Below, piece after piece: positions 1 to 51,744 of a DNA stretch of 51,744 nucleotides. The notes beneath the pieces are model-generated. The model saw only the letters and a program-made list of their open reading frames with translations. It was not told the DNA's origin and did no database searches. The position numbers and the translations under genes are program-made. Each line of letters opens with the position of its first letter. Position 1 is the first letter of the stretch. This stretch comes from Bacteroidales bacterium Bact_11 (GTDB taxonomy: Bacteria; Bacteroidota; Bacteroidia; Bacteroidales; UBA932): contig LUZC01000012.1 in the NCBI GenBank assembly GCA_001603505.1, forward strand, positions 74,725-126,468, given 5' to 3'.

Positions 1-94
1 CGGCGATGGTTTGTCGGATGACTCCGGCCTTTTCGGCCAGTTCCTTCTGCGACATGCGGAGCCGTGCCCGCTCTACCCGGATGTTATTCTTCAT
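1..94 (-). CDS. XRE-family HTH transcriptional regulator (partial, N-terminus only)
   Basis: The first 31 residues are visible before the window edge cuts the gene. They begin MKNNIRVERARLRMSQKELA and continue with EKAGVIRQTIA, the classic first helices of a Cro/C1-type helix-turn-helix (R..R...SQ.ELA...GV.RQTI). The sequence most resembles the short (about 65-75 residue) stand-alone YozG-like regulators that often sit beside small four-helix membrane proteins. The ATG lies inside the last codons of the upstream membrane-protein gene (11-bp overlap), so the two are translationally coupled. Together with twin palindromes upstream of the pair, this suggests an autoregulated unit; that role is inferred. 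Confidence 0.85.
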   Translation of the reverse strand, partial: MKNNIRVERARLRMSQKELAEKAGVIRQTIA

Positions 95-557
95 CGTCCG
101 TCTTTTTGTTGTCCCACCACAAAGATATCTTAAAAATCAGCACATAGTACAATATAAAAGCCGGAACGCAAGTAAAGTAGCGTTTGATGACCATTACTTG
201 GGAAGCTTTCTCCGGGCCGATCCAGGAAGTGATGAAGAGATTGAGGAACAAGTTGATCAATGCGATGACCAGATACAGGATGACGGTTCGAATAAGGGCC
301 TGATGACGGATGAAAGTGACGCGCTCGTCTTCTGCCCGCTCTTTAGACATCGCCAGTAAGACGATGCCGAGAAGAAAGAATAAAACGACCAACAAATAAG
401 CCCATCCGTGGCCGAAAGCATCGTACCATTTTGTATCGAACCAAAGTAAATCATGGACGACTGCCTTGAAAAAGACAGCGAATACCACCAGGCAAAGCAC
501 CAGCAAGGTCCTCCCGACCTTCTGCCAGACGTGCGGAAGCATTTTGAGACTTTTCAT
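84..557 (-). CDS. Four-helix membrane protein paired with an XRE regulator (DUF2178-like)
   Basis: A 157-residue protein starting MKSLKMLPHVWQ, with about four hydrophobic segments (residues about 15-35, 48-66, 90-112 and 130-148). A charged cytoplasmic loop, SKERAEDERVTFIRH, lies between the second and third. This layout (two helix pairs, acidic/arginine loop, gene directly followed by a YozG-type HTH regulator) matches the DUF2178-like membrane proteins found next to such regulators in many bacteria and archaea; the family assignment is by resemblance only. The ATG at 557 was chosen because upstream codons would run through the operator palindromes. Its 3' end overlaps the regulator start by 11 bp. 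No enzymatic function can be read from it; roles as a sensor or stress membrane protein are speculative. Confidence 0.75.
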   Translation of the reverse strand: MKSLKMLPHVWQKVGRTLLVLCLVVFAVFFKAVVHDLLWFDTKWYDAFGHGWAYLLVVLFFLLGIVLLAMSKERAEDERVTFIRHQALIRTVILYLVIALINLFLNLFITSWIGPEKASQVMVIKRYFTCVPAFILYYVLIFKISLWWDNKKTDDEE

Positions 558-583
558 AATCGTGTTTTTTTTGATGGACGTAG

Positions 584-626
584 CAAAGGTATATAAAAAT
601 ATACAAAATGTATATAAAAATATACA
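584..626 (-). promoter_or_regulatory. Twin palindromic operators over a -7 promoter box
   Basis: Two identical 16-bp palindromes, GTATATAAAAATATAC, occupy 589-604 and 610-625. Their centres are exactly 21 bp apart, about two helical turns. On the minus strand the downstream copy runs into TACCTTTG (591-584), a match to the Bacteroidota -7 box TAnnTTTG, 27 bp before the start codon of the membrane-protein gene. A repressor dimer bound here would cover the promoter. The natural candidate is the XRE regulator encoded second in the same operon; that link is inferred from position. Confidence 0.65.
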
Positions 627-770
627 TTTTTGCGATGACTGGTGTCTGTTTTTTGGGGGCTTCCTATTACTGCCTGCCACGTCCGCCCGCCAATGTAAAA
701 TCAGATTGCAACGCCCGGGTGGACGCCGAAAGAGGGGCCGATGGGGTGGGGGTATTCCGCCGAATTTTCG

Positions 771-778
771 TACATTTG
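771..778 (+). promoter_or_regulatory. -7 promoter box TACATTTG
   Basis: TACATTTG matches the Bacteroidota consensus TAnnTTTG and ends only five bases before the ATG at 784. No clear TTTG -33 element is seen at the usual spacing. If the box is used, transcription would start at or next to the start codon. Confidence 0.4.
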
Positions 779-783
779 TTTGT

Positions 784-3189
784 ATGAAACGGATCGCTAT
801 TATCATTACACTTCTGGCGGGGTTGTGGCTGGGTGCCACGCCAGCCGGAGCACAGCCCGGGAAGGGTATCTACCATATTGTAACGACGGTTTGCGAGGAT
901 GCTTCGCGCGGGGTTACAGTCAATTATCACTGTGACAAGGCCGACAGCTATGTCGTATATACGCGGGACGGTGATACGACGTTTTCGGAAGCGAAGAAAG
1001 TCGTGCCGGTCAGCGAGCGGTGGAGCAGCAAGGGCATCGAGAATACGGCGAAGACTTCCACCTTCTATACGCAAAAGCGCTATGTCTGCTATGCGACGCT
1101 GGAAGGGCTGCAGCCCGATACGCGGTACCGGTACAAGATCGTGTCAGGGGAAGCGGAGTCCGAGGTCCGGACGTTCCGCACCGCCGGACAGAAGGGTAGC
1201 TGGAACTTTGTGGCATTCACCGATTTCCAGCATAGGGAAAACCCGGTGACGCTGCCGCTGATCGAGATGATGAAAGAGATGGCGGGCGCGCCCGACCTGA
1301 TGCTCTGCAGCGGCGACATGGTCGATGTGGCGGGAAACGAGTATGAGTGGACCTATCTGCTCGACAACGATACGTTCAAGGACTTCGTGTATGCCTCCTC
1401 TCCCGGCGACCACGCCTACTGGGCCTGCGACAAGGTGAACGGAGGCTATCCCCAGTACGACCGGCCTTATACGTTCAACCGGCTATTCCATTTCCCGCAG
1501 AACGGAGCGGCCACCAGCCTAAACTCCTCCTACTACTTCTACTACAACAACGTCCTATTCGTGGCGCTCGACATGAACAACTCCGACGAAGCCGCCGGAC
1601 CTCGTTTCGACGAGGAGGTGCGGTGGTTTGAAACGACCCTGAACCGCCTGCAAGGCACCTACCAGTACCTGGTGGTCTTCGAGCACAAATCCATCTTCGG
1701 CTCTGAAATCGTGGATTCGGCGGTAGCCAGAAACCTCAGGCCGCAGTGGTTTCCGGTGTTCCAGAAATACAAGGTAGACCTCGTGCTGAGCGGTCACGAC
1801 CATATCTATTCGCGCACCTACGCCCTCGACGGCGACAAGGTGGCGGACGACCCCTCCAAAGGCACCTTCTATCTCGACATGGGCTCCAGCGGCGACAAGC
1901 GCAGGCCGCTCGACCCGTCGCTGACCGGGAGTCCGCGCCACGCCAAAGTCATGAACCTGAAGGAGACCGGCCAGAGCTGCGCCTGCAACATCGACGTCGA
2001 CGACACGCGGATGAAAGTCACCGTGTACGACCAGGACCGGCATGTCGTCGACGGCTTCACCATCCCGGCCAAGCGGCAACTCCACCCCGCCCTGCCGGAG
2101 GGAACCACCCTGCCGGTACAGGGCCTCGCCATCGAAGCGCCCAAACCGGCCGCCCTCGACCCATTCCTCACCTTCATCGAAGAGGAACTGGCGCCTGCGC
2201 ACTTCAACCTGCTGATCCTCCGTGTGGACTGGAACTATGCCTATGAGACGCATCCGGAGCTGCGCGACCCGGATCCGCTTTCGCGCGAGGACGTGAAACG
2301 CCTGGTGGACGCGTGCCGCCGCAACGGCATCCGGCTGGTGCCGCAGATCAACCTGCTGGGCCATCAGTCCTGGGCCACCCAGACGCATGCACTGCTGCGC
2401 GAGTACCCCCAGTTCGACGAGACGCCTTCCATCAAGACGGAAAACTACGGCCCGTGGCCCAATGCCGACAGCCTCTACTGCAAGAGCTACTGCCCGCTGC
2501 ACCCCGAGGTGCACGACGTGGTGTTCGCCGTGGTCGATGAGGTCTGCGACGCGTTCGAGGCGGAAGCGTTCCATGCCGGCATGGACGAGGTGTTCTACAT
2601 CGGCATGGACGAGTGCCCCCGCTGCAAAGGGCACGACCGGTCGGAACTGTTCGCCGGCGAGGTGACGCTGATCCGCGACCATCTGGCCGAAAAAGGCCGC
2701 CAGCTGATGATTTGGGGAGATCGCCTGCTCGACGGCCGAACCACCGGTCTGGGTGAATGGGAAGCCAGCTGCAACGACACCTGGCGGGCGATCGACATGA
2801 TCCCCCGCGATGTGTTCATCTGCGACTGGCACTACGAACGGGCCGACCTGACACCCGTGTACTTCGCAACCAAGGGCCTGAGCGTCGCTTCCTGCGGCTA
2901 CCGCAACACGGCCCTCTGCCTGCAGCAGATCAACGACATGGCCCGCTTCCGTGCACAGACAACCCCTGAAACCACGGGGCGGCTCCAGGGATACATCCAC
3001 ACCATCTGGTCGGGCAATGAGTTCTTCCTGCGCCGCTACGACGCCCTGAAATCAGGCCAGCCGGACGCGCGCGGCGAACGACGCGGAGGAGGCGACGACG
3101 CCCGCGCCCTGCGCGCCGTCATCCAGGCCTTCTCCGGAAAATCGGTCTATCTGGAAAAAACAGCTATTCCTGCGCAATCACGTCCTTGA
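784..3189 (+). CDS. Secreted purple-acid-phosphatase-like metallophosphoesterase fused to a GH20-like domain
   Basis: An 801-residue protein with a signal peptide (MKRIAIIITLLAGLWLGATP, cleavage after GAQ near residue 23). A fibronectin-III-like N-terminal domain typical of purple acid phosphatases covers about residues 25-135. A calcineurin-like metallophosphoesterase core follows (about 140-410), with TDFQ near 147, GDMVD at 177-181, GDH at 208-210 and GHDH at 337-340. From about residue 445 a second domain resembles family 20 glycoside hydrolases, including HAGMDE at 597-602, the GH20 H-x-G-x-D-E pattern with the catalytic acid pair. The first metal motif (TDFQ in place of DxH) and GDH in place of GNH/E are non-standard, so phosphatase activity is not certain. 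Both halves are normally separate proteins. The 3' end overlaps the convergent deacetylase gene by 26 bp. Likely periplasmic or surface-exposed degradation of phosphorylated or amino-sugar glycans; the substrate is unknown. Confidence 0.85.
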   Translation: MKRIAIIITLLAGLWLGATPAGAQPGKGIYHIVTTVCEDASRGVTVNYHCDKADSYVVYTRDGDTTFSEAKKVVPVSERWSSKGIENTAKTSTFYTQKRYVCYATLEGLQPDTRYRYKIVSGEAESEVRTFRTAGQKGSWNFVAFTDFQHRENPVTLPLIEMMKEMAGAPDLMLCSGDMVDVAGNEYEWTYLLDNDTFKDFVYASSPGDHAYWACDKVNGGYPQYDRPYTFNRLFHFPQNGAATSLNSSYYFYYNNVLFVALDMNNSDEAAGPRFDEEVRWFETTLNRLQGTYQYLVVFEHKSIFGSEIVDSAVARNLRPQWFPVFQKYKVDLVLSGHDHIYSRTYALDGDKVADDPSKGTFYLDMGSSGDKRRPLDPSLTGSPRHAKVMNLKETGQSCACNIDVDDTRMKVTVYDQDRHVVDGFTIPAKRQLHPALPEGTTLPVQGLAIEAPKPAALDPFLTFIEEELAPAHFNLLILRVDWNYAYETHPELRDPDPLSREDVKRLVDACRRNGIRLVPQINLLGHQSWATQTHALLREYPQFDETPSIKTENYGPWPNADSLYCKSYCPLHPEVHDVVFAVVDEVCDAFEAEAFHAGMDEVFYIGMDECPRCKGHDRSELFAGEVTLIRDHLAEKGRQLMIWGDRLLDGRTTGLGEWEASCNDTWRAIDMIPRDVFICDWHYERADLTPVYFATKGLSVASCGYRNTALCLQQINDMARFRAQTTPETTGRLQGYIHTIWSGNEFFLRRYDALKSGQPDARGERRGGGDDARALRAVIQAFSGKSVYLEKTAIPAQSRP

Positions 3190-3982
3190 AAGTCTTGAAG
3201 CCGTAGCCGCGGGCTTTCAAGGTATCGATGATTTCCCCGAGGTGGTTGTAAGGCCGCTCGTACGCCTGCTTGTCGGGATAGTTCATCGCGTGGATGAGCA
3301 GGATGATGCCGCTGAGGCCTTCGGTCTCCTCGATTTCCCACAGGTGCGAGAGCATCTGGTCGACAGTCTTGTAGGCAGGCATGTCGGGCGTCGTCCAGTC
3401 GAGATCGAAGATCGGCCCTTCCGAGGGATTGAGCAGCTTGTACCCGAGCGCTTCCATGTTCTCGCGCGATTCGGTGTTGCAGGTCTCATAGGGAGGGATC
3501 ATCCAGCAATACTGCGGCTTCTCCAGGCCGAACCGCTCCAGCTGCGCTTCCATCAGGGCGAAATCCTTCGCCAGGGAATCCCGGCTCACCAACGTCTCCC
3601 CGTCCTCGCAGAGCACCAGGTGCGCGAAGGAATGGGAGGAGAGATAATGCCCCTCATCGATGATCCTCCGGATGGGATTCTGATACTGAGGCTGCACGAA
3701 ACAGACGCCGGTCGGGAAGAACGACCCTTTGACACCCTTTTCCTGCAACGTATTCAGCACGGGAACCACTCCGTCGAAATTCTCGAAATACCCGTTGTCG
3801 TTCTCGCTGTAATGGGCCGTGAACACCAGATACACGGTCTTTTCGTCGGGATTCACGCGGCGTACGATGCCGCTGTCATCCTTGACGAACACCGGCGCCT
3901 TCGGCGCAGCCTGCCTGCCGCAGCCCGCCAGCAGGAAAATGGCAGCCATCGTTGCCACAAAAAGGGAGAGGTCGTGTTTCAT
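3164..3982 (-). CDS. Polysaccharide deacetylase (NodB-like) lipoprotein
   Basis: 272 residues with a lipoprotein signal (MKHDLSLFVATMAAIFLLAGC, lipobox LAGC). The NodB-homology fold is recognisable: FTAHYSEND near the first motif, then a block GSFFPTGVCFVQ, the HSFAH metal-binding segment (S-H-S-F-A-H, matching the H(S/T)xxH motif), IPPYE in place of RPPYG, and LLIHAMN near the C-terminus. The first catalytic motif is TAHYSEND rather than TFDDG, a variant common in Bacteroidota relatives, so the exact chemistry (glycan N- or O-deacetylation) is uncertain. The ATG at 3982 gives a clean lipoprotein signal; upstream codons add only hydrophilic sequence overlapping the transporter gene. It is the last gene of the minus-strand operon, 14 bp after the SBF transporter. 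Confidence 0.85.
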   Translation of the reverse strand: MKHDLSLFVATMAAIFLLAGCGRQAAPKAPVFVKDDSGIVRRVNPDEKTVYLVFTAHYSENDNGYFENFDGVVPVLNTLQEKGVKGSFFPTGVCFVQPQYQNPIRRIIDEGHYLSSHSFAHLVLCEDGETLVSRDSLAKDFALMEAQLERFGLEKPQYCWMIPPYETCNTESRENMEALGYKLLNPSEGPIFDLDWTTPDMPAYKTVDQMLSHLWEIEETEGLSGIILLIHAMNYPDKQAYERPYNHLGEIIDTLKARGYGFKTFKDVIAQE

Positions 3983-3996
3983 GGCTTGGCTCGCAG

Positions 3997-4980
3997 TTAC
4001 AGCGCCGAATCGAACGAGACGGTATCTTCCAACGGCTTCTTCGAGCGGTTGAAGATCGTGGCGACGGTCAGGCCGGAAATGATGTGCCAGACACCCCACC
4101 AGGCCGTGATGACCAGCATGCCGCCGTGCGGCGGAAGGCCGGCGAAGATCGACGTGCCGAGCAGCAGCACCAGGCCAAGGCCCGAATTCTGGATGCCCGT
4201 CTCGATGGTCAGCGTGCGGCGGTCGCGGCGCGGAACCTTGAAGATGGAGCCCATGCTGAAGCCCGTAGCAAGCGCCAGCAGGTTGTGGACCAGCACGATG
4301 ACGAAGATGTACTTAATGCACTTGAGGAACGCGTCGATGTTGCCCATGAACGACAGCACCACCATCACCAGGAAGAACACGATGCTCACCCACTGGAACG
4401 GCTTCTTCAGCTTATCAGCCACCTTGGGCACATAGTGCGACGTCAGGATACCCAGCGTCAAGGGAACGCCCAGCAGGATGAAGATGGTCTTGAACACATC
4501 CCACAAAGGGATGCTGAGATACGGAACCTCATTGTGCACCGCCGCGAATTTGAGGAACATATTGCCGTAGAACCAGAAGTTGAACGGCGTCATCAGGACG
4601 GCCAGCGCCGTGCTGATGGCCGTCAGGCACACCGACAACTCGATGTTCGCCTTCGCCAACGAACTCATGAAGTTCGAGATGTTGCCGCCCGGGCAGGACG
4701 CCACGAGGATCATGCCGAGGGCCATCGTCCAGGAGATCCAGCCCACGCTGTCCAGCAGGAGGGCCAGCAGGAAAGTCAGCAGCGGCAGCAGCACGAGCTG
4801 GCAGCACGCGCCGAGAATCACGGATTTGGGCTTCTTGAAAACGTCGACGAACATATGCGGCTTGATGCCGAGGGCCACGCCGTACATCACGAAGGCGAGG
4901 ACAATGTTGATGGTATTCATGCCACCCGCATTCATCGTGACATTGATGCTGTCAATGGCGGCTTCGATTTCTGGTCTCAT
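3997..4980 (-). CDS. Bile acid:sodium symporter (SBF) family transporter
   Basis: 327 residues with about nine or ten hydrophobic segments across the whole length. The conserved SBF pattern is visible: an N-terminal amphipathic stretch, MYGVALGIKPHMFVDVFKKP, the loop SCPGGNISNFMSSLAKAN (SCPGG.xSN, the substrate/sodium-binding crossover of the family), and TIETGIQNSGLGLVLL near the C-terminus (ETGxQNxxLA, the second crossover). These transporters move organic anions with sodium across the inner membrane; bacterial members take up bile acids, pantoate or keto acids, and the substrate cannot be set from sequence. It lies 26 bp downstream of the TonB-like gene and 14 bp before the deacetylase gene, so it is probably co-transcribed with both. 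Confidence 0.9.
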   Translation of the reverse strand: MRPEIEAAIDSINVTMNAGGMNTINIVLAFVMYGVALGIKPHMFVDVFKKPKSVILGACCQLVLLPLLTFLLALLLDSVGWISWTMALGMILVASCPGGNISNFMSSLAKANIELSVCLTAISTALAVLMTPFNFWFYGNMFLKFAAVHNEVPYLSIPLWDVFKTIFILLGVPLTLGILTSHYVPKVADKLKKPFQWVSIVFFLVMVVLSFMGNIDAFLKCIKYIFVIVLVHNLLALATGFSMGSIFKVPRRDRRTLTIETGIQNSGLGLVLLLGTSIFAGLPPHGGMLVITAWWGVWHIISGLTVATIFNRSKKPLEDTVSFDSAL

Positions 4981-5006
4981 GGTTCAGGTTTTATCGGATA
5001 AACTAA

Positions 5007-5738
5007 TTATTGTGCAATGAATCGGTACAGGATCCAGCCTGGCTGCGACTTGGGGGCCTCGGAGAGGACGGAGAAACGCGACCGTTTGGCGGCGTCGATA
5101 GCGAAGGAGTGCAGCGAGCCATCGGCCGTGGAGCCGTCGGCGCGCACGCGGGCGGCTGTCACGCGGCCGGCCGGATTCACTTCGATGTCGACCAACACAT
5201 CGCCTGCCCCGTAGCCCTTGTAGGCCGGAACAGGCAGGCTCATCGCCTTGCGCCCCTCCACCTCGTACGAAATCACGGAAGGCCCTTTATAGGCAGGGGT
5301 CGTCTCTTGGTCGGTAGCCGGCTGGGAAGGATCCATATCCACCGCCTCAGCCTGCGCCTGCTGAGACAGGGCGTCGCGCTTCGACGCATCGAGCTTCCGC
5401 TGGAGTTCGCGGGCTTCGTCGTAGACTTCCGAAGGATTCTTGAAGCGGTCGTCCTTGAGTTTGCTGCCTGCATCGACCGCCACGTTGCGGATCTGCTGCC
5501 GCGGCTGCTGCGCCAGCTGGTCTTCAAGGTTGCGCGCCACTTCCTCTTTCAGTTCAATTTCCCGCTGCAGTTTCTCGAGCTCCTCCTGCTTGGTGAAATC
5601 CAGCACGAACGAGGTCTCCGGAGAAGCCACACGACCGATGGAGATGCCCAGCAGGATGATCAGGACGGCCAAATGAAAGATCAGGGTCGTGTAGAACCCG
5701 ACCCGGTCTTCCTTGTTCTTGCCGCCCCACCACTTCAT
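5007..5738 (-). CDS. TonB-family energy transducer-like protein
   Basis: 243 residues. A short cytoplasmic tail is followed by one membrane helix (about 16-36, FYTTLIFHLAVLIILLGISI), a charged coiled-coil region (about 50-90, rich in E/K/L), a linker and a C-terminal region with LVDIEVNPAGRVTAARV. This last resembles the TonB C-terminal fold (V.F.V...G.V..V.V). It is not a canonical TonB: no proline-rich Glu-Pro/Lys-Pro linker is seen, and the end is FIAQ. It starts with a one-base stop/start overlap (TAATG) after udk, so it is translationally coupled to it. An ExbB/ExbD complex is encoded about 5 kb upstream on the same strand, and this protein may be a partner of it. Confidence 0.75.
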   Translation of the reverse strand: MKWWGGKNKEDRVGFYTTLIFHLAVLIILLGISIGRVASPETSFVLDFTKQEELEKLQREIELKEEVARNLEDQLAQQPRQQIRNVAVDAGSKLKDDRFKNPSEVYDEARELQRKLDASKRDALSQQAQAEAVDMDPSQPATDQETTPAYKGPSVISYEVEGRKAMSLPVPAYKGYGAGDVLVDIEVNPAGRVTAARVRADGSTADGSLHSFAIDAAKRSRFSVLSEAPKSQPGWILYRFIAQ

Positions 5739-6370
5739 TATTCCTGCTCCCGCTCCTTGGCCATCTTACGGATGCCCGAAAGCAGCACGTTGATGGCGAC
5801 TTTATTGTGGCCGCCCTGCGGCACGATGATGTCGGCATAGCGCTTGCTCGGCGCAATGAACTGGAGATACATCGGCTTGACCGTCTTGGTATAGCGGTCG
5901 ATCACCCACTCCACGTTCTTGCCGCGCTCCACGATGTCGCGGGTAATGACGCGCATCAGGCGGTCGTCGTCGTCGGCATCCACGAACACCTTGATATCCA
6001 TCTCGTCCATCAGCTCCTTGCAGGTGAAGATGAGGATACCTTCCACGATGATAATGTCGGAAGGCTCCACATGCACCGTCTCGGGCTGCCGGGTACAGGT
6101 GATGTAGGAATAGGTGGGCTGGTCGATGGCGTGACCCGCCTTGAGTTCCCTCAGCTGCGCCACGAGCAGATCCCAGTCGATGGAATCGGGATGGTCGTAG
6201 TTCACGGCCTGCCGTTCCTCCATCGAAAGATGTCCCTGGTCTTTGTAGTAGGAATCCTGCGGGATGACGGTCACATTTTCGTGCGCGGAAGTACGCATGC
6301 GCCGCGAAATCTCGTTGACAACTGTGGTTTTTCCGGAGCCGGAGCCCCCTGCGATGCCGATGATCAACAT
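5738..6370 (-). CDS. udk: Uridine kinase
   Basis: 210 residues, normal length for bacterial uridine/cytidine kinase, which makes UMP and CMP in pyrimidine salvage. The P-loop is GGSGSGKTT at residues 8-16. It is followed by the family landmarks DSYYKD, NYDHPDSIDWDLL (the nucleoside-binding NFDHPxAFD segment), YSYITCTR, and IIIVEGILIF for the Walker B-like strand. The later segment VDADDDDRLMRVITRDIVERG matches the lid region (D.R..RR..RD..ERG). It is 12 bp downstream of asnS and overlaps the TonB-like gene by one base, so these three are one transcription unit. Confidence 0.95.
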   Translation of the reverse strand: MLIIGIAGGSGSGKTTVVNEISRRMRTSAHENVTVIPQDSYYKDQGHLSMEERQAVNYDHPDSIDWDLLVAQLRELKAGHAIDQPTYSYITCTRQPETVHVEPSDIIIVEGILIFTCKELMDEMDIKVFVDADDDDRLMRVITRDIVERGKNVEWVIDRYTKTVKPMYLQFIAPSKRYADIIVPQGGHNKVAINVLLSGIRKMAKEREQE

Positions 6371-6382
6371 ATCTATGAAAAA

Positions 6383-7762
6383 TTAAAATTCTGCCGTCTT
6401 GGGGGTACGCGGGAACGGAATGACGTCGCGGATGTTGGCCATGCCCGTGACAAACAGCAGCAGGCGCTCGAAACCGAGGCCGAAGCCGCTGTGCGGGCAG
6501 GTACCGAAACGACGCGTATCGATGTACCACCAAAGGTTCTTGGTATCCATGTGCAGTTCCGCGATGCGGTTGTTCAGCTTCTCGAGCGAAGCCTCACGCT
6601 CGCTGCCGCCGATGATCTCGCCGATCTTCGGGAAGAGCACGTCGGTTCCGCGCACGGTCTTGCCGTCGTCGTTCTGCTTCATGTAGAAAGCCTTGATGTC
6701 CTTCGGATAGTCAGTCAGGATGACGGGCTTGCCAAAGTGCTTCTCCACCAGGTAGCGCTCATGCTCGCTCTGCAGGTCCACGCCCCAGGCCACCGGGAAT
6801 TCGAACTTCTGGCCGCTGGCCTCCAGGATCTTGATGCCTTCGGTGTAGGTCAGGCGCACGAAGTCGGTCGAGACCACGCTCTTGAGACGGCCAATGAGTT
6901 CCGGATCGATCATCTTGTTGAGGAACGCCAGATCGTCCTGGCAGTTGTCGAGGGCATACTGCACCAGGTACTTGATGAATTCCTCCTCAAGGTCCATCAG
7001 GTCGTTCACGTCGTAGAAGGCCATCTCGGGCTCGATCATCCAGAACTCCGCGAGGTGACGCGGGGTGTTGGAGTTTTCAGCGCGGAAAGTCGGGCCGAAG
7101 GTATAGATGTTGCCCAGCGCGGTAGCGCCGAGTTCACCTTCGAGCTGGCCACTCACGGTGAGCGAAGTCACGCGGCCGAAGAAATCCTGGCTGTAGTCGA
7201 TCTTTCCGTCTTCGGTACGCGGCAGATTGTCGAGATCGAGCGTAGTGACCTGGAACATCTCGCCGGCACCTTCCGCATCGCTGGCCGTGATCAGCGGGGT
7301 ATGGAGATAAAAGAAACCTTTGTCGTTGAAGAATTTGTGAATGGCAAACGCCATGGCGTGGCGGATGCGGAGCACGGCCCCGAAAGTATTGGTGCGCGGG
7401 CGCAGATGCGCGATTTCGCGCAAGAACTCCATGCTGTGGCCCTTCTTCTGAAGCGGATAGACTTCCGGATCGGCGGTGCCATAAACCTCGATGTCACGGG
7501 CCTGCACTTCCACGGCCTGGCCGCTGCCCAGCGACGGCACGAGGTCGCCCTTCACGCACAGGCAGGCGCCCGTTGTGATCTGCTTCATCAAGGCTTCGTC
7601 GAAGTTCTGCAGGTCGCATACGACTTGGATATTGTTGATGGTGGAGCCATCGTTGAGGGCGATGAACGCCACGTTCTTGTTGCCACGTTTGGTGCGGACC
7701 CAACCTTTGACCACGATGTCCTGCTGCGGCTGTCCGTTCAAATAATCCTTGATTCTTTTCAT
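6383..7762 (-). CDS. asnS: Asparaginyl-tRNA synthetase
   Basis: 459 residues, close to the usual 460-470. An N-terminal OB-fold for anticodon binding is seen at about residues 15-105 ([20 protein letters not shown] is diagnostic). A class IIb catalytic core follows, with motif 2 containing [20 protein letters not shown] and motif 3 [18 protein letters not shown]. The ending [14 protein letters not shown] is the typical AsnRS C-terminus; AspRS would carry a large insertion domain absent here. It charges tRNA-Asn in the cytoplasm. It lies 19 bp after the GHL10 hydrolase gene and 12 bp before udk on the same strand. Confidence 0.97.
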
Positions 7763-7781
7763 ATTTCGTTCAAAATGACAA

Positions 7782-9272
7782 TTACCATTTTATCGTTTTC
7801 GATGGAGCACTCTCGTTCCAGCATCTGTCGACAACCGTCACCACGTACTGGTGCCTGCCATTGCGTTTTTCGGCCGGTTTATAGTGCTTCTCGCGGGTGA
7901 TCTTCACAATATGGCGGCTCTGCGACAAATCGACCGGCTCTCCCGCGTCGAAGCGGTACACCACATAAAAATGCGGCTGTTGCAGCACGTCGTCAGTCTC
8001 GACGGGATTCCAGGAAATTCCCTTCCCCGTCGCGTGGACCGATGCCACCGGCTCGGGCGCCACGGCATCCAGGTCGGTATAGGCCGGAATCAGCGCGGGG
8101 TACCGCTGGTAATCCAAGCGCAGCGTGTCGGAGAACGGCCTGTGCTCAGCCAGCGTCCAGCCGGGCCACCACACATTGCCGTCGACGTTGGGCAGCTCGC
8201 GTTCCAGCTGGAACTTCCGGGCGGTCTGCGTGATGGCGGGATTGTCGAGGTCGGGCTCGCTGAACGTGCCGATGCTCTGTCCGATATACAGATGGCCCTT
8301 GCAGTCGCGGTCGTTCCACCAGTGGATCAGCACGTCGTAGTCCGCCGCCGGATGGCCGATGCGCCAGTAAAGCTGGGGCACGACATAATCGATGTAGCCT
8401 TTGTCCGCCCAGGCGGGGACATCGGCGAACAACTCTTCGTAATTGGAAAGCCCGTTGGTCTGGCTGCCGCTGCCGTCGGGTGTATCTTTCTTGTTGCGGT
8501 GAATGCCGAACGGCGAAATGCCGAAGCGCACCCACGGCTTGATGGCTTTGATGGTGTCGTTCACCGCGTGAATAAGCGTTTCCACGTTGTGACGGCGCCA
8601 ATCTCCCTTCTGCCAATACTCAAATCCCTGCGCAGCCGCATACTTGACGAACGACGCATCGTCGTGGAATTCCTCGAACTTCACGGGATAGGGATAGAAA
8701 TAATCGTCGAAGTGGATGGCGTCCACGTCGTAGCGCGTCACGATGTCCGCGATCACGCGAACGGTGTGGGCCACGGATTCCGGTTCTCCCGGATCAAAAT
8801 ACAACTGCTTGCCGTAGCGTTTGAAAATCTCGGGCTTCTTGAAATAGAGGTGCTCGGGATGCAGCTGCTCCTGGTCGTTCGAAGTGACCCGATACGGGTT
8901 GAGCCATGCGTGGAGTTCCATCCCGCGCGCATGGCTCTCGTCGATCATAAATTGCAGCGGATCCCAGAGAGGGTCGGGCGCGACGCCCTGCTCTCCTGTC
9001 AGAAAACGGGTCCAGGGCTCCAGTTCCGAAATATAGAAGGCATCGGCCTGCGGGCGAACCTGGAAAATCACAGCGTTGCAGCCCTGCGACTGCAGTTCGT
9101 CGAGCGTGGCGATAAACCAGGCCTGGATCTGTTCCCGGGAAAGGGTTTTGATCTGTTGGTTGCCCACAATGTGGAGCCAAGCGCCGCGAAACTCGCATTT
9201 GGGTGGCTCTTGCGCAAAAACAGGAGCTGCCAGCAACAACGCGGTCAGAAGAGACAGGGCGAATCGCTTCAT
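7782..9272 (-). CDS. Secreted glycosyl hydrolase-like 10 (GHL10/DUF187) family protein
   Basis: 496 residues with a signal peptide ([20 protein letters not shown]). The first block after it, [12 protein letters not shown], then [20 protein letters not shown], is the signature of the GHL10 family (Pfam PF02638): a TIM barrel with [17 protein letters not shown] and [11 protein letters not shown]. Later family blocks are [42 protein letters not shown] and [15 protein letters not shown] fibronectin-III-like domain closes the protein (from about residue 400). Members act on cell-envelope or host glycans; the substrate of this one cannot be read. The gene starts 9 bp after the alkaline phosphatase lipoprotein gene, implying co-transcription. 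Confidence 0.9.
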
Positions 9273-9281
9273 CGGCAGGTC

Positions 9282-10502
9282 CTACCAGGCAACGCCCATG
9301 GCGGCGCAAATCTTCTTCGGAATGTCGGTATTATCCTGGCGACCGGCAAACTGCGCACTGCCGGCACCTTTTGCCCACACGGGAACGGGACCACCACAGT
9401 GGGAATAGGTCGTCCAGCCGATCCGGGCCTCTTCGTTGACACTGTCAATCGACTTGGCGTCGTTCATATACTGCTCCACGTCGGTAGGAGCCGAAGCATT
9501 CTTGATCTTGTCGATGACCGTCAAGTCATACGTATAGCCCTTGCGACCGAGCGCGATGCCGCCCGTCTCGTGATCGGCCGTCACGACAATCAGCGTCTCG
9601 TCAGGATGACGGTCATAGAATTCGAGGGCCACGGCGATGGCCTGGTCGAAATCGAGGACCTCGAAAATGGTGCCGGCCAGATCCTGGCTATGGGCGGTCC
9701 AGTCGATCAAGCCGCCTTCCGCCATCAGGAAGAAACCCTTCGGATTGCGCTCCAGCACGGTAACGGCAGCCGATACGATCTGGGAGAGGGTCAGTGCGCC
9801 CTCTGGACGGCCCAGCGCATAGGGGCAGATGTCTTCCGAACCTTCCGCCTGCACCAGCACGATGTGCTCGGCATCCTGCTTCTCCTTGAAATCCTCATAG
9901 CCGTAAGCAAGCGTATAACCGCCCTGGGCAATCAGGTCGTAGAGATTCTCCGGTTCGTCCTTCTCCTTGCCATTGGGATGATAAAGACCGCCGCCGCCGA
10001 AAAACTCGAAACCGGAATCGGGCAATTCCCGGCCGATAGCATAGTAGTTGCCACGTTTGACATTGTGGCCGAAAAACGACGCAGGAGTGGCGTGGTTGAT
10101 CGGTGTAGTGGACATCACGCCAACGCTATAGCCGGCTTCATGTATTTTGTATGCGATACTTTTCATGAGGGTGGTCGAGTCGGGAGCGATGCAAAGCATG
10201 TGATTGGAAGTCTTTTCTCCCGTCGAGAGGGCAGTTCCGGCGGCCGATGAATCGGTAATGATGTTGCTGGCCGAAAAAGTCGTAGCCTCGCCCAGCACCG
10301 GGAACTGCGTAAAGCATAGCGGATCCATGCCGATCACGCCGCGTTCCTGCGCGAGATAGGCCTCCGCCGCTGCAACGTGGGTGAAACCCATGCCGTCGCC
10401 GATAAAATAGAAAACATACTTCGCATGCTTCTCACGCGGAGTACAGGAGACCGCCACAACCAGCAGGACGGCCGCTGCCATCAGATGAAAAAAACGTTTC
10501 AT
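9282..10502 (-). CDS. Alkaline phosphatase family lipoprotein
   Basis: 406 residues. The lipoprotein signal MKRFFHLMAAAVLLVVAVSC places the lipidated cysteine at residue 20. The alkaline phosphatase superfamily core follows: FIGDGMG with a metal-binding Asp at 36, and TDSSAAGTA with the predicted nucleophile Ser85 (D-S-x-A). MAEGGLIDWTAH provides further metal ligands, as do VVTADHETGG and the C-terminal SHCGGPVPVWAKGAG. All main metal and nucleophile positions of PhoA-type enzymes are present. The ATG at 10502 is used because it gives the lipoprotein signal, whereas longer versions start inside the preceding terminator. Probable role: release of phosphate from monoesters at the cell surface. 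It opens the minus-strand operon leading to the GHL10 gene. Confidence 0.92.
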   Translation of the reverse strand: MKRFFHLMAAAVLLVVAVSCTPREKHAKYVFYFIGDGMGFTHVAAAEAYLAQERGVIGMDPLCFTQFPVLGEATTFSASNIITDSSAAGTALSTGEKTSNHMLCIAPDSTTLMKSIAYKIHEAGYSVGVMSTTPINHATPASFFGHNVKRGNYYAIGRELPDSGFEFFGGGGLYHPNGKEKDEPENLYDLIAQGGYTLAYGYEDFKEKQDAEHIVLVQAEGSEDICPYALGRPEGALTLSQIVSAAVTVLERNPKGFFLMAEGGLIDWTAHSQDLAGTIFEVLDFDQAIAVALEFYDRHPDETLIVVTADHETGGIALGRKGYTYDLTVIDKIKNASAPTDVEQYMNDAKSIDSVNEEARIGWTTYSHCGGPVPVWAKGAGSAQFAGRQDNTDIPKKICAAMGVAW

Positions 10503-10520
10503 AGCGTGTAGTTCTAAAAT

Positions 10521-10552
10521 GACAAAAGAAAGGGTGGCACGAAACCACCCTC
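10521..10552 (-). terminator. Intrinsic terminator after exbD
   Basis: On the minus strand a GGGTGG/CCACCC stem (10550-10545 with 10537-10532, extended by one A-T pair) with a seven-base loop is followed by TTTCTTTT. It starts about 20 bp after the stop of the second exbD gene and ends before the alkaline phosphatase start, so it probably separates the two transcription units. Confidence 0.65.
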
Positions 10553-10571
10553 TCTTTTCATCAAGCATTCG

Positions 10572-11057
10572 TCATTTCTGTACGCCGCCCTTGCGCGCGC
10601 CATACATGATCTTCAATGCCGAGCACCGGCGGAGCTCCTGCTTCACGTCGGTAATGATACCCATGCGGGTATCCTGGTCGGCCTTGATGTTGACCTGCAT
10701 GAACGGACGGTCGGCTTCAGACATTTTCTCACGCTCTGCCGCAATAAAGTCGCGGATGGAGCTCAGGTCGTTGTTGTCCTTGCAGATGACGTCGTTGAGC
10801 TGAATACGGGAATCCGTACCATACTCCTTCTGGTACTGCATCGAAGGGGTGCCGATGTAGATATAGGAAGCCAGGTCCTTGCGCTCGAGCTTTGCAATTT
10901 CAGAAGCCTGGGGCGTGCGGACGCGCACTTTCGTTTCCGTCTGTCGCATGGAGGTACACACCATGAAGAACATCAGGATGATGAACACGATGTCCGGCAG
11001 GGACGAGGTATTCATCTGCGGAAGTTCGCCTTTGTTTTCTTTGATGAATTTTGCCAT
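10572..11057 (-). CDS. exbD: Biopolymer transport protein ExbD/TolR family (second copy)
   Basis: 161 residues. The single membrane helix near residues 20-40 carries the key acidic residue: SSLPDIVFIILMFFMVCTSM, where the Asp in LPDIVF corresponds to ExbD Asp25, which couples proton flow. The periplasmic C-terminal domain (about 45-150) includes YIYIGTP and a segment ending DQDTRMGIITDVKQELRRC, matching the ExbD G...D.KQ.LR region. It lies 11 bp downstream of the first exbD and is followed by a terminator. With ExbB it should form the inner-membrane motor that energises TonB-dependent outer-membrane transport. Confidence 0.9.
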   Translation of the reverse strand: MAKFIKENKGELPQMNTSSLPDIVFIILMFFMVCTSMRQTETKVRVRTPQASEIAKLERKDLASYIYIGTPSMQYQKEYGTDSRIQLNDVICKDNNDLSSIRDFIAAEREKMSEADRPFMQVNIKADQDTRMGIITDVKQELRRCSALKIMYGARKGGVQK

Positions 11058-11068
11058 ACTGAATCCTC

Positions 11069-11650
11069 CTATTTCTTCTTTCTGACATCCTTCGGTTCTG
11101 CCTCGGAAATACGCTGGGGAACCGCCTTGCGGACGATTTCCTGTTTCTCTTCGTCCAGCTTGCTGTATTTCTTGCCATAAGTCCTCATCGAGAAGTCGTC
11201 GCGGATTTCGTTGATGGCCTTGATCAGCTCGTTCTGCACGGTGATGTAGGCCTGGTACGTGGTACCGCGGTCATTCTGCAATGAGATGACACCTTTGGAG
11301 ACGGGAACCGGTCCGAGACCCGGAATATCCTGGATTTCCTTTTCAGGAAGGTTCGGGTCGTCGAGCGGGTTGGTCATGAATTCCTTGATCTTGTCTTTCA
11401 GCTGGCTGACATCCATCGGTTGACTGCCGGCCAACAATTTGTCGCTGGAATTGATCTTCACCTGGATGATATTCCGACGGTTGACCTCCTGGTTTTCCAC
11501 CTTCTGATCCTCAGGCGGGATTGGCGGAAGGAGACGGGAGATACCCTCCTCCTTGTCCATGGTGGTCACCATCAAGAAGAATATCAGCGCGATGAACGCA
11601 ATATCCGCCATTGATGAGCCGTTAATTTCAGGAACCTTTTTCTTAGCCAT
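11069..11650 (-). CDS. exbD: Biopolymer transport protein ExbD/TolR family (first copy)
   Basis: 193 residues. The N-terminus MAKKKVPEINGSSMADIAFI leads into one membrane helix holding the conserved Asp (SMADIAFIALIFFLMVTTM). The rest is periplasmic, with a longer lysine-rich tail (EAEPKDVRKKK) than the second copy. Tandem, diverged ExbD proteins behind one ExbB are usual in Bacteroidales. It starts 8 bp after the small four-helix membrane protein gene. Sequence between residues about 45 and 110 (EDQKVENQEVNRRNIIQVKI and onward) fits the ExbD periplasmic domain start. Confidence 0.9.
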   Translation of the reverse strand: MAKKKVPEINGSSMADIAFIALIFFLMVTTMDKEEGISRLLPPIPPEDQKVENQEVNRRNIIQVKINSSDKLLAGSQPMDVSQLKDKIKEFMTNPLDDPNLPEKEIQDIPGLGPVPVSKGVISLQNDRGTTYQAYITVQNELIKAINEIRDDFSMRTYGKKYSKLDEEKQEIVRKAVPQRISEAEPKDVRKKK

Positions 11651-11658
11651 ACCAAAAC

Positions 11659-12099
11659 TTATTTTTTGACTGCGTTACGGATGGTGCTCCAAATCAGAGC
11701 GACGATGGCTCCGATGATAGCAATATAAGTCACATAAAGCACCATGTCGGCAAACTTGAAGTCTTTCGGCGTGGTGGGGGTATTTACATCAATCGCGCTA
11801 CCCGGTGCAAGCAGCCAGGCTCCACCGACGATCACCACGACGCCCAGGATCAGGATGATCAGGCGCAGCAGTTTCTTCTTGCTCTTGAATGCCCCGAAAA
11901 GCGGGAAGAGCAAAGTTACGCAGAGAGCCAGGACGAGGAGGAAATAGATCCAGTACAGGAACGGGTTGAGCGATGCTGCGTCAGTTGTCGTCGGGCTTTG
12001 CGTGAAGACAATGGCGAAGAGCACCAGCGACACCACGAAAAGGATCAATTCCAGGATCTTCCAGGGTCTGTTCTCTCTTTTTTCGCTAGTATCTTTCAT
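11659..12099 (-). CDS. Four-helix membrane protein of the exbB-exbD operon
   Basis: 146 residues with four hydrophobic segments (about 16-34, 47-68, 77-98 and 120-139). The N-terminus is short and charged (MKDTSEKRENRPWKI) and the C-terminus basic (RNAVKK). I do not recognise a named domain. A small membrane protein in exactly this place, between exbB and the first exbD, is a recurrent arrangement in Bacteroidales, so it is likely an accessory of the ExbBD motor; this is inference from position. The fourth helix is preceded by FADMVLYVTYIAIIG, which resembles a channel-lining segment but shows no diagnostic motif. Confidence 0.75.
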   Translation of the reverse strand: MKDTSEKRENRPWKILELILFVVSLVLFAIVFTQSPTTTDAASLNPFLYWIYFLLVLALCVTLLFPLFGAFKSKKKLLRLIILILGVVVIVGGAWLLAPGSAIDVNTPTTPKDFKFADMVLYVTYIAIIGAIVALIWSTIRNAVKK

Positions 12100-12129
12100 A
12101 ATTGAACTATCAAATATGGGGATTGATGG

Positions 12130-12933
12130 TTATTTGCTGTACTTGACAAGCATGTCAACGAGGGAGATGGAAGAGTCTTCCATATCCACGACGATCGTGT
12201 CGATCTTGGAGATGATATAGTTGTAGAACAGCTGGAGGATGATGGCGACGACCAGACCACCGACGGTGGTGATCAGAGCCACTTTCATACCACCTGCGAC
12301 AAGGGCCGGGCTGATATCGCCGGCAACCTCGATGGCGTCGAAGGCCTGGATCAGACCGAGGACGGTACCCATGAAGCCCAACTGAGGAGCGATGCCGATG
12401 AACAGACCGATCCAGGAGAGGCCCTTCTCGAGTTTACCCATTTCGACGGAGCCGTATTCAACCACGGATTTCTCGGCTTTTTCAATGCCCTGACCATCCT
12501 TGACGCGGAGCAGGCCCTGGGTGAAGATGCGGGCCACCGGGCCGGGCGTGTTCTTACAGAGTTCGAACGCCTTCTCGACACCTTCGTTCTTCAGACAATC
12601 TTCAATCTTGTCGAGAAGCTTGGTGTTGTTATTCTGGGCAATGCTCAGCGTAATGATCTTTGCGATGGCGATGGCCAGACCGAGGATGAGGCACAACAGA
12701 ACCAATGCCATGAAGGTAGCACCACCTTCAATAAACAGTTTCTTCAGCTGCTGGTGGATCGGCTTGTCGTTCGGGGCGGCTGCGAAAGGATCGACAACCT
12801 CGTCCTGGGTGTCTTGAGCCACGACCTCCTCAGTCTGCTCGGCAGCCTGATTGTCCTGCGCAAAAGTCTTCTGGTACTCAGCAGAAAGGGTCAGGAGACC
12901 GATCACTGCCAAAAACATGAAAATTTTTTTCAT
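12130..12933 (-). CDS. exbB: MotA/TolQ/ExbB proton channel family protein
   Basis: 267 residues. A signal-like first helix (MKKIFMFLAVIGLLTLSAEY) and an acidic Q/E/D-rich linker (about 27-55) precede the three-helix MotA/TolQ/ExbB core. The core carries GGATFMALVLLCLILGLAIA, then GLSWIGLFIGIAPQLGFMGTV. The last, containing the conserved APxLGxxGTVxG motif, is diagnostic, as is ALVAGGMKVALITTVGGLVVA for the third helix. The N-terminal extension before the channel core is normal for Bacteroidota ExbB. First gene of the exbB operon; 110 bp of A+T-rich DNA lies upstream. Function: proton channel of the TonB energising complex. Confidence 0.93.
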   Translation of the reverse strand: MKKIFMFLAVIGLLTLSAEYQKTFAQDNQAAEQTEEVVAQDTQDEVVDPFAAAPNDKPIHQQLKKLFIEGGATFMALVLLCLILGLAIAIAKIITLSIAQNNNTKLLDKIEDCLKNEGVEKAFELCKNTPGPVARIFTQGLLRVKDGQGIEKAEKSVVEYGSVEMGKLEKGLSWIGLFIGIAPQLGFMGTVLGLIQAFDAIEVAGDISPALVAGGMKVALITTVGGLVVAIILQLFYNYIISKIDTIVVDMEDSSISLVDMLVKYSK

Positions 12934-13043
12934 AGGTTTTTTGATTAATTATTAAACACTGTATTTAAATAGTTATAGTTTCGGTCCGGCCATAAGCCGC
13001 CATAAAATTCTTTGCAATTTAATAAAAAAATCGGAATGTTGCA

Positions 13044-14078
13044 CTATTTCTCTGAAATTTCTCCACTCACGCCAATTTCCATTTTTTCCGCAACAGTCTT
13101 ATTATCATTGTATTGCCCTAAAAGTACGAATAATTTCGTCACGGCCGCTTCGGTCGTCATGTCGCGGCCGCACACCAATCCGGCCTGCCGGAGAATGTCG
13201 CCGTTGGCATAGGCGCCCATATCCACGGAACCCGCCTGGCACTGCGTGACGTTGACGATCACCCCGCCCTTGTCGGTAAATTCGCGGAGTGCGCCAAGGA
13301 ACCAGGGATCCGATAGCGAATTCCCCGACCCGTACGTCTCCAGCACCACGGCCCGAAGCCCCTCCGTGGAAAGGACAGCCCGAACCAGCGGCTCGTCGAT
13401 GCCAGGGAATATCTTCAGTACGGCCACGCGCGTATCGAGATCCGTGTGGAGACGAAGCGGCCGGCCCCATACCCGCGGGTGATAGATGGCGTCCTGGTTG
13501 TATTTCACATGAATACCCACTTCCGCCAACACGGGATAGTTGGCGGAACGGAACGCCCGGAAATTCTCGGCGCTATACTTGACAGTGCGGTTACCCCGGA
13601 ACAGCTGACTGTCAAAATAGATGCAGACCTCGCAGATGTGCGGATGCCCATCCGCATCCTGGGCGGCGGCCAGTTCAATGGAGGAGATGAGATTCTCTTT
13701 TCCGTCGGTACGGAGCATGCCGATCGGGAGCTGGCTTCCGGTAAAGATAACGGGCTTCTCCACGTTCTCCAGCATGAAACTCAAGGCCGAGGCGGAATAG
13801 GCCATCGTGTCGGTACCGTGCAGCACCACGAATCCGTCGTAAAAGCCGTAATTGGCCTGGATGATGTTGGCCAGTTTTACCCAGAACGCCGGCTTGACAT
13901 CGGAGGAATCGATGAGCGGATCGAAGGAGAGGGAATCGATGGTGTAGCCGAATTTCTTGATTTCGGGCACTTCTCGTGTAATCTGGCGAAAATCGAAGGG
14001 TTTGAGGAGCAGGGTCTCGGGATCCTGTTTCATGCCGATTGTGCCACCGGTGTAGATGAGCAGTATCTTTCTGTCCAT
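13044..14078 (-). CDS. ansA: Type I (cytoplasmic) L-asparaginase
   Basis: 344 residues, typical for AnsA. The first catalytic threonine lies in YTGGTIG (Thr13). The second triad is in LHGTDTMAYSASALSFML, with Thr89 and Asp90. Further family blocks are VIFTGSQLPIGMLRTDGKEN, VCIYFDSQLFRGNR and VVLETYGSGN. No signal peptide is present, so it is cytoplasmic, converting asparagine to aspartate and ammonia. The ATG at 14078 sits 5 bp after the tatD stop, and the longer reading frame upstream overlaps tatD wholly in another frame, so the short start is preferred. Last gene of the dprA-tatD-ansA unit. Confidence 0.94.
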   Translation of the reverse strand: MDRKILLIYTGGTIGMKQDPETLLLKPFDFRQITREVPEIKKFGYTIDSLSFDPLIDSSDVKPAFWVKLANIIQANYGFYDGFVVLHGTDTMAYSASALSFMLENVEKPVIFTGSQLPIGMLRTDGKENLISSIELAAAQDADGHPHICEVCIYFDSQLFRGNRTVKYSAENFRAFRSANYPVLAEVGIHVKYNQDAIYHPRVWGRPLRLHTDLDTRVAVLKIFPGIDEPLVRAVLSTEGLRAVVLETYGSGNSLSDPWFLGALREFTDKGGVIVNVTQCQAGSVDMGAYANGDILRQAGLVCGRDMTTEAAVTKLFVLLGQYNDNKTVAEKMEIGVSGEISEK

Positions 14079-14083
14079 GAGAA

Positions 14084-14851
14084 CTATAATTGAAAGAGCC
14101 TGCGCGCATTGGCGGTGGTGGCGGCAGCCACTTCCGCCAGCGGAAGGCCCTTGATTTGTGCGATTTTTTCGGCCACGAGACGCACGTAGGCCGGTTCGTT
14201 CCGCCTCCCGCGGAACGGGACGGGCGTGAGCCATGGGCAGTCGGTCTCGACCACTACGTCGTCGAGCGACATTTTCTCCAGCGCGACTGCCACCCCGGCG
14301 TTCTTGTAAGTCACCACGCCGCCGATGCCGAACTTGAAATCCGCATACCCAAGCAGGCGGCGGTACGTCTCGTAACTGCCCGACCAAGCGTGCATCACGC
14401 CGCGAAAAGCCACGCCCCGCAGGTCCTCGAGCACCCGGAAAAAGTCGCCCGTCGCCTCCCGGAGGTGGATGATAACCGGAAGGTCGAGCGAGGCTGCCAG
14501 GGCGATCTGCTCCTCGAGCACCCGAATCTGCTGCTCAACGAAATCCTTCGACCAGTATTCGTCGAGCCCGATCTCCCCGATGGCATGGAACTTCCTGTCG
14601 TTCACATGGTTGCGGACGAAGTCCAGCTCCTCCTGCCAGTCCTCTCCCACCGACGTGGGATGCAGCCCGATGCAGGGAAAGGCGAACCCGGGCAGGGCGT
14701 CGGCCACCGCCAGCAGGTCGTCGTGGCAGGAACGGTCGATGCCAGGCAGTATGCAGGCCTCCATGCCTGCATCGCGTGCACGCGAGAGCACCTCCTCGAA
14801 ATCGGAACGGAAGGCTTCGTCATAGAGGTGGCAATGGGTATCGATCAGCAT
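14084..14851 (-). CDS. tatD: TatD family metal-dependent deoxyribonuclease
   Basis: 255 residues starting MLIDTHCHLYDEAF. HCH at residues 6-8 binds the first metal; GEIGLDEYW gives the conserved Glu, VIIHLREA and GVMHAWSGS the later His ligands, and ETDCPWLTPVPFRGRRNEP the final Asp and the RGxxNEP signature. These all match the TatD/MTABC amidohydrolase family (3'-5' DNA exonuclease). A start nine codons further upstream exists but would overlap dprA, so the ATG giving the family N-terminus is chosen. It lies 13 bp after dprA. Confidence 0.94.
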   Translation of the reverse strand: MLIDTHCHLYDEAFRSDFEEVLSRARDAGMEACILPGIDRSCHDDLLAVADALPGFAFPCIGLHPTSVGEDWQEELDFVRNHVNDRKFHAIGEIGLDEYWSKDFVEQQIRVLEEQIALAASLDLPVIIHLREATGDFFRVLEDLRGVAFRGVMHAWSGSYETYRRLLGYADFKFGIGGVVTYKNAGVAVALEKMSLDDVVVETDCPWLTPVPFRGRRNEPAYVRLVAEKIAQIKGLPLAEVAAATTANARRLFQL

Positions 14852-14864
14852 GCAGGAGAGTTTC

Positions 14865-15971
14865 CTACAAAGATACACAAAATTTGGTTCCGTCGGCCAC
14901 TACCCTCCCCGCCAATTCCAGATCCAGCAGTTCCACCGCCAGTTTTTGCGGCGGAATGCCGGTACGCATCACAAGATCATCCATCGTGGCGGGAGAAAGT
15001 GCTTCCAGCGCGTGGAGCAGCGTCCGGCGGAGCGGCGGATCGTCGTGACGGATGACGGACTGCCGTCGCGACGGGCGGGGCGCATGAAGCCAACCAAGCA
15101 CAATCGGCAGCGTATCTTCATCGACGACCAGCTGCGCCTCCTGATGGGAGATCAGCCGGTTGCAGCCTTCGAACGAGACATCGGACAAACGGCCTGGCAC
15201 GGCGAAGACTTCGCGGCTATACGAGGCGGCGAGCGAAGCGGTGATCAGGCTGCCTCCTTTCCGGTACGACTCCACTACGAGCGTGGCGTCGGCCAGGCCG
15301 GCGATAATGCGGTTGCGGCGCAGGAAGGTAAATGCGGCCGGGGCCGTCCCGCAGGCGAAATCGGTGACCAGCCCACCCTGTTCGAGCATGCGACGGGCCA
15401 GGTCGCGGTGCTGCCGCGGATAGATTTCGTCGAGGCCGCAGGGCAGCACGCCCACGGTGGGCAGTCCGCACGCGAGTGCAGCCGCATGGGCGCAACCGTC
15501 GATTCCGAGCGCCAGCCCGCTGACGATGAGCGGCTTTTCATCGAGCGAGGCGAGTTTTTCGAGCAGGCGACGGCAGGCTTCACGGCCCGTCCACGAGGCC
15601 TTCCGCGTGCCTACGACGGCAAGGATGCGCATCGCGTCGAGATTGGCGGGGCCTTTCGCATAGAGCAGCAGCGGCGCGTCGTCGCATTCGGCCAGCCGAT
15701 GGGGATAGCCGGGTTCGCCATAGCCCAGCAGGTCGATTCCATAGCGGCCGGCCCACTCTACCTCCCTGCGTGCCTCTTCGAGGAGCGCCGGATCGAGGAG
15801 CTGGTCGATATAGGGTTCGGCATGGTGCAGGACGGCGGAGAGTTCGTCGCGGCAGGCACCGAACACGGCCCCGGGGCTCCCGAACACTTCGAGCAGATGC
15901 CTCCCGGCGGCGCATTTGTAGGCAAACACGCGGCTGAGGGCACAATAGAAAACGGTTGCGTCGGAGTCCAT
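14865..15971 (-). CDS. dprA: DNA-processing protein DprA
   Basis: 368 residues. The N-terminal SAM-like part (about 1-85) is followed by the Rossmann-like DprA core, with AVVGTRKAS, SGLALGIDGCAHAAAL, GVLPCGLDEIYP, and then FLRRNRIIAGLADATLVVES and GSLITASLA. This is the canonical set for binding single-stranded DNA and loading RecA. A C-terminal winged-helix (about 305-368) contains LSPATMDDLVMRTGIPPQKL. The ATG at 15971 is preferred over a TTG five codons upstream. DprA acts in natural transformation and is widespread in Bacteroidota, so its presence does not prove competence. Confidence 0.94.
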   Translation of the reverse strand: MDSDATVFYCALSRVFAYKCAAGRHLLEVFGSPGAVFGACRDELSAVLHHAEPYIDQLLDPALLEEARREVEWAGRYGIDLLGYGEPGYPHRLAECDDAPLLLYAKGPANLDAMRILAVVGTRKASWTGREACRRLLEKLASLDEKPLIVSGLALGIDGCAHAAALACGLPTVGVLPCGLDEIYPRQHRDLARRMLEQGGLVTDFACGTAPAAFTFLRRNRIIAGLADATLVVESYRKGGSLITASLAASYSREVFAVPGRLSDVSFEGCNRLISHQEAQLVVDEDTLPIVLGWLHAPRPSRRQSVIRHDDPPLRRTLLHALEALSPATMDDLVMRTGIPPQKLAVELLDLELAGRVVADGTKFCVSL

Positions 15972-16045
15972 CGTTTTTGTTCGCAAGATACGAACTCTCG
16001 GCCCGATTCAACCGTCAAAAAAGCAATATCCTCTTGGGGAATAAA

Positions 16046-17095
16046 TTAAATAATCAACATGGCGTCGCCGTAGGTGCCGAACTGGTAGCCCTGTTCGATG
16101 GCGACCTTATAGGCATCCATGATGTTGCGGTATCCGCCAAAGGCGGCAGCCGTCATCAGCATCGTGCTGTAGGGCAGATGGAAATTGGTGACCATCGCAT
16201 CGGGAATCGAGAACTGGTACGGCGGGAAGATAAACTTGTTGGTCCACCCTTCGAACGGCCGGATCTCACGTTTCGTCGTGACGTAGGTCTCCAGCGCACG
16301 CACCACCGTGACGCCCACCGCGAACACCTTGTTGCCGCGTCCACGCGCCGCATTCACCTGCGCGGCAGTCTCCTCCGAGATCACGAACTGCTCCGAATCC
16401 ATCTTGTGCTTCGAAAGATCCTCCACATCCACATTGTGGAAATGGGCATTGCCCATGTAGAGCGTCAGGAACGCCTTGTCGATGTCGCGAATCTCCATCT
16501 TTTTGAACAGGATCTTGCTGAAGTGCAGGCCGGCGGCCGGGCTGGCCACAGCGCCTTCCTTACTCGCATAGATGGTCTGGAAACGCTCCTTGTCGATCTC
16601 TTCAGCATGCGGACGGATCCACTTCGGAACCGGCAGCGAACCCATCTGATAGAGCGTTTCCCGGAACTCCTCGTACGTACCGTCGAACAGGAAGCGAAGC
16701 GTACGCCCGCGCGAAGTCGTGTTGTCGATCACCTCCGCCACCAGCGAGTCGTTCTCGCCGAAATAGAGCTTGTTGCCGATGCGGATCTTCCGAGCCGGAT
16801 CGACCAGTACGTCCCACAACCGCTGGTCGCGGTTCAGTTCGCGCAGCAGGAACACGTCGATCTCCGCGCCCGTCTTTTCCTTGTTGCCGCTCATGCGTGC
16901 AGGAAACACCTTTGCATCGTTGAACACGAAAAGGTCGTGCGGGGCCGCATAATCGATGATGTCCTTGAAAATCCGGTGTTCGATTTCACCGGTGTCCTTG
17001 TGCACGACCATCAGGCGGCATTCATCGCGTTCTTCAGAAGGATATTTGGCAATCAGCTCCGAGGGGAGTTCAAATCCGAATTGAGATAATTTCAT
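16046..17095 (-). CDS. queA: tRNA preQ1(34) S-adenosylmethionine ribosyltransferase-isomerase
   Basis: 349 residues, usual length. The N-terminus MKLSQFGFELPSELIAKYPS and the blocks RDECRLMVV, FNDAKVFPARM, and GAEIDVFLLREL are typical QueA sequence. The later AAGLHFSKILFKK (AxxGLHF), YMGNAHFHNVDVEDLSKHKM and NFHLPYSTMLMTAAAFGGY are diagnostic. The enzyme adds and rearranges the ribosyl group of SAM on 7-aminomethyl-7-deazaguanine in the wobble position, the second-last step of queuosine synthesis. It stands alone between ctp and dprA on the same strand, with 60 and 74 bp gaps, so it may have its own promoter. Confidence 0.96.
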   Translation of the reverse strand: MKLSQFGFELPSELIAKYPSEERDECRLMVVHKDTGEIEHRIFKDIIDYAAPHDLFVFNDAKVFPARMSGNKEKTGAEIDVFLLRELNRDQRLWDVLVDPARKIRIGNKLYFGENDSLVAEVIDNTTSRGRTLRFLFDGTYEEFRETLYQMGSLPVPKWIRPHAEEIDKERFQTIYASKEGAVASPAAGLHFSKILFKKMEIRDIDKAFLTLYMGNAHFHNVDVEDLSKHKMDSEQFVISEETAAQVNAARGRGNKVFAVGVTVVRALETYVTTKREIRPFEGWTNKFIFPPYQFSIPDAMVTNFHLPYSTMLMTAAAFGGYRNIMDAYKVAIEQGYQFGTYGDAMLII

Positions 17096-17155
17096 TTTTT
17101 AGATTTTATGCGAGAAAACAATAATTATACGGACAAAATCCAAAAAAGTTTCATA

Positions 17156-18742
17156 TTATCCGTTTTTCAACGCGGCTTCCACCACGTTGTCAATCTGCAG
17201 GTAGATGGGGAAAAACGCGTCATCCTGCATCGGCGTGTTGCGCCCGATCAACGCCCGGACCTGAACGAGAAGCGTCTCGCCCGAAACGGCCCACTCCTGT
17301 GCAGTCGGCACCACCCCCTGCGACGAGGTGAAGGCGATGAAGTCGTTCTTCAGGTCGATTCCTGCAAGGAAACGGTCGAGTGCCGCGAGGTCATGGATCT
17401 CCCGCATGGCAGCCCGGTTGCGGTCGGCCACCTGGTTGGCATACTTCACCTGCAGGCTCTGCCGGTTGCACTTGCCCATGTAATCGGTATAATGCGTCGT
17501 GTCGAGCGGCACGAACACATCAGGGATGATGCCGCCCCCGCCATAGACCGTGCGTCCGCCACGCGTTTCGTATTTGAGCGAATCATTGACGCGGATGCTG
17601 TCGACGTTCATCATTTCGCCGTGCAGGTAGCGGTCGTACAGGTCGGCTTCATAGTCATCACCATAGGGCTTTTGAATACAGCGGCCCGAAGGGGTGTGGT
17701 AGCGCGCCACGGTGAGCCGGATGCCCGACCCGTCGCTGAAGAACACCGGTTCCTGCACCAGGCCCTTGCCGAACGAACGGAGGCCGTAGAGCGTCGCCCG
17801 GTCGTTGTCCTGCATGGCGCCGGCGAAGATCTCACTCGACGAGGCCGAACCCTCGTTGATCAGGACTGCCAGTTCAATGTCGCGGCAACTGCCCTTCCCG
17901 TCGGCAAACACGTCCTGTCGCGGCCGGTTGCGGCCCTCCATATACACGATCAGATCGCCTTTGGCCAGGAATTCATTGCACAGCAACAACGCCTGGTCGA
18001 GATACCCGCCGGTATTGTCGCGCAAGTCGAAGATCAGGCGTTTCATGCCCTGTTCACGCAAGGAAAGCGCAGCCTTGAGGAATTCCAGGTAGGTGGTGCG
18101 GGAGAATTTCGACAACTTGATGAAACCGGTGGTATCGTTGATCATGAAAGCCACGTCCAGGCTGTTGACCGGAATGACACCGCGGACGATCGGGAAGGAA
18201 AGCGTTTCGTCCACGCCTTCCCGCTCCACGTAGATGGTCACTTTCGACCCGCGGCTGCCGCGCATCAGGCGCACCATCGAATCCTGCGGTGTCTGTGTGC
18301 CGGCAATCCGGACGTTGTCGACCTGGACAATGCGGTCGCCCGTCATCAGGCCCGCCTTCTCGGAAGGCCCGCCGGGAATCACGTGGGTGATTACCGCCGT
18401 GTCGCTGGGCACAGTGAACTGGATGCCGATTCCGTCGAATCCGCCCTGGAGGTCTTCCTCTGCCGCCTTCAGTTCGACCGGCGGCAGGTAGACCGAATGG
18501 GGATCGAGCCGCGACATCAGTTCCGGCAGGATCTCTTCGGTCACGGCTTTCTGGTCGATGACGTCCACATAGTCACGGTCGACGCTCTGGAGCACCAGCA
18601 TCAACTTGGACCAGTCGCCTTCTGGAATCGTCACCACGGGACGCCGGTTGCGGTTCCACAGCAGGAACACAGCTATCAGCAGCGCCATCAGGACAATCCA
18701 CCATCCAATGGTGGTCAGTACCTTGCGCGTCTTTTCATCCAT
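17156..18742 (-). CDS. C-terminal processing peptidase (S41) with PDZ domain
   Basis: 528 residues with an N-terminal membrane anchor (about 10-29, VLTTIGWWIVLMALLIAVFL). An N-terminal S41 segment (LMSRLDPHSVYLP) is followed by a PDZ domain (about 85-165, including GIGIQFTV, HVIPGGPSEKAGL and GDRIVQVDN). The tail-specific protease core comes next: FDLRDNTGGYLDQA, then NEGSASSSEIF with the predicted nucleophile Ser301, and FGKGLVQ with the general base Lys326. Ser and Lys are 25 residues apart, as in the family. It lies 3 bp after the dCMP deaminase gene. Role: periplasmic proteolysis of C-terminal tails of envelope proteins. Confidence 0.94.
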   Translation of the reverse strand: MDEKTRKVLTTIGWWIVLMALLIAVFLLWNRNRRPVVTIPEGDWSKLMLVLQSVDRDYVDVIDQKAVTEEILPELMSRLDPHSVYLPPVELKAAEEDLQGGFDGIGIQFTVPSDTAVITHVIPGGPSEKAGLMTGDRIVQVDNVRIAGTQTPQDSMVRLMRGSRGSKVTIYVEREGVDETLSFPIVRGVIPVNSLDVAFMINDTTGFIKLSKFSRTTYLEFLKAALSLREQGMKRLIFDLRDNTGGYLDQALLLCNEFLAKGDLIVYMEGRNRPRQDVFADGKGSCRDIELAVLINEGSASSSEIFAGAMQDNDRATLYGLRSFGKGLVQEPVFFSDGSGIRLTVARYHTPSGRCIQKPYGDDYEADLYDRYLHGEMMNVDSIRVNDSLKYETRGGRTVYGGGGIIPDVFVPLDTTHYTDYMGKCNRQSLQVKYANQVADRNRAAMREIHDLAALDRFLAGIDLKNDFIAFTSSQGVVPTAQEWAVSGETLLVQVRALIGRNTPMQDDAFFPIYLQIDNVVEAALKNG

Positions 18743-18745
18743 GGC

Positions 18746-19162
18746 TCAATCCTCGAATTTGACAACCTCTATGCCGGCCCGGCGCAACAGGTCGATACCG
18801 TCGGTAATCCGGTAGTCGCGGGCATAGACCACACGAACGATTCCCGACTGGATAATCAGTTTCGCGCATTCCAGACAAGGAGAATCCGTGATGTAGAGCG
18901 TGGCGCCCAGGCTGCTGTTGCCGCTCTTGGCCACTTTGGTGATGGCATTCGCCTCGGCGTGCAGCACGTAAGGTTTCGTCACCCCGTTTTCATCTTCACA
19001 AATATTCTCGAATCCCGCCGGCGTACCGTTGTAGCCGTCGGAGATGATCATCCGGTCTTTGACCAGGATGGCGCCCACCTGACGGCGGGTGCAGTAAGAG
19101 TTCTTCGCCCATACGGACGCCATCTCGAGATAGCTCCGGTCGAATTTTGTCTTATTATCCAT
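18746..19162 (-). CDS. dCMP deaminase family protein
   Basis: 138 residues. The zinc-binding cytidine deaminase motif is complete: HAEAN with His68 and catalytic Glu70, and PCLECAK with Cys96 and Cys99. The N-terminal part (FDRSYLEMASVWAKNSYCTR, then GAILVKD and DGYNGTPAG) is characteristic of dCMP deaminases (ComEB-like), which make dUMP for thymidylate synthesis. The start at 19162 gives the family N-terminus and leaves 4 bp to the upstream acyl-CoA ligase gene; the longer reading frame runs into that gene. Packed in one operon with the ligase and the S41 protease. Confidence 0.93.
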   Translation of the reverse strand: MDNKTKFDRSYLEMASVWAKNSYCTRRQVGAILVKDRMIISDGYNGTPAGFENICEDENGVTKPYVLHAEANAITKVAKSGNSSLGATLYITDSPCLECAKLIIQSGIVRVVYARDYRITDGIDLLRRAGIEVVKFED

Positions 19163-19166
19163 ACAA

Positions 19167-20849
19167 TTATTGTGCATTGGGACCCCGCTGGTACAGGTAG
19201 CGCTTGATGCTCCGTTTCGGGGTCTTTTCAAACTCCTGGTCCACGATTTCCACCGACGAAAGCTTGCAGTATTGATCAAGTTCCAAATTGGTCAGGTGCA
19301 TGTCTTCCTGCAGTTTTGCAAGCAGCTGCTCACGGTCCAGGCCGTCTTCCTGGGCCTGCTCGAAGTCGGGATAGATGAGACCCACGAGCTTGTAGTTGTC
19401 CTCTATCACCAGCGATTCCAACACGTAGGGCATGTTGTTGAGGATACTCTCGATTTCTTCGGGATAGATGTTCTGGCCGGAAGGGCCCAGGATCATGCTC
19501 TTGCAGCGCCCTTTAAGATAAAGGTAGCCATCGTTGTCGATGATGCCCATGTCGCCCGTGCGGAACCATCCGTCCACGAAAGCCTCCCGGGTGGCCTGGT
19601 CGTTCTTGTAGTAGCCCAGGAACACGTTCTCGCCCTTGACCAGCACCTCGCCGGGAATCTTTTTGGGATTGTCGGAATCAATCTTGATCTTCATGCGCGG
19701 CGCAGCCTTTCCACAGGAATGGAGTTTGGTCTTGTCCCAGTGGACATAGGTGATAATCGGCGCACACTCGGTCATTCCATAGCCGATGGTGAAAGGGAAG
19801 TTGATCCGCTTGAAGAACGCCTCCGCCTCGCGGTTGAACGGCGCCCCGCCGATGATGACTTCTCCGAACTTGCCGCCGAACGCCTGGATGAGGCTTTCGC
19901 GGAATTTGTTCTTGACCATCTTATCGATTACCGGAAGGTTGAGCATCAACTTGATGCGCGCCTTGCTGATGAACGGCAGCAGCTTGTTCTTATAGATTTT
20001 CTCTATGATGAGCGGCACGGCGATGATCGTGTCGGGCTGCACCGAACTCATGGCGTCCAGAATTACTTTCGGGCTCGGGAGGCGCGTGAGGAAGAACACA
20101 TGGGCACCGATGGTCATCTCGAAGAGGAATTCGAAGATCATCCCGTACATGTGGGCGGTGGGGAGCATCGACACCATGCGGGAATTGCAGTCCATATGCG
20201 GTTCCGCCTCGTGCGCGAACTGCACGTTGGACAGCAGCGCGCGGTAGGGAATCATCACGCCCTTCGAGAAACCGGAGGTGCCGGAAGTATAGCTGATCAG
20301 GGCCATTTCGTCCGGCGAATCCACATAGTACGCCATATCCGTCTTGTGGAATCCGTTGGGGTATCGGTCGGCCATCTTCTCATCGATCCGGGCCATGGCT
20401 TCGGCCGCCGCGGGATGGACCGAGCGCAGCACGGTGAAGTCGGCCAGGTTGACTACCACCTCCACGCCGGGCAGGTCCATTTCCGAAACGCCCGTCCAGA
20501 TGGTGTCGCCCACAAAAAAGATACGGGCCTCGGAATGCGTCACAAGGTGGCGGATGTTGGACGGCTGGAATTCATGGAGCAACGGAACGACCACGGCGCC
20601 ATAGGTCATGACGGCAAGATAGGCCACGGCCCAGTTCGCCTGGTTCTTGGAACACACGGCGATGCGGTCGCCGGGCTGGATGCCGGACGCCTCGAAAAAG
20701 AGATGGAGCCGTGCGATCTGCAGCGCCACATCTTTATAATAGAGCGTATTCTGATTATAGTTGGACAGCGCGGGGCGATCCCAGTTCTTCTTGAAGCTGT
20801 CTTCGAGGAGAATGTTGAGCGAACGCTTTCTGGATGGTTTCTTCGACAT
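19167..20849 (-). CDS. AMP-binding long-chain acyl-CoA synthetase
   Basis: 560 residues. The AMP-binding signature YTSGTSGFSKGVM lies near residue 190. It is followed by the family blocks MLPTAHMYGMIFEFLFEM, IIGGAPFN, GYGMTECAPIITY (the E of TE is an adenylate ligand), GEVLVKGENVFLGYYK and the motif DGWFRTGDMGIIDNDGYLYL, then KGRCKSMIL with the hinge, and NIYPEEIE. The C-terminal lid ends TPKRSIKRYLY with the likely catalytic Lys (K.KR.). It activates fatty acids to acyl-CoA in the cytoplasm. It is 12 bp downstream of the MsbA-like exporter gene, which hints at a lipid-related operon. Confidence 0.92.
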   Translation of the reverse strand: MSKKPSRKRSLNILLEDSFKKNWDRPALSNYNQNTLYYKDVALQIARLHLFFEASGIQPGDRIAVCSKNQANWAVAYLAVMTYGAVVVPLLHEFQPSNIRHLVTHSEARIFFVGDTIWTGVSEMDLPGVEVVVNLADFTVLRSVHPAAAEAMARIDEKMADRYPNGFHKTDMAYYVDSPDEMALISYTSGTSGFSKGVMIPYRALLSNVQFAHEAEPHMDCNSRMVSMLPTAHMYGMIFEFLFEMTIGAHVFFLTRLPSPKVILDAMSSVQPDTIIAVPLIIEKIYKNKLLPFISKARIKLMLNLPVIDKMVKNKFRESLIQAFGGKFGEVIIGGAPFNREAEAFFKRINFPFTIGYGMTECAPIITYVHWDKTKLHSCGKAAPRMKIKIDSDNPKKIPGEVLVKGENVFLGYYKNDQATREAFVDGWFRTGDMGIIDNDGYLYLKGRCKSMILGPSGQNIYPEEIESILNNMPYVLESLVIEDNYKLVGLIYPDFEQAQEDGLDREQLLAKLQEDMHLTNLELDQYCKLSSVEIVDQEFEKTPKRSIKRYLYQRGPNAQ

Positions 20850-20861
20850 GAGGGTGTAGTA

Positions 20862-22682
20862 TTATGAGAATGCCTGTAAATTGCAAAGATGCGAATAAAG
20901 ACCGTGATTTGCAACCAAATCTTCGTGGGTTCCGTGCTCTACGATGCGGCCATCCCGGATGACGTAGATACTGTCGGCATGGCGCACGGTCGAGAGCCGG
21001 TGCGCGATAACCAGCGAAGTACGGCCCGCCATGAGCTGCCCGAGCGCATCCTGGACCAAGCGCTCACTTTCCGTATCGAGCGAGGATGTGGCTTCGTCGA
21101 GCACGAGGACCGGTGGGTTCTTGAGCACCGCACGGGCGATGGCGATACGCTGGCGCTGTCCCCCCGAGAGTTTTGTGCCACGGTCGCCGATGTTCGTGTC
21201 ATAGCCCTGGGGCAGCCGCTCGATGAATTCATCGGCGTGGGCCACGCGCGCGGCCTCGACCACCTGTTCGCGCGTGACGCCGGGCATGCCGAAGGCAATA
21301 TTGTTCAATACGGTATCGTTGAACAAAATGGTTTCCTGCGTCACAATACCCATCAGGCGGGTCAGATCGGCAAGACGAAGCGTACGGATATCGGTGCCGT
21401 CGATACGGACGGCCCCTTCGTTCACGTCGTAGAAACGCGGCAGAAGGTCGGCCATGGTGGATTTTCCGGCCCCGGAAGGACCGACCACCGCCACCGTCTT
21501 TCCCTTGGGAAGCGTGAGGCACACGTCTTTGAGCACCGGTTCGCCGTTGTAGGAGAAGGTCACATGGTCGAAGGTCACCGCTTCGCGGAATTCCTCCACC
21601 GGCCGGACCCCGTCGGGGATGGTTTCCGGCTCGTCGAGAATCTCGAAGATGCGGCCCGCCGAAACCAGGCCTTTCTGCATCAGTGCATATTGCTTGGCCA
21701 TTGTCTTTGCCGGCTCCAGTACTTTCCAGTAGAACATGATGTAGACGATGAACTGCTGCCAGGTCATCCCGAGGTTTCCATGGTAATTCAGCCACCCTCC
21801 GTACAGAAGCACGCCGGCGGCAATGCCGATGCCCAGGAATTCTGAAAGCGGTGAAGCCAGTTCCTGACGGTTCAGCACCTGCCGGGAGATGCGGCGATGC
21901 CGTTCGTTCTCGGCCTCGAACCGGTCTTCCATATATCCGCGGGCATTGAATGCCTTGACGATGCGCGCACCCGACATCACTTCTTCAAACCGGCTCAGGA
22001 TCTTCCCCGCCAAGTGCTGCGTCTCCACGCTGCCGGCACGCAGTTTTCGTGTAATCCGTGTCACGATGAACGCCGATATGGGCAAAGCCACCAGCGAAAC
22101 CATCGTGAGCCGGGGCGACATATAGATCAGCATGGCCAGGAAGCCCGCCACCAGCAATGGCTCGCGGAAGAAAACGTGAAAGCCCCCCGCAATGGTGTTC
22201 TGTACCTGAGAGACATCGTTCGACAGGCTCGAGAGCACATCTCCTTTGCGCCGGTCGTTGAACCAGCCCACCGGCAACGACGCCACTTTTGAGAAAAGGT
22301 CTTTGCGGATGTTTTTCATCAGGCGCGTCTCCAGCCCCACGATAATCCGCTGCGACAGGTAGCGGCACAGATTTGTCAGCAGGCAGGCGACGACGATCGA
22401 CAGGCACACCAGCACCAGTCCGCGGAGAATGCCGCCGTCCCGGATGACCGAAGAAAGCAGCCAGCGGAACCAGCCGGTGAAATAATCGACGGAAAAAGCG
22501 AAAGCGGGCCGGGCCAGCTCAGGAGCAGCTTCGGACGATTCGAACAACACGCTCAACAGCGGCCCCAGCAGGCCGTAGGTAATCACGCCGAACAGTACGG
22601 ACAACACCGACAGCAGCAGATACAAGGGCCAGGAACAGCCAAAAGGCCGGGCATAAGAGAGAACGCGCTTGAAGGAATCCAT
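20862..22682 (-). CDS. MsbA-like ABC transporter (membrane and ATPase domains fused)
   Basis: 606 residues. A six-helix ABC exporter membrane domain (about 15-345) is followed by a nucleotide-binding domain. The P-loop GPSGAGKST is at 401-409, the signature LSGGQRQRIAIARA starts at 505, and the Walker B PVLVLDEATSSLD is complete, with the H-loop VIAHRLST. The exporter coupling motif LFSKVASLPVGWFNDRRKGD is typical of MsbA/LmrA-type lipid or drug flippases. The start at 22682 is fixed by the -7 box just upstream; a much longer reading frame continuing towards 24.2 kb is antisense to glnA and not real. Probably exports lipid A core or other lipids; the substrate is not proven. Confidence 0.93.
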   Translation of the reverse strand: MDSFKRVLSYARPFGCSWPLYLLLSVLSVLFGVITYGLLGPLLSVLFESSEAAPELARPAFAFSVDYFTGWFRWLLSSVIRDGGILRGLVLVCLSIVVACLLTNLCRYLSQRIIVGLETRLMKNIRKDLFSKVASLPVGWFNDRRKGDVLSSLSNDVSQVQNTIAGGFHVFFREPLLVAGFLAMLIYMSPRLTMVSLVALPISAFIVTRITRKLRAGSVETQHLAGKILSRFEEVMSGARIVKAFNARGYMEDRFEAENERHRRISRQVLNRQELASPLSEFLGIGIAAGVLLYGGWLNYHGNLGMTWQQFIVYIMFYWKVLEPAKTMAKQYALMQKGLVSAGRIFEILDEPETIPDGVRPVEEFREAVTFDHVTFSYNGEPVLKDVCLTLPKGKTVAVVGPSGAGKSTMADLLPRFYDVNEGAVRIDGTDIRTLRLADLTRLMGIVTQETILFNDTVLNNIAFGMPGVTREQVVEAARVAHADEFIERLPQGYDTNIGDRGTKLSGGQRQRIAIARAVLKNPPVLVLDEATSSLDTESERLVQDALGQLMAGRTSLVIAHRLSTVRHADSIYVIRDGRIVEHGTHEDLVANHGLYSHLCNLQAFS

Positions 22683-22698
22683 AACGGGACAATCGATA

Positions 22699-22734
22699 CA
22701 AAGATACGAAAAATCGTTTTTTTCGTTATCTTTG
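22699..22734. promoter_or_regulatory. Symmetric divergent promoter between the ABC exporter and glnA
   Basis: TATCTTTG is found on the plus strand at 22727-22734 (towards glnA) and on the minus strand at 22706-22699 (towards the exporter gene). The two boxes and the A/T-rich DNA between them form a near-perfect 36-bp palindrome centred on TCG. No clear TTTG -33 boxes are seen. The start codons lie 29 bp (glnA) and 16 bp (exporter) beyond the boxes. Confidence 0.6.
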
Positions 22735-22763
22735 TCTGAATATACGTCAAATAACAAGCCAAC

Positions 22764-24266
22764 ATGAGCAATTTCTGCGATTATAACATCAATCCATTGG
22801 TGCAGGCCATCGGCAAGGAGCCCGCGGCTTTCACGAAAAAAGACCTGACCGACTACATCGTCGACCACGGCGTACGCATCGTCAACTTCCGCTACGTGGC
22901 GGCCGACGGGCGCCTCAAGACGCTGAACTTCCCGGTCACCAACCGCGCCTATCTCGACACCATCCTCTCCTACGGCGAGCGCGTGGACGGCTCCAGCCTC
23001 TTCCCCTACATCGCCGCCGACAGCAGCGACCTCTACGTGATCCCGCGCTTCAGCACCGCCTATCTCGATCCGTTCCAGGAGATTCCGACGGTGGGCTTCC
23101 TCTGCAGCTACTTCACCAAGGACGGCCTGCCGCTCGAAAGTGCGCCGGAATTCACGCTCCGCAAGGCGCACAAGCGCTTCAAGGAAGTCACAGGCTACAC
23201 GTTCGAGGCCATGGGCGAACTCGAGTTCTACATCGTGGCCGACGACGACGAACTCTTCCCGGCCGAAGACCAGCACGGCTACCATGAATCCACGCCGTTC
23301 GCCAAATTCGAGGCGTTCCGTGCCGAGGCCATCCAGGCCATCGCCCAGATCGGCGGCCAGATCAAGTACGGCCACTGCGAGGTGGGCAACTTCACCCTCG
23401 ACGGCAAGATTTACGAACAGAACGAGATCGAGTTCCTGGTCAATCCCGTGGAATCGGCGGCCGACCAGCTGCTGATGGCCAAATGGATCCTGCGCGCCCT
23501 TGCCTATGAATACAATCTCGACATCACCTTCGCCCCGAAGATCACCACCGGCAAGGCGGGCAGCGGCCTGCATTTCCACACCCGGATGATGAAGGGCGAC
23601 CGCTCCGTGATGATCAAAGACGGCTCCCTCTCCGACGACGCCCGTCGCGCCATCGCCGGCTACATGAAGTTCGCCTCGTCGCTCACTGCCTTCGGCAACA
23701 CCAATCCGACTTCCTACTTCCGGCTCGTTCCGCACCAGGAAGCGCCCACCAGCGTCTGCTGGGGCGACCGCAACCGTTCGGTGCTCGTGCGCGTGCCACT
23801 GGGCTGGAGCGTCAACCACAGCATGAGCGCCCTCGCCAATCCGCTCGAGGATCCCGCCGACTTCATCATCCCCGACAAGCAGACCGTAGAGATGCGTTCC
23901 GGCGACGGCAGCGCCGACATCTACAACATGCTGGCCGGCCTGGTGACCGCCGCCCGCACCGGCTTCGAGATGCCGGACGCGCTGGAAGTGGCCGAAAAGA
24001 CCTACGTTGACGTCAACATCCACGACAAGAAGCACGAGTCGCTGCTCAACTCCCTCGAACAGCTTCCCGCATCCTGCCATGAGTCCGCCCTCTGCCTCGA
24101 AAAGAACCGCGCTCTCTACGAGAAGGACGGCATCTTCTCCCCCAGCCTCATCGACGGCACGATCGAGAAGCTGAAGGGCTACAGGGACCAGAACATCCGC
24201 CACGAGGCCTCCAACGACCCGAAGAAGATGGCGGCGCTGGTGAAAAAGTTCTATTATTGCGGATAA
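22764..24266 (+). CDS. glnA: Glutamine synthetase, type I-like (about 500 residues)
   Basis: 500 residues. The N-terminal beta-grasp part contains FRYVAADGRLKTLNFPV and VDGSSL (equivalent of FDGSS in GSI). The catalytic domain follows: ELEFYI for the first metal ligands, HCEVGNFTLDGKIYEQNEIE for glutamate/metal binding, GSGLHFHTRM (the His of the active site), NPTSYFRLVPHQEAPTSVCW (the N.SY.RL...EAP block) and RNRSVLVRVPL. Type III enzymes of about 730 residues are more usual in Bacteroides; this shorter GSI-like form also occurs in the phylum. Some residues of the EAP block differ (VPHQEAP for VPGYEAP), so it could be a glutamine synthetase-like ligase. It stands alone, divergent from the exporter. 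Confidence 0.82.
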   Translation: MSNFCDYNINPLVQAIGKEPAAFTKKDLTDYIVDHGVRIVNFRYVAADGRLKTLNFPVTNRAYLDTILSYGERVDGSSLFPYIAADSSDLYVIPRFSTAYLDPFQEIPTVGFLCSYFTKDGLPLESAPEFTLRKAHKRFKEVTGYTFEAMGELEFYIVADDDELFPAEDQHGYHESTPFAKFEAFRAEAIQAIAQIGGQIKYGHCEVGNFTLDGKIYEQNEIEFLVNPVESAADQLLMAKWILRALAYEYNLDITFAPKITTGKAGSGLHFHTRMMKGDRSVMIKDGSLSDDARRAIAGYMKFASSLTAFGNTNPTSYFRLVPHQEAPTSVCWGDRNRSVLVRVPLGWSVNHSMSALANPLEDPADFIIPDKQTVEMRSGDGSADIYNMLAGLVTAARTGFEMPDALEVAEKTYVDVNIHDKKHESLLNSLEQLPASCHESALCLEKNRALYEKDGIFSPSLIDGTIEKLKGYRDQNIRHEASNDPKKMAALVKKFYYCG

Positions 24267-24311
24267 TCTGATGTGACCGGGACGTCATGCCCCGCTCGAC
24301 CAGGCCTCTCA

Positions 24312-24349
24312 TGACGAAGGGCTGCCCCAATGGAAGCAGCCCTTCATCA
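24312..24349. terminator. Hairpin between convergent glnA and FKBP genes
   Basis: A perfect 10-bp stem (GAAGGGCTGC at 24316-24325 with GCAGCCCTTC at 24336-24345) with a 10-base loop, extended outward by ATGA/TCAT around one mismatch. There is no long T-run on either side. It lies between two convergent genes and is the best candidate for a shared, bidirectional terminator. Confidence 0.55.
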
Positions 24350-24370
24350 TGTTTAGGAATAAACCCTCGC

Positions 24371-25087
24371 TTATTCAGCGGCAGGCTCCATGTACGGCTT
24401 GACCGAGAGGAGCTCCACCTTGAAGGTCAGGGCCTCGTTGGGGGCGATGTCGGCACCGGCACCGCGTTCGCCGTAGGCGAGTTCGGCGGGGATGTAGAGC
24501 ATGATCTCACCGCCTTCGCCGATGAACTGCATGCCTTCCGTCCAGCCCTTGATAACGCCGCCAAGCGGGAACGTGATGGACTGGCCGCGATCGTAAGACG
24601 AGTCGAACACCTTGCCTTCCAGGTTCTTGCCTTCGTAATTGACTTCCACGGTGTCCTGAGCGGTCGGCTTTATGCCTTCGCCTTCACGGACGATCTTATA
24701 GAGCAGGCCGGATTCGGTCTTGATCACGCCGTCTTCTTTCTCTTTGGCGGCGAGAAACTTTTCGCTCTTGTCGATCATTTCCTTGCCGATGGCTTCGGAG
24801 CGCTTCTCCATGAAACCGCCCACAGTCTCCTGGAACTTGGCATAGTCGATTTCCACACCAGCCGAAGCGGCCTTGATGCCTTTGATAATCTGATTGGTGC
24901 TGAGCGGGCCGAAATTGTCCTGGGCCAGCGAGCGGCCAAGATAGTAACCCATCAGATAGCTGACGGAATCCACATCTGCTTTGGTGATGCCGGCGGGCTG
25001 CTTGCCCTCGGAAGTTTTCTGGTCGCAAGAAGTGAGCAGGAGCGCACTCATCGCGCAGAGGATAACTGCAGTAAGAATCTTTTTCAT
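24371..25087 (-). CDS. FKBP-type peptidyl-prolyl isomerase lipoprotein
   Basis: 238 residues with a lipoprotein signal (MKKILTAVILCAMSALLLTS then Cys21). The FKBP-type N-terminal dimerisation domain (about 35-120, with YLMGYYLGRSLAQDNFG and IIKGIKAA) precedes the FKBP catalytic domain (about 130-230). The latter shows VEVNYEGKNLEGKVFDSSYD, FPLGGVIKGWTEGMQFIGEG, and LYIPAELAYGERG with GADIAPNEALTFKVELL, all family hallmarks (Y, F/D, VI.GW, Y.P). It assists folding of periplasmic or outer-membrane proteins. The start at 25087 gives the lipoprotein signal and follows a -7 box at 25125-25118. Divergent from recQ. Confidence 0.93.
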   Translation of the reverse strand: MKKILTAVILCAMSALLLTSCDQKTSEGKQPAGITKADVDSVSYLMGYYLGRSLAQDNFGPLSTNQIIKGIKAASAGVEIDYAKFQETVGGFMEKRSEAIGKEMIDKSEKFLAAKEKEDGVIKTESGLLYKIVREGEGIKPTAQDTVEVNYEGKNLEGKVFDSSYDRGQSITFPLGGVIKGWTEGMQFIGEGGEIMLYIPAELAYGERGAGADIAPNEALTFKVELLSVKPYMEPAAE

Positions 25088-25117
25088 ATTATTATAATTT
25101 GTATGTTCTTCGGACCG

Positions 25118-25125
25118 CAAAGATA
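25118..25125 (-). promoter_or_regulatory. -7 promoter box for the FKBP gene
   Basis: TATCTTTG on the minus strand matches TAnnTTTG and ends 30 bp before the FKBP start codon. The opposite strand carries a weaker box (TAACTTAG at 25179-25186) four bases before the recQ ATG. Confidence 0.5.
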
Positions 25126-25190
25126 GCAAAAGATCGAAAAAAAGTTTTTGAAAGGCTGAGATATTCCGTTTTTTTTCGTAACTTAGTGGT

Positions 25191-27404
<2,214 letters not shown>

Positions 27405-27440
27405 TAAGAAATGTCCGGTCGTGCCTTAATCCTGAACCCC

Positions 27441-28841
27441 ATGAAAAGAAATCTCCTCCTCGTCCTTGCGTTCGCTCTGCTGAGCGACACTGCCGCCTTT
27501 GGCCAGCGCGCCTACGAAAGTACACTCGTCAACCCTTCCGAAAACCTAGGTGAGATTTATCTCGATATGCCTTTGCTTACCCTGCCCGCGCAGATGGAAG
27601 CCTATAAGACGACGGGCGGCTTTTTCAAGTCGTATCTGAACCCGGGGATGGAGAACAGCCTTGCCTACAGCACCGACCTATACACGGCCGTGCACTTCGG
27701 CCTGAAAAAGGCGCTTCACTTTGAGAACAGTCCGTTCCTGACGCAGTTCCTGTCGCGGATGACCATCAGCCTCTTCGACGTGCTCTACCTGCAGCAGCCG
27801 ATGGGCGCTTCCTGGCTGCACGAGGAGTATCATCGCGCCGTGATGACGAAATATGGGGTAAACAGCTACAACGAGGTGCTGAATCCGCACTTCTGGTCGA
27901 GTTCGATAGCGGTCAGCCATGAAAAGGACGAAGACCTGGCGAGGCTCTGCGACCAGCATCATCCCGATTTCGTGCGCCTGATGAGCGCCGGACATGAAGC
28001 TGTGGTCGACCTTAGCCGCAACCTGCAGTCAAACAGCTTCTTCTACCGCCAGAACCTGGACAACGAAGTCCTATACTGGATGCACGGCATGCAGAACCTG
28101 ATTTACCTGATGTCCTGCGCCAGCGGAAGCGGTGACAAGGGTATGCAGGAGCGCAACAAGGTGGAAACGGAGGTTTGGATGCGCGACTTCACGGGCATGG
28201 ACATGAACGCCTGGATCTATGAGCTGCTCGAACCCGACCGTCCGTATGCCACCCGCGGCGTCCACCCGAGCGGCGTAGGCATCAACCGTTACATCATGTC
28301 CGACATGATACCCGAAGAGGGTATGAAGTATCTGGGCAAGCAGGCGCTGCTCGACATATTCAACTTCGTCTCGCCGATGATGGTGGGCTTCACCCGCTTC
28401 CGCCTGGCGCAGACCGGACAGGGCGATTACTACGGCAACTTCGCCTTCCGCCACTACCTGACCTCCTTCGGCGACGATGTTTCGCTCGACCTCTACCTCC
28501 AGGCACCGTGGGCGAACCTTTACACCACGCTGCACAGCTACAACAACTACGAGCATCATTTCGGCGGCCTGGAAGCCGGCCTCGTTGATTACCCGCTGCT
28601 GGGCGGCAAGATGCAGTTGGGCGGCACGCTGATGGCCTGGGTACAACCCAAAGACCAGCTCTTCAAGACGGCCTCCGGTTCGTTCGGCGGTCTGGTCAAA
28701 ACCCGCGTCAACTATCACAGCCGCATTGTCGACCCCTATCTCGAGGCAGGCTGGAAAGGAAAGGGCTGGGTAGCCGGCAACGCCAACCTCGACAAGGGCT
28801 TCTTCCTCCGCGCCGGTCTCCGCTGGCAGATCGCCCGGTAG
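27441..28841 (+). CDS. Exported protein with an HExxH motif, function unknown
   Basis: 466 residues with a signal peptide (MKRNLLLVLAFALLSDTAAF, cleavage near GQ at 22-23). I do not recognise the family. The segment SWLHEEYHRAVM contains HEEYH at residues 127-131, which fits the HExxH zinc-metallopeptidase pattern on a probable helix. A candidate third ligand is the SAGHEAVVDL region further on. The C-terminal half alternates short aromatic-rich strands (LYTTLHSYNNYEHHFGGLEA, YHSRIVDPYLEAGWKGKGW, and a terminal GLRWQIAR), which looks like outer-membrane beta-strands ending in an aromatic-terminated strand. A start ten codons upstream exists, but the ATG at 27441 gives the cleaner signal peptide. 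It lies 36 bp after recQ and converges on miaA. Confidence 0.75.
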   Translation: MKRNLLLVLAFALLSDTAAFGQRAYESTLVNPSENLGEIYLDMPLLTLPAQMEAYKTTGGFFKSYLNPGMENSLAYSTDLYTAVHFGLKKALHFENSPFLTQFLSRMTISLFDVLYLQQPMGASWLHEEYHRAVMTKYGVNSYNEVLNPHFWSSSIAVSHEKDEDLARLCDQHHPDFVRLMSAGHEAVVDLSRNLQSNSFFYRQNLDNEVLYWMHGMQNLIYLMSCASGSGDKGMQERNKVETEVWMRDFTGMDMNAWIYELLEPDRPYATRGVHPSGVGINRYIMSDMIPEEGMKYLGKQALLDIFNFVSPMMVGFTRFRLAQTGQGDYYGNFAFRHYLTSFGDDVSLDLYLQAPWANLYTTLHSYNNYEHHFGGLEAGLVDYPLLGGKMQLGGTLMAWVQPKDQLFKTASGSFGGLVKTRVNYHSRIVDPYLEAGWKGKGWVAGNANLDKGFFLRAGLRWQIAR

Positions 28842-28854
28842 CATAAAAGAAATA

Positions 28855-29709
28855 TCAGAGTTCCACCCAGCGGATTTCTGGATCGCGGGCCCACCAGGTG
28901 AGCTGCTTCTTGGCGTAGTGGCGGGTGTTGCGCTTGATGAGGCGAATGGCTTCGGGGAGGTCGTAGGCGCCGTCAAGATAGCCGAACAATTCTTTATAAC
29001 CCACCGTGTTGAGTGCCGGGAGATTGCGGTACGGGAGCAGGGCGCGGACTTCATCGAGCAGGCCTTCTTCCATCATCCGGTCGACGCGCGCGTCGATGCG
29101 GGCGTAGAGCTCGGGGCGGGGTCGCGTGAGGCCGATCTTCTCGATGGTGAAGGGGCGCTCCTTGGCGGGATGCGTCTTGAAAGAAGAGTATTTGCGGCCC
29201 GTGGCGAGCGTGACTTCCAGGGCGCGGACGATGCGCTGGCCGTTGGCCGGATCGACGGTCGCGTAGGATTCGGGGTCGAGCAGGCGGAGCTCCGCGCGCA
29301 GGGCGACGACGCCTTCGGTGCGCAGGCGCTGCGACAGCTGCTCGCGAAGATCCGGATCTGCCTCGGGAAAATCATCGAGGCCGTTGCAGAGCGCGTCGAC
29401 ATAGAGGCCCGAACCGCCCGCCATCACCACGGTCTCGTGGTCATGGAACAATTCTTCCAGCAGGGCCAGCGCCTCCACCTCAAACTGGCCCGCCGTAAAG
29501 CCGTCGGTGACACTGCGGTCGGCGACGAAGAAGTGCGGCACGCCGCCCTGCTCCGCCTCGGAAGGCCGCGCCGTGCCGATGCGCATCTCGCGGAACACCT
29601 GACGGGAGTCACACGACACCACGGGCGAACCCACCCGCCGGGCTTCGGCCACGGCATAGCCGGTCTTGCCGACGGCGGTCGGCCCCAGGATAATCCGCAG
29701 TGCAGGCAT
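28855..29709 (-). CDS. miaA: tRNA dimethylallyltransferase
   Basis: 284 residues, slightly shorter than usual (about 300-316). The P-loop GPTAVGKT is at residues 9-16, followed by DSRQVFREMRIGTARP (the DSxQ.Y..MxIGTAKP block), HFFVADRS in place of HHLID, VVMAGGSGLYVDAL (GGTGxY) and NGQRIVRALEVTLATG. The late block LNTVGYKELFGYLDG (TVGYKE) and RNTRHYAKKQLTWWARD (TR.YAKRQ.TW.R) are diagnostic. It adds the dimethylallyl group to A37 of tRNAs reading U-starting codons. It shares a direction with the pRiA4b-like gene 8 bp upstream. Confidence 0.95.
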   Translation of the reverse strand: MPALRIILGPTAVGKTGYAVAEARRVGSPVVSCDSRQVFREMRIGTARPSEAEQGGVPHFFVADRSVTDGFTAGQFEVEALALLEELFHDHETVVMAGGSGLYVDALCNGLDDFPEADPDLREQLSQRLRTEGVVALRAELRLLDPESYATVDPANGQRIVRALEVTLATGRKYSSFKTHPAKERPFTIEKIGLTRPRPELYARIDARVDRMMEEGLLDEVRALLPYRNLPALNTVGYKELFGYLDGAYDLPEAIRLIKRNTRHYAKKQLTWWARDPEIRWVEL

Positions 29710-29717
29710 ATAGGCTA

Positions 29718-30287
29718 TTATTCTTCGGCGTTTTCGTTCTCGTCGTACATCTCCTCGCCGTCGAAGATCTTGTCGTCGTCTTCCTCCTCGTCGTCATCGT
29801 CAATATCATCGTCGAAGTCCTCGTCCAGGCCGTCGAGCTTCGACGGATCGCGGAAAGGATGGAGTTTGGGCACAACCGGCGCCTCTTCGTAGCGGGCGCG
29901 GAACTGATCGGGATTCTGGCCGTTTTCCGCCACGAGATGGGGATACGACCGCATCGGCGAATACTGGGTTTCTCCTTCGAGCACAAGCTTGATGAAGCGG
30001 TCGTTGCGCATATCGAACAGATAGTGCAACTCCGCCTCGCCGCGTTCGACCACCTGGTCGAAGGTCACCTTATCCATGGCGCCGTCGCCCAGGTCGAAAA
30101 GGCCGTATTCGCTGCAGAGAGCGCCCTTCTCGTCATACCCTTCGAAAAGCACCATCTGGTCGGGCGAGAAACCGAGGTCGTCCACCAGGAAACTGTTGAA
30201 CTTGAAGAGCGACATGTCGCCCTTGATTTCATATACCCGGAAAAATATCTTGCTTTCGGGAATCGTTGCTCTGAATTGATATACCAT
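29718..30287 (-). CDS. Plasmid pRiA4b ORF-3-like family protein
   Basis: 189 residues. The N-terminal 120 or so residues (MVYQFRATIPESKIFFRVYE, then the MSLFKFNSFLVDDLGFSPDQ block and FDQVVERGEAELHYLFD) match the pRiA4b ORF-3-like/IS1096 TnpR-passenger family, a small alpha/beta fold usual in Bacteroidota chromosomes. The C-terminal third is extremely acidic (runs of D and E from about residue 150). The name comes from plasmid and IS relatives; here it lies in a normal operon with miaA, and no mobile-element ends are seen. Function unknown. The -7 box TAAATTTG ends four bases before the ATG. Confidence 0.85.
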   Translation of the reverse strand: MVYQFRATIPESKIFFRVYEIKGDMSLFKFNSFLVDDLGFSPDQMVLFEGYDEKGALCSEYGLFDLGDGAMDKVTFDQVVERGEAELHYLFDMRNDRFIKLVLEGETQYSPMRSYPHLVAENGQNPDQFRARYEEAPVVPKLHPFRDPSKLDGLDEDFDDDIDDDDEEEDDDKIFDGEEMYDENENAEE

Positions 30288-30291
30288 AACA

Positions 30292-30299
30292 CAAATTTA
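30292..30299 (-). promoter_or_regulatory. -7 promoter box TAAATTTG
   Basis: The minus-strand sequence TAAATTTG (30299-30292) fits TAnnTTTG and is followed after four bases by the ATG of the pRiA4b-like gene, leaving almost no 5' leader. On the plus strand TACATTTA (30313-30320) lies four bases before the start of the divergent IMPACT-family gene. Confidence 0.45.
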
Positions 30300-30324
30300 C
30301 CAATTTTTTCCTTACATTTACCAC

Positions 30325-30918
30325 ATGAATTCAATTTCCGACACCTACCGTTCGATTGCAGCTCCCGCCAAGGGAATCTACAAGGAATTGGGCAGCAAGT
30401 TCTTGGCTTTCGCCTACCCGGTCGAGACGGAAGATGCGGCAAAAAAAATCATCGCTTCGTTCCGCAAAGAGTATTTCGACGCCCGGCACCATTGCTTCGC
30501 GTGGCGGCTCGGGCTGACGGGCGAGCCGTACCGCTTCAGCGACGACGGCGAGCCCTCCTCCACGGCCGGCCGGCCCATCCACGGGCAGTTGCTGAGCCAG
30601 GAACTGAGCGACATCCTCGTGGTGGTGGTGCGCTATTTCGGCGGCGTGAAACTCGGCGTGCCGGGGCTGATCCGGGCCTACCGGACCGCCACGCAGGACG
30701 CCCTGGCCAACGCCGAGATCATTGAAAAAGTGGCGGGTGAACACTTCACCATCGAGTTCGAATACCTGCAGATGAACGATGTGATGAAAGTGCTCAAGGA
30801 CATGGGCATCACCCCCCTCTCCCAGGCCTTCGACCTCAAGTGCCGGATGGAAGTCAGGGTGCGTCTCACGCAGATTGAAGACTTTCGCCGGCAACTGGCG
30901 TTTTGTCAAATAATTTGA
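30325..30918 (+). CDS. YigZ/IMPACT family protein
   Basis: 197 residues. The YigZ N-terminal domain (about 15-125) is recognisable: KGIYKELGSKFLAFAYPVET (the K.S.F......V), ARHHCFAWRLG (the HxCxAW block), SDDGEPSSTAGRPIHGQL (DDGEP..TAG.P) and VVVVRYFGGVKLGVPGLIRAY (VVRYFGG.KLG..GL.RAY). A small second domain of about 60 residues follows. These proteins bind nucleic acid or ribosomes and are linked to translation control; the E. coli counterpart has no settled activity. It is divergent from the pRiA4b-like gene, and its stop lies at the promoter of serC. Confidence 0.93.
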   Translation: MNSISDTYRSIAAPAKGIYKELGSKFLAFAYPVETEDAAKKIIASFRKEYFDARHHCFAWRLGLTGEPYRFSDDGEPSSTAGRPIHGQLLSQELSDILVVVVRYFGGVKLGVPGLIRAYRTATQDALANAEIIEKVAGEHFTIEFEYLQMNDVMKVLKDMGITPLSQAFDLKCRMEVRVRLTQIEDFRRQLAFCQII

Positions 30919-30919
30919 T

Positions 30920-30927
30920 TAATTTTG
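30920..30927 (+). promoter_or_regulatory. -7 promoter box for the serC-serA-DUF1015 operon
   Basis: TAATTTTG fits TAnnTTTG and begins two bases after the IMPACT-family stop codon, 48 bp before the serC ATG. TTTG also occurs at 30902-30905, but the 14-bp spacer is shorter than the usual 19-20. Confidence 0.45.
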
Positions 30928-30975
30928 CGGATTACGGTTAAGAATTTTAAACACTTTAAACATTCCCATATTTTT

Positions 30976-32049
30976 ATGAAAAAAGCTTACAATTTCAACG
31001 CAGGGCCGTGCGTGCTGCCGCAGCAGGCAATCGACGCCGCCATTGCCGCATTGCAAGATTTCAAAGGTACCGGCATGCCGGTCATATCCGTGTCTCACCG
31101 TTCGAAGGAATGGGAGGAAACCATGAACGAGTGCCGCGCACTCTGGAAGGAGCTCCTCAACATCCCTGACAACTATGAAGTGATCTTCCTCGGAGGCGGC
31201 GCTTCGCTCCAGTTCCTCTATGTAGCGATGAACCTCCTCGAGAACAAGGCGGGCTACCTGGAAACGGGTGTCTGGGCCAAGAAGGCTCTGAAGGAAGCCA
31301 AGGGCATCGGCAACGCGATCTGCATCGCTTCGTCGGCCGACAAGACCTACAGCTACATCCCGAAGGGCTACGAGATCCCGACCGACCTCGACTACTTCCA
31401 CATCACCACCAACAACACGATCTACGGCACGGAGATCAAATACGACATGGACTGCCCGGTGAACCTGGTGGCCGACATGTCCTCCGACATCATGAGCCGT
31501 CCGGTCGACGTTTCGAAGTACGCCCTCATCTACGGCGGCGCGCAGAAGAACGTAGGCCCCGCCGGCGTGATCTTCGCCATCATCCGCAAGGACATCCTCG
31601 GCAAGGTGACCCGTTATCTCCCGACGATGCTCAACTACCAGACACATATTGACGGCGCTTCGATGTTCAACACGCCGCCGGTGTTCCCGATCTTCGTGAT
31701 GACCGAGACGCTGAAGTGGCTGAAGGGCATCGGCGGCCTCCCGGTGATGCACAAGATGAATGTGGAGAAGGCACAGATGCTCTATGACGAAATCGACCGC
31801 AACCCGCTGTTCGTGGGCACCGCCGCGAAGGAAGACCGTTCGATCATGAACGTGTGCTTCGTGATGGCTCCGGGCTACGAAGCGCTTCAGGACGAGTTCA
31901 TGGCATTCGCCAAGGAACGCGGCATGGTGGGCATCAAGGGCCACCGCAGCGTCGGCGGATTCCGTGCTTCGATCTACAACGCCTGCCCGAAGGAAGCCGT
32001 CCAGGCCCTCATCGATTGCATGCAGGAATTCGAGAAACTTCATAAATAG
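30976..32049 (+). CDS. serC: Phosphoserine aminotransferase
   Basis: 357 residues, normal for SerC. The N-terminus [20 protein letters not shown] is the family start (NF.AGP..LP), then [19 protein letters not shown] and [13 protein letters not shown], where the Lys of QKN is the pyridoxal-phosphate Schiff-base lysine. [16 protein letters not shown] near the end is the substrate-binding GG.RAS.YNA block. It transaminates 3-phosphohydroxypyruvate to phosphoserine. The ATG at 30976 is chosen over upstream codons because it gives this N-terminus. First gene of an operon with serA (6 bp gap) and the DUF1015 gene (6 bp gap). Confidence 0.97.
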
Positions 32050-32055
32050 TCTGCC

Positions 32056-32976
32056 ATGAAGGTTTTAGTCGCTACGCAGAAGCCTTTCGCAAAGGCCGCC
32101 GTCGACGGCATCCGCAAGATCGTCGAAGAGAACGGACACACCCTCGCCCTGCTCGAGAAATACACCGAGAACGCTGAACTCCTGGCCGCCGTCGCCGACG
32201 CGGACGCCCTCATCGTGCGCTCCGACAAAGTGACCGCCGAGGTCGTCGAGGCAGCGAAGAAACTGAAGATCGTCGTGCGCGCCGGCGCCGGTTTCGACAA
32301 CCTCGACCTGACCGCCTGCACCGCCCATGGCGTGGTCGCCATGAACACCCCGGGCCAGAACTCCAACGCCGTGGCGGAACTCGCCCTCGGCCTGATGATC
32401 TTCATGAACCGCAACCAGTTCACTCCGGGCACCGGCAGCGAACTCAAGGGCAAGACCCTCGGCATCCAGGCTTACGGCAACGTCGGACGCCTCGTGGGCC
32501 AGCTCGCCATGGGCTTCGGCATGAAGGTTCTCGCCTTCGACCCGTATCTCCCCAACGAGCGGATCGAAGCCACCGGAGCCAAAGTCGCCCCGTCGCTCGA
32601 AGCGCTGTACGAGAACTCCGACTTCGTGTCGCTCCACATCCCGGCTACGCCCGAGACCAAAGGATCCATCGGACTGAACCTTGTGGGCCGCATGCCGAAA
32701 GGCGGTTGCCTGATCAACACCGCCCGCAAGGAAGTCATCAACGAAGCCGAACTCTTCGACCTGATGACCGAGCGCGAAGACCTCCGCTACGTCGCCGACG
32801 TGGCTCCGGACCGCGCCACCGAGTTCGCCGAAAAATTCGGCAAGCGCTACTTCGGCACGCCCAAGAAGATGGGCGCCGAGACCGCAGAGGCCAATATCAA
32901 CGCCGGCCTGGCAGCAGCGAACCAGATCTGCAAGTTCTTTGCAACGGGTGACCGGACCTTCCAACTCAACAAATAA
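32056..32976 (+). CDS. serA: D-3-phosphoglycerate dehydrogenase, short form
   Basis: 306 residues without the C-terminal ACT domain. The D-2-hydroxyacid dehydrogenase fold is clear: VVRAGAGFDNLDL (R of the catalytic set), GIQAYGNVGRLVGQLAMGFG (NAD-binding, with G.YGNVG replacing GxGxIG), VSLHIPATPETKGSIG and CLINTARKEVINEAELFDLM. The usual glutamate region is DVAPDRATEF, and at the position of the catalytic His (PHxG) the sequence reads TPKKMGAETAEANINAG. Loss of this His is shared, as I recall, by SerA proteins of Bacteroidales, so it is probably a lineage variant. It makes 3-phosphohydroxypyruvate for SerC, its upstream neighbour. Confidence 0.93.
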   Translation: MKVLVATQKPFAKAAVDGIRKIVEENGHTLALLEKYTENAELLAAVADADALIVRSDKVTAEVVEAAKKLKIVVRAGAGFDNLDLTACTAHGVVAMNTPGQNSNAVAELALGLMIFMNRNQFTPGTGSELKGKTLGIQAYGNVGRLVGQLAMGFGMKVLAFDPYLPNERIEATGAKVAPSLEALYENSDFVSLHIPATPETKGSIGLNLVGRMPKGGCLINTARKEVINEAELFDLMTEREDLRYVADVAPDRATEFAEKFGKRYFGTPKKMGAETAEANINAGLAAANQICKFFATGDRTFQLNK

Positions 32977-32982
32977 GCAGCC

Positions 32983-34278
32983 ATGGTAAAGGTCAAACCG
33001 TTCGCAGCCATCCGGCCTCCCAAGGCCATCGCCAAGGAAGTCTCCGCCCGCCCCTACGACGTGATGAACTCCGTCGAGGCCAAGGCTGAAGCCGGGGAGA
33101 AATCCCTGCTCCACATCACCAAGCCTGAGATTGACTTCGAGCCGATCGCCGGCGAACACGAGCAGCGCACCTACGACAAGGCCGTCGAAAACTTCAAGCT
33201 CTGGCAGGAGCGCGGCTGGCTCAAGCAGGACGATCGGGAATACTACTACGTGTACGCGCAGACCATGGAAGGCCGCACCCAGTATGGCATCATCCTGTGC
33301 GCAAACACCGACGACTACGCCACGGGCGCCATCAAGAAGCACGAGCTTACCCGCAAGGAAAAGGAAGACGACCGCATGGTCCACGTCCAGATCCAGAGCG
33401 CGAACATCGAGCCGGTGTTCTTCGCCTATCCCGACAACGCCGAGATCGACGCCATCATGTTCCGCTACATCGCCCGCGTGCCCGAATACGACTTCATCGC
33501 CGATGAAGACGGTTTCGGCCATAAACTCTGGGTAATCGACGACCAAAAGGACATCGACCGCATCACGGAGATCTTCGCCACGATTCCGGCATTCTACGTG
33601 GCCGACGGACACCACCGCACCGCAGCCGCCGCCCGTGTGGGCGCCGAGCGTCGTGCAAAGAACCCGAACCACACCGGCAAGGAAGAGTACAATTACTTCA
33701 TGGCGGTCTGCTTCCCCGACAACCAGTTGAAGATCATCGACTACAATCGCGTGGTCAAGGACCTCAACGGACTCACCGGAAAGCAGTTCTTCGAGGCACT
33801 GCAGAAGGACTTCATCGTCGAGTGCAAGTGCGACTGCACGAAGGACTGCGGCAAGTGCGAGTGCGAACTCCCCTGCCACTGCACCTGCAGCGAGCCGTAC
33901 AAGCCCGTCGGCCTGCACAACTTCTCGATGTATTTCGAGGGCGTGTGGTATTCGCTCACCGCGAAACCCGGCACCTACGATGACAACGACCCGATCGGCG
34001 TGCTCGACGTCACGATCCTTTCGAACCTCGTGTTCGACAAGATCTTGAACCTGGGTGACCTCCGCACCTCGAAGCGCATCGACTTCGTGGGCGGCATCCG
34101 CGGCCTGGGCGAACTGAAGAAACGCGTGGACAGCGGCGAAATGGCCGTGGCCTTCGCGCTCTACCCGGTGTCGATGAAGCAGCTGATCGATATTGCCGAT
34201 ACCGGCAACATCATGCCGCCGAAGACCACCTGGTTTGAGCCGAAGCTCCGCAGCGGCCTCGCCATCCACAAGTTCTAA
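32983..34278 (+). CDS. DUF1015 family protein with a nine-cysteine insert
   Basis: 431 residues. The N-terminus VKVKPFAAIRPPKAIAKEVS and the blocks RPYDVMNSVEA and YYVYAQTM, then FYVADGHHRTAAAARVGAER (the strongly conserved ADGHHR..A motif), are hallmarks of DUF1015, a family found beside serC/serA in many bacteria and suspected to act in serine or phosphoserine metabolism. Between residues 281 and 302 lies an insert with nine cysteines in 22 residues (starting CKCDCTKDCGKCECE), spaced like a metal-binding or metallothionein-like knuckle. Third gene of the serine operon, ending at a strong terminator. Activity is unproven. Confidence 0.88.
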   Translation: MVKVKPFAAIRPPKAIAKEVSARPYDVMNSVEAKAEAGEKSLLHITKPEIDFEPIAGEHEQRTYDKAVENFKLWQERGWLKQDDREYYYVYAQTMEGRTQYGIILCANTDDYATGAIKKHELTRKEKEDDRMVHVQIQSANIEPVFFAYPDNAEIDAIMFRYIARVPEYDFIADEDGFGHKLWVIDDQKDIDRITEIFATIPAFYVADGHHRTAAAARVGAERRAKNPNHTGKEEYNYFMAVCFPDNQLKIIDYNRVVKDLNGLTGKQFFEALQKDFIVECKCDCTKDCGKCECELPCHCTCSEPYKPVGLHNFSMYFEGVWYSLTAKPGTYDDNDPIGVLDVTILSNLVFDKILNLGDLRTSKRIDFVGGIRGLGELKKRVDSGEMAVAFALYPVSMKQLIDIADTGNIMPPKTTWFEPKLRSGLAIHKF

Positions 34279-34291
34279 AGGCATCAACCTC

Positions 34292-34327
34292 AGCCCCCGC
34301 TCAACCGAGCGGGGGCTTATTTTGTTC
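34292..34327 (+). terminator. Strong intrinsic terminator of the serine operon
   Basis: An 11-bp perfect stem (AGCCCCCGCTC at 34292-34302, GAGCGGGGGCT at 34307-34317) with loop AACC, followed by TTATTTTGTT. It begins 13 bp after the DUF1015 stop and ends just before the ATG of the lipoprotein gene at 34331, so that gene must have a promoter within or beyond the terminator or rely on read-through. Confidence 0.9.
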
Positions 34328-34330
34328 ACT

Positions 34331-35359
34331 ATGAGACTTCGGGCGGCCGCAGCGGTTCTTGCCGTATTGATACTCGCATCATGCGGAACAACGCGGACGG
34401 CCAGCCGGAACCGCGCTTTCCTCGAACGGCTGGAGTCAGGCTACCGGTCCGAGCACTACCAGCAGGATAGCCTGCTGCTCGTCGACCCCGTGGGAGACGC
34501 CTGCATCATCCGGAAACTCGACACCATTCCCGTCAAGATCTTCAGCTCCCTGGTCAACAGTTCCCTGCCCCAGGCAGAGAAGGATGACAGGCAGGAACCA
34601 TTCCGGATCGGTAAGACGCCCCCGTTCGACAACGACCGGCTGCTCAACAAATGCCGGGAGATCATGCGCAGGCACTATCCCGACATCGTCCCGACATTCG
34701 GGGAGGAACACAAATGGTCGCCCGAAGCCAGGCAATACATCGTCTATGGGTACTGGCACCGGCTCTGGCGACGGCTATCGGGCAAGCAGCAGGACTATCC
34801 CTGTCCCATGTTCCTGCACAGCAAGTTGCTCGTGTGCCTCGCCTGCGGCTGGACGGCGCGCTACTGCGTGACGGACCGGGAACAGGCGTTGGAGGCATGG
34901 ATCCTGGACCGTCCGGACCGCAGCATCCAGATCGATCAGTTATTCGAGGAAAGTTATATCCTGAACCAAGGCAATATCTATCTGACTTTCCTGACCTGCG
35001 AGAACGTCCTTGCCGGAATGCCCCACCGAGAGGACCGCGGGAACGACCCGTTGCAGCGGAAACTGGCCTACATCCGCAACGATTCGACCGAAGCGGGCGA
35101 CAACTACGGCGCCTGGTATCACTTCTTCGGCGCCGCGCTGTACGGCTTCCTGCGGTCGGATTTCGTCAGCCTGCTCGTGACCGACATAGAATCCCTGGGA
35201 TCCTTCTTCATGGAAGGAGCCGACAGGCAGGAAACTCTCATCAACCGCAGCGGCGCACTGATAGGATACGAATTCTTCCGGATGCTGGAATGGGGTACCT
35301 GGTGGGTTCCCTCCAGGAACTCCTCCACCGACTATATGCTGCCTAACGTCGGAAATTAA
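34331..35359 (+). CDS. Lipoprotein of unknown function
   Basis: 342 residues with a lipoprotein signal (MRLRAAAAVLAVLILASC, Cys18). I do not recognise a named domain. Visible features: a charged first third, KTPPFDNDRLLNKCREIMRR, a Trp/Tyr-rich centre (YIVYGYWHRLWRRL) that looks like helical bundle packing, two Cys pairs (PCPMF, CLACGW) and a C-terminal part with DNYGAWYHFFGAALYGFLRS. The gene starts four bases after the terminator of the preceding operon and its 3' end overlaps the convergent nucleoside hydrolase by four bases. The overall helical, aromatic character with no repeats gives no clear functional clue. Confidence 0.75.
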   Translation: MRLRAAAAVLAVLILASCGTTRTASRNRAFLERLESGYRSEHYQQDSLLLVDPVGDACIIRKLDTIPVKIFSSLVNSSLPQAEKDDRQEPFRIGKTPPFDNDRLLNKCREIMRRHYPDIVPTFGEEHKWSPEARQYIVYGYWHRLWRRLSGKQQDYPCPMFLHSKLLVCLACGWTARYCVTDREQALEAWILDRPDRSIQIDQLFEESYILNQGNIYLTFLTCENVLAGMPHREDRGNDPLQRKLAYIRNDSTEAGDNYGAWYHFFGAALYGFLRSDFVSLLVTDIESLGSFFMEGADRQETLINRSGALIGYEFFRMLEWGTWWVPSRNSSTDYMLPNVGN

Positions 35360-36723
35360 TGCTGAATCGCCATCAGGCGGATATACTTCAGCACCATGTC
35401 GCACCAGACCGGATCGCCGGGCCTCTGGTAACGGCAATTGCCCTTCGGGTCGGGCGTAAAGATCGTCTCACCGTTGGGCGTAAGCGTCACCCAGCCACGT
35501 TCTGAAAGTTGATAAAACGCATCGCCTTCCACGGCATTGATGATGGCTTGCGGGTCCCACATTTTCTGGCCTGTGTTGCAGTTCAGGAACTGATATGTCC
35601 ACTTGATGGGATGCACGTCAGTCCAGTCCATATCGGAAATGACCAACTCCGGACGATAGTCTAGCGGGTCGCCCACTTCGCCGGGAGAGAACACCACATC
35701 CACCTCCTTCGGAAGCAATTCGAAAAAGGTCAGTGAGAAATTGATGGCTTGCTTGAAGTTGTAGTCGGGCTCCACCGCGTCGCCGAACACACCTCCCATG
35801 GCATAGATATCCTTCACCTTCGCACGGACCAGGTCCTTGCCGTTCAGCGGAGAGAATTCATCCGGACCGGACATCAGCAGGCGGGCCAGGGTCGTAACCA
35901 GGCCGATGGATGCAATGGTCACGGAATGATCCGGCTGCTCGGCAAGCAGCTTGCGGTACAATTTGTATCCTTCCATATAGGTGCCCTCATCGCCGACGGA
36001 GCGCTGGAACATCGGAACGCCATCGGGTGTACGGGCATAAGCCAGATTGTGGTAAGGAATCCATACATGAGTGACCTCCTGCCCGGCCGTCTCCAGGCCG
36101 ATGGGGATGTCGGGGTGGCCGTAGAAATTGTCGAGCACGTCGACGATGTCGGCGTTGGCCTTGCCCATCCGGTCAACGATCACACCGATCAGGTTGCAGC
36201 GTTTCATGTCCATGTAACGGTGGAGCATCATCAAGGCAAAGAGGTCGTCGGTCGAACTGCCCATGTCGCAATCGAGGATGATGCGGATGTCTTTCTGCTC
36301 ATAGTTGCTCCAAATTTCGATCCCCTTCGAGATATCATACAACGTATTCTGCTCGTTGTCACGCGCAAATTCCACTGCCGCTACCAGACTGTCCTCCGGA
36401 AACAGGCGCGTGCTGTCGAAATAGTATTTTCCGTTCTCGGGATTGTACCAGCCCCCGACAAAACCATTGTGCTCCCTAGCATGTTTAATGACCTTGGGAA
36501 GATCTTTCTTGTCGAAACTGTTCTGGGTCGCCAGATACGACACAGCCAGGCCCTCCGTGGGCTGTTGCAGCGTATTGATGTCGATGGTGAAGCCTTGGGG
36601 ATACATCTGACCCATTGCCCAGAGAATATTCACCAGGTCTTTGTCAGAGAAACGCTGCTGCGCGAAGCCGCTCAAGGAGAGGGTCATCAGCAGGGAAAGG
36701 AGCAGGAATCTGAATGATTTCAT
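35356..36723 (-). CDS. Secreted nucleoside hydrolase with an extra N-terminal domain
   Basis: 455 residues with a signal peptide (MKSFRFLLLSLLMTLSLSGF, cleavage near AQQ). The C-terminal part (about 145-455) is an inosine-uridine preferring nucleoside hydrolase: DCDMGSSTDD at 151-160 gives the calcium-binding DxDxxxDD cluster, ASIGLVTTLARLL follows the family TNxA/G region, and IYAMGGV is also typical. An unusual N-terminal domain (about 23-140) contains GFTIDINTLQQPTEGLAVSY, TQNSFDKKDLPKVIKHAREH and GFVGGWYNPENGKYYFDSTR. It resembles a domain of phage and plasmid-borne proteins in Bacteroidales and Firmicutes that reads TQNSFG...VGGW....YYFD. That fusion is odd. The enzyme would cleave N-ribosides in the periplasm. 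Confidence 0.85.
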   Translation of the reverse strand: MKSFRFLLLSLLMTLSLSGFAQQRFSDKDLVNILWAMGQMYPQGFTIDINTLQQPTEGLAVSYLATQNSFDKKDLPKVIKHAREHNGFVGGWYNPENGKYYFDSTRLFPEDSLVAAVEFARDNEQNTLYDISKGIEIWSNYEQKDIRIILDCDMGSSTDDLFALMMLHRYMDMKRCNLIGVIVDRMGKANADIVDVLDNFYGHPDIPIGLETAGQEVTHVWIPYHNLAYARTPDGVPMFQRSVGDEGTYMEGYKLYRKLLAEQPDHSVTIASIGLVTTLARLLMSGPDEFSPLNGKDLVRAKVKDIYAMGGVFGDAVEPDYNFKQAINFSLTFFELLPKEVDVVFSPGEVGDPLDYRPELVISDMDWTDVHPIKWTYQFLNCNTGQKMWDPQAIINAVEGDAFYQLSERGWVTLTPNGETIFTPDPKGNCRYQRPGDPVWCDMVLKYIRLMAIQH

Positions 36724-36781
36724 CGGTATCGGTTTATTTTCTTTAGCCTATGCGGATAACAAAGATACAAACTTACCGGAA

Positions 36782-37657
36782 TTATTGAAATATCTTGGTG
36801 TAGAAGTCTATGAGATAGTCCGACCAATTATACCATTCGTGCCCGCCCGGCGTGATGACTATCTGGTGCGGGTATCCCTTTTTTGTCAAGTTGTTGTCGA
36901 AAATCCGCATATGGGGATAGAAAAAGTCGGTCTTCCCGATATAGATGGCATAGAGGATGGGCGGATCGGCGAACTGACGTTCGAGTCTTCTCCACAGATG
37001 TCCATACACGTCGCGGTGGCCGATAGCCGCAAAGGTAGGGTGGTTATATGGAGAGAACAGGCCGACATATCCGAAAACGTCCGGATGACCGGCCGACAGA
37101 TAAATGGATTGGAGCGCGCCGCTCGACATGCCGGCAATAGCCCTGTCCCGCTTTTCAGGAACCGTGCGGTACAAACTGTCGATCCGCTGCACTACATCCT
37201 GACAGAAATAGCGTTCGGCCTCGCCGTCGAGCAGCCAGAAAGCACGCATGGCATTCAGGGCATGGCCGTTCTTGTAGTCATCATCTCCGTAATAGTTGTT
37301 CATATTCGGCAACACCAGGATGAAATCCTTCGCCTGGGAGAGCCTCCGGAGCGAATCGAGGCTGTGAAAGGCGTCGCCATAGTCGATCCAGGTCACCTCG
37401 TTGCCACGTGCCCCATGCAGCAGGTACATCACCGGATAGCGGCGGAGGCTGTCGGAATAATAGGAGGCCGGCAGGTACACCACCAGCCGCCGCACAGACA
37501 GGTCGGGTTCGGAACTCTCGTAGGTCACGGCTTCAAGGATCCCGTCGTAGCCGGAGCGCGCGAGAATTTCGCTCGTTTCCGGTCCCTGTGCATAGCGGGC
37601 AGCAGCACACGACGAGGCCACAAGCAGCAGCGACAGATAGAGGAGAATCCGCTTCAT
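36782..37657 (-). CDS. Esterase-D/Fes-like alpha/beta-hydrolase lipoprotein
   Basis: 291 residues with a lipoprotein-like signal (MKRILLYLSLLLVASSC). The esterase fold is recognisable: RRLVVYLPASYY, then YPVMYLLHGARGNEVTWIDY (oxyanion region HG), and the nucleophile elbow GMSSG at 176-180 with Ser178. The final His is likely in PGGHEWYNWSDYL. The family (PF00756) includes feruloyl esterases, enterobactin esterases and mycolyl transferases; in gut Bacteroidota the genes often serve hemicellulose breakdown. The start overlaps the stop of the glycosyltransferase gene by four bases (ATGA), so translation is coupled. Confidence 0.9.
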   Translation of the reverse strand: MKRILLYLSLLLVASSCAAARYAQGPETSEILARSGYDGILEAVTYESSEPDLSVRRLVVYLPASYYSDSLRRYPVMYLLHGARGNEVTWIDYGDAFHSLDSLRRLSQAKDFILVLPNMNNYYGDDDYKNGHALNAMRAFWLLDGEAERYFCQDVVQRIDSLYRTVPEKRDRAIAGMSSGALQSIYLSAGHPDVFGYVGLFSPYNHPTFAAIGHRDVYGHLWRRLERQFADPPILYAIYIGKTDFFYPHMRIFDNNLTKKGYPHQIVITPGGHEWYNWSDYLIDFYTKIFQ

Positions 37658-38802
37658 CGCTTTTCAAGGGCAAGTTGAAACATTTCTACCAGGGACTTGA
37701 CAGAATCTTCCAAAGCATAGCGACGGGCGGCCTTGGCATAACGTACCGACATTGCATTCCGCTCTTCCGGATGCTCGATCCACCAGTCGATCCGCTGGGC
37801 CAAAGCACGGCTGTCGCAAGCCGGATACAGGCTTTCCGGACAAAGGGCAAATTGGGACGTTCCAATCAAGTCCCCCTCTCCGATAATGGGGACGAGGCCT
37901 TCACGGGTTGCTTCCAGACAGGAAAGGCCCTCCACCTCCACCCAGGCGCAATGCACATAGAGATAGCTTTTCCGGGCCAGGCCAGACAGCTGTTCGGCCG
38001 TATAAAAACCGAAAGAGGGTACATGTCTCAGGACGGCCTGCCGGTACAGACGCTCGGCCATTCTCTGATATTTCCTGGCTTTGGGACCGCTGCCTGCGAA
38101 AGAAAGGCGGATCCGGTCGGCATATCGGCTATATTGCATCGCCTTCAGGAGCGTTTCCTGCGACTTTTCTTTTGCAAGCCGGCCGATGCAGAGAATGTCG
38201 ACCTCCGGTTCGGGCTGCACGGGTGCAGGCCTGAACGGATCTTCAGGCAACCGGATTCCATTGGAGATGACATGCAGGCGCGCACGGGTGTCGTAGGACT
38301 GAAGATAACGCATCACTTCGGACGTAGGACACTGGACATCGGAACAGTGATTGAAGATACTTCGCACCCAAAAGCGGGATAGCAGCCAGCTGAGGAGATT
38401 CTTCTTGGGCAGACCCAAGTTAGCCGTGATATTATGGGGATACAGATGGCAGGTGGCCGTGCAGACCTTTCCTTGCCTGTCGGCCATGCGGCGGACGACC
38501 CGTTCCAGGAGAAAACACTCTTCAAAATGCACGACGTCGGCCCACTCGACAGCCTCGCGGATGACCTTGCGCTCAATGCGTGCATAGCAGAACCCGTTGG
38601 AGCGGATGATGGGCTCGAACAAGGGTATCTTCATGTGACGCAATGGAAAATCAGGCTGTGGCCCGTCGGGATCGGGATTCGAAGCGGACATCAAGCGGAC
38701 ATCCATCCCATATTCACGCAGGTTCCTGACGGTATTCAACACCGAAGCGCTCAATCCATTGCCGCGGATGTATGCGTTATTACAGACAAAAAGGACTCTC
38801 AT
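37654..38802 (-). CDS. Glycosyltransferase family 4 (GT-B)
   Basis: 382 residues. The N-terminus MRVLFVCNNAYIRGNGLSAS and TVRNLREYGMDVRLMSASNP is a typical GT4 opening with a G-loop and N-domain strand. The C-terminal domain shows VDILCIGRLAKEKSQETLLK and YVHCAWVEVEGLSCLEATRE, where EGLSCLEA is the EX7E-like donor-binding motif, followed by GLVPIIGEGDLIGTS. It transfers an activated sugar, probably in cell-surface glycan synthesis; donor and acceptor are unknown. No membrane helix is seen. The gene is 68 bp after the thioredoxin gene and overlaps the esterase start by four bases. Confidence 0.92.
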   Translation of the reverse strand: MRVLFVCNNAYIRGNGLSASVLNTVRNLREYGMDVRLMSASNPDPDGPQPDFPLRHMKIPLFEPIIRSNGFCYARIERKVIREAVEWADVVHFEECFLLERVVRRMADRQGKVCTATCHLYPHNITANLGLPKKNLLSWLLSRFWVRSIFNHCSDVQCPTSEVMRYLQSYDTRARLHVISNGIRLPEDPFRPAPVQPEPEVDILCIGRLAKEKSQETLLKAMQYSRYADRIRLSFAGSGPKARKYQRMAERLYRQAVLRHVPSFGFYTAEQLSGLARKSYLYVHCAWVEVEGLSCLEATREGLVPIIGEGDLIGTSQFALCPESLYPACDSRALAQRIDWWIEHPEERNAMSVRYAKAARRYALEDSVKSLVEMFQLALEKR

Positions 38803-38870
38803 TAATCAAAAAAAAGCGCGCAATAATACGGCTTTTTTTTGGTTTTTCCAGCAAATTTCCGATTAATACG

Positions 38871-39350
38871 CTACTTCACGAGGGACTCCAGATAGGTGTA
38901 GAAAGCCGGATCCTCTCCGAGAAAGATTTTAACGATATTGCCTTTGGGGTCAAGGATCATCTTCGTGGGGAATCCCTGAATCTCATAGACCTTCACCAGG
39001 TCATTGGCAGCAGGGTTCAGCACACTGATCCATGGAAGCTCGTACTTCGCCGTGGCGGTTTTCCACTTTTCTTCGGTATCGCGGCATGCGATGCCGACAA
39101 ATTCAATCCTGCCCTTATGCTTGGCGTAAGCCGCTTTCATGTCAGGGAATCCCTTAATGCACCATTTGCACCAGCTGCCCCAGAAGTCAAGCACCACATA
39201 CTTGCCTTGAAGCGAAGAGAGCGTAAAGACCGTGCCGTCCACCTTCATGGCGGAGAAATCGGGGGCCTTCGTGCCCTCCACAACGGTTTGCGCACAGGCT
39301 GCCGTCGCCAATGTCGCAGCAATCAGGCAGCAGAAAAGCATTTTTTTCAT
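38871..39350 (-). CDS. TlpA/ResA-like periplasmic thioredoxin
   Basis: 159 residues with a signal peptide (MKKMLFCCLIAATLATAACA, cleavage near residue 20). The thioredoxin fold is typical of TlpA/ResA proteins: GTKAPDFSAMKVDG, VVLDFWGSWCKWCIKGFP with the redox pair Cys61 and Cys64 (CKWC), VKVYEIQGFPTKMILDPKGN with the cis-proline region, and a last helix. It lies 24 bp downstream of dsbD. DsbD normally passes reducing power from the cytoplasm to periplasmic thioredoxins of this kind, so the two genes likely work together. Confidence 0.93.
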   Translation of the reverse strand: MKKMLFCCLIAATLATAACAQTVVEGTKAPDFSAMKVDGTVFTLSSLQGKYVVLDFWGSWCKWCIKGFPDMKAAYAKHKGRIEFVGIACRDTEEKWKTATAKYELPWISVLNPAANDLVKVYEIQGFPTKMILDPKGNIVKIFLGEDPAFYTYLESLVK

Positions 39351-39374
39351 AATGGAATATCTTTCAAGCAATTC

Positions 39375-41390
39375 TTATTCCAGGCCTTTCTCCAGAAAAG
39401 CCACGTACTGGTCCACGTCCAAATTGTAGCTGCGTGCCGGCACTTTGTTTTTCTCGGTCACTGGATCGAGGATGACATAGTAGGGCTGCGCATTCACGTG
39501 GTATCGCTTCATCATGAAGTAGGAGTTGATCTTTCCCAGGCTCTTGAGCACCTTCCCGTCTTCAGTCGTAACCCAGTCTTCCTTATCGAGGATCTTCTTG
39601 TCATCGCCGTAAAGCGAGCATACCACATATTCATTCTTCATGAGTTTCAGCACACGGGGATCGCTCCACACGCGCGATTCCATCTCCCGACAGTTCACGC
39701 AGCCGTGGCCCGTGAAGTCGAGCAGCATGGGTTTGCCGACCTTCGCCGCGTAAGCGCGGGCCTCTTCGTAATCGAAAAAAGCAGGGATACCGTAGGGCAT
39801 GTGCAGGAAGTCGGCATATTTGCGCGTGGCAGGAACCCCGCCTTCATCCTGCTGCCCCACCACATATGTAGTTCCGCCATGTTGCGCCGGATCGAGTACG
39901 AAATCCTGCGTCGTGATGGGCGGCAGATAGCCCGACAGGGCCTTCAGCGGCGCACCCCACATACCAGGCAGCATATACACCACAAAGGTAAAGTCGATGA
40001 TAACCAAGACCAGCCGGAACACGCTCAGGTGCTTGACGGGGCTGTCGTAGGCGAACTGAATCTTGCCCAGCAGATAGAGTCCCAGCAACGTGAAGACCAC
40101 GATCCAGATAGCCAGATACACCTCGCGGTCGAGCAAGCCCCAGTGATAGGTCTGGTCGGCTACGCTCAGGAACTTGAAGCCCAGCGCCACCTCGATGAAG
40201 CCCAGCACCACCTTGACGCTGTTGAGCCAGCCGCCGCTCTTCGGAAGCTTGTCGAGGAGGCTCGGCGCGAAGGCCAGCAACGTGAAAGGAAGGGCGAATG
40301 CGATCGAGAAGGCCAGCATCGTGATGATCGGCTCCCAGAACTGTCCCCCTTGCGTGCTTTTGATCAGCACCGAGCCCACGATCGGGCCCGTGCAGGAGAA
40401 CGACACCAGCACCAGGGTCAGCGCCACGAAAAAAACGCCGCCCAGGCCTCCCCTGTTCGATTTTTCATCCGACTTGTTGAGCCAGGAACTCGGCAGCGTA
40501 ATCTCGAACGCGCCGAAGAACGAGGCGGCAAAGAGCATGAAAATCAGGAAGAAGATGATGTTGGGCAGCCAGTGAGTAGCCAGCCAGTTGAAGATGTCGG
40601 CCGTGACGGCTTCACCGCCCGCGAAATAAGTGATCAGGATGATGACCGCGATGGGAATGGTGTAGAGGCCCACGATCGACAGGCCGAACACCGAGGCCAG
40701 CCAGCGGCCGCGGCCCTTGTTCTTTTCCTCTCCTTCTTCGGTCTGGTTCTGCTTCAAGAAGAAGCTCACCGTCATCGGGACCATCGGGAACACGCAAGGT
40801 GTGAGCAGGGCCACGAAACCCCAGGCGATGGCCTCGAGGATGAGGCCCCAGACGGACTTGCCTTCGCCGGGCGCGGCAGCGTTCAGATCGTCGCCAGCAT
40901 CAATTTCTGTCCCCGCGAGGACAGGAAGCCCCTCTCCCGCGGGCAGATCCACTGTCATCGTGACATCGTCCGGCGGAATGCAGTTCTCGTCGTTGCAGGC
41001 CTGCCACTCAACGGTGACGGGCACGCGGACTTCATTGCCCTGCAGCAGTTCCACCTTCTGTATCAGGACCACCGGGCTGTCGCACGTGCCGATCTCGATG
41101 CCGAAAACGTCGTCGAAGGCCTTCTGAACCTTTGAAGCGATATACGGCTCGCCCACCAGTTTCACCTTGTCACCCGCCTCGACCGACAGGATCGTGCCGT
41201 TGGGACCGTCGGAGCCATAGTCTGTCAGGTCGTAGATGTGCCAGTCGCCGACAATCGTGCCCGTTGCTCGGATTTCATAGATATTACCCTCCACCTGGAC
41301 GGCCTCGGCCTTCCAGGAGACAGGTTGCTGCTGCGCCAACGCCGGTACCGCCAGCAGCAGGGTCAAAAAGAGAAGTCTGAATCGCTTCAT
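39375..41390 (-). CDS. dsbD: Thiol:disulfide interchange protein DsbD
   Basis: 671 residues, longer than E. coli DsbD (about 565). A signal peptide (MKRFRLLFLTLLLAVPALAQ) precedes the N-terminal periplasmic domain with Cys132 and Cys137 in WQACNDENCIPP. Eight or so membrane helices follow (about 175-470), with LLTPCVFPMVPM holding Cys199 and VSFSCTGPIVGS holding Cys333, the pair that moves electrons across the membrane. The C-terminal thioredoxin-like domain has GHGCVNCREM with Cys564 and Cys567. All three cysteine pairs of the cascade are present. It sits between a secreted protein of unknown function and the TlpA-like thioredoxin. Confidence 0.95.
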   Translation of the reverse strand: MKRFRLLFLTLLLAVPALAQQQPVSWKAEAVQVEGNIYEIRATGTIVGDWHIYDLTDYGSDGPNGTILSVEAGDKVKLVGEPYIASKVQKAFDDVFGIEIGTCDSPVVLIQKVELLQGNEVRVPVTVEWQACNDENCIPPDDVTMTVDLPAGEGLPVLAGTEIDAGDDLNAAAPGEGKSVWGLILEAIAWGFVALLTPCVFPMVPMTVSFFLKQNQTEEGEEKNKGRGRWLASVFGLSIVGLYTIPIAVIILITYFAGGEAVTADIFNWLATHWLPNIIFFLIFMLFAASFFGAFEITLPSSWLNKSDEKSNRGGLGGVFFVALTLVLVSFSCTGPIVGSVLIKSTQGGQFWEPIITMLAFSIAFALPFTLLAFAPSLLDKLPKSGGWLNSVKVVLGFIEVALGFKFLSVADQTYHWGLLDREVYLAIWIVVFTLLGLYLLGKIQFAYDSPVKHLSVFRLVLVIIDFTFVVYMLPGMWGAPLKALSGYLPPITTQDFVLDPAQHGGTTYVVGQQDEGGVPATRKYADFLHMPYGIPAFFDYEEARAYAAKVGKPMLLDFTGHGCVNCREMESRVWSDPRVLKLMKNEYVVCSLYGDDKKILDKEDWVTTEDGKVLKSLGKINSYFMMKRYHVNAQPYYVILDPVTEKNKVPARSYNLDVDQYVAFLEKGLE

Positions 41391-41405
41391 ACGACAGATA
41401 TCCGG

Positions 41406-42386
41406 CTACTTGATATAGAACGGGCTGCCTGTGCCTGTGCCGCCTTTGCGCAGGGGGCCGTACTTGCCATTGCCCTGGTAGTCTTCTGTCCACATGCGGG
41501 AATAACACTGGAGGCCGTTCTCATCCTTGTAGATGTAGTAGCCATAGATATTGCGGTTGACAGGAACCGCACCGTTCATCTTCACGTCCCACTGGCTGCT
41601 GGTGATGATAACATCCACCACGTCGGGATCGTCGGCCTTGGCCACGGCCAGTGCCGCAGCCTTCATCGAGCCGTGCAGGCTGCCTGCGGCAGGACGGGGC
41701 TTGCGCTCGATGTTCGCGGCCGTATTGCCCTCGCAAGCCTTCTCCACAGCCGTGGCGTACAGGCCGCAGATGTCGTACATGGCACCGATGTTGGGATCGT
41801 AGTTCATCGTGTCGGTCTTCATCACGTCGCGCAGACCGTATGTGAGTTCCTGGAACTTGCGCATACGCACGGCGGCGTCCTTTGCGACAGCCAGATCTTC
41901 GGCGTCAAGGAAAACACCGTCACCTTCCCTCGTAACGAACAGGAACTTGCCATCCTTTTGCGTGACGAAGTAACCGATTCCGCCTCCCCCGCGACGGGTA
42001 ATGAGATAATAGGCCCTGGAGTCATCGACGGTTCCGTCGTACGATACCCACACATTGTTTATGTTCACGTTCACGATGGTGTTCATCTCATAGAGGTAGC
42101 GCAGGAAATTCTGGTTCTCCTGATAAGCCTGATCGCTTTGTTCATCGTAGTTGCTGATATGGCTAAGGTTACTCTTGTAACGGGCAAGGTACGCATCGCG
42201 CAACTGGACGATTTCAGCATCGCTTACGTCGGCAATTCCGTAAAGAAACGCACGCACATCTTTTCCATTGTATTCTCCGCCTCTCATAGGCCAGGGAATC
42301 TGGCCGCCCGGTTGTGCGCTGGCAGGTTGAACAGCCATCAGCATCATGACAAACGCCATTGTCAGCATCTTAATTGTTGTTTTCAT
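41406..42386 (-). CDS. Secreted protein of unknown function
   Basis: 326 residues with a signal peptide (MKTTIKMLTMAFVMMLMAVQ, cleavage near SAQP). I do not recognise a family. A helical N-terminal half (about 35-115, many charged residues such as IVQLRDAYLARYKSNLSHI) is followed by strands with VNVNINNVWVSYDGTV and YYLITRRGGGGIGYFVTQKD. The C-terminal part has IITSSQWDVKMNGAVPVNRN and ends KGGTGTGSPFYIK. Only two cysteines (ICG and KACEG) and one LQCYS occur in the mature protein. It is the first gene of an operon with dsbD (15 bp gap) and the thioredoxin, behind a good promoter, so a redox-linked envelope role is possible; this is inference from position. Confidence 0.7.
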   Translation of the reverse strand: MKTTIKMLTMAFVMMLMAVQPASAQPGGQIPWPMRGGEYNGKDVRAFLYGIADVSDAEIVQLRDAYLARYKSNLSHISNYDEQSDQAYQENQNFLRYLYEMNTIVNVNINNVWVSYDGTVDDSRAYYLITRRGGGGIGYFVTQKDGKFLFVTREGDGVFLDAEDLAVAKDAAVRMRKFQELTYGLRDVMKTDTMNYDPNIGAMYDICGLYATAVEKACEGNTAANIERKPRPAAGSLHGSMKAAALAVAKADDPDVVDVIITSSQWDVKMNGAVPVNRNIYGYYIYKDENGLQCYSRMWTEDYQGNGKYGPLRKGGTGTGSPFYIK

Positions 42387-42411
42387 TGTTTCGGAGATAA
42401 AGAAGTTTTGT

Positions 42412-42443
42412 CAAATATAGCATTATTTTCCGTCCTTTGCAAA
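42412..42443 (-). promoter_or_regulatory. Bacteroidota-type promoter (-33 and -7) of the dsbD operon
   Basis: On the minus strand TTTG (42443-42440) is followed after 20 bp by TATATTTG (42419-42412), matching the TTTG/TAnnTTTG promoter with correct spacing. The start codon of the secreted-protein gene lies 25 bp downstream. This is the clearest full promoter in the window. Confidence 0.75.
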
Positions 42444-42474
42444 AAGGCGCTTTTTTAGCGATATTTGCGGGATA

Positions 42475-44760
42475 ATGATGCCGATGAAAGAGATGAAGAA
42501 CTATAACAGCATCCGCATCCGCGGGGCGCGGGAGAACAACCTGCGCAACCTGTCGCTCGACCTGCCGAAATACCAGGTCACCGTCTTTACGGGCGTGTCG
42601 GGCTCCGGCAAAAGTTCGCTGGTGATGGACACCATCGCCGCCAAGAGCCGACGCGAACTCAACGATACATTCCCCACTTTCGTACAACAATATCTCCCGA
42701 AATACGGCCGCCCCAAGGTCGACAGCATAGAAGGCCTGCCCATCGCCATCGTCATCAACCAGAAGAAGCCCGCGCAGAACTCCCGTTCCACGGTCGGCAC
42801 CTATACCGACATTTATGCGCTGCTGCGCCTCCTCTTCTCGCGCGTTGGCGAGCCGTTCGTAGGCTATTCCGACAGCTTCAGCTTCAACCACCCGCAGGGC
42901 AGCTGCCCTCGCTGCGCCGGCCTGGGCGAAATCCGAGAACTCGACATCCACAAGCTCGTGGATTTCGACAAGAGCCTCAACGACGAGGATACCATCCACT
43001 ACATCGCCTTCGGTAAGGGCGGCTGGCGCTGGATCCGCTACGCGCACAGCGGCCTGTTCGACCTCGACAAAAAGATCCGCGACTATTCGCCCGAAGAACT
43101 CGACCTTTTCCTCAACAGCCCGCAGATCCGCCTGAAGAACCCGCCGAAGAACTGGCCCAAGACCGCCAAGTATGAGGGCTTGATCCCGCGCATGTACCGC
43201 AGCATCATCAACTCCGAGGAAGGCCTGCTGCACGCCGCTGTGCTCAACCCGATGCTCACGATGGGTACCTGCCCGGACTGCGGGGGCACACGCCTCAACC
43301 CCAAGGTGCTGACCTGCAAGATCGAGGGGCGCAACATCGCGGAGGTCTGCGCCATGAGCGTCACACGGCTCAACGCGTGGGTGCGGGGTCTCTCCAGTCC
43401 GCTGGCGACCGACCTGAAAGAGGCTATCGGGGCGCGGCTTACGGCCCTGGAGGAGATCGGCCTCGGCTATCTGTCGATGAGCCGTCCGCTTGGCACGCTC
43501 TCGGGCGGCGAGGCGCAGCGTTGCAAGATCGCCAAATACATCAATTCGTCGCTTTCCGACGTGCTCTATATCCTCGACGAGCCCAGTGTGGGCCTGCATC
43601 CGCGTGACATTGAGCGGCTCAAGCGTTCGGTGCTGCGGCTGCGCGACGCGGGCAATACCGTGCTGCTGGTGGAGCATCATCCCGAAATGATCCGCATCGC
43701 CGACCACATCGTGGACCTTGGGCCAGGGCCCGGCATTGACGGCGGCCGCATCCTGTTCGAGGGATCCTGGCCCCAACTGCTGCAGAGCGACACGGCCACG
43801 GGGCATCTGGTCGAAGAACGGCTGCCATTCAAGGCAGCGCCGCGGACAGGTTTCGGCTCCTTCCGGGTGGAGCACGCCACGCTGAACAACCTGCGCGACC
43901 TCTCCGTCGATTTCCCGCTGGGCGTTTTCGGCGTAGTGGCCGGAGTGGCAGGCTCGGGCAAGAGTTCGCTGATGGAGTGCTTCCGGCAGCAGTTCCCGCA
44001 GCCGGACGAAATCATCTACATCAGCCAGAAGAATATCGGCGTGAGCCTGCGTTCCACCCCCGGAACCTATATGGACGTGGCGGGCGACATCCGCAAGGCC
44101 TTTGCAAGGGCACACAAGATGAAGGAAGCGTATTTCACCTTCAACGGCGATGGCGCCTGCCCGGTCTGCGGCGGACGTGGCGTGATCGTGTCGGAAATGG
44201 CCTTCATGGACGCTATCGAGACCACCTGCGAGGCCTGCGGCGGCCTGCGCTACCGCGAAGAGGCCCTGCGCTATACGCTCACCAGCCCGACAACGGGCGA
44301 GACACTCAACATCGCAGAGGCCATGGACCTGTCGGTACGGCTGGCCTCTCGGTTCTTCGCGGGAACCATCATCGAACAAAAACTCAGGCCGCTGGTGGAC
44401 GTGGGTCTCCAGTACCTTCATCTGAACCAGGCACTCTCGACACTTTCAGGCGGAGAGTTGCAGCGGCTGAAACTGGCGTCATACCTGAGCGAGAAAGGCC
44501 GCATCTTCATCGTGGACGAACCCACCGACGGCCTGCACATCCAAGACATCCGCCACATCATCCAGCTGTTCGATTCGCTGGTGGACCAGGGCAACACGGT
44601 CTATATGATCGAGCATAATCTCGACGTGATCCGCAGCGCCGACTTCGTGCTGGAACTCGGTCCCGGCGCCGGCGAAAACGGCGGAACGGTGCTCTACGCC
44701 GGAAAGCCGGCCGATATGGCCGCATGCCCCGACTCCGTTACGGCGGCCTTTATTTCATGA
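42475..44760 (+). CDS. UvrA2-like excinuclease-family ATPase (short form)
   Basis: 761 residues, against about 940 for canonical UvrA. Two UvrA-type ABC modules are present. The first has P-loop GVSGSGKSSL near residue 40, a zinc finger including CPRCAGLGE, CPDCGGTRLNP, the signature LSGGEAQRCKIAKY and Walker B LYILDEPSVGLH. The second has P-loop GVAGSGKSSL, CPVCGGRG and CEACGGLR for the zinc finger, LSGGELQRLKLASYL and IFIVDEPTDGLH. The part between the first P-loop and CPDCGG is short, so the UvrB-binding and insertion domains are probably missing, as in UvrA2/DrrC-type proteins of drug tolerance or repair. The start is ambiguous among ATGs at 42475, 42478 and 42484. Confidence 0.88.
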   Translation: MMPMKEMKNYNSIRIRGARENNLRNLSLDLPKYQVTVFTGVSGSGKSSLVMDTIAAKSRRELNDTFPTFVQQYLPKYGRPKVDSIEGLPIAIVINQKKPAQNSRSTVGTYTDIYALLRLLFSRVGEPFVGYSDSFSFNHPQGSCPRCAGLGEIRELDIHKLVDFDKSLNDEDTIHYIAFGKGGWRWIRYAHSGLFDLDKKIRDYSPEELDLFLNSPQIRLKNPPKNWPKTAKYEGLIPRMYRSIINSEEGLLHAAVLNPMLTMGTCPDCGGTRLNPKVLTCKIEGRNIAEVCAMSVTRLNAWVRGLSSPLATDLKEAIGARLTALEEIGLGYLSMSRPLGTLSGGEAQRCKIAKYINSSLSDVLYILDEPSVGLHPRDIERLKRSVLRLRDAGNTVLLVEHHPEMIRIADHIVDLGPGPGIDGGRILFEGSWPQLLQSDTATGHLVEERLPFKAAPRTGFGSFRVEHATLNNLRDLSVDFPLGVFGVVAGVAGSGKSSLMECFRQQFPQPDEIIYISQKNIGVSLRSTPGTYMDVAGDIRKAFARAHKMKEAYFTFNGDGACPVCGGRGVIVSEMAFMDAIETTCEACGGLRYREEALRYTLTSPTTGETLNIAEAMDLSVRLASRFFAGTIIEQKLRPLVDVGLQYLHLNQALSTLSGGELQRLKLASYLSEKGRIFIVDEPTDGLHIQDIRHIIQLFDSLVDQGNTVYMIEHNLDVIRSADFVLELGPGAGENGGTVLYAGKPADMAACPDSVTAAFIS

Positions 44761-45634
44761 AAGTAGCTGCAACAAACACTGCGACGCTGAGCAGCAGCAC
44801 AAAAGCCAAATAGATCACAGCGACCCAGAGGCCTGTCTTGAACGCCAGCCAGAAGCTCTTCTTCCAGGAAATGCGCAGCCACTGATGATAATCCAGCATC
44901 AGCAGGAAAAACATCAGAAGTACACTGATAGATGCACTCTTACCCCAGGTCAGCAGGACAGCGAACAGCATGAAGAAGCTGAATTGGCACAGCACGTAGG
45001 CGGTAGCAGCCGCACAGGCCGACCGACCGATCTGGTAGCGCCTTCGCAAACTGGGGATCATTGCCAGCCATAACAGCATGAACTGGCCGATGAACAGCGG
45101 AATGCCCTGGCTGCGGAGCGTGTTCTCCAGCGCGGCAATGGCGGCCTCGTGCCGGGTATCGACTTCTTCCGGATGTTGGTCAAGGTGCAGATAGAGGTAA
45201 CCCTGACGGGTAACGTGCAGGAGGTTTCTGGCAAAATCGGCTTCGGAGGTGCTATCCCGTTCCGATACGGAGATCAGATTCTGCCCCGGCAGATTATCCT
45301 CATGCTGCACGGGCTGCAGCACGGCCGAAACCAATGCAAAGAAAGCATAGAAGATAATGAGCGCCGTCAGCGGCGCCAGGTAGCGTTCGTGCTGACCGCC
45401 GATATAGTCGCGGATCATGTAGCCCGGCCGCAGCAGCAGGTGCTGGAAGGTTCGCTTAGCATCGTCGTTGAGGAAGGGAATGTTGTCGAAAGCGCCCTTG
45501 TAGAAGGCCCCTGAACGCTCGCCGTCCTTGGAGGGATGGGGTTCGCAGGGCTTCTTCCAGGGAATGAATCCCAGGTTCCGCCACATCTTGAACGCGCGCA
45601 GGCGCACTTCGAACGAATGTTTTCTGCCGGCCAT
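44750..45634 (-). CDS. DUF3667-like membrane protein lacking the zinc ribbon
   Basis: 294 residues. The segment FNDNIP-like to LLLRPGYMIRDYIGGQHERY (residues about 55-90) matches DUF3667, in which LRPGxxIREYI.GKR..Y precedes the first helix. Four or five membrane helices follow (about 95-118, 180-200, 210-245 and 260-290). Most members begin with a CxxC zinc ribbon; here the N-terminus (MAGRKHSFEVRLRAFKMWRN) has none. The ATG at 45634 is used because the only upstream alternative is a TTG within the -7 box. The 3' end overlaps the uvrA-like gene by 11 bp, tail to tail. Function unknown. Confidence 0.75.
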   Translation of the reverse strand: MAGRKHSFEVRLRAFKMWRNLGFIPWKKPCEPHPSKDGERSGAFYKGAFDNIPFLNDDAKRTFQHLLLRPGYMIRDYIGGQHERYLAPLTALIIFYAFFALVSAVLQPVQHEDNLPGQNLISVSERDSTSEADFARNLLHVTRQGYLYLHLDQHPEEVDTRHEAAIAALENTLRSQGIPLFIGQFMLLWLAMIPSLRRRYQIGRSACAAATAYVLCQFSFFMLFAVLLTWGKSASISVLLMFFLLMLDYHQWLRISWKKSFWLAFKTGLWVAVIYLAFVLLLSVAVFVAATFMK

Positions 45635-45652
45635 TACAGATGCTTCTTGCCG

Positions 45653-45680
45653 CAAAGATAGGCATTATTTCCTATATTTG
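45653..45680. promoter_or_regulatory. Divergent -7 boxes between the DUF3667 and MATE genes
   Basis: TATCTTTG on the minus strand (45660-45653) lies 18 bp before the DUF3667 ATG, and TATATTTG on the plus strand (45673-45680) lies 18 bp before the MATE ATG. The two boxes point outward from a 12-bp A/T-rich centre. No proper -33 elements are seen. Confidence 0.55.
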
Positions 45681-45698
45681 CAGCCTTGATTCACTGCT

Positions 45699-47030
45699 AT
45701 GAAGGTTGCGCTGGATGGGCACTATGGATACCGGCGACTGGTAAAGTCGGCGGTACCGGGCATCCTGATGATGCTCGTGGGCAGCATCTACAGTGTCGTG
45801 GACGGGCTGTTCGTGTCGAATTTCGTGGGGACAACGGCATTCGCGGCGCTCAACGTGATCTGGCCGGCCATCATGCTGGTCGGAGCGCTGGGCCTGATGA
45901 TCGGCACAGGCGGAACGGCGCTGGTGTCGATGACTATGGGCCAGGGCAACCACGAAGGGGCGCAGCGGATCTTTACGATGCTCATCCAATTTACCGTCGT
46001 CCTGGCGGTCATCTTCATGGTGCCGATGTTCTTCCTGATGGAACCCCTGGCCCGGATGCTGGGTGCGGAAGGCGAGATGCTGCACCAGTGCGTGGTCTAC
46101 GGCCGCATCTGCACGATCGGCCTGCCGGGCTTCATGCTGCAGATGTGCTTCCAGTCGTTCTACATGACGGCCGAGAAACCGCAACTGGGCACGGTGATGT
46201 CGATTGTCTGCGCGGTGACCAACATGGTGCTCGACGCGTTGTTCATCCTGGTGTTCCACTGGGGCCTCGCGGGTGCGGCTGCGGCTTCGATGGCGGCTTG
46301 TTTCGTGGGCGGATTCTATCCTGTCTGGTACTTCTCGAGTAAGCGGAATTCCAGTTCGTTGAAACTGGTCTATGCGCTTTTCAACCGGCGCCATATTCAG
46401 AAAACCTGCAGCAACGGGTTGTCGGAATACGTTGGCAACATCTCCTTCAACGTTCTGGCCATCTGCTACAACCTGCAACTGCTCCGTCTGATGGGCGAAA
46501 ACGGCGTGGCGGCCTACTCCGTGCTGCTCTACTACAGTTACATCTTCGCGGCCGTGTTCTTCGGCTACAACATCACGGTTACGCCCGTCATCGGATTCAA
46601 CTATGGGGCCGGAGACAAGGCGGAACTCCGGAGCCTGCTTCGGCGCTCGCTGGTACTGCTGCTGGCGCTGGGATTCATGATCACGCTGGTATCGGAACTG
46701 TCCGCCCGCCCGGCGGCCCGTCTTTTCGTGGGCTACGACCCCGAACTGACGGAACTCACGGTGCGCGCCCTGCGGATCTCGATGGCCAGTTTCGTGCTGG
46801 TAGGCGTCAACCTGTTCGTCTCGGCCTGGTTCACGGGCCTGGGCAACGGAAAGGTATCGGCCGCCATTTCGTTCGTGCGCAATCTGGTGCTGGAACTGGG
46901 ATTCGTATTTTTACTGCCCGCCCTGCTCGGTCCGGACGGCATCTGGCTGGCCGTCGACGTCGCCGAAGTCTGCTGCCTCATCCTCGGCCTCTCGCTTCTG
47001 GCCGTCTACCGGAAACGCTACGGCTATTGA
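45699..47030 (+). CDS. MATE family efflux transporter
   Basis: 443 residues with about twelve hydrophobic segments along its length. The MATE N-lobe begins RRLVKSAVPGILMMLVGSIYS then VVDGLFVSNFVGTTAFAALN, with the family V(D)..FVG..G..ALAA pattern, and the C-lobe repeats it (GENGVAAYSVLLYYSYIFAA and GYNITVTPVIGFNYGAGDKA, matching the A.G....P...YNYGA motif). It moves cationic drugs or metabolites out in exchange for sodium or protons; the substrate is unknown. The gene ends seven bases inside the convergent HAD gene. Confidence 0.92.
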   Translation: MKVALDGHYGYRRLVKSAVPGILMMLVGSIYSVVDGLFVSNFVGTTAFAALNVIWPAIMLVGALGLMIGTGGTALVSMTMGQGNHEGAQRIFTMLIQFTVVLAVIFMVPMFFLMEPLARMLGAEGEMLHQCVVYGRICTIGLPGFMLQMCFQSFYMTAEKPQLGTVMSIVCAVTNMVLDALFILVFHWGLAGAAAASMAACFVGGFYPVWYFSSKRNSSSLKLVYALFNRRHIQKTCSNGLSEYVGNISFNVLAICYNLQLLRLMGENGVAAYSVLLYYSYIFAAVFFGYNITVTPVIGFNYGAGDKAELRSLLRRSLVLLLALGFMITLVSELSARPAARLFVGYDPELTELTVRALRISMASFVLVGVNLFVSAWFTGLGNGKVSAAISFVRNLVLELGFVFLLPALLGPDGIWLAVDVAEVCCLILGLSLLAVYRKRYGY

Positions 47031-47626
47031 TACAAAAGCAGATTCAATGCTCCCCGTAATTGCGCCGCACCGGTGAAATGCAGCGCGGAGAGCCCGGCGG
47101 CGCGGGCGCCTTCCACGTTGGACAATGTATCGTCGATGAACACCGATTCTTCGGCTTTCAAGCCATACTTGTCGAGCAGGCACTGGAAGATGGCGACATC
47201 GGGCTTGAGCAGGCGCACATCACCCGAGACCACCTTGCCGTCGAGCAGCGCGAACACGGGATAGTTTTTCTCGATCCGGTAGAACGTCTCGGCCGACCAG
47301 TTGGTCAGGCCAAACACGCCGTAGCCCTCCGCCTTCAAATCGGCCACCAGTTCATACATGCCCGGAATCGGGCCTCCCATCATCTTCTCCCACTCGTCCC
47401 AATACACGTCAATCTCTCGGGTCCACTCCGGATATTGCGCTTTCAACTCGGCGATGCCTTCCGCAAAAGGCTTCCCGCCATCGAACTGGCGGTTCCACTC
47501 GTTCGTGCAGATGTGATCGAGGAACCACGTCGCCTTATCCGCATCGCCGAAGTATGCATCGAACAGATAGTGCGGATTCCAGTCCACCAGGACCGCCCCG
47601 AAGTCGAAGATGATGTTGCGGATCAC
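47024..47626 (-). CDS. HAD-superfamily phosphatase (YihX-like)
   Basis: 200 residues. Motif I is NIIFDFGAVLVDWNP, with Asp at the nucleophile position and FGxVLxDWNP as in the YihX/HAD-IA subgroup (glucose-1-phosphatase-like). Motif II is VFGLTNWSAETF, and motif III/IV is LLKPDVAIFQCLLDKYGLKA with SVFIDDTLSNVEGARAAGL, giving the acidic metal ligands. The second Asp of DxD is replaced by Gly, as is common in this subgroup. The start is taken as the GTG at 47626 (VIRNIIFDFG), as no in-frame ATG lies nearer, and the SPFH gene ends 14 bp upstream. The substrate is unknown. Confidence 0.85.
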   Translation of the reverse strand: MIRNIIFDFGAVLVDWNPHYLFDAYFGDADKATWFLDHICTNEWNRQFDGGKPFAEGIAELKAQYPEWTREIDVYWDEWEKMMGGPIPGMYELVADLKAEGYGVFGLTNWSAETFYRIEKNYPVFALLDGKVVSGDVRLLKPDVAIFQCLLDKYGLKAEESVFIDDTLSNVEGARAAGLSALHFTGAAQLRGALNLLLYQ

Positions 47627-47640
47627 TGAGGGATGGCCGG

Positions 47641-48489
47641 TTATTTCTTGATGCTGGACAGATCGAACATCATGCCGTTGTTGCCGGAAGTCATGACCTG
47701 CGGCAATTCGCCGTTCCATTTTTCGATCCAGTCTTCCTGAACGATCATCGGGCTCAGGGAGGCGGCGATGGTGCGGTTGTAGTAGGCCTCTGCATCGGCC
47801 TTGACTTTCGTGGCTTCGGCTTCACCTTTGGCTTTGGCAATGGCTATCTGGGCATTCGCTTCGGCCTGCTTTACCAGGTTCTCGGCCTTGAGCGCCTCCT
47901 GAATGGCCTGGTTCTTCGCTTCGATGGCGGCGCTCAACGACTGGGGCGGCGTAATCTGCGAGGTGAATTCCGACACGATGAATCCTTCGGCGCTCAGTGA
48001 TTTCTCCAGCATCTGGCGGACTTCCTGCTCGAACTTGGCGCGGTTGCCCATCAGTTCGTCGGAAGTATAGTTGTTCGCACTGATGCGGTAGGCGTCGTAG
48101 ATGCAAGTGCGCATATAGCCCTGCTCAATGTCGCGCAGCGAACGGCGGTATTTGTTGAAGACATACGAGGCCTTCGTCCGGTCGAGCTGGTAGGCCAGCA
48201 GCGGATCCATCGAGAAGGTAGCAGCATCCTTGGTTGTCACGGTAAACGGCGCATAGTCCACGCGCTGGATGTAGACCGGATAGGTAAATACGCTGGTCGT
48301 GATGGGGTTATAGAACGTCAAACCGGAGACCTGCGTCGAGATGAGTTCACCCTGGTCGGTGAGTGAAAACTTCTTGAACTTGATGCCGATTTCGGAGTTG
48401 TCGACCATCTTGGTGCAGGAGCCCGCCGCAATGAAGAGGACGACAAGGCCAAGTCCAATGTAAAGCAATGTCTTGTGGGAACGATTCAT
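47641..48489 (-). CDS. SPFH/prohibitin-family membrane protein
   Basis: 282 residues. One N-terminal membrane helix (about 6-24, TLLYIGLGLVVLFIAAG) precedes an SPFH domain (about 28-180), with SEIGIKFKKF, FYNPITTSVFTYPVYIQRVD (prohibitin-like) and AYRISANNYTSDELMGNRAK. A coiled coil rich in Ala/Glu/Lys (about 195-250, LSAAIEAKNQAIQEALKAEN) follows. Such proteins form membrane-bound rings; bacterial functions are mostly scaffold or protease-associated. The ATG at 48489 is preceded by the -7 box TATATTTG (48522-48515), and the repeat element at 48533-48643 lies immediately upstream of that promoter. Confidence 0.9.
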   Translation of the reverse strand: MNRSHKTLLYIGLGLVVLFIAAGSCTKMVDNSEIGIKFKKFSLTDQGELISTQVSGLTFYNPITTSVFTYPVYIQRVDYAPFTVTTKDAATFSMDPLLAYQLDRTKASYVFNKYRRSLRDIEQGYMRTCIYDAYRISANNYTSDELMGNRAKFEQEVRQMLEKSLSAEGFIVSEFTSQITPPQSLSAAIEAKNQAIQEALKAENLVKQAEANAQIAIAKAKGEAEATKVKADAEAYYNRTIAASLSPMIVQEDWIEKWNGELPQVMTSGNNGMMFDLSSIKK

Positions 48490-48514
48490 GGCTGTTTCTT
48501 TACGTTTTATCGTG

Positions 48515-48522
48515 CAAATATA
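48515..48522 (-). promoter_or_regulatory. -7 promoter box of the SPFH gene, abutting repeat A
   Basis: TATATTTG on the minus strand fits TAnnTTTG. The core of repeat A ends at 48533, only 10 bp upstream of this box. The -33 position, some 20 bp further up, therefore falls inside the repeat, which may supply it or disturb it. Confidence 0.5.
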
Positions 48523-48532
48523 CGAAATTTTG

Positions 48533-48643
48533 CGCTGCAACGGACGCAGCAGTCAGTCAGAGACTTATGCAAAGTGCCCCCACTGGACGAGAAGGGGAGC
48601 ACTTTACATAATAAGCTGTCATTCAACTGCGTCCGTTGCAGCG
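48533..48643 (-). repeat. REP-like nested palindromic repeat, copy A
   Basis: A 111-bp element in inverted orientation relative to the other two copies. Outer arms CGCTGCAACGGACGCAG and CTGCGTCCGTTGCAGCG pair perfectly over 17 bp. Inside is a second hairpin with AAAGTGC/GCACTTT arms, and the segment CTGACTGACTG (read on the minus strand) is shared by all copies. The two other copies are at 49723-49833 and 51335-51445. The right-hand arm contains the stop codon of the ICMT-like gene, and the left-hand end lies 10 bp from the SPFH -7 box. No coding function is inferred, although reading frames cross it by chance. Confidence 0.9.
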
Positions 48644-49159
48644 AAACGAAGATGGGCGGCAGAGCGGGAACGGCAGGTAGCGGCCAGTGCGCTGCTTATA
48701 GGAAAGGTAGGCTTCGCCGAAGTCTTTCTCGAGGCGTTTCTCTTCGCTGTGGACCTGCACGGTGAGCAGCACCGCCTGTACAAGAAAAACGGCCAGCGGC
48801 CACCAAGCCCAAAGATAGATGAGCCAGCCGATGTCATAGAAATAGACGCCCAGCAGCATCGGGTTGCGGCAGATCCGGTACGGACCTTCGGTCATCAGTT
48901 CTTTGGTCCGCGGTGCCACCTCGTGACCGTAGGCATCAAAAGGATTTCCCTTGCCCACCTTCTTCATATATACGATGCTCCAGATACTCAGTGCCAGACC
49001 GGTGATAGCGAGCAGTGCGGCCACTATGATGCGGACCGCAGATTCCGGCACATACGGGCAAGGTCTTCCCGACACCAGCCACATAAGCGACGGAATGCCC
49101 AACACGAAGATGCAGAGCCCCAACAGATAACCCACACTGTCTTTGAATGTATGCTTCAT
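48623..49159 (-). CDS. Isoprenylcysteine carboxyl methyltransferase-like membrane protein
   Basis: 178 residues with four or five hydrophobic segments (about 10-30, 42-62 and 110-145). The family motif is clear: MTEGPYRICRNPMLLGVYFY (GPY...RNP.Y.G....) with the later EEKRLEKDFGEAYLSYKQRT (EE..L...G..Y..Y), matching the ICMT/PEMT-like methyltransferases (PF04191 and relatives). The last residues, SSFRCNGRS, are encoded by repeat A, which also supplies the stop codon, so the protein's original tail was probably replaced when the element arrived. It lies 3 bp downstream of ogt. Substrate unknown. Confidence 0.88.
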   Translation of the reverse strand: MKHTFKDSVGYLLGLCIFVLGIPSLMWLVSGRPCPYVPESAVRIIVAALLAITGLALSIWSIVYMKKVGKGNPFDAYGHEVAPRTKELMTEGPYRICRNPMLLGVYFYDIGWLIYLWAWWPLAVFLVQAVLLTVQVHSEEKRLEKDFGEAYLSYKQRTGRYLPFPLCRPSSFRCNGRS

Positions 49160-49162
49160 CGC

Positions 49163-49657
49163 TCAGATTTTTTGTTCCAGTTGCAGCAGCCGACGCTTGC
49201 GGTCGAGCCCGGCGGCATAGCCGGTCAGGCTGCCGTCCGCCCCGATGACGCGGTGGCAAGGGACAATGATGGCAACGGGGTTATGGCCAACCGCTCCGCC
49301 GACCGCTTGCGCGGACATGCGTGCCATTCCCCGTTGCTTGGCGATGCATTCGGCGATTTCGCCATATGTCATTGTCTTCCCATAGGGAATGGTCAAAAGC
49401 ATCTCCCAGACAGCCCGTTGGAAAGACGTGCCATGCAACGCCAGCAGAGGCGTGCGGGCCGGCACCCGGCTGCTGAAATAGCTGTCAAGCCAGCGGCAGG
49501 TTTCATCAAAAACCGGCAAGCGGCATATGTCGGGGAGACTGACGAGGTCAGAACCAGAATGGCGTTCTTGATCGAACCTCAGCCCGACCAGAGCCTGCCC
49601 GTCGCTGGCCATCGTCATTCCGCCCAGCGGCGAATCATAATGCCACGAATAGTCCAT
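49163..49657 (-). CDS. ogt: Methylated-DNA--protein-cysteine methyltransferase
   Basis: 164 residues. The active-site motif IIVPCHRVIG with acceptor Cys134 is intact, followed by GSLTGYAAGLDRKRRLLQLE (the G.L.GY..GL..K..LL..E signature). Earlier, TSFQRAVWEMLLTIPYGKTM then TYGEIAECI gives the helix-turn-helix recognition region, and AVGGAVGHNPVAI precedes the active site. It removes alkyl groups from O6-guanine in one suicide transfer. The ATG at 49657 is used because it gives the family N-terminus and follows a near-consensus -7 box (TATCTTTA, 49670-49663). First gene of an ogt-ICMT pair. Confidence 0.95.
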   Translation of the reverse strand: MDYSWHYDSPLGGMTMASDGQALVGLRFDQERHSGSDLVSLPDICRLPVFDETCRWLDSYFSSRVPARTPLLALHGTSFQRAVWEMLLTIPYGKTMTYGEIAECIAKQRGMARMSAQAVGGAVGHNPVAIIVPCHRVIGADGSLTGYAAGLDRKRRLLQLEQKI

Positions 49658-49716
49658 CTTTGTAAAGATACTCACTATTCCCGAAACCGCCAAATCGTCC
49701 GCCGCCCCCCTCCTTC

Positions 49717-49839
49717 TTTTTCCGCTGCAACGGACGCAATTGAATGACAGATGATTATGCAAAGTACTCCCCCGCGCCGTGAGGAGGAGTACTTTACGTA
49801 AGGCCCTGACTGACTGCCGCGTCCGTTGCAGCGGAAAAA
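49717..49839 (+). repeat. REP-like nested palindromic repeat, copy B (next to the RAYT gene)
   Basis: The 111-bp core is 49723-49833; flanking T and A tracts extend the outer arms to 21 perfectly paired bases (49717-49737 with 49819-49839). The inner hairpin AAAGTACTCC/GGAGTACTTT lies at about 49760-49795, and TTACGTAAGG and CTGACTGACTG follow it. It differs from copy C at nine of 111 positions by my count. It ends 64 bp before the ATG of the RAYT transposase and lies between that gene and the divergent ogt gene. Confidence 0.92.
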
Positions 49840-49903
49840 AGAGTTTGGAAATCTGACAAAAGATACCGACCTTTGAAACAGACATTCTAAAGTGGCGAAA
49901 GAT

Positions 49904-50818
49904 ATGAAGGGGCGAAACAAACCGGTGATCAGGCCTGATGCCATCCATCACATTTACCAGAATACGCGGCACGGTCATCTGATTTTCTATTCAGTAAAAG
50001 ACTACCTTGTTTTTTTATCGGTTGTGTCCCTATCGGCACGTAGGAACGACGTACAAGTTCTGGGCATCTGCATGATGCTCGACCACATTCATTTACTGGT
50101 CAAAGTCCATGACCCGCGCCAACTCATTTCATTCGTCAGGGATTATACGTCACGATTCACCAGACTTCATAATGACTACTATCAACGACAGGGAGCCTTG
50201 CTGAATCCTTATGGTTGTGCGCCTAAGATCGGACACAAGAGAATCCGCTCCGGCATTGCCTACCTATACAACAACCCTGTAGAGAACCATCTGGTGCTCA
50301 GGGCGGAAGAAGACCGGTGGAATCTTCTGGCATACGCAGCCAACCGGTATCCTTTTTCCGAAAAGGTCAGGATGGATTATGCCCGGTGGGAACTTCGGAA
50401 GGCATTGTATGAGGTAAAGGCCTCACGGCAGGGTGGTCGAATTTTGGAATACGCACAACTAGAACGGATTACCCGACATCTTTCTCCCCGGGAACTGCAG
50501 CAGTTTATCGATTATACCATTTGGAAATACAATCCTGTCGACTATCAGGCGGTCATCTGTTTTTATGGCTCTTATGAAGAAATGCTAACTGCCATCAATT
50601 CTAATACGGGCAGCGAATATGACTTGAAGGAAGATGCGTTCGCCAAAGACCACAGAATATACAAGCAGATGATCCATTATCTTGTGATTCATGGCAGATG
50701 GCTTTCCATGAAGGAAGTGCTCGATCTTCCTGAAGATGGGCGCAAACAGTTGGCGATCCAGCTGATCCGGCAGTTGGGTGCTACGGAAAGAGAGGCCGAC
50801 AAACTGCTTCGGCTCTAG
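49904..50818 (+). CDS. REP-associated tyrosine transposase (RAYT, Y1/HUH family)
   Basis: 304 residues. The N-terminus MKGRNKPVIRPDAIHHIYQN is typical of Bacteroidota RAYTs. The HUH metal motif is DHIHLLVKV, with His61 and His63. The predicted catalytic tyrosine is Tyr120, in the family block SGIAYLYNNPVENHLV (equivalent of YIHxNPVxAGLV). Residues about 135-304 form an extra C-terminal region ending AIQLIRQLGATEREADKLLR, which looks helix-turn-helix-like. The gene is visibly more A+T-rich than its neighbours, suggesting a foreign origin. It is flanked by copies B and C of the 111-bp repeat, its likely substrates. A GTG at 49892 is an alternative start. The stop overlaps that of the convergent phosphatase (CTAG). 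Confidence 0.92.
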   Translation: MKGRNKPVIRPDAIHHIYQNTRHGHLIFYSVKDYLVFLSVVSLSARRNDVQVLGICMMLDHIHLLVKVHDPRQLISFVRDYTSRFTRLHNDYYQRQGALLNPYGCAPKIGHKRIRSGIAYLYNNPVENHLVLRAEEDRWNLLAYAANRYPFSEKVRMDYARWELRKALYEVKASRQGGRILEYAQLERITRHLSPRELQQFIDYTIWKYNPVDYQAVICFYGSYEEMLTAINSNTGSEYDLKEDAFAKDHRIYKQMIHYLVIHGRWLSMKEVLDLPEDGRKQLAIQLIRQLGATEREADKLLRL

Positions 50819-51267
50819 GACAGTTGCTTCATCAAGGCCTGGCAGCCAGTGTAGATGTCATTATAGGCGGTTTCAAAATCGCGGGTATACCACGGGTCAG
50901 CGACGGATCGGTGTTCACCGGCATAGTCCATCAGCAGACGAACCTTGCCTTGCGGATCACCGCCTGCAATCCGACGGATGGCACGCAGATTCGCTTCGTC
51001 CATTCCGATGATCAGATCGTATCGGTCATAGTCGGCGGCCGTCATCGGGCGGGCTGTCCGAACGGGATCATAGGGAATACCGTGAGCACGCAGGGTGCGG
51101 GCTGCCGGCGGATAGATGGGGTTGTTCCACTCTTCCTCGCTGACCGCCGCCGAGGCTATTTCGAAAGCATCGGCTCGCCCGACCCGTTGCAACAGGTGCC
51201 GCATCACGGCCTCCGCCATCGGGCTGCGACAGATATTTCCCAGACAAACGAACAAGATTCTTTTCAC
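50815..51267 (-). CDS. Low-molecular-weight protein-tyrosine phosphatase
   Basis: 150 residues from the GTG at 51267. The P-loop CLGNICRS is at residues 8-15 (CX5RS, with Cys8 as nucleophile), followed by PMAEAVMRHLL, SAAVSEEEWNNP in place of SAGT, and the general-acid segment VADPWYTRDFETAYNDIYTG. The GTG is chosen because the promoter box TATATTTG (51278-51271) overlaps the codons of the next upstream ATG at 51285, and the GTG gives the usual VKRILFVCLGNICRS start. The gene lies between the RAYT gene and repeat C, so it is enclosed in the repeat-flanked region. Confidence 0.92.
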   Translation of the reverse strand: MKRILFVCLGNICRSPMAEAVMRHLLQRVGRADAFEIASAAVSEEEWNNPIYPPAARTLRAHGIPYDPVRTARPMTAADYDRYDLIIGMDEANLRAIRRIAGGDPQGKVRLLMDYAGEHRSVADPWYTRDFETAYNDIYTGCQALMKQLS

Positions 51268-51270
51268 GAC

Positions 51271-51278
51271 CGCAAATA
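51271..51278 (-). promoter_or_regulatory. -7 box of the phosphatase gene, close to its start codon
   Basis: TATATTTG on the minus strand matches TAnnTTTG and ends three bases before the GTG start at 51267, implying a leaderless or nearly leaderless mRNA if the box is used. The longer start at 51285 lies upstream of the box and is unlikely. Confidence 0.5.
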
Positions 51279-51334
51279 TACGCATTTTCGTGTGCAATTC
51301 GCGTTGCTTCCACCCTCCCCTGCCTGCCATTTTC

Positions 51335-51445
51335 CGCTGCAACGGACGCAATTGAATGACAGACGATTATGCAAAGTGCTCTCCCTCGCCGTGAGGGGGA
51401 GCACTTTACGTAAGGCCCTGACTGACTGTTGTGTCCGTTGCAGCG
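51335..51445 (+). repeat. REP-like nested palindromic repeat, copy C
   Basis: A 111-bp element in the same orientation as copy B. The outer arms pair as in B except for changes in the right arm (TGTTGTGTCC instead of TGCCGCGTCC). The inner hairpin is stronger than in B: AAAGTGCTC pairs with GAGCACTTT, extended by TCCCTC with GAGGGG around the loop GCCGT. The element lies between two divergent promoters, the phosphatase (-7 box 51278-51271) and the partial gene at 51476 (-7 box 51464-51471), and ends 18 bp before the second. Confidence 0.9.
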
Positions 51446-51463
51446 CAAAAGCGCAAAATTGTG

Positions 51464-51471
51464 TATATTTG
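51464..51471 (+). promoter_or_regulatory. -7 promoter box TATATTTG downstream of repeat C
   Basis: TATATTTG fits TAnnTTTG and ends four bases before the ATG at 51476. Its -33 region, about 20 bp upstream, overlaps the end of repeat C. Confidence 0.5.
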
Positions 51472-51475
51472 TGGT

Positions 51476-51744
51476 ATGTTCAATAAACACGACATTGCGC
51501 GCGATGCCTGCCAGCTGTTCGGGGCACAGGCTCACAAGGGCTACGACTGGTGGTGGCATTCTTTCACGGGATACGATGCGGAGACCGGCGCGGCGAAGCC
51601 CTTTTTCATCGAGTTCTTCCTTTGCAACCCTGCCCTCGGCGGCGACGAGCCCGTTTTCGGGCAACTGCCGGAAAACCAAGCCGCCGGCCACCGGCCGTCC
51701 TATCTGATGGTGAAGGCAGGAGCCTGGGGCGAAGATGCGGCGCA
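51476..51744 (+). CDS. Partial gene, possibly a tocopherol cyclase-like/CrtC-like lipocalin protein
   Basis: The first 89 residues are present; the gene runs off the window. It begins MFNKHDIARDACQLFGAQAH and has the pattern HKGYDWWWHSFTGYDAETGA followed by PFFIEFFLCNPALGG, PVFGQLPENQAAG and SYLMVKAGAWGEDA. The W-W-H...G...F.EFF...P...SYLM.KAG order loosely recalls the tocopherol cyclase/CrtC lipocalin-like group found in gut anaerobes, but I am not certain of this. No signal peptide. The start follows a -7 box by four bases. Confidence 0.55.
   Translation, partial: MFNKHDIARDACQLFGAQAHKGYDWWWHSFTGYDAETGAAKPFFIEFFLCNPALGGDEPVFGQLPENQAAGHRPSYLMVKAGAWGEDAA

Follow-up and report, generated by a model that had tools for sequence, protein, structure and literature searches.

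Three long nested palindromes and a gene of the RAYT/TnpAREP type share a short stretch of the window, as we call the whole 51,744-nt piece of DNA analysed here, and the locus raises the question of whether the repeats belong to the transposase or merely lie beside it. The host is a gut bacterium, one of the rumen Bacteroidales. In our view the locus is most likely, with a probability of roughly 0.7, a REPtron-like unit in which a RAYT/TnpAREP-type HUH-Y1 gene lies between two direct 122-nt elements that serve as its substrate for recognition and copying. The features are collected in Table 1.

Table 1. Elements and genes of the repeat-RAYT locus, in window coordinates.
Feature	Position	Strand	Remarks
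Copy A	48527..48648	-	inverted relative to B and C; Band-7 gene and PEMT-like gene on either side
Copy B	49718..49839	+	RAYT ATG 64 bp downstream; gene and copy B co-oriented
Outer arm, left, of copy B	49717..49737	+	21 nt; perfect complement of 49819-49839 (inverted pair I6)
Left CTGA/TCAG-like island, copy B (TTGAATGACAG)	49740..49750	+	read off the sequence; motif family-wide
Inner hairpin, copy B, TTA..TAA feet	49755..49801	+	inverted pair I10 and folding; the family's inner stem covaries
Right CTGA-like island, copy B (CTGACTGACTG)	49806..49816	+	read off the sequence; motif family-wide
Outer arm, right, of copy B	49819..49839	+	inverted pair I6
Promoter-like TTTG-N20-GACCTTTG	49844..49875	+	between copy B and the RAYT gene; read off the sequence
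RAYT/TnpAREP-type Y1 transposase gene, 304 aa	49904..50818	+	HIH residues 61-63, Tyr120
Low-molecular-weight phosphatase gene (LMWP)	50815..51270	-	convergent to the own-type RAYT, with which it is linked; inside the B-C interval
Copy C	51330..51451	+	direct repeat of B; 3' of the RAYT and phosphatase genes

The sequence-only reading had described three copies of a single long nested palindrome, A inverted and B and C direct. Repeats and folding bore out the three nested copies and the strands of the covariance-model placement their orientation, but the unit length of 111 bp did not hold, as the model placed each copy at 122 bp. The three copies make up direct-repeat family D1 (70%, 100% and 92% over 121 nt), inverted pairs I1-I6 were also detected for them, and BLAST with the element returned the other two window copies at E 1e-44 and 5e-26. 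Folded as single-stranded DNA, each copy far outperformed its shuffles in four folds (z -7.7 to -9.5; 0/200 shuffles as good in each). By eye its edge is TTTT..AAAA, kept across 40 copies of the relative G003, and the elements of other families measure ~105-122 nt against 122 nt in the window. The missing GTAG tetranucleotide, remarked on earlier for the window, proved to be a family-wide trait: among 90 RAYT-flanking elements just 5 had GT[AG]G close to the 5' foot and not one had C[TC]AC close to the 3' foot. No Rfam family reached its gathering threshold in the window, and phage records searched with the repeat gave no match.

The RAYT frame is open from ATG 49904, with an additional in-frame GTG at 49892, and is preceded by the TTTG-N20-GACCTTTG stretch, a putative promoter by the Bacteroidetes-type consensus. 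The residues H61, H63 and Y120 stand where they had first been placed and are invariant in 21 aligned sequences, as is N124, with P125 nearly so; the class 2 Y-motif Y---NP is therefore present. All 21 members match both Pfam Y1_Tnp and NCBIfam REP_Tyr_transpos (E <= 0.1). The window protein itself lies above the Pfam Y1_Tnp cut-off and scores 30.5 bits against REP_Tyr_transpos, under the curated cut-off of 80, and is, judged by this score, a relative and not a curated member of that family. In the PDB, a single-sequence phmmer search gave no match at E <= 1 and a profile search gave weak ones (IS200/IS605 transposases best at E 0.0011, TnpAREP 4er8 at E 0.58), while a fold search placed the ISDra2 and IS608 TnpA proteins on top and TnpAREP 4er8 at rank 12 (E 1.1e-3). 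The C-terminal part, ~160 aa and helical, had no Pfam match and gave a poor model when modelled separately (pTM 0.40); in the 21 members Pfam returned neither Bac_DnaA_C nor an HTH at E <= 0.1, a threshold that a divergent HTH could escape. Values of dN/dS were 0.05-0.24 in 9/9 pairs, with dS saturated in one pair and >1 in another, showing that RAYT is under purifying selection; the gene occurs once in the own genome, a draft of 81% completeness. Among the gene labels, Band-7, PEMT, MGMT, LMWP and RAYT come from domain matches, and PPase (phosphoesterase), UDG, MATE and HAD are by-eye assignments.

Palindromes recur beside related RAYT genes. Removal of 33 exact duplicates (over residues 21-120) from 122 pooled rows left 89 genes, near-identical pairs among them, and a strong palindrome (score >=12) lay on at least one side of 69; six of the other 20, which had none on either side, had at most one flank examined. 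Such palindromes were present in 42/88 upstream 300-bp flanks (dinucleotide shuffles 0/440) and 46/83 downstream ones (1/415), compared to 20/720 background 300-bp tiles >2 kb away. Downstream flanks empty at 300 bp were widened to 800 bp, and 10 further palindromes appeared at 458-649 bp; as the shuffles were 300 bp long, 46/83 is the like-for-like figure. Of the 23 flanked genes that were read, 18 had both flanking copies on one strand and five had them on opposite strands (G008, G024 twice, G028 and G004), orientation being that of the better-scoring strand since the elements are near-palindromic.

Elements of other RAYT lineages differ in their outer and inner stems and keep the same spacing: in each family short islands of pairing (TAA, CTGA/TCAG, TTA) separate the outer stem from the inner hairpin. 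In 90 of 98 elements, those used for the pairing profile and the foot count, pairing islands lay at 4-16, 21-23, 28-30, 36, 43-44 and 48-53 nt from the centre. The motif CTGATNATCAG, which was picked by eye from the same sequences it was counted in, matched at >=8/10 positions on the left of 40 and the right of 29 of the 98 elements (single-base shuffling predicts 2.2 per side), at 32-34 nt from the centre in 39/40 left and 32-33 nt in 27/29 right matches. Furthermore, the R3 model, built solely from another family, found all three window copies (E 4e-8 to 5e-7). Strict two-sided spacing was seen in 36/98 RAYT-flanking elements, 12/4450 random centres and 6/20 background palindromes, the last of which we read as dispersed copies; spacing alone fails to separate flanking from background palindromes.

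The stems, by contrast with the spacing, diverge with the enzyme. Identity fell with distance on the RAYT tree, from which two short rows are omitted, for both the outer arm (rho -0.33) and the inner stem (rho -0.32), each with 0/999 permutations as extreme in a Mantel test on the 65 of 69 genes with elements that passed the distance and tree filter; the same correlation would arise if the linked locus were inherited vertically. With a palindrome beside 69/89 genes and stems that track the RAYT tree, the case for a link to the transposase goes beyond position, and the pairing proposed from position in the sequence-only reading gains in this respect, although its own refutation test, described below, came out mixed. 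Within the window's family, the inner stem of 34 copies had 76 cells changed on both sides compared to 30.1 (sd 5.3) after shuffling (0/500), and its covariation score of 0.230 exceeded that of all slid structures (at most 0.085); two of the five covariation measures were weak, reached by 14 and 11 of 500 shuffles. Together, these comparisons show that pairing of the predicted inner stem has been kept through compensatory change.

That refutation test was the occurrence of repeats in RAYT-free genomes. With the R1 model, repeats were absent from 14 of 17 genus genomes lacking the own RAYT family and present in three (G011, G018, G019), and a further five (G007, G015, G028, G033, G034) gave strong own-family matches, and the RAYTs found there were all of other types. 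All eight genomes are drafts. Repeats accompanied the own RAYT family in 23/23 genomes, versus 3/17 without it (Fisher 2.9e-8), a phylogenetically non-independent pattern. On an rpoB tree (rpoB recovered from 21/30 genomes, three partial) there were three supported independent pairs, one concordant and two without a difference. Genome-level co-occurrence is thus confounded by phylogeny. R2 matched 27/40 and R3 26/40 genus genomes, and a strict family-by-family lock-and-key count was dropped because these two models cross-detect other families. R1 match counts do not equal copy numbers, as the majority of listed elements were hit on both strands and scoring was limited to 89 candidates per genome.

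Could the copies have multiplied without the transposase? Homologous recombination and gene conversion may have done most of the spreading and homogenising, the RAYT-phosphatase unit entering a one-element site by the same route, which we consider unlikely. Empty and occupied sites, whose comparison had been proposed, were compared between species at the interval bounded by MGMT and RIGHT (the gene to the right of copy C): it is free of elements in G015, holds a single one in G004 and holds element-RAYT-LMWP-element in G000. The single element in G004, where G000 holds the two-element unit, speaks for recombination, as does the mixing of arm types between copies: RAYT-flanking copies combine left ACGGAC with right GTACAT in 12/18 cases, whereas dispersed copies do so in 31/99 and combine ACGGAC with GTCCGT in 56/99. 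However, recombination alone cannot seed an element-free site such as that of G015, and the 40 copies fetched from G003 have unrelated-looking flanks. The loss in G011 is compatible with deletion between short direct repeats. There is far less to be said for the view that an unrelated transposase is behind the elements and that these, as its MITEs or IS remnants, lie near RAYT genes by chance: their long inverted arms resemble transposon ends and their copy number (at least 10 in the own genome) is MITE-like, but the association recurs in RAYT clades with different stems, stem type follows clade, and an end read as double-stranded DNA would not need the pairing that compensatory change maintains in the inner hairpin.

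It is unlikely, too, that selection keeps the palindromes for a regulatory or chromosome-structure role in the host (as mRNA 3' hairpins or protein-binding sites), and that they multiplied long ago and are now bound but no longer moved by a domesticated RAYT. A single RAYT in the own genome, purifying selection on its relatives, repeats persisting in the three genomes that lack the RAYT family and the position of 34/40 G003 copies outside any open frame of >= 150 codons would all fit such a role. In the window's family, the T-run before and A-run after the outer stem on both strands nevertheless make an ordinary intrinsic terminator unlikely, and termination was rejected as the outer stem's main function because the T-run comes before the stem on either strand. 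Against this reading also stand the site known both with and without an element and a degree of clustering of copies by genome: the nearest neighbour lay within the same genome for 53/117 copies (20.2 expected; maximum of 2000 permutations 39), although in 7/13 genomes, one of them with a single copy, this held for no copy. In G003, 17/40 dispersed copies were nearest to its own RAYT-flanking copies and 21 to those of G000.

The REPtron-like reading suggests the following course. On becoming single-stranded, as it might on the lagging strand, the element would fold into one long interrupted hairpin, in which RAYT may recognise the class by the fixed spacing (TTA/TAA feet, CTGA/TCAG islands ~33 nt from the centre) and take a lineage-specific address from the outer and inner stems. 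Tyr120 would then cut near the T-rich/A-rich edges and RAYT join copies into new sites; with two copies around the gene, element-RAYT-phosphatase-element could move or vanish whole, by transposition or inter-element recombination. At even odds, we propose more specifically a distinct RAYT class of gut Bacteroidales, whose mobile unit would be the whole ~105-122-nt interrupted hairpin and whose two-part code would consist of a conserved spacing read by all members (TAA, CTGA/TCAG and TTA islands about every 7 nt, CTGA/TCAG dyads centred ~33 nt from the element midpoint) and, as lineage address, inner and outer stems that are free to diverge; its RAYT would carry a new helical C-terminal domain, and paired copies would make the gene and a passenger gene a composite mobile unit. 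The sequences point to an enzyme and a repeat that are probably matched, a pairing of a kind known in general but unusual in its design.

RAYT/REP pairs are studied as cases of a domesticated prokaryotic transposase maintained alongside a set of tiny repeats; how the repeats are recognised is understood, according to the excerpted text of PMC8266576, for a few proteobacterial enzymes with GTAG REPs. Several RAYT clades of one bacterial group with parallel repeat families, common in spacing and different in stem sequence, constitute a natural experiment on recognition that could separate the parts of a single-stranded hairpin read by shape from those read by sequence. They also offer swap substrates, and the same-site series offers material for a test of movement.

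Among known systems, IS200/IS605 elements (IS608, ISDra2) share the catalytic fold and HUH-Y1 residues, and their gene, like the window RAYT, lies between hairpins, but the window Y motif is Y---NP, not Y---Q. They also have several near-identical gene copies (PMC6006769, in excerpt), in contrast to one in the own 81%-complete draft. The same excerpts describe Bacteroidetes TnpAREP of subclass 2.6 adjoined by 'atypical secondary structures' that, like the window's repeats, recur elsewhere in the genome, and long and double-foot REPs in subclass 2.4. The window RAYT departs from the published descriptions of both TnpAY1 subclasses (Quentin 2018): their median proteins have 179 and 194 aa (window 304), their HuH motifs are NH[LIV]H or NH[IFV]H (window DHIH), and the tabulated W motif was not seen between HUH and Tyr of the window protein. 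TIRtrons (TIRYTs), as excerpted from PMC3733652 (Di Nocera 2013), have a RAYT-like gene between long non-GTAG repeats, some partly self-complementary or 'double palindromic' and some forming dispersed families; however, the published drawings show them as terminal inverted repeats, GGGGWSAS being present in some, whereas the window's flanking copies are direct, the CTGA/TCAG spacing belongs to the window's elements, and the C-terminal HTH or DnaA-like domain of subclass 2.1 went undetected by Pfam in 21 relatives. The architecture had been called under-described, which holds in part: self-complementary repeats and atypical structures beside RAYT-like genes are already in print in the excerpted parts of PMC3733652 and PMC6006769, while the common spacing and co-variation with the window's RAYT subfamily did not turn up in searches of an open-licence library. 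With REPtrons (E. coli, Stenotrophomonas, Marinomonas) the unit shares HUH-Y1 with the class 2 Y-motif (Y---NP), a fold match to TnpAREP 4er8, flanking palindromes that are also dispersed in the genome, a repeat type that follows enzyme lineage and a single gene in its own genome. It differs in that REPs span 20-40 bp (PMC3733652, in excerpt) and, when RAYT-linked, carry a GTAG foot (PMC8266576, likewise), whereas each element of the families described here is one nested hairpin of ~105-122 nt without GTAG, and in its protein of 304 aa against a subclass 2.2 median of 165 aa (PMC6006769, likewise). REPtrons and TIRtrons are the closest known kinds, from which the window unit differs in its repeat design and in a RAYT subfamily with a helical C-terminal part.

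The window (G000:C12:74725-126468) comes from a draft genome of 1.88 Mb that is 81% complete, and the gene order at its end is Band-7, copy A, PEMT, MGMT, copy B, RAYT (the Y1/HUH transposase gene), LMWP (a low-molecular-weight phosphatase gene), copy C and RIGHT, the last being truncated by the window end. The three palindrome copies recognized by the sequence-only reading were recovered, although as units of 122 bp by covariance model and not of 111 bp; B and C are direct copies. Folded as single-stranded DNA, every copy formed an inner hairpin separated by an interrupted middle from an outer stem (z -7.7 to -9.5). At a threshold of E <= 1, R1, the covariance model of this repeat family, detected no fourth copy within the window, and a repeat search of the 81%-complete draft placed the repeat at 10 distinct places (18 strand-wise matches).

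Features at the end of the window
Feature	Position	Strand	Method
Copy A, 122-bp unit	48527-48648	-	repeat search + covariance model
MGMT-PEMT pair	48650-49660		
Copy B, 122-bp unit	49718-49839	+	repeat search + covariance model
RAYT gene	49904-50818	+	
LMWP gene	50815-51270	-	
Copy C, 122-bp unit	51330-51451	+	repeat search + covariance model

RAYT, read from the ATG at 49904, encodes 304 aa that match Pfam Y1_Tnp (E 6e-6) and score 30.5 bits against NCBIfam REP_Tyr_transpos, below the cut-off of 80. The HUH and Tyr120 motifs first read from the sequence held up, H61, H63 and Y120 being invariant in a 21-sequence alignment. The AlphaFold model (pLDDT 88) had ISDra2 and IS608 TnpA as its best structural matches and TnpAREP 4er8 at rank 12 (E 1.1e-3); residues ~142-304 are predicted to be helical, and no Pfam match was found for this C-terminal part in 21 members. 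Since dN/dS was 0.05-0.24 in 9/9 pairs examined (dS saturated in one pair), the gene is kept. One copy of this family's RAYT was found in its own genome. Between copy B and the ATG lies TTTG-N20-GACCTTTG, a candidate promoter-like sequence by its consensus.

Repeat DNA matched 18/61 genomes and the protein 29/61 (E <= 0.001). The GTDB species-genome collection was scanned with a single peptide pattern near the catalytic Tyr, by which 92 relatives were confirmed; the best 80 of the 92 loci, titled Bacteroidales, Bacteroidia and once Prevotellaceae, were retained, nearly all from metagenome assemblies and many with ruminant gut sample names. After pooling and deduplication, we searched the 300-bp flanks of 89 RAYT genes for symmetric palindromes scoring at least 12. 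These were present upstream in 42/88 and downstream in 46/83, with a further 10 downstream at 458-649 bp; 29/83 genes had them on both sides and 69/89 on at least one. Shuffled flanks reached this score in 0/440 (upstream) and 1/415 (downstream) cases, and background tiles >2 kb off in the same loci in 20/720. Six of these 20 background palindromes show CTGA/TCAG-type spacing in either half and resemble dispersed copies. The remaining 20/89 genes were without palindrome, one or both flanks lying outside the search for 6 of them. Flanking elements are general among RAYT relatives. By the better-scoring strand, flanking pairs were same-strand in 18/23 readable genes and opposite in 5 (same-strand in 8/9 for own-type RAYTs, those of the window's clade, and in 10/14 for other types).

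Outer and inner stems vary by RAYT clade (CGCTGCAACGGACGC in the window's clade; CGTGGC, CTGGAG, CTTGGC and others elsewhere), and the constant feature between clades is the spacing, with an 11-nt dyad near CTGATNATCAG. At least 8 of 10 fixed dyad positions were present in 40/98 left and 29/98 right halves, compared to 2.2 per side expected by single-base shuffling, in a test that was not blind because the motif was picked by eye from the same sequences. The stronger point is the fixed offset: the dyad's midpoint is 32-34 nt away from the centre of the element in 39/40 left halves and 32-33 nt away in 27/29 right halves. A strict two-sided score (at least 6 of 10 on both sides at this offset) was reached by 36/98 RAYT-flanking elements, 6/20 background palindromes and 12/4450 random centres. 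Averaged over 90 elements, pairing islands lay 4-16, 21-23, 28-30, 36, 43-44 and 48-53 nt from the centre, and a covariance model built from the CTGGAG family only detected all three window copies (E 4e-8 to 5e-7). The inner stem of the window's family keeps its pairing via double changes: 34 copies gave 76 double-change pairing cells (shuffled mean 30.1, 0/500), and two weaker measures gave 11 pairs with double change (mean 8.2, reached in 14/500) and 28 pair types (mean 24.5, 11/500). The outer stem is nearly invariant in this family and little informative for covariation.

We also compared repeat and RAYT presence among 40 genus genomes, 26 of which R1 matched. With the window-family RAYT defined by E < 1e-30, R1 matched 23/23 genomes with this RAYT versus 3/17 without (G011, G018, G019); for the refuting condition named by the sequence-only reading, repeats equally abundant without a RAYT gene, the outcome is mixed, R1 having no match in 14/17 genomes lacking this RAYT family and matches in three. 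R3, the CTGGAG model, matched none of the 14 genomes without R1, and R2, modelling another family, none in 13/14, G026 having two. Three further genomes, included once the first protein search had been made, behaved as expected: G063 has both repeat and RAYT, and G061 and G062 lack both. The Fisher value of 2.9e-8 overstates this co-occurrence, because an rpoB tree of 21 genomes holds only three supported independent pairs, one concordant and two without difference. RAYT loss fits G011, G018 and G019, since their clades also contain RAYT-bearing genomes. The G018 draft (87% complete) has many R1, R2 and R3 matches with no window-family RAYT found, and is a candidate for following repeats after RAYT loss. 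Strong own-family repeats with only other RAYT types occur in G007, G015, G028, G033 and G034, all drafts.

By eye, 40 dispersed copies from G003 share a sharp common unit, TTTT[C/G]CGCTGCAAC..GTTGCAGCG[G/C]AAAA, within flanks that appear unrelated; 6/40 (L213, L219, L220, L221, L238, L246) lie inside an open frame of at least 150 codons on one strand. Around the dispersed copies (L212-L251) the last 10 nt of the left flanks are 70% pyrimidine and the first 10 nt of the right flanks 62% purine, which reflects either a palindrome continuing past the 122-bp unit or a target mark. Empty and occupied sites, whose comparison had been proposed from the sequence, were found between MGMT and RIGHT: G015 has no element there, G004 one, and G000 the full element-RAYT-LMWP-element unit. 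A phosphoesterase-like gene (PPase, labelled by eye) adjoins the upstream element in 6/9 own-type genomes besides G000 and G008 (G001, G003, G004, G027, G036, G063). In G011 PPase abuts LMWP, and upstream element and RAYT are absent; TA[A/G]TGCGGC stands at this junction and on each side of the corresponding G004 segment, a pattern that fits a deletion. LMWP adjoins the own-type RAYT in 11/11 genus genomes found with that RAYT, plus locus L101. It is convergent with RAYT (window; L175-L187) even where the unit occupies another locus, and is a possible passenger or functional partner. The orientation of the MGMT-PEMT pair (window; L095:2681-3842; L192; L193), judged relative to the neighbouring RIGHT or RAYT unit, is alike in G000, G004 and G015 and reversed in G008. 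Inverted copies A and B frame this pair in G000, a layout that could permit its flip by recombination.

Across 65 genes, identity dropped with RAYT tree distance for both the outer arms (rho -0.33) and the inner stem (rho -0.32; 0/999 permutations each), a trend that element and gene, being linked, would show as well if simply inherited together by vertical descent. The nearest neighbour lay within the same genome for 53/117 copies versus 20.2 expected (permutation maximum 39); G003 supplied 35 of these and G023 8, and 7/13 genomes (one single-copy) showed none. This relatedness of dispersed copies lends co-diversification a little support. Among the 40 dispersed G003 copies, 17 had their closest match among the RAYT-flanking copies of G003 itself and 21 among those of G000. 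As to arm types, left ACGGAC with right GTACAT occurred in 12/18 RAYT-flanking copies; in 99 dispersed copies ACGGAC was joined with GTCCGT in 56 and with GTACAT, the mixed form, in 31.

The simplest account of the window's unit is a REPtron-like system with the whole nested hairpin as its repeat, in which RAYT would read the element, would cut at a site on it and by its action would lead to its copying. Two other explanations may be partly true alongside it: a domesticated RAYT with structural repeats retained by the host, and spread chiefly by recombination. The REPtron-like reading has counterparts in print. The architecture had been called under-described, and for this element/RAYT family searches of an open-licence library, which left out most subscription papers, listed no account; the general kind, however, is already described in PMC3733652 and PMC6006769. 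The former reports long TIRs on either side of RAYT-like genes; some of these TIRs are self-complementary or double palindromic, and some form dispersed families. PMC6006769 assigns atypical structures to Bacteroidetes subclass 2.6 and double-foot REPs to subclass 2.4, and PMC8266576 shows that the GTAG requirement differs among enzymes.
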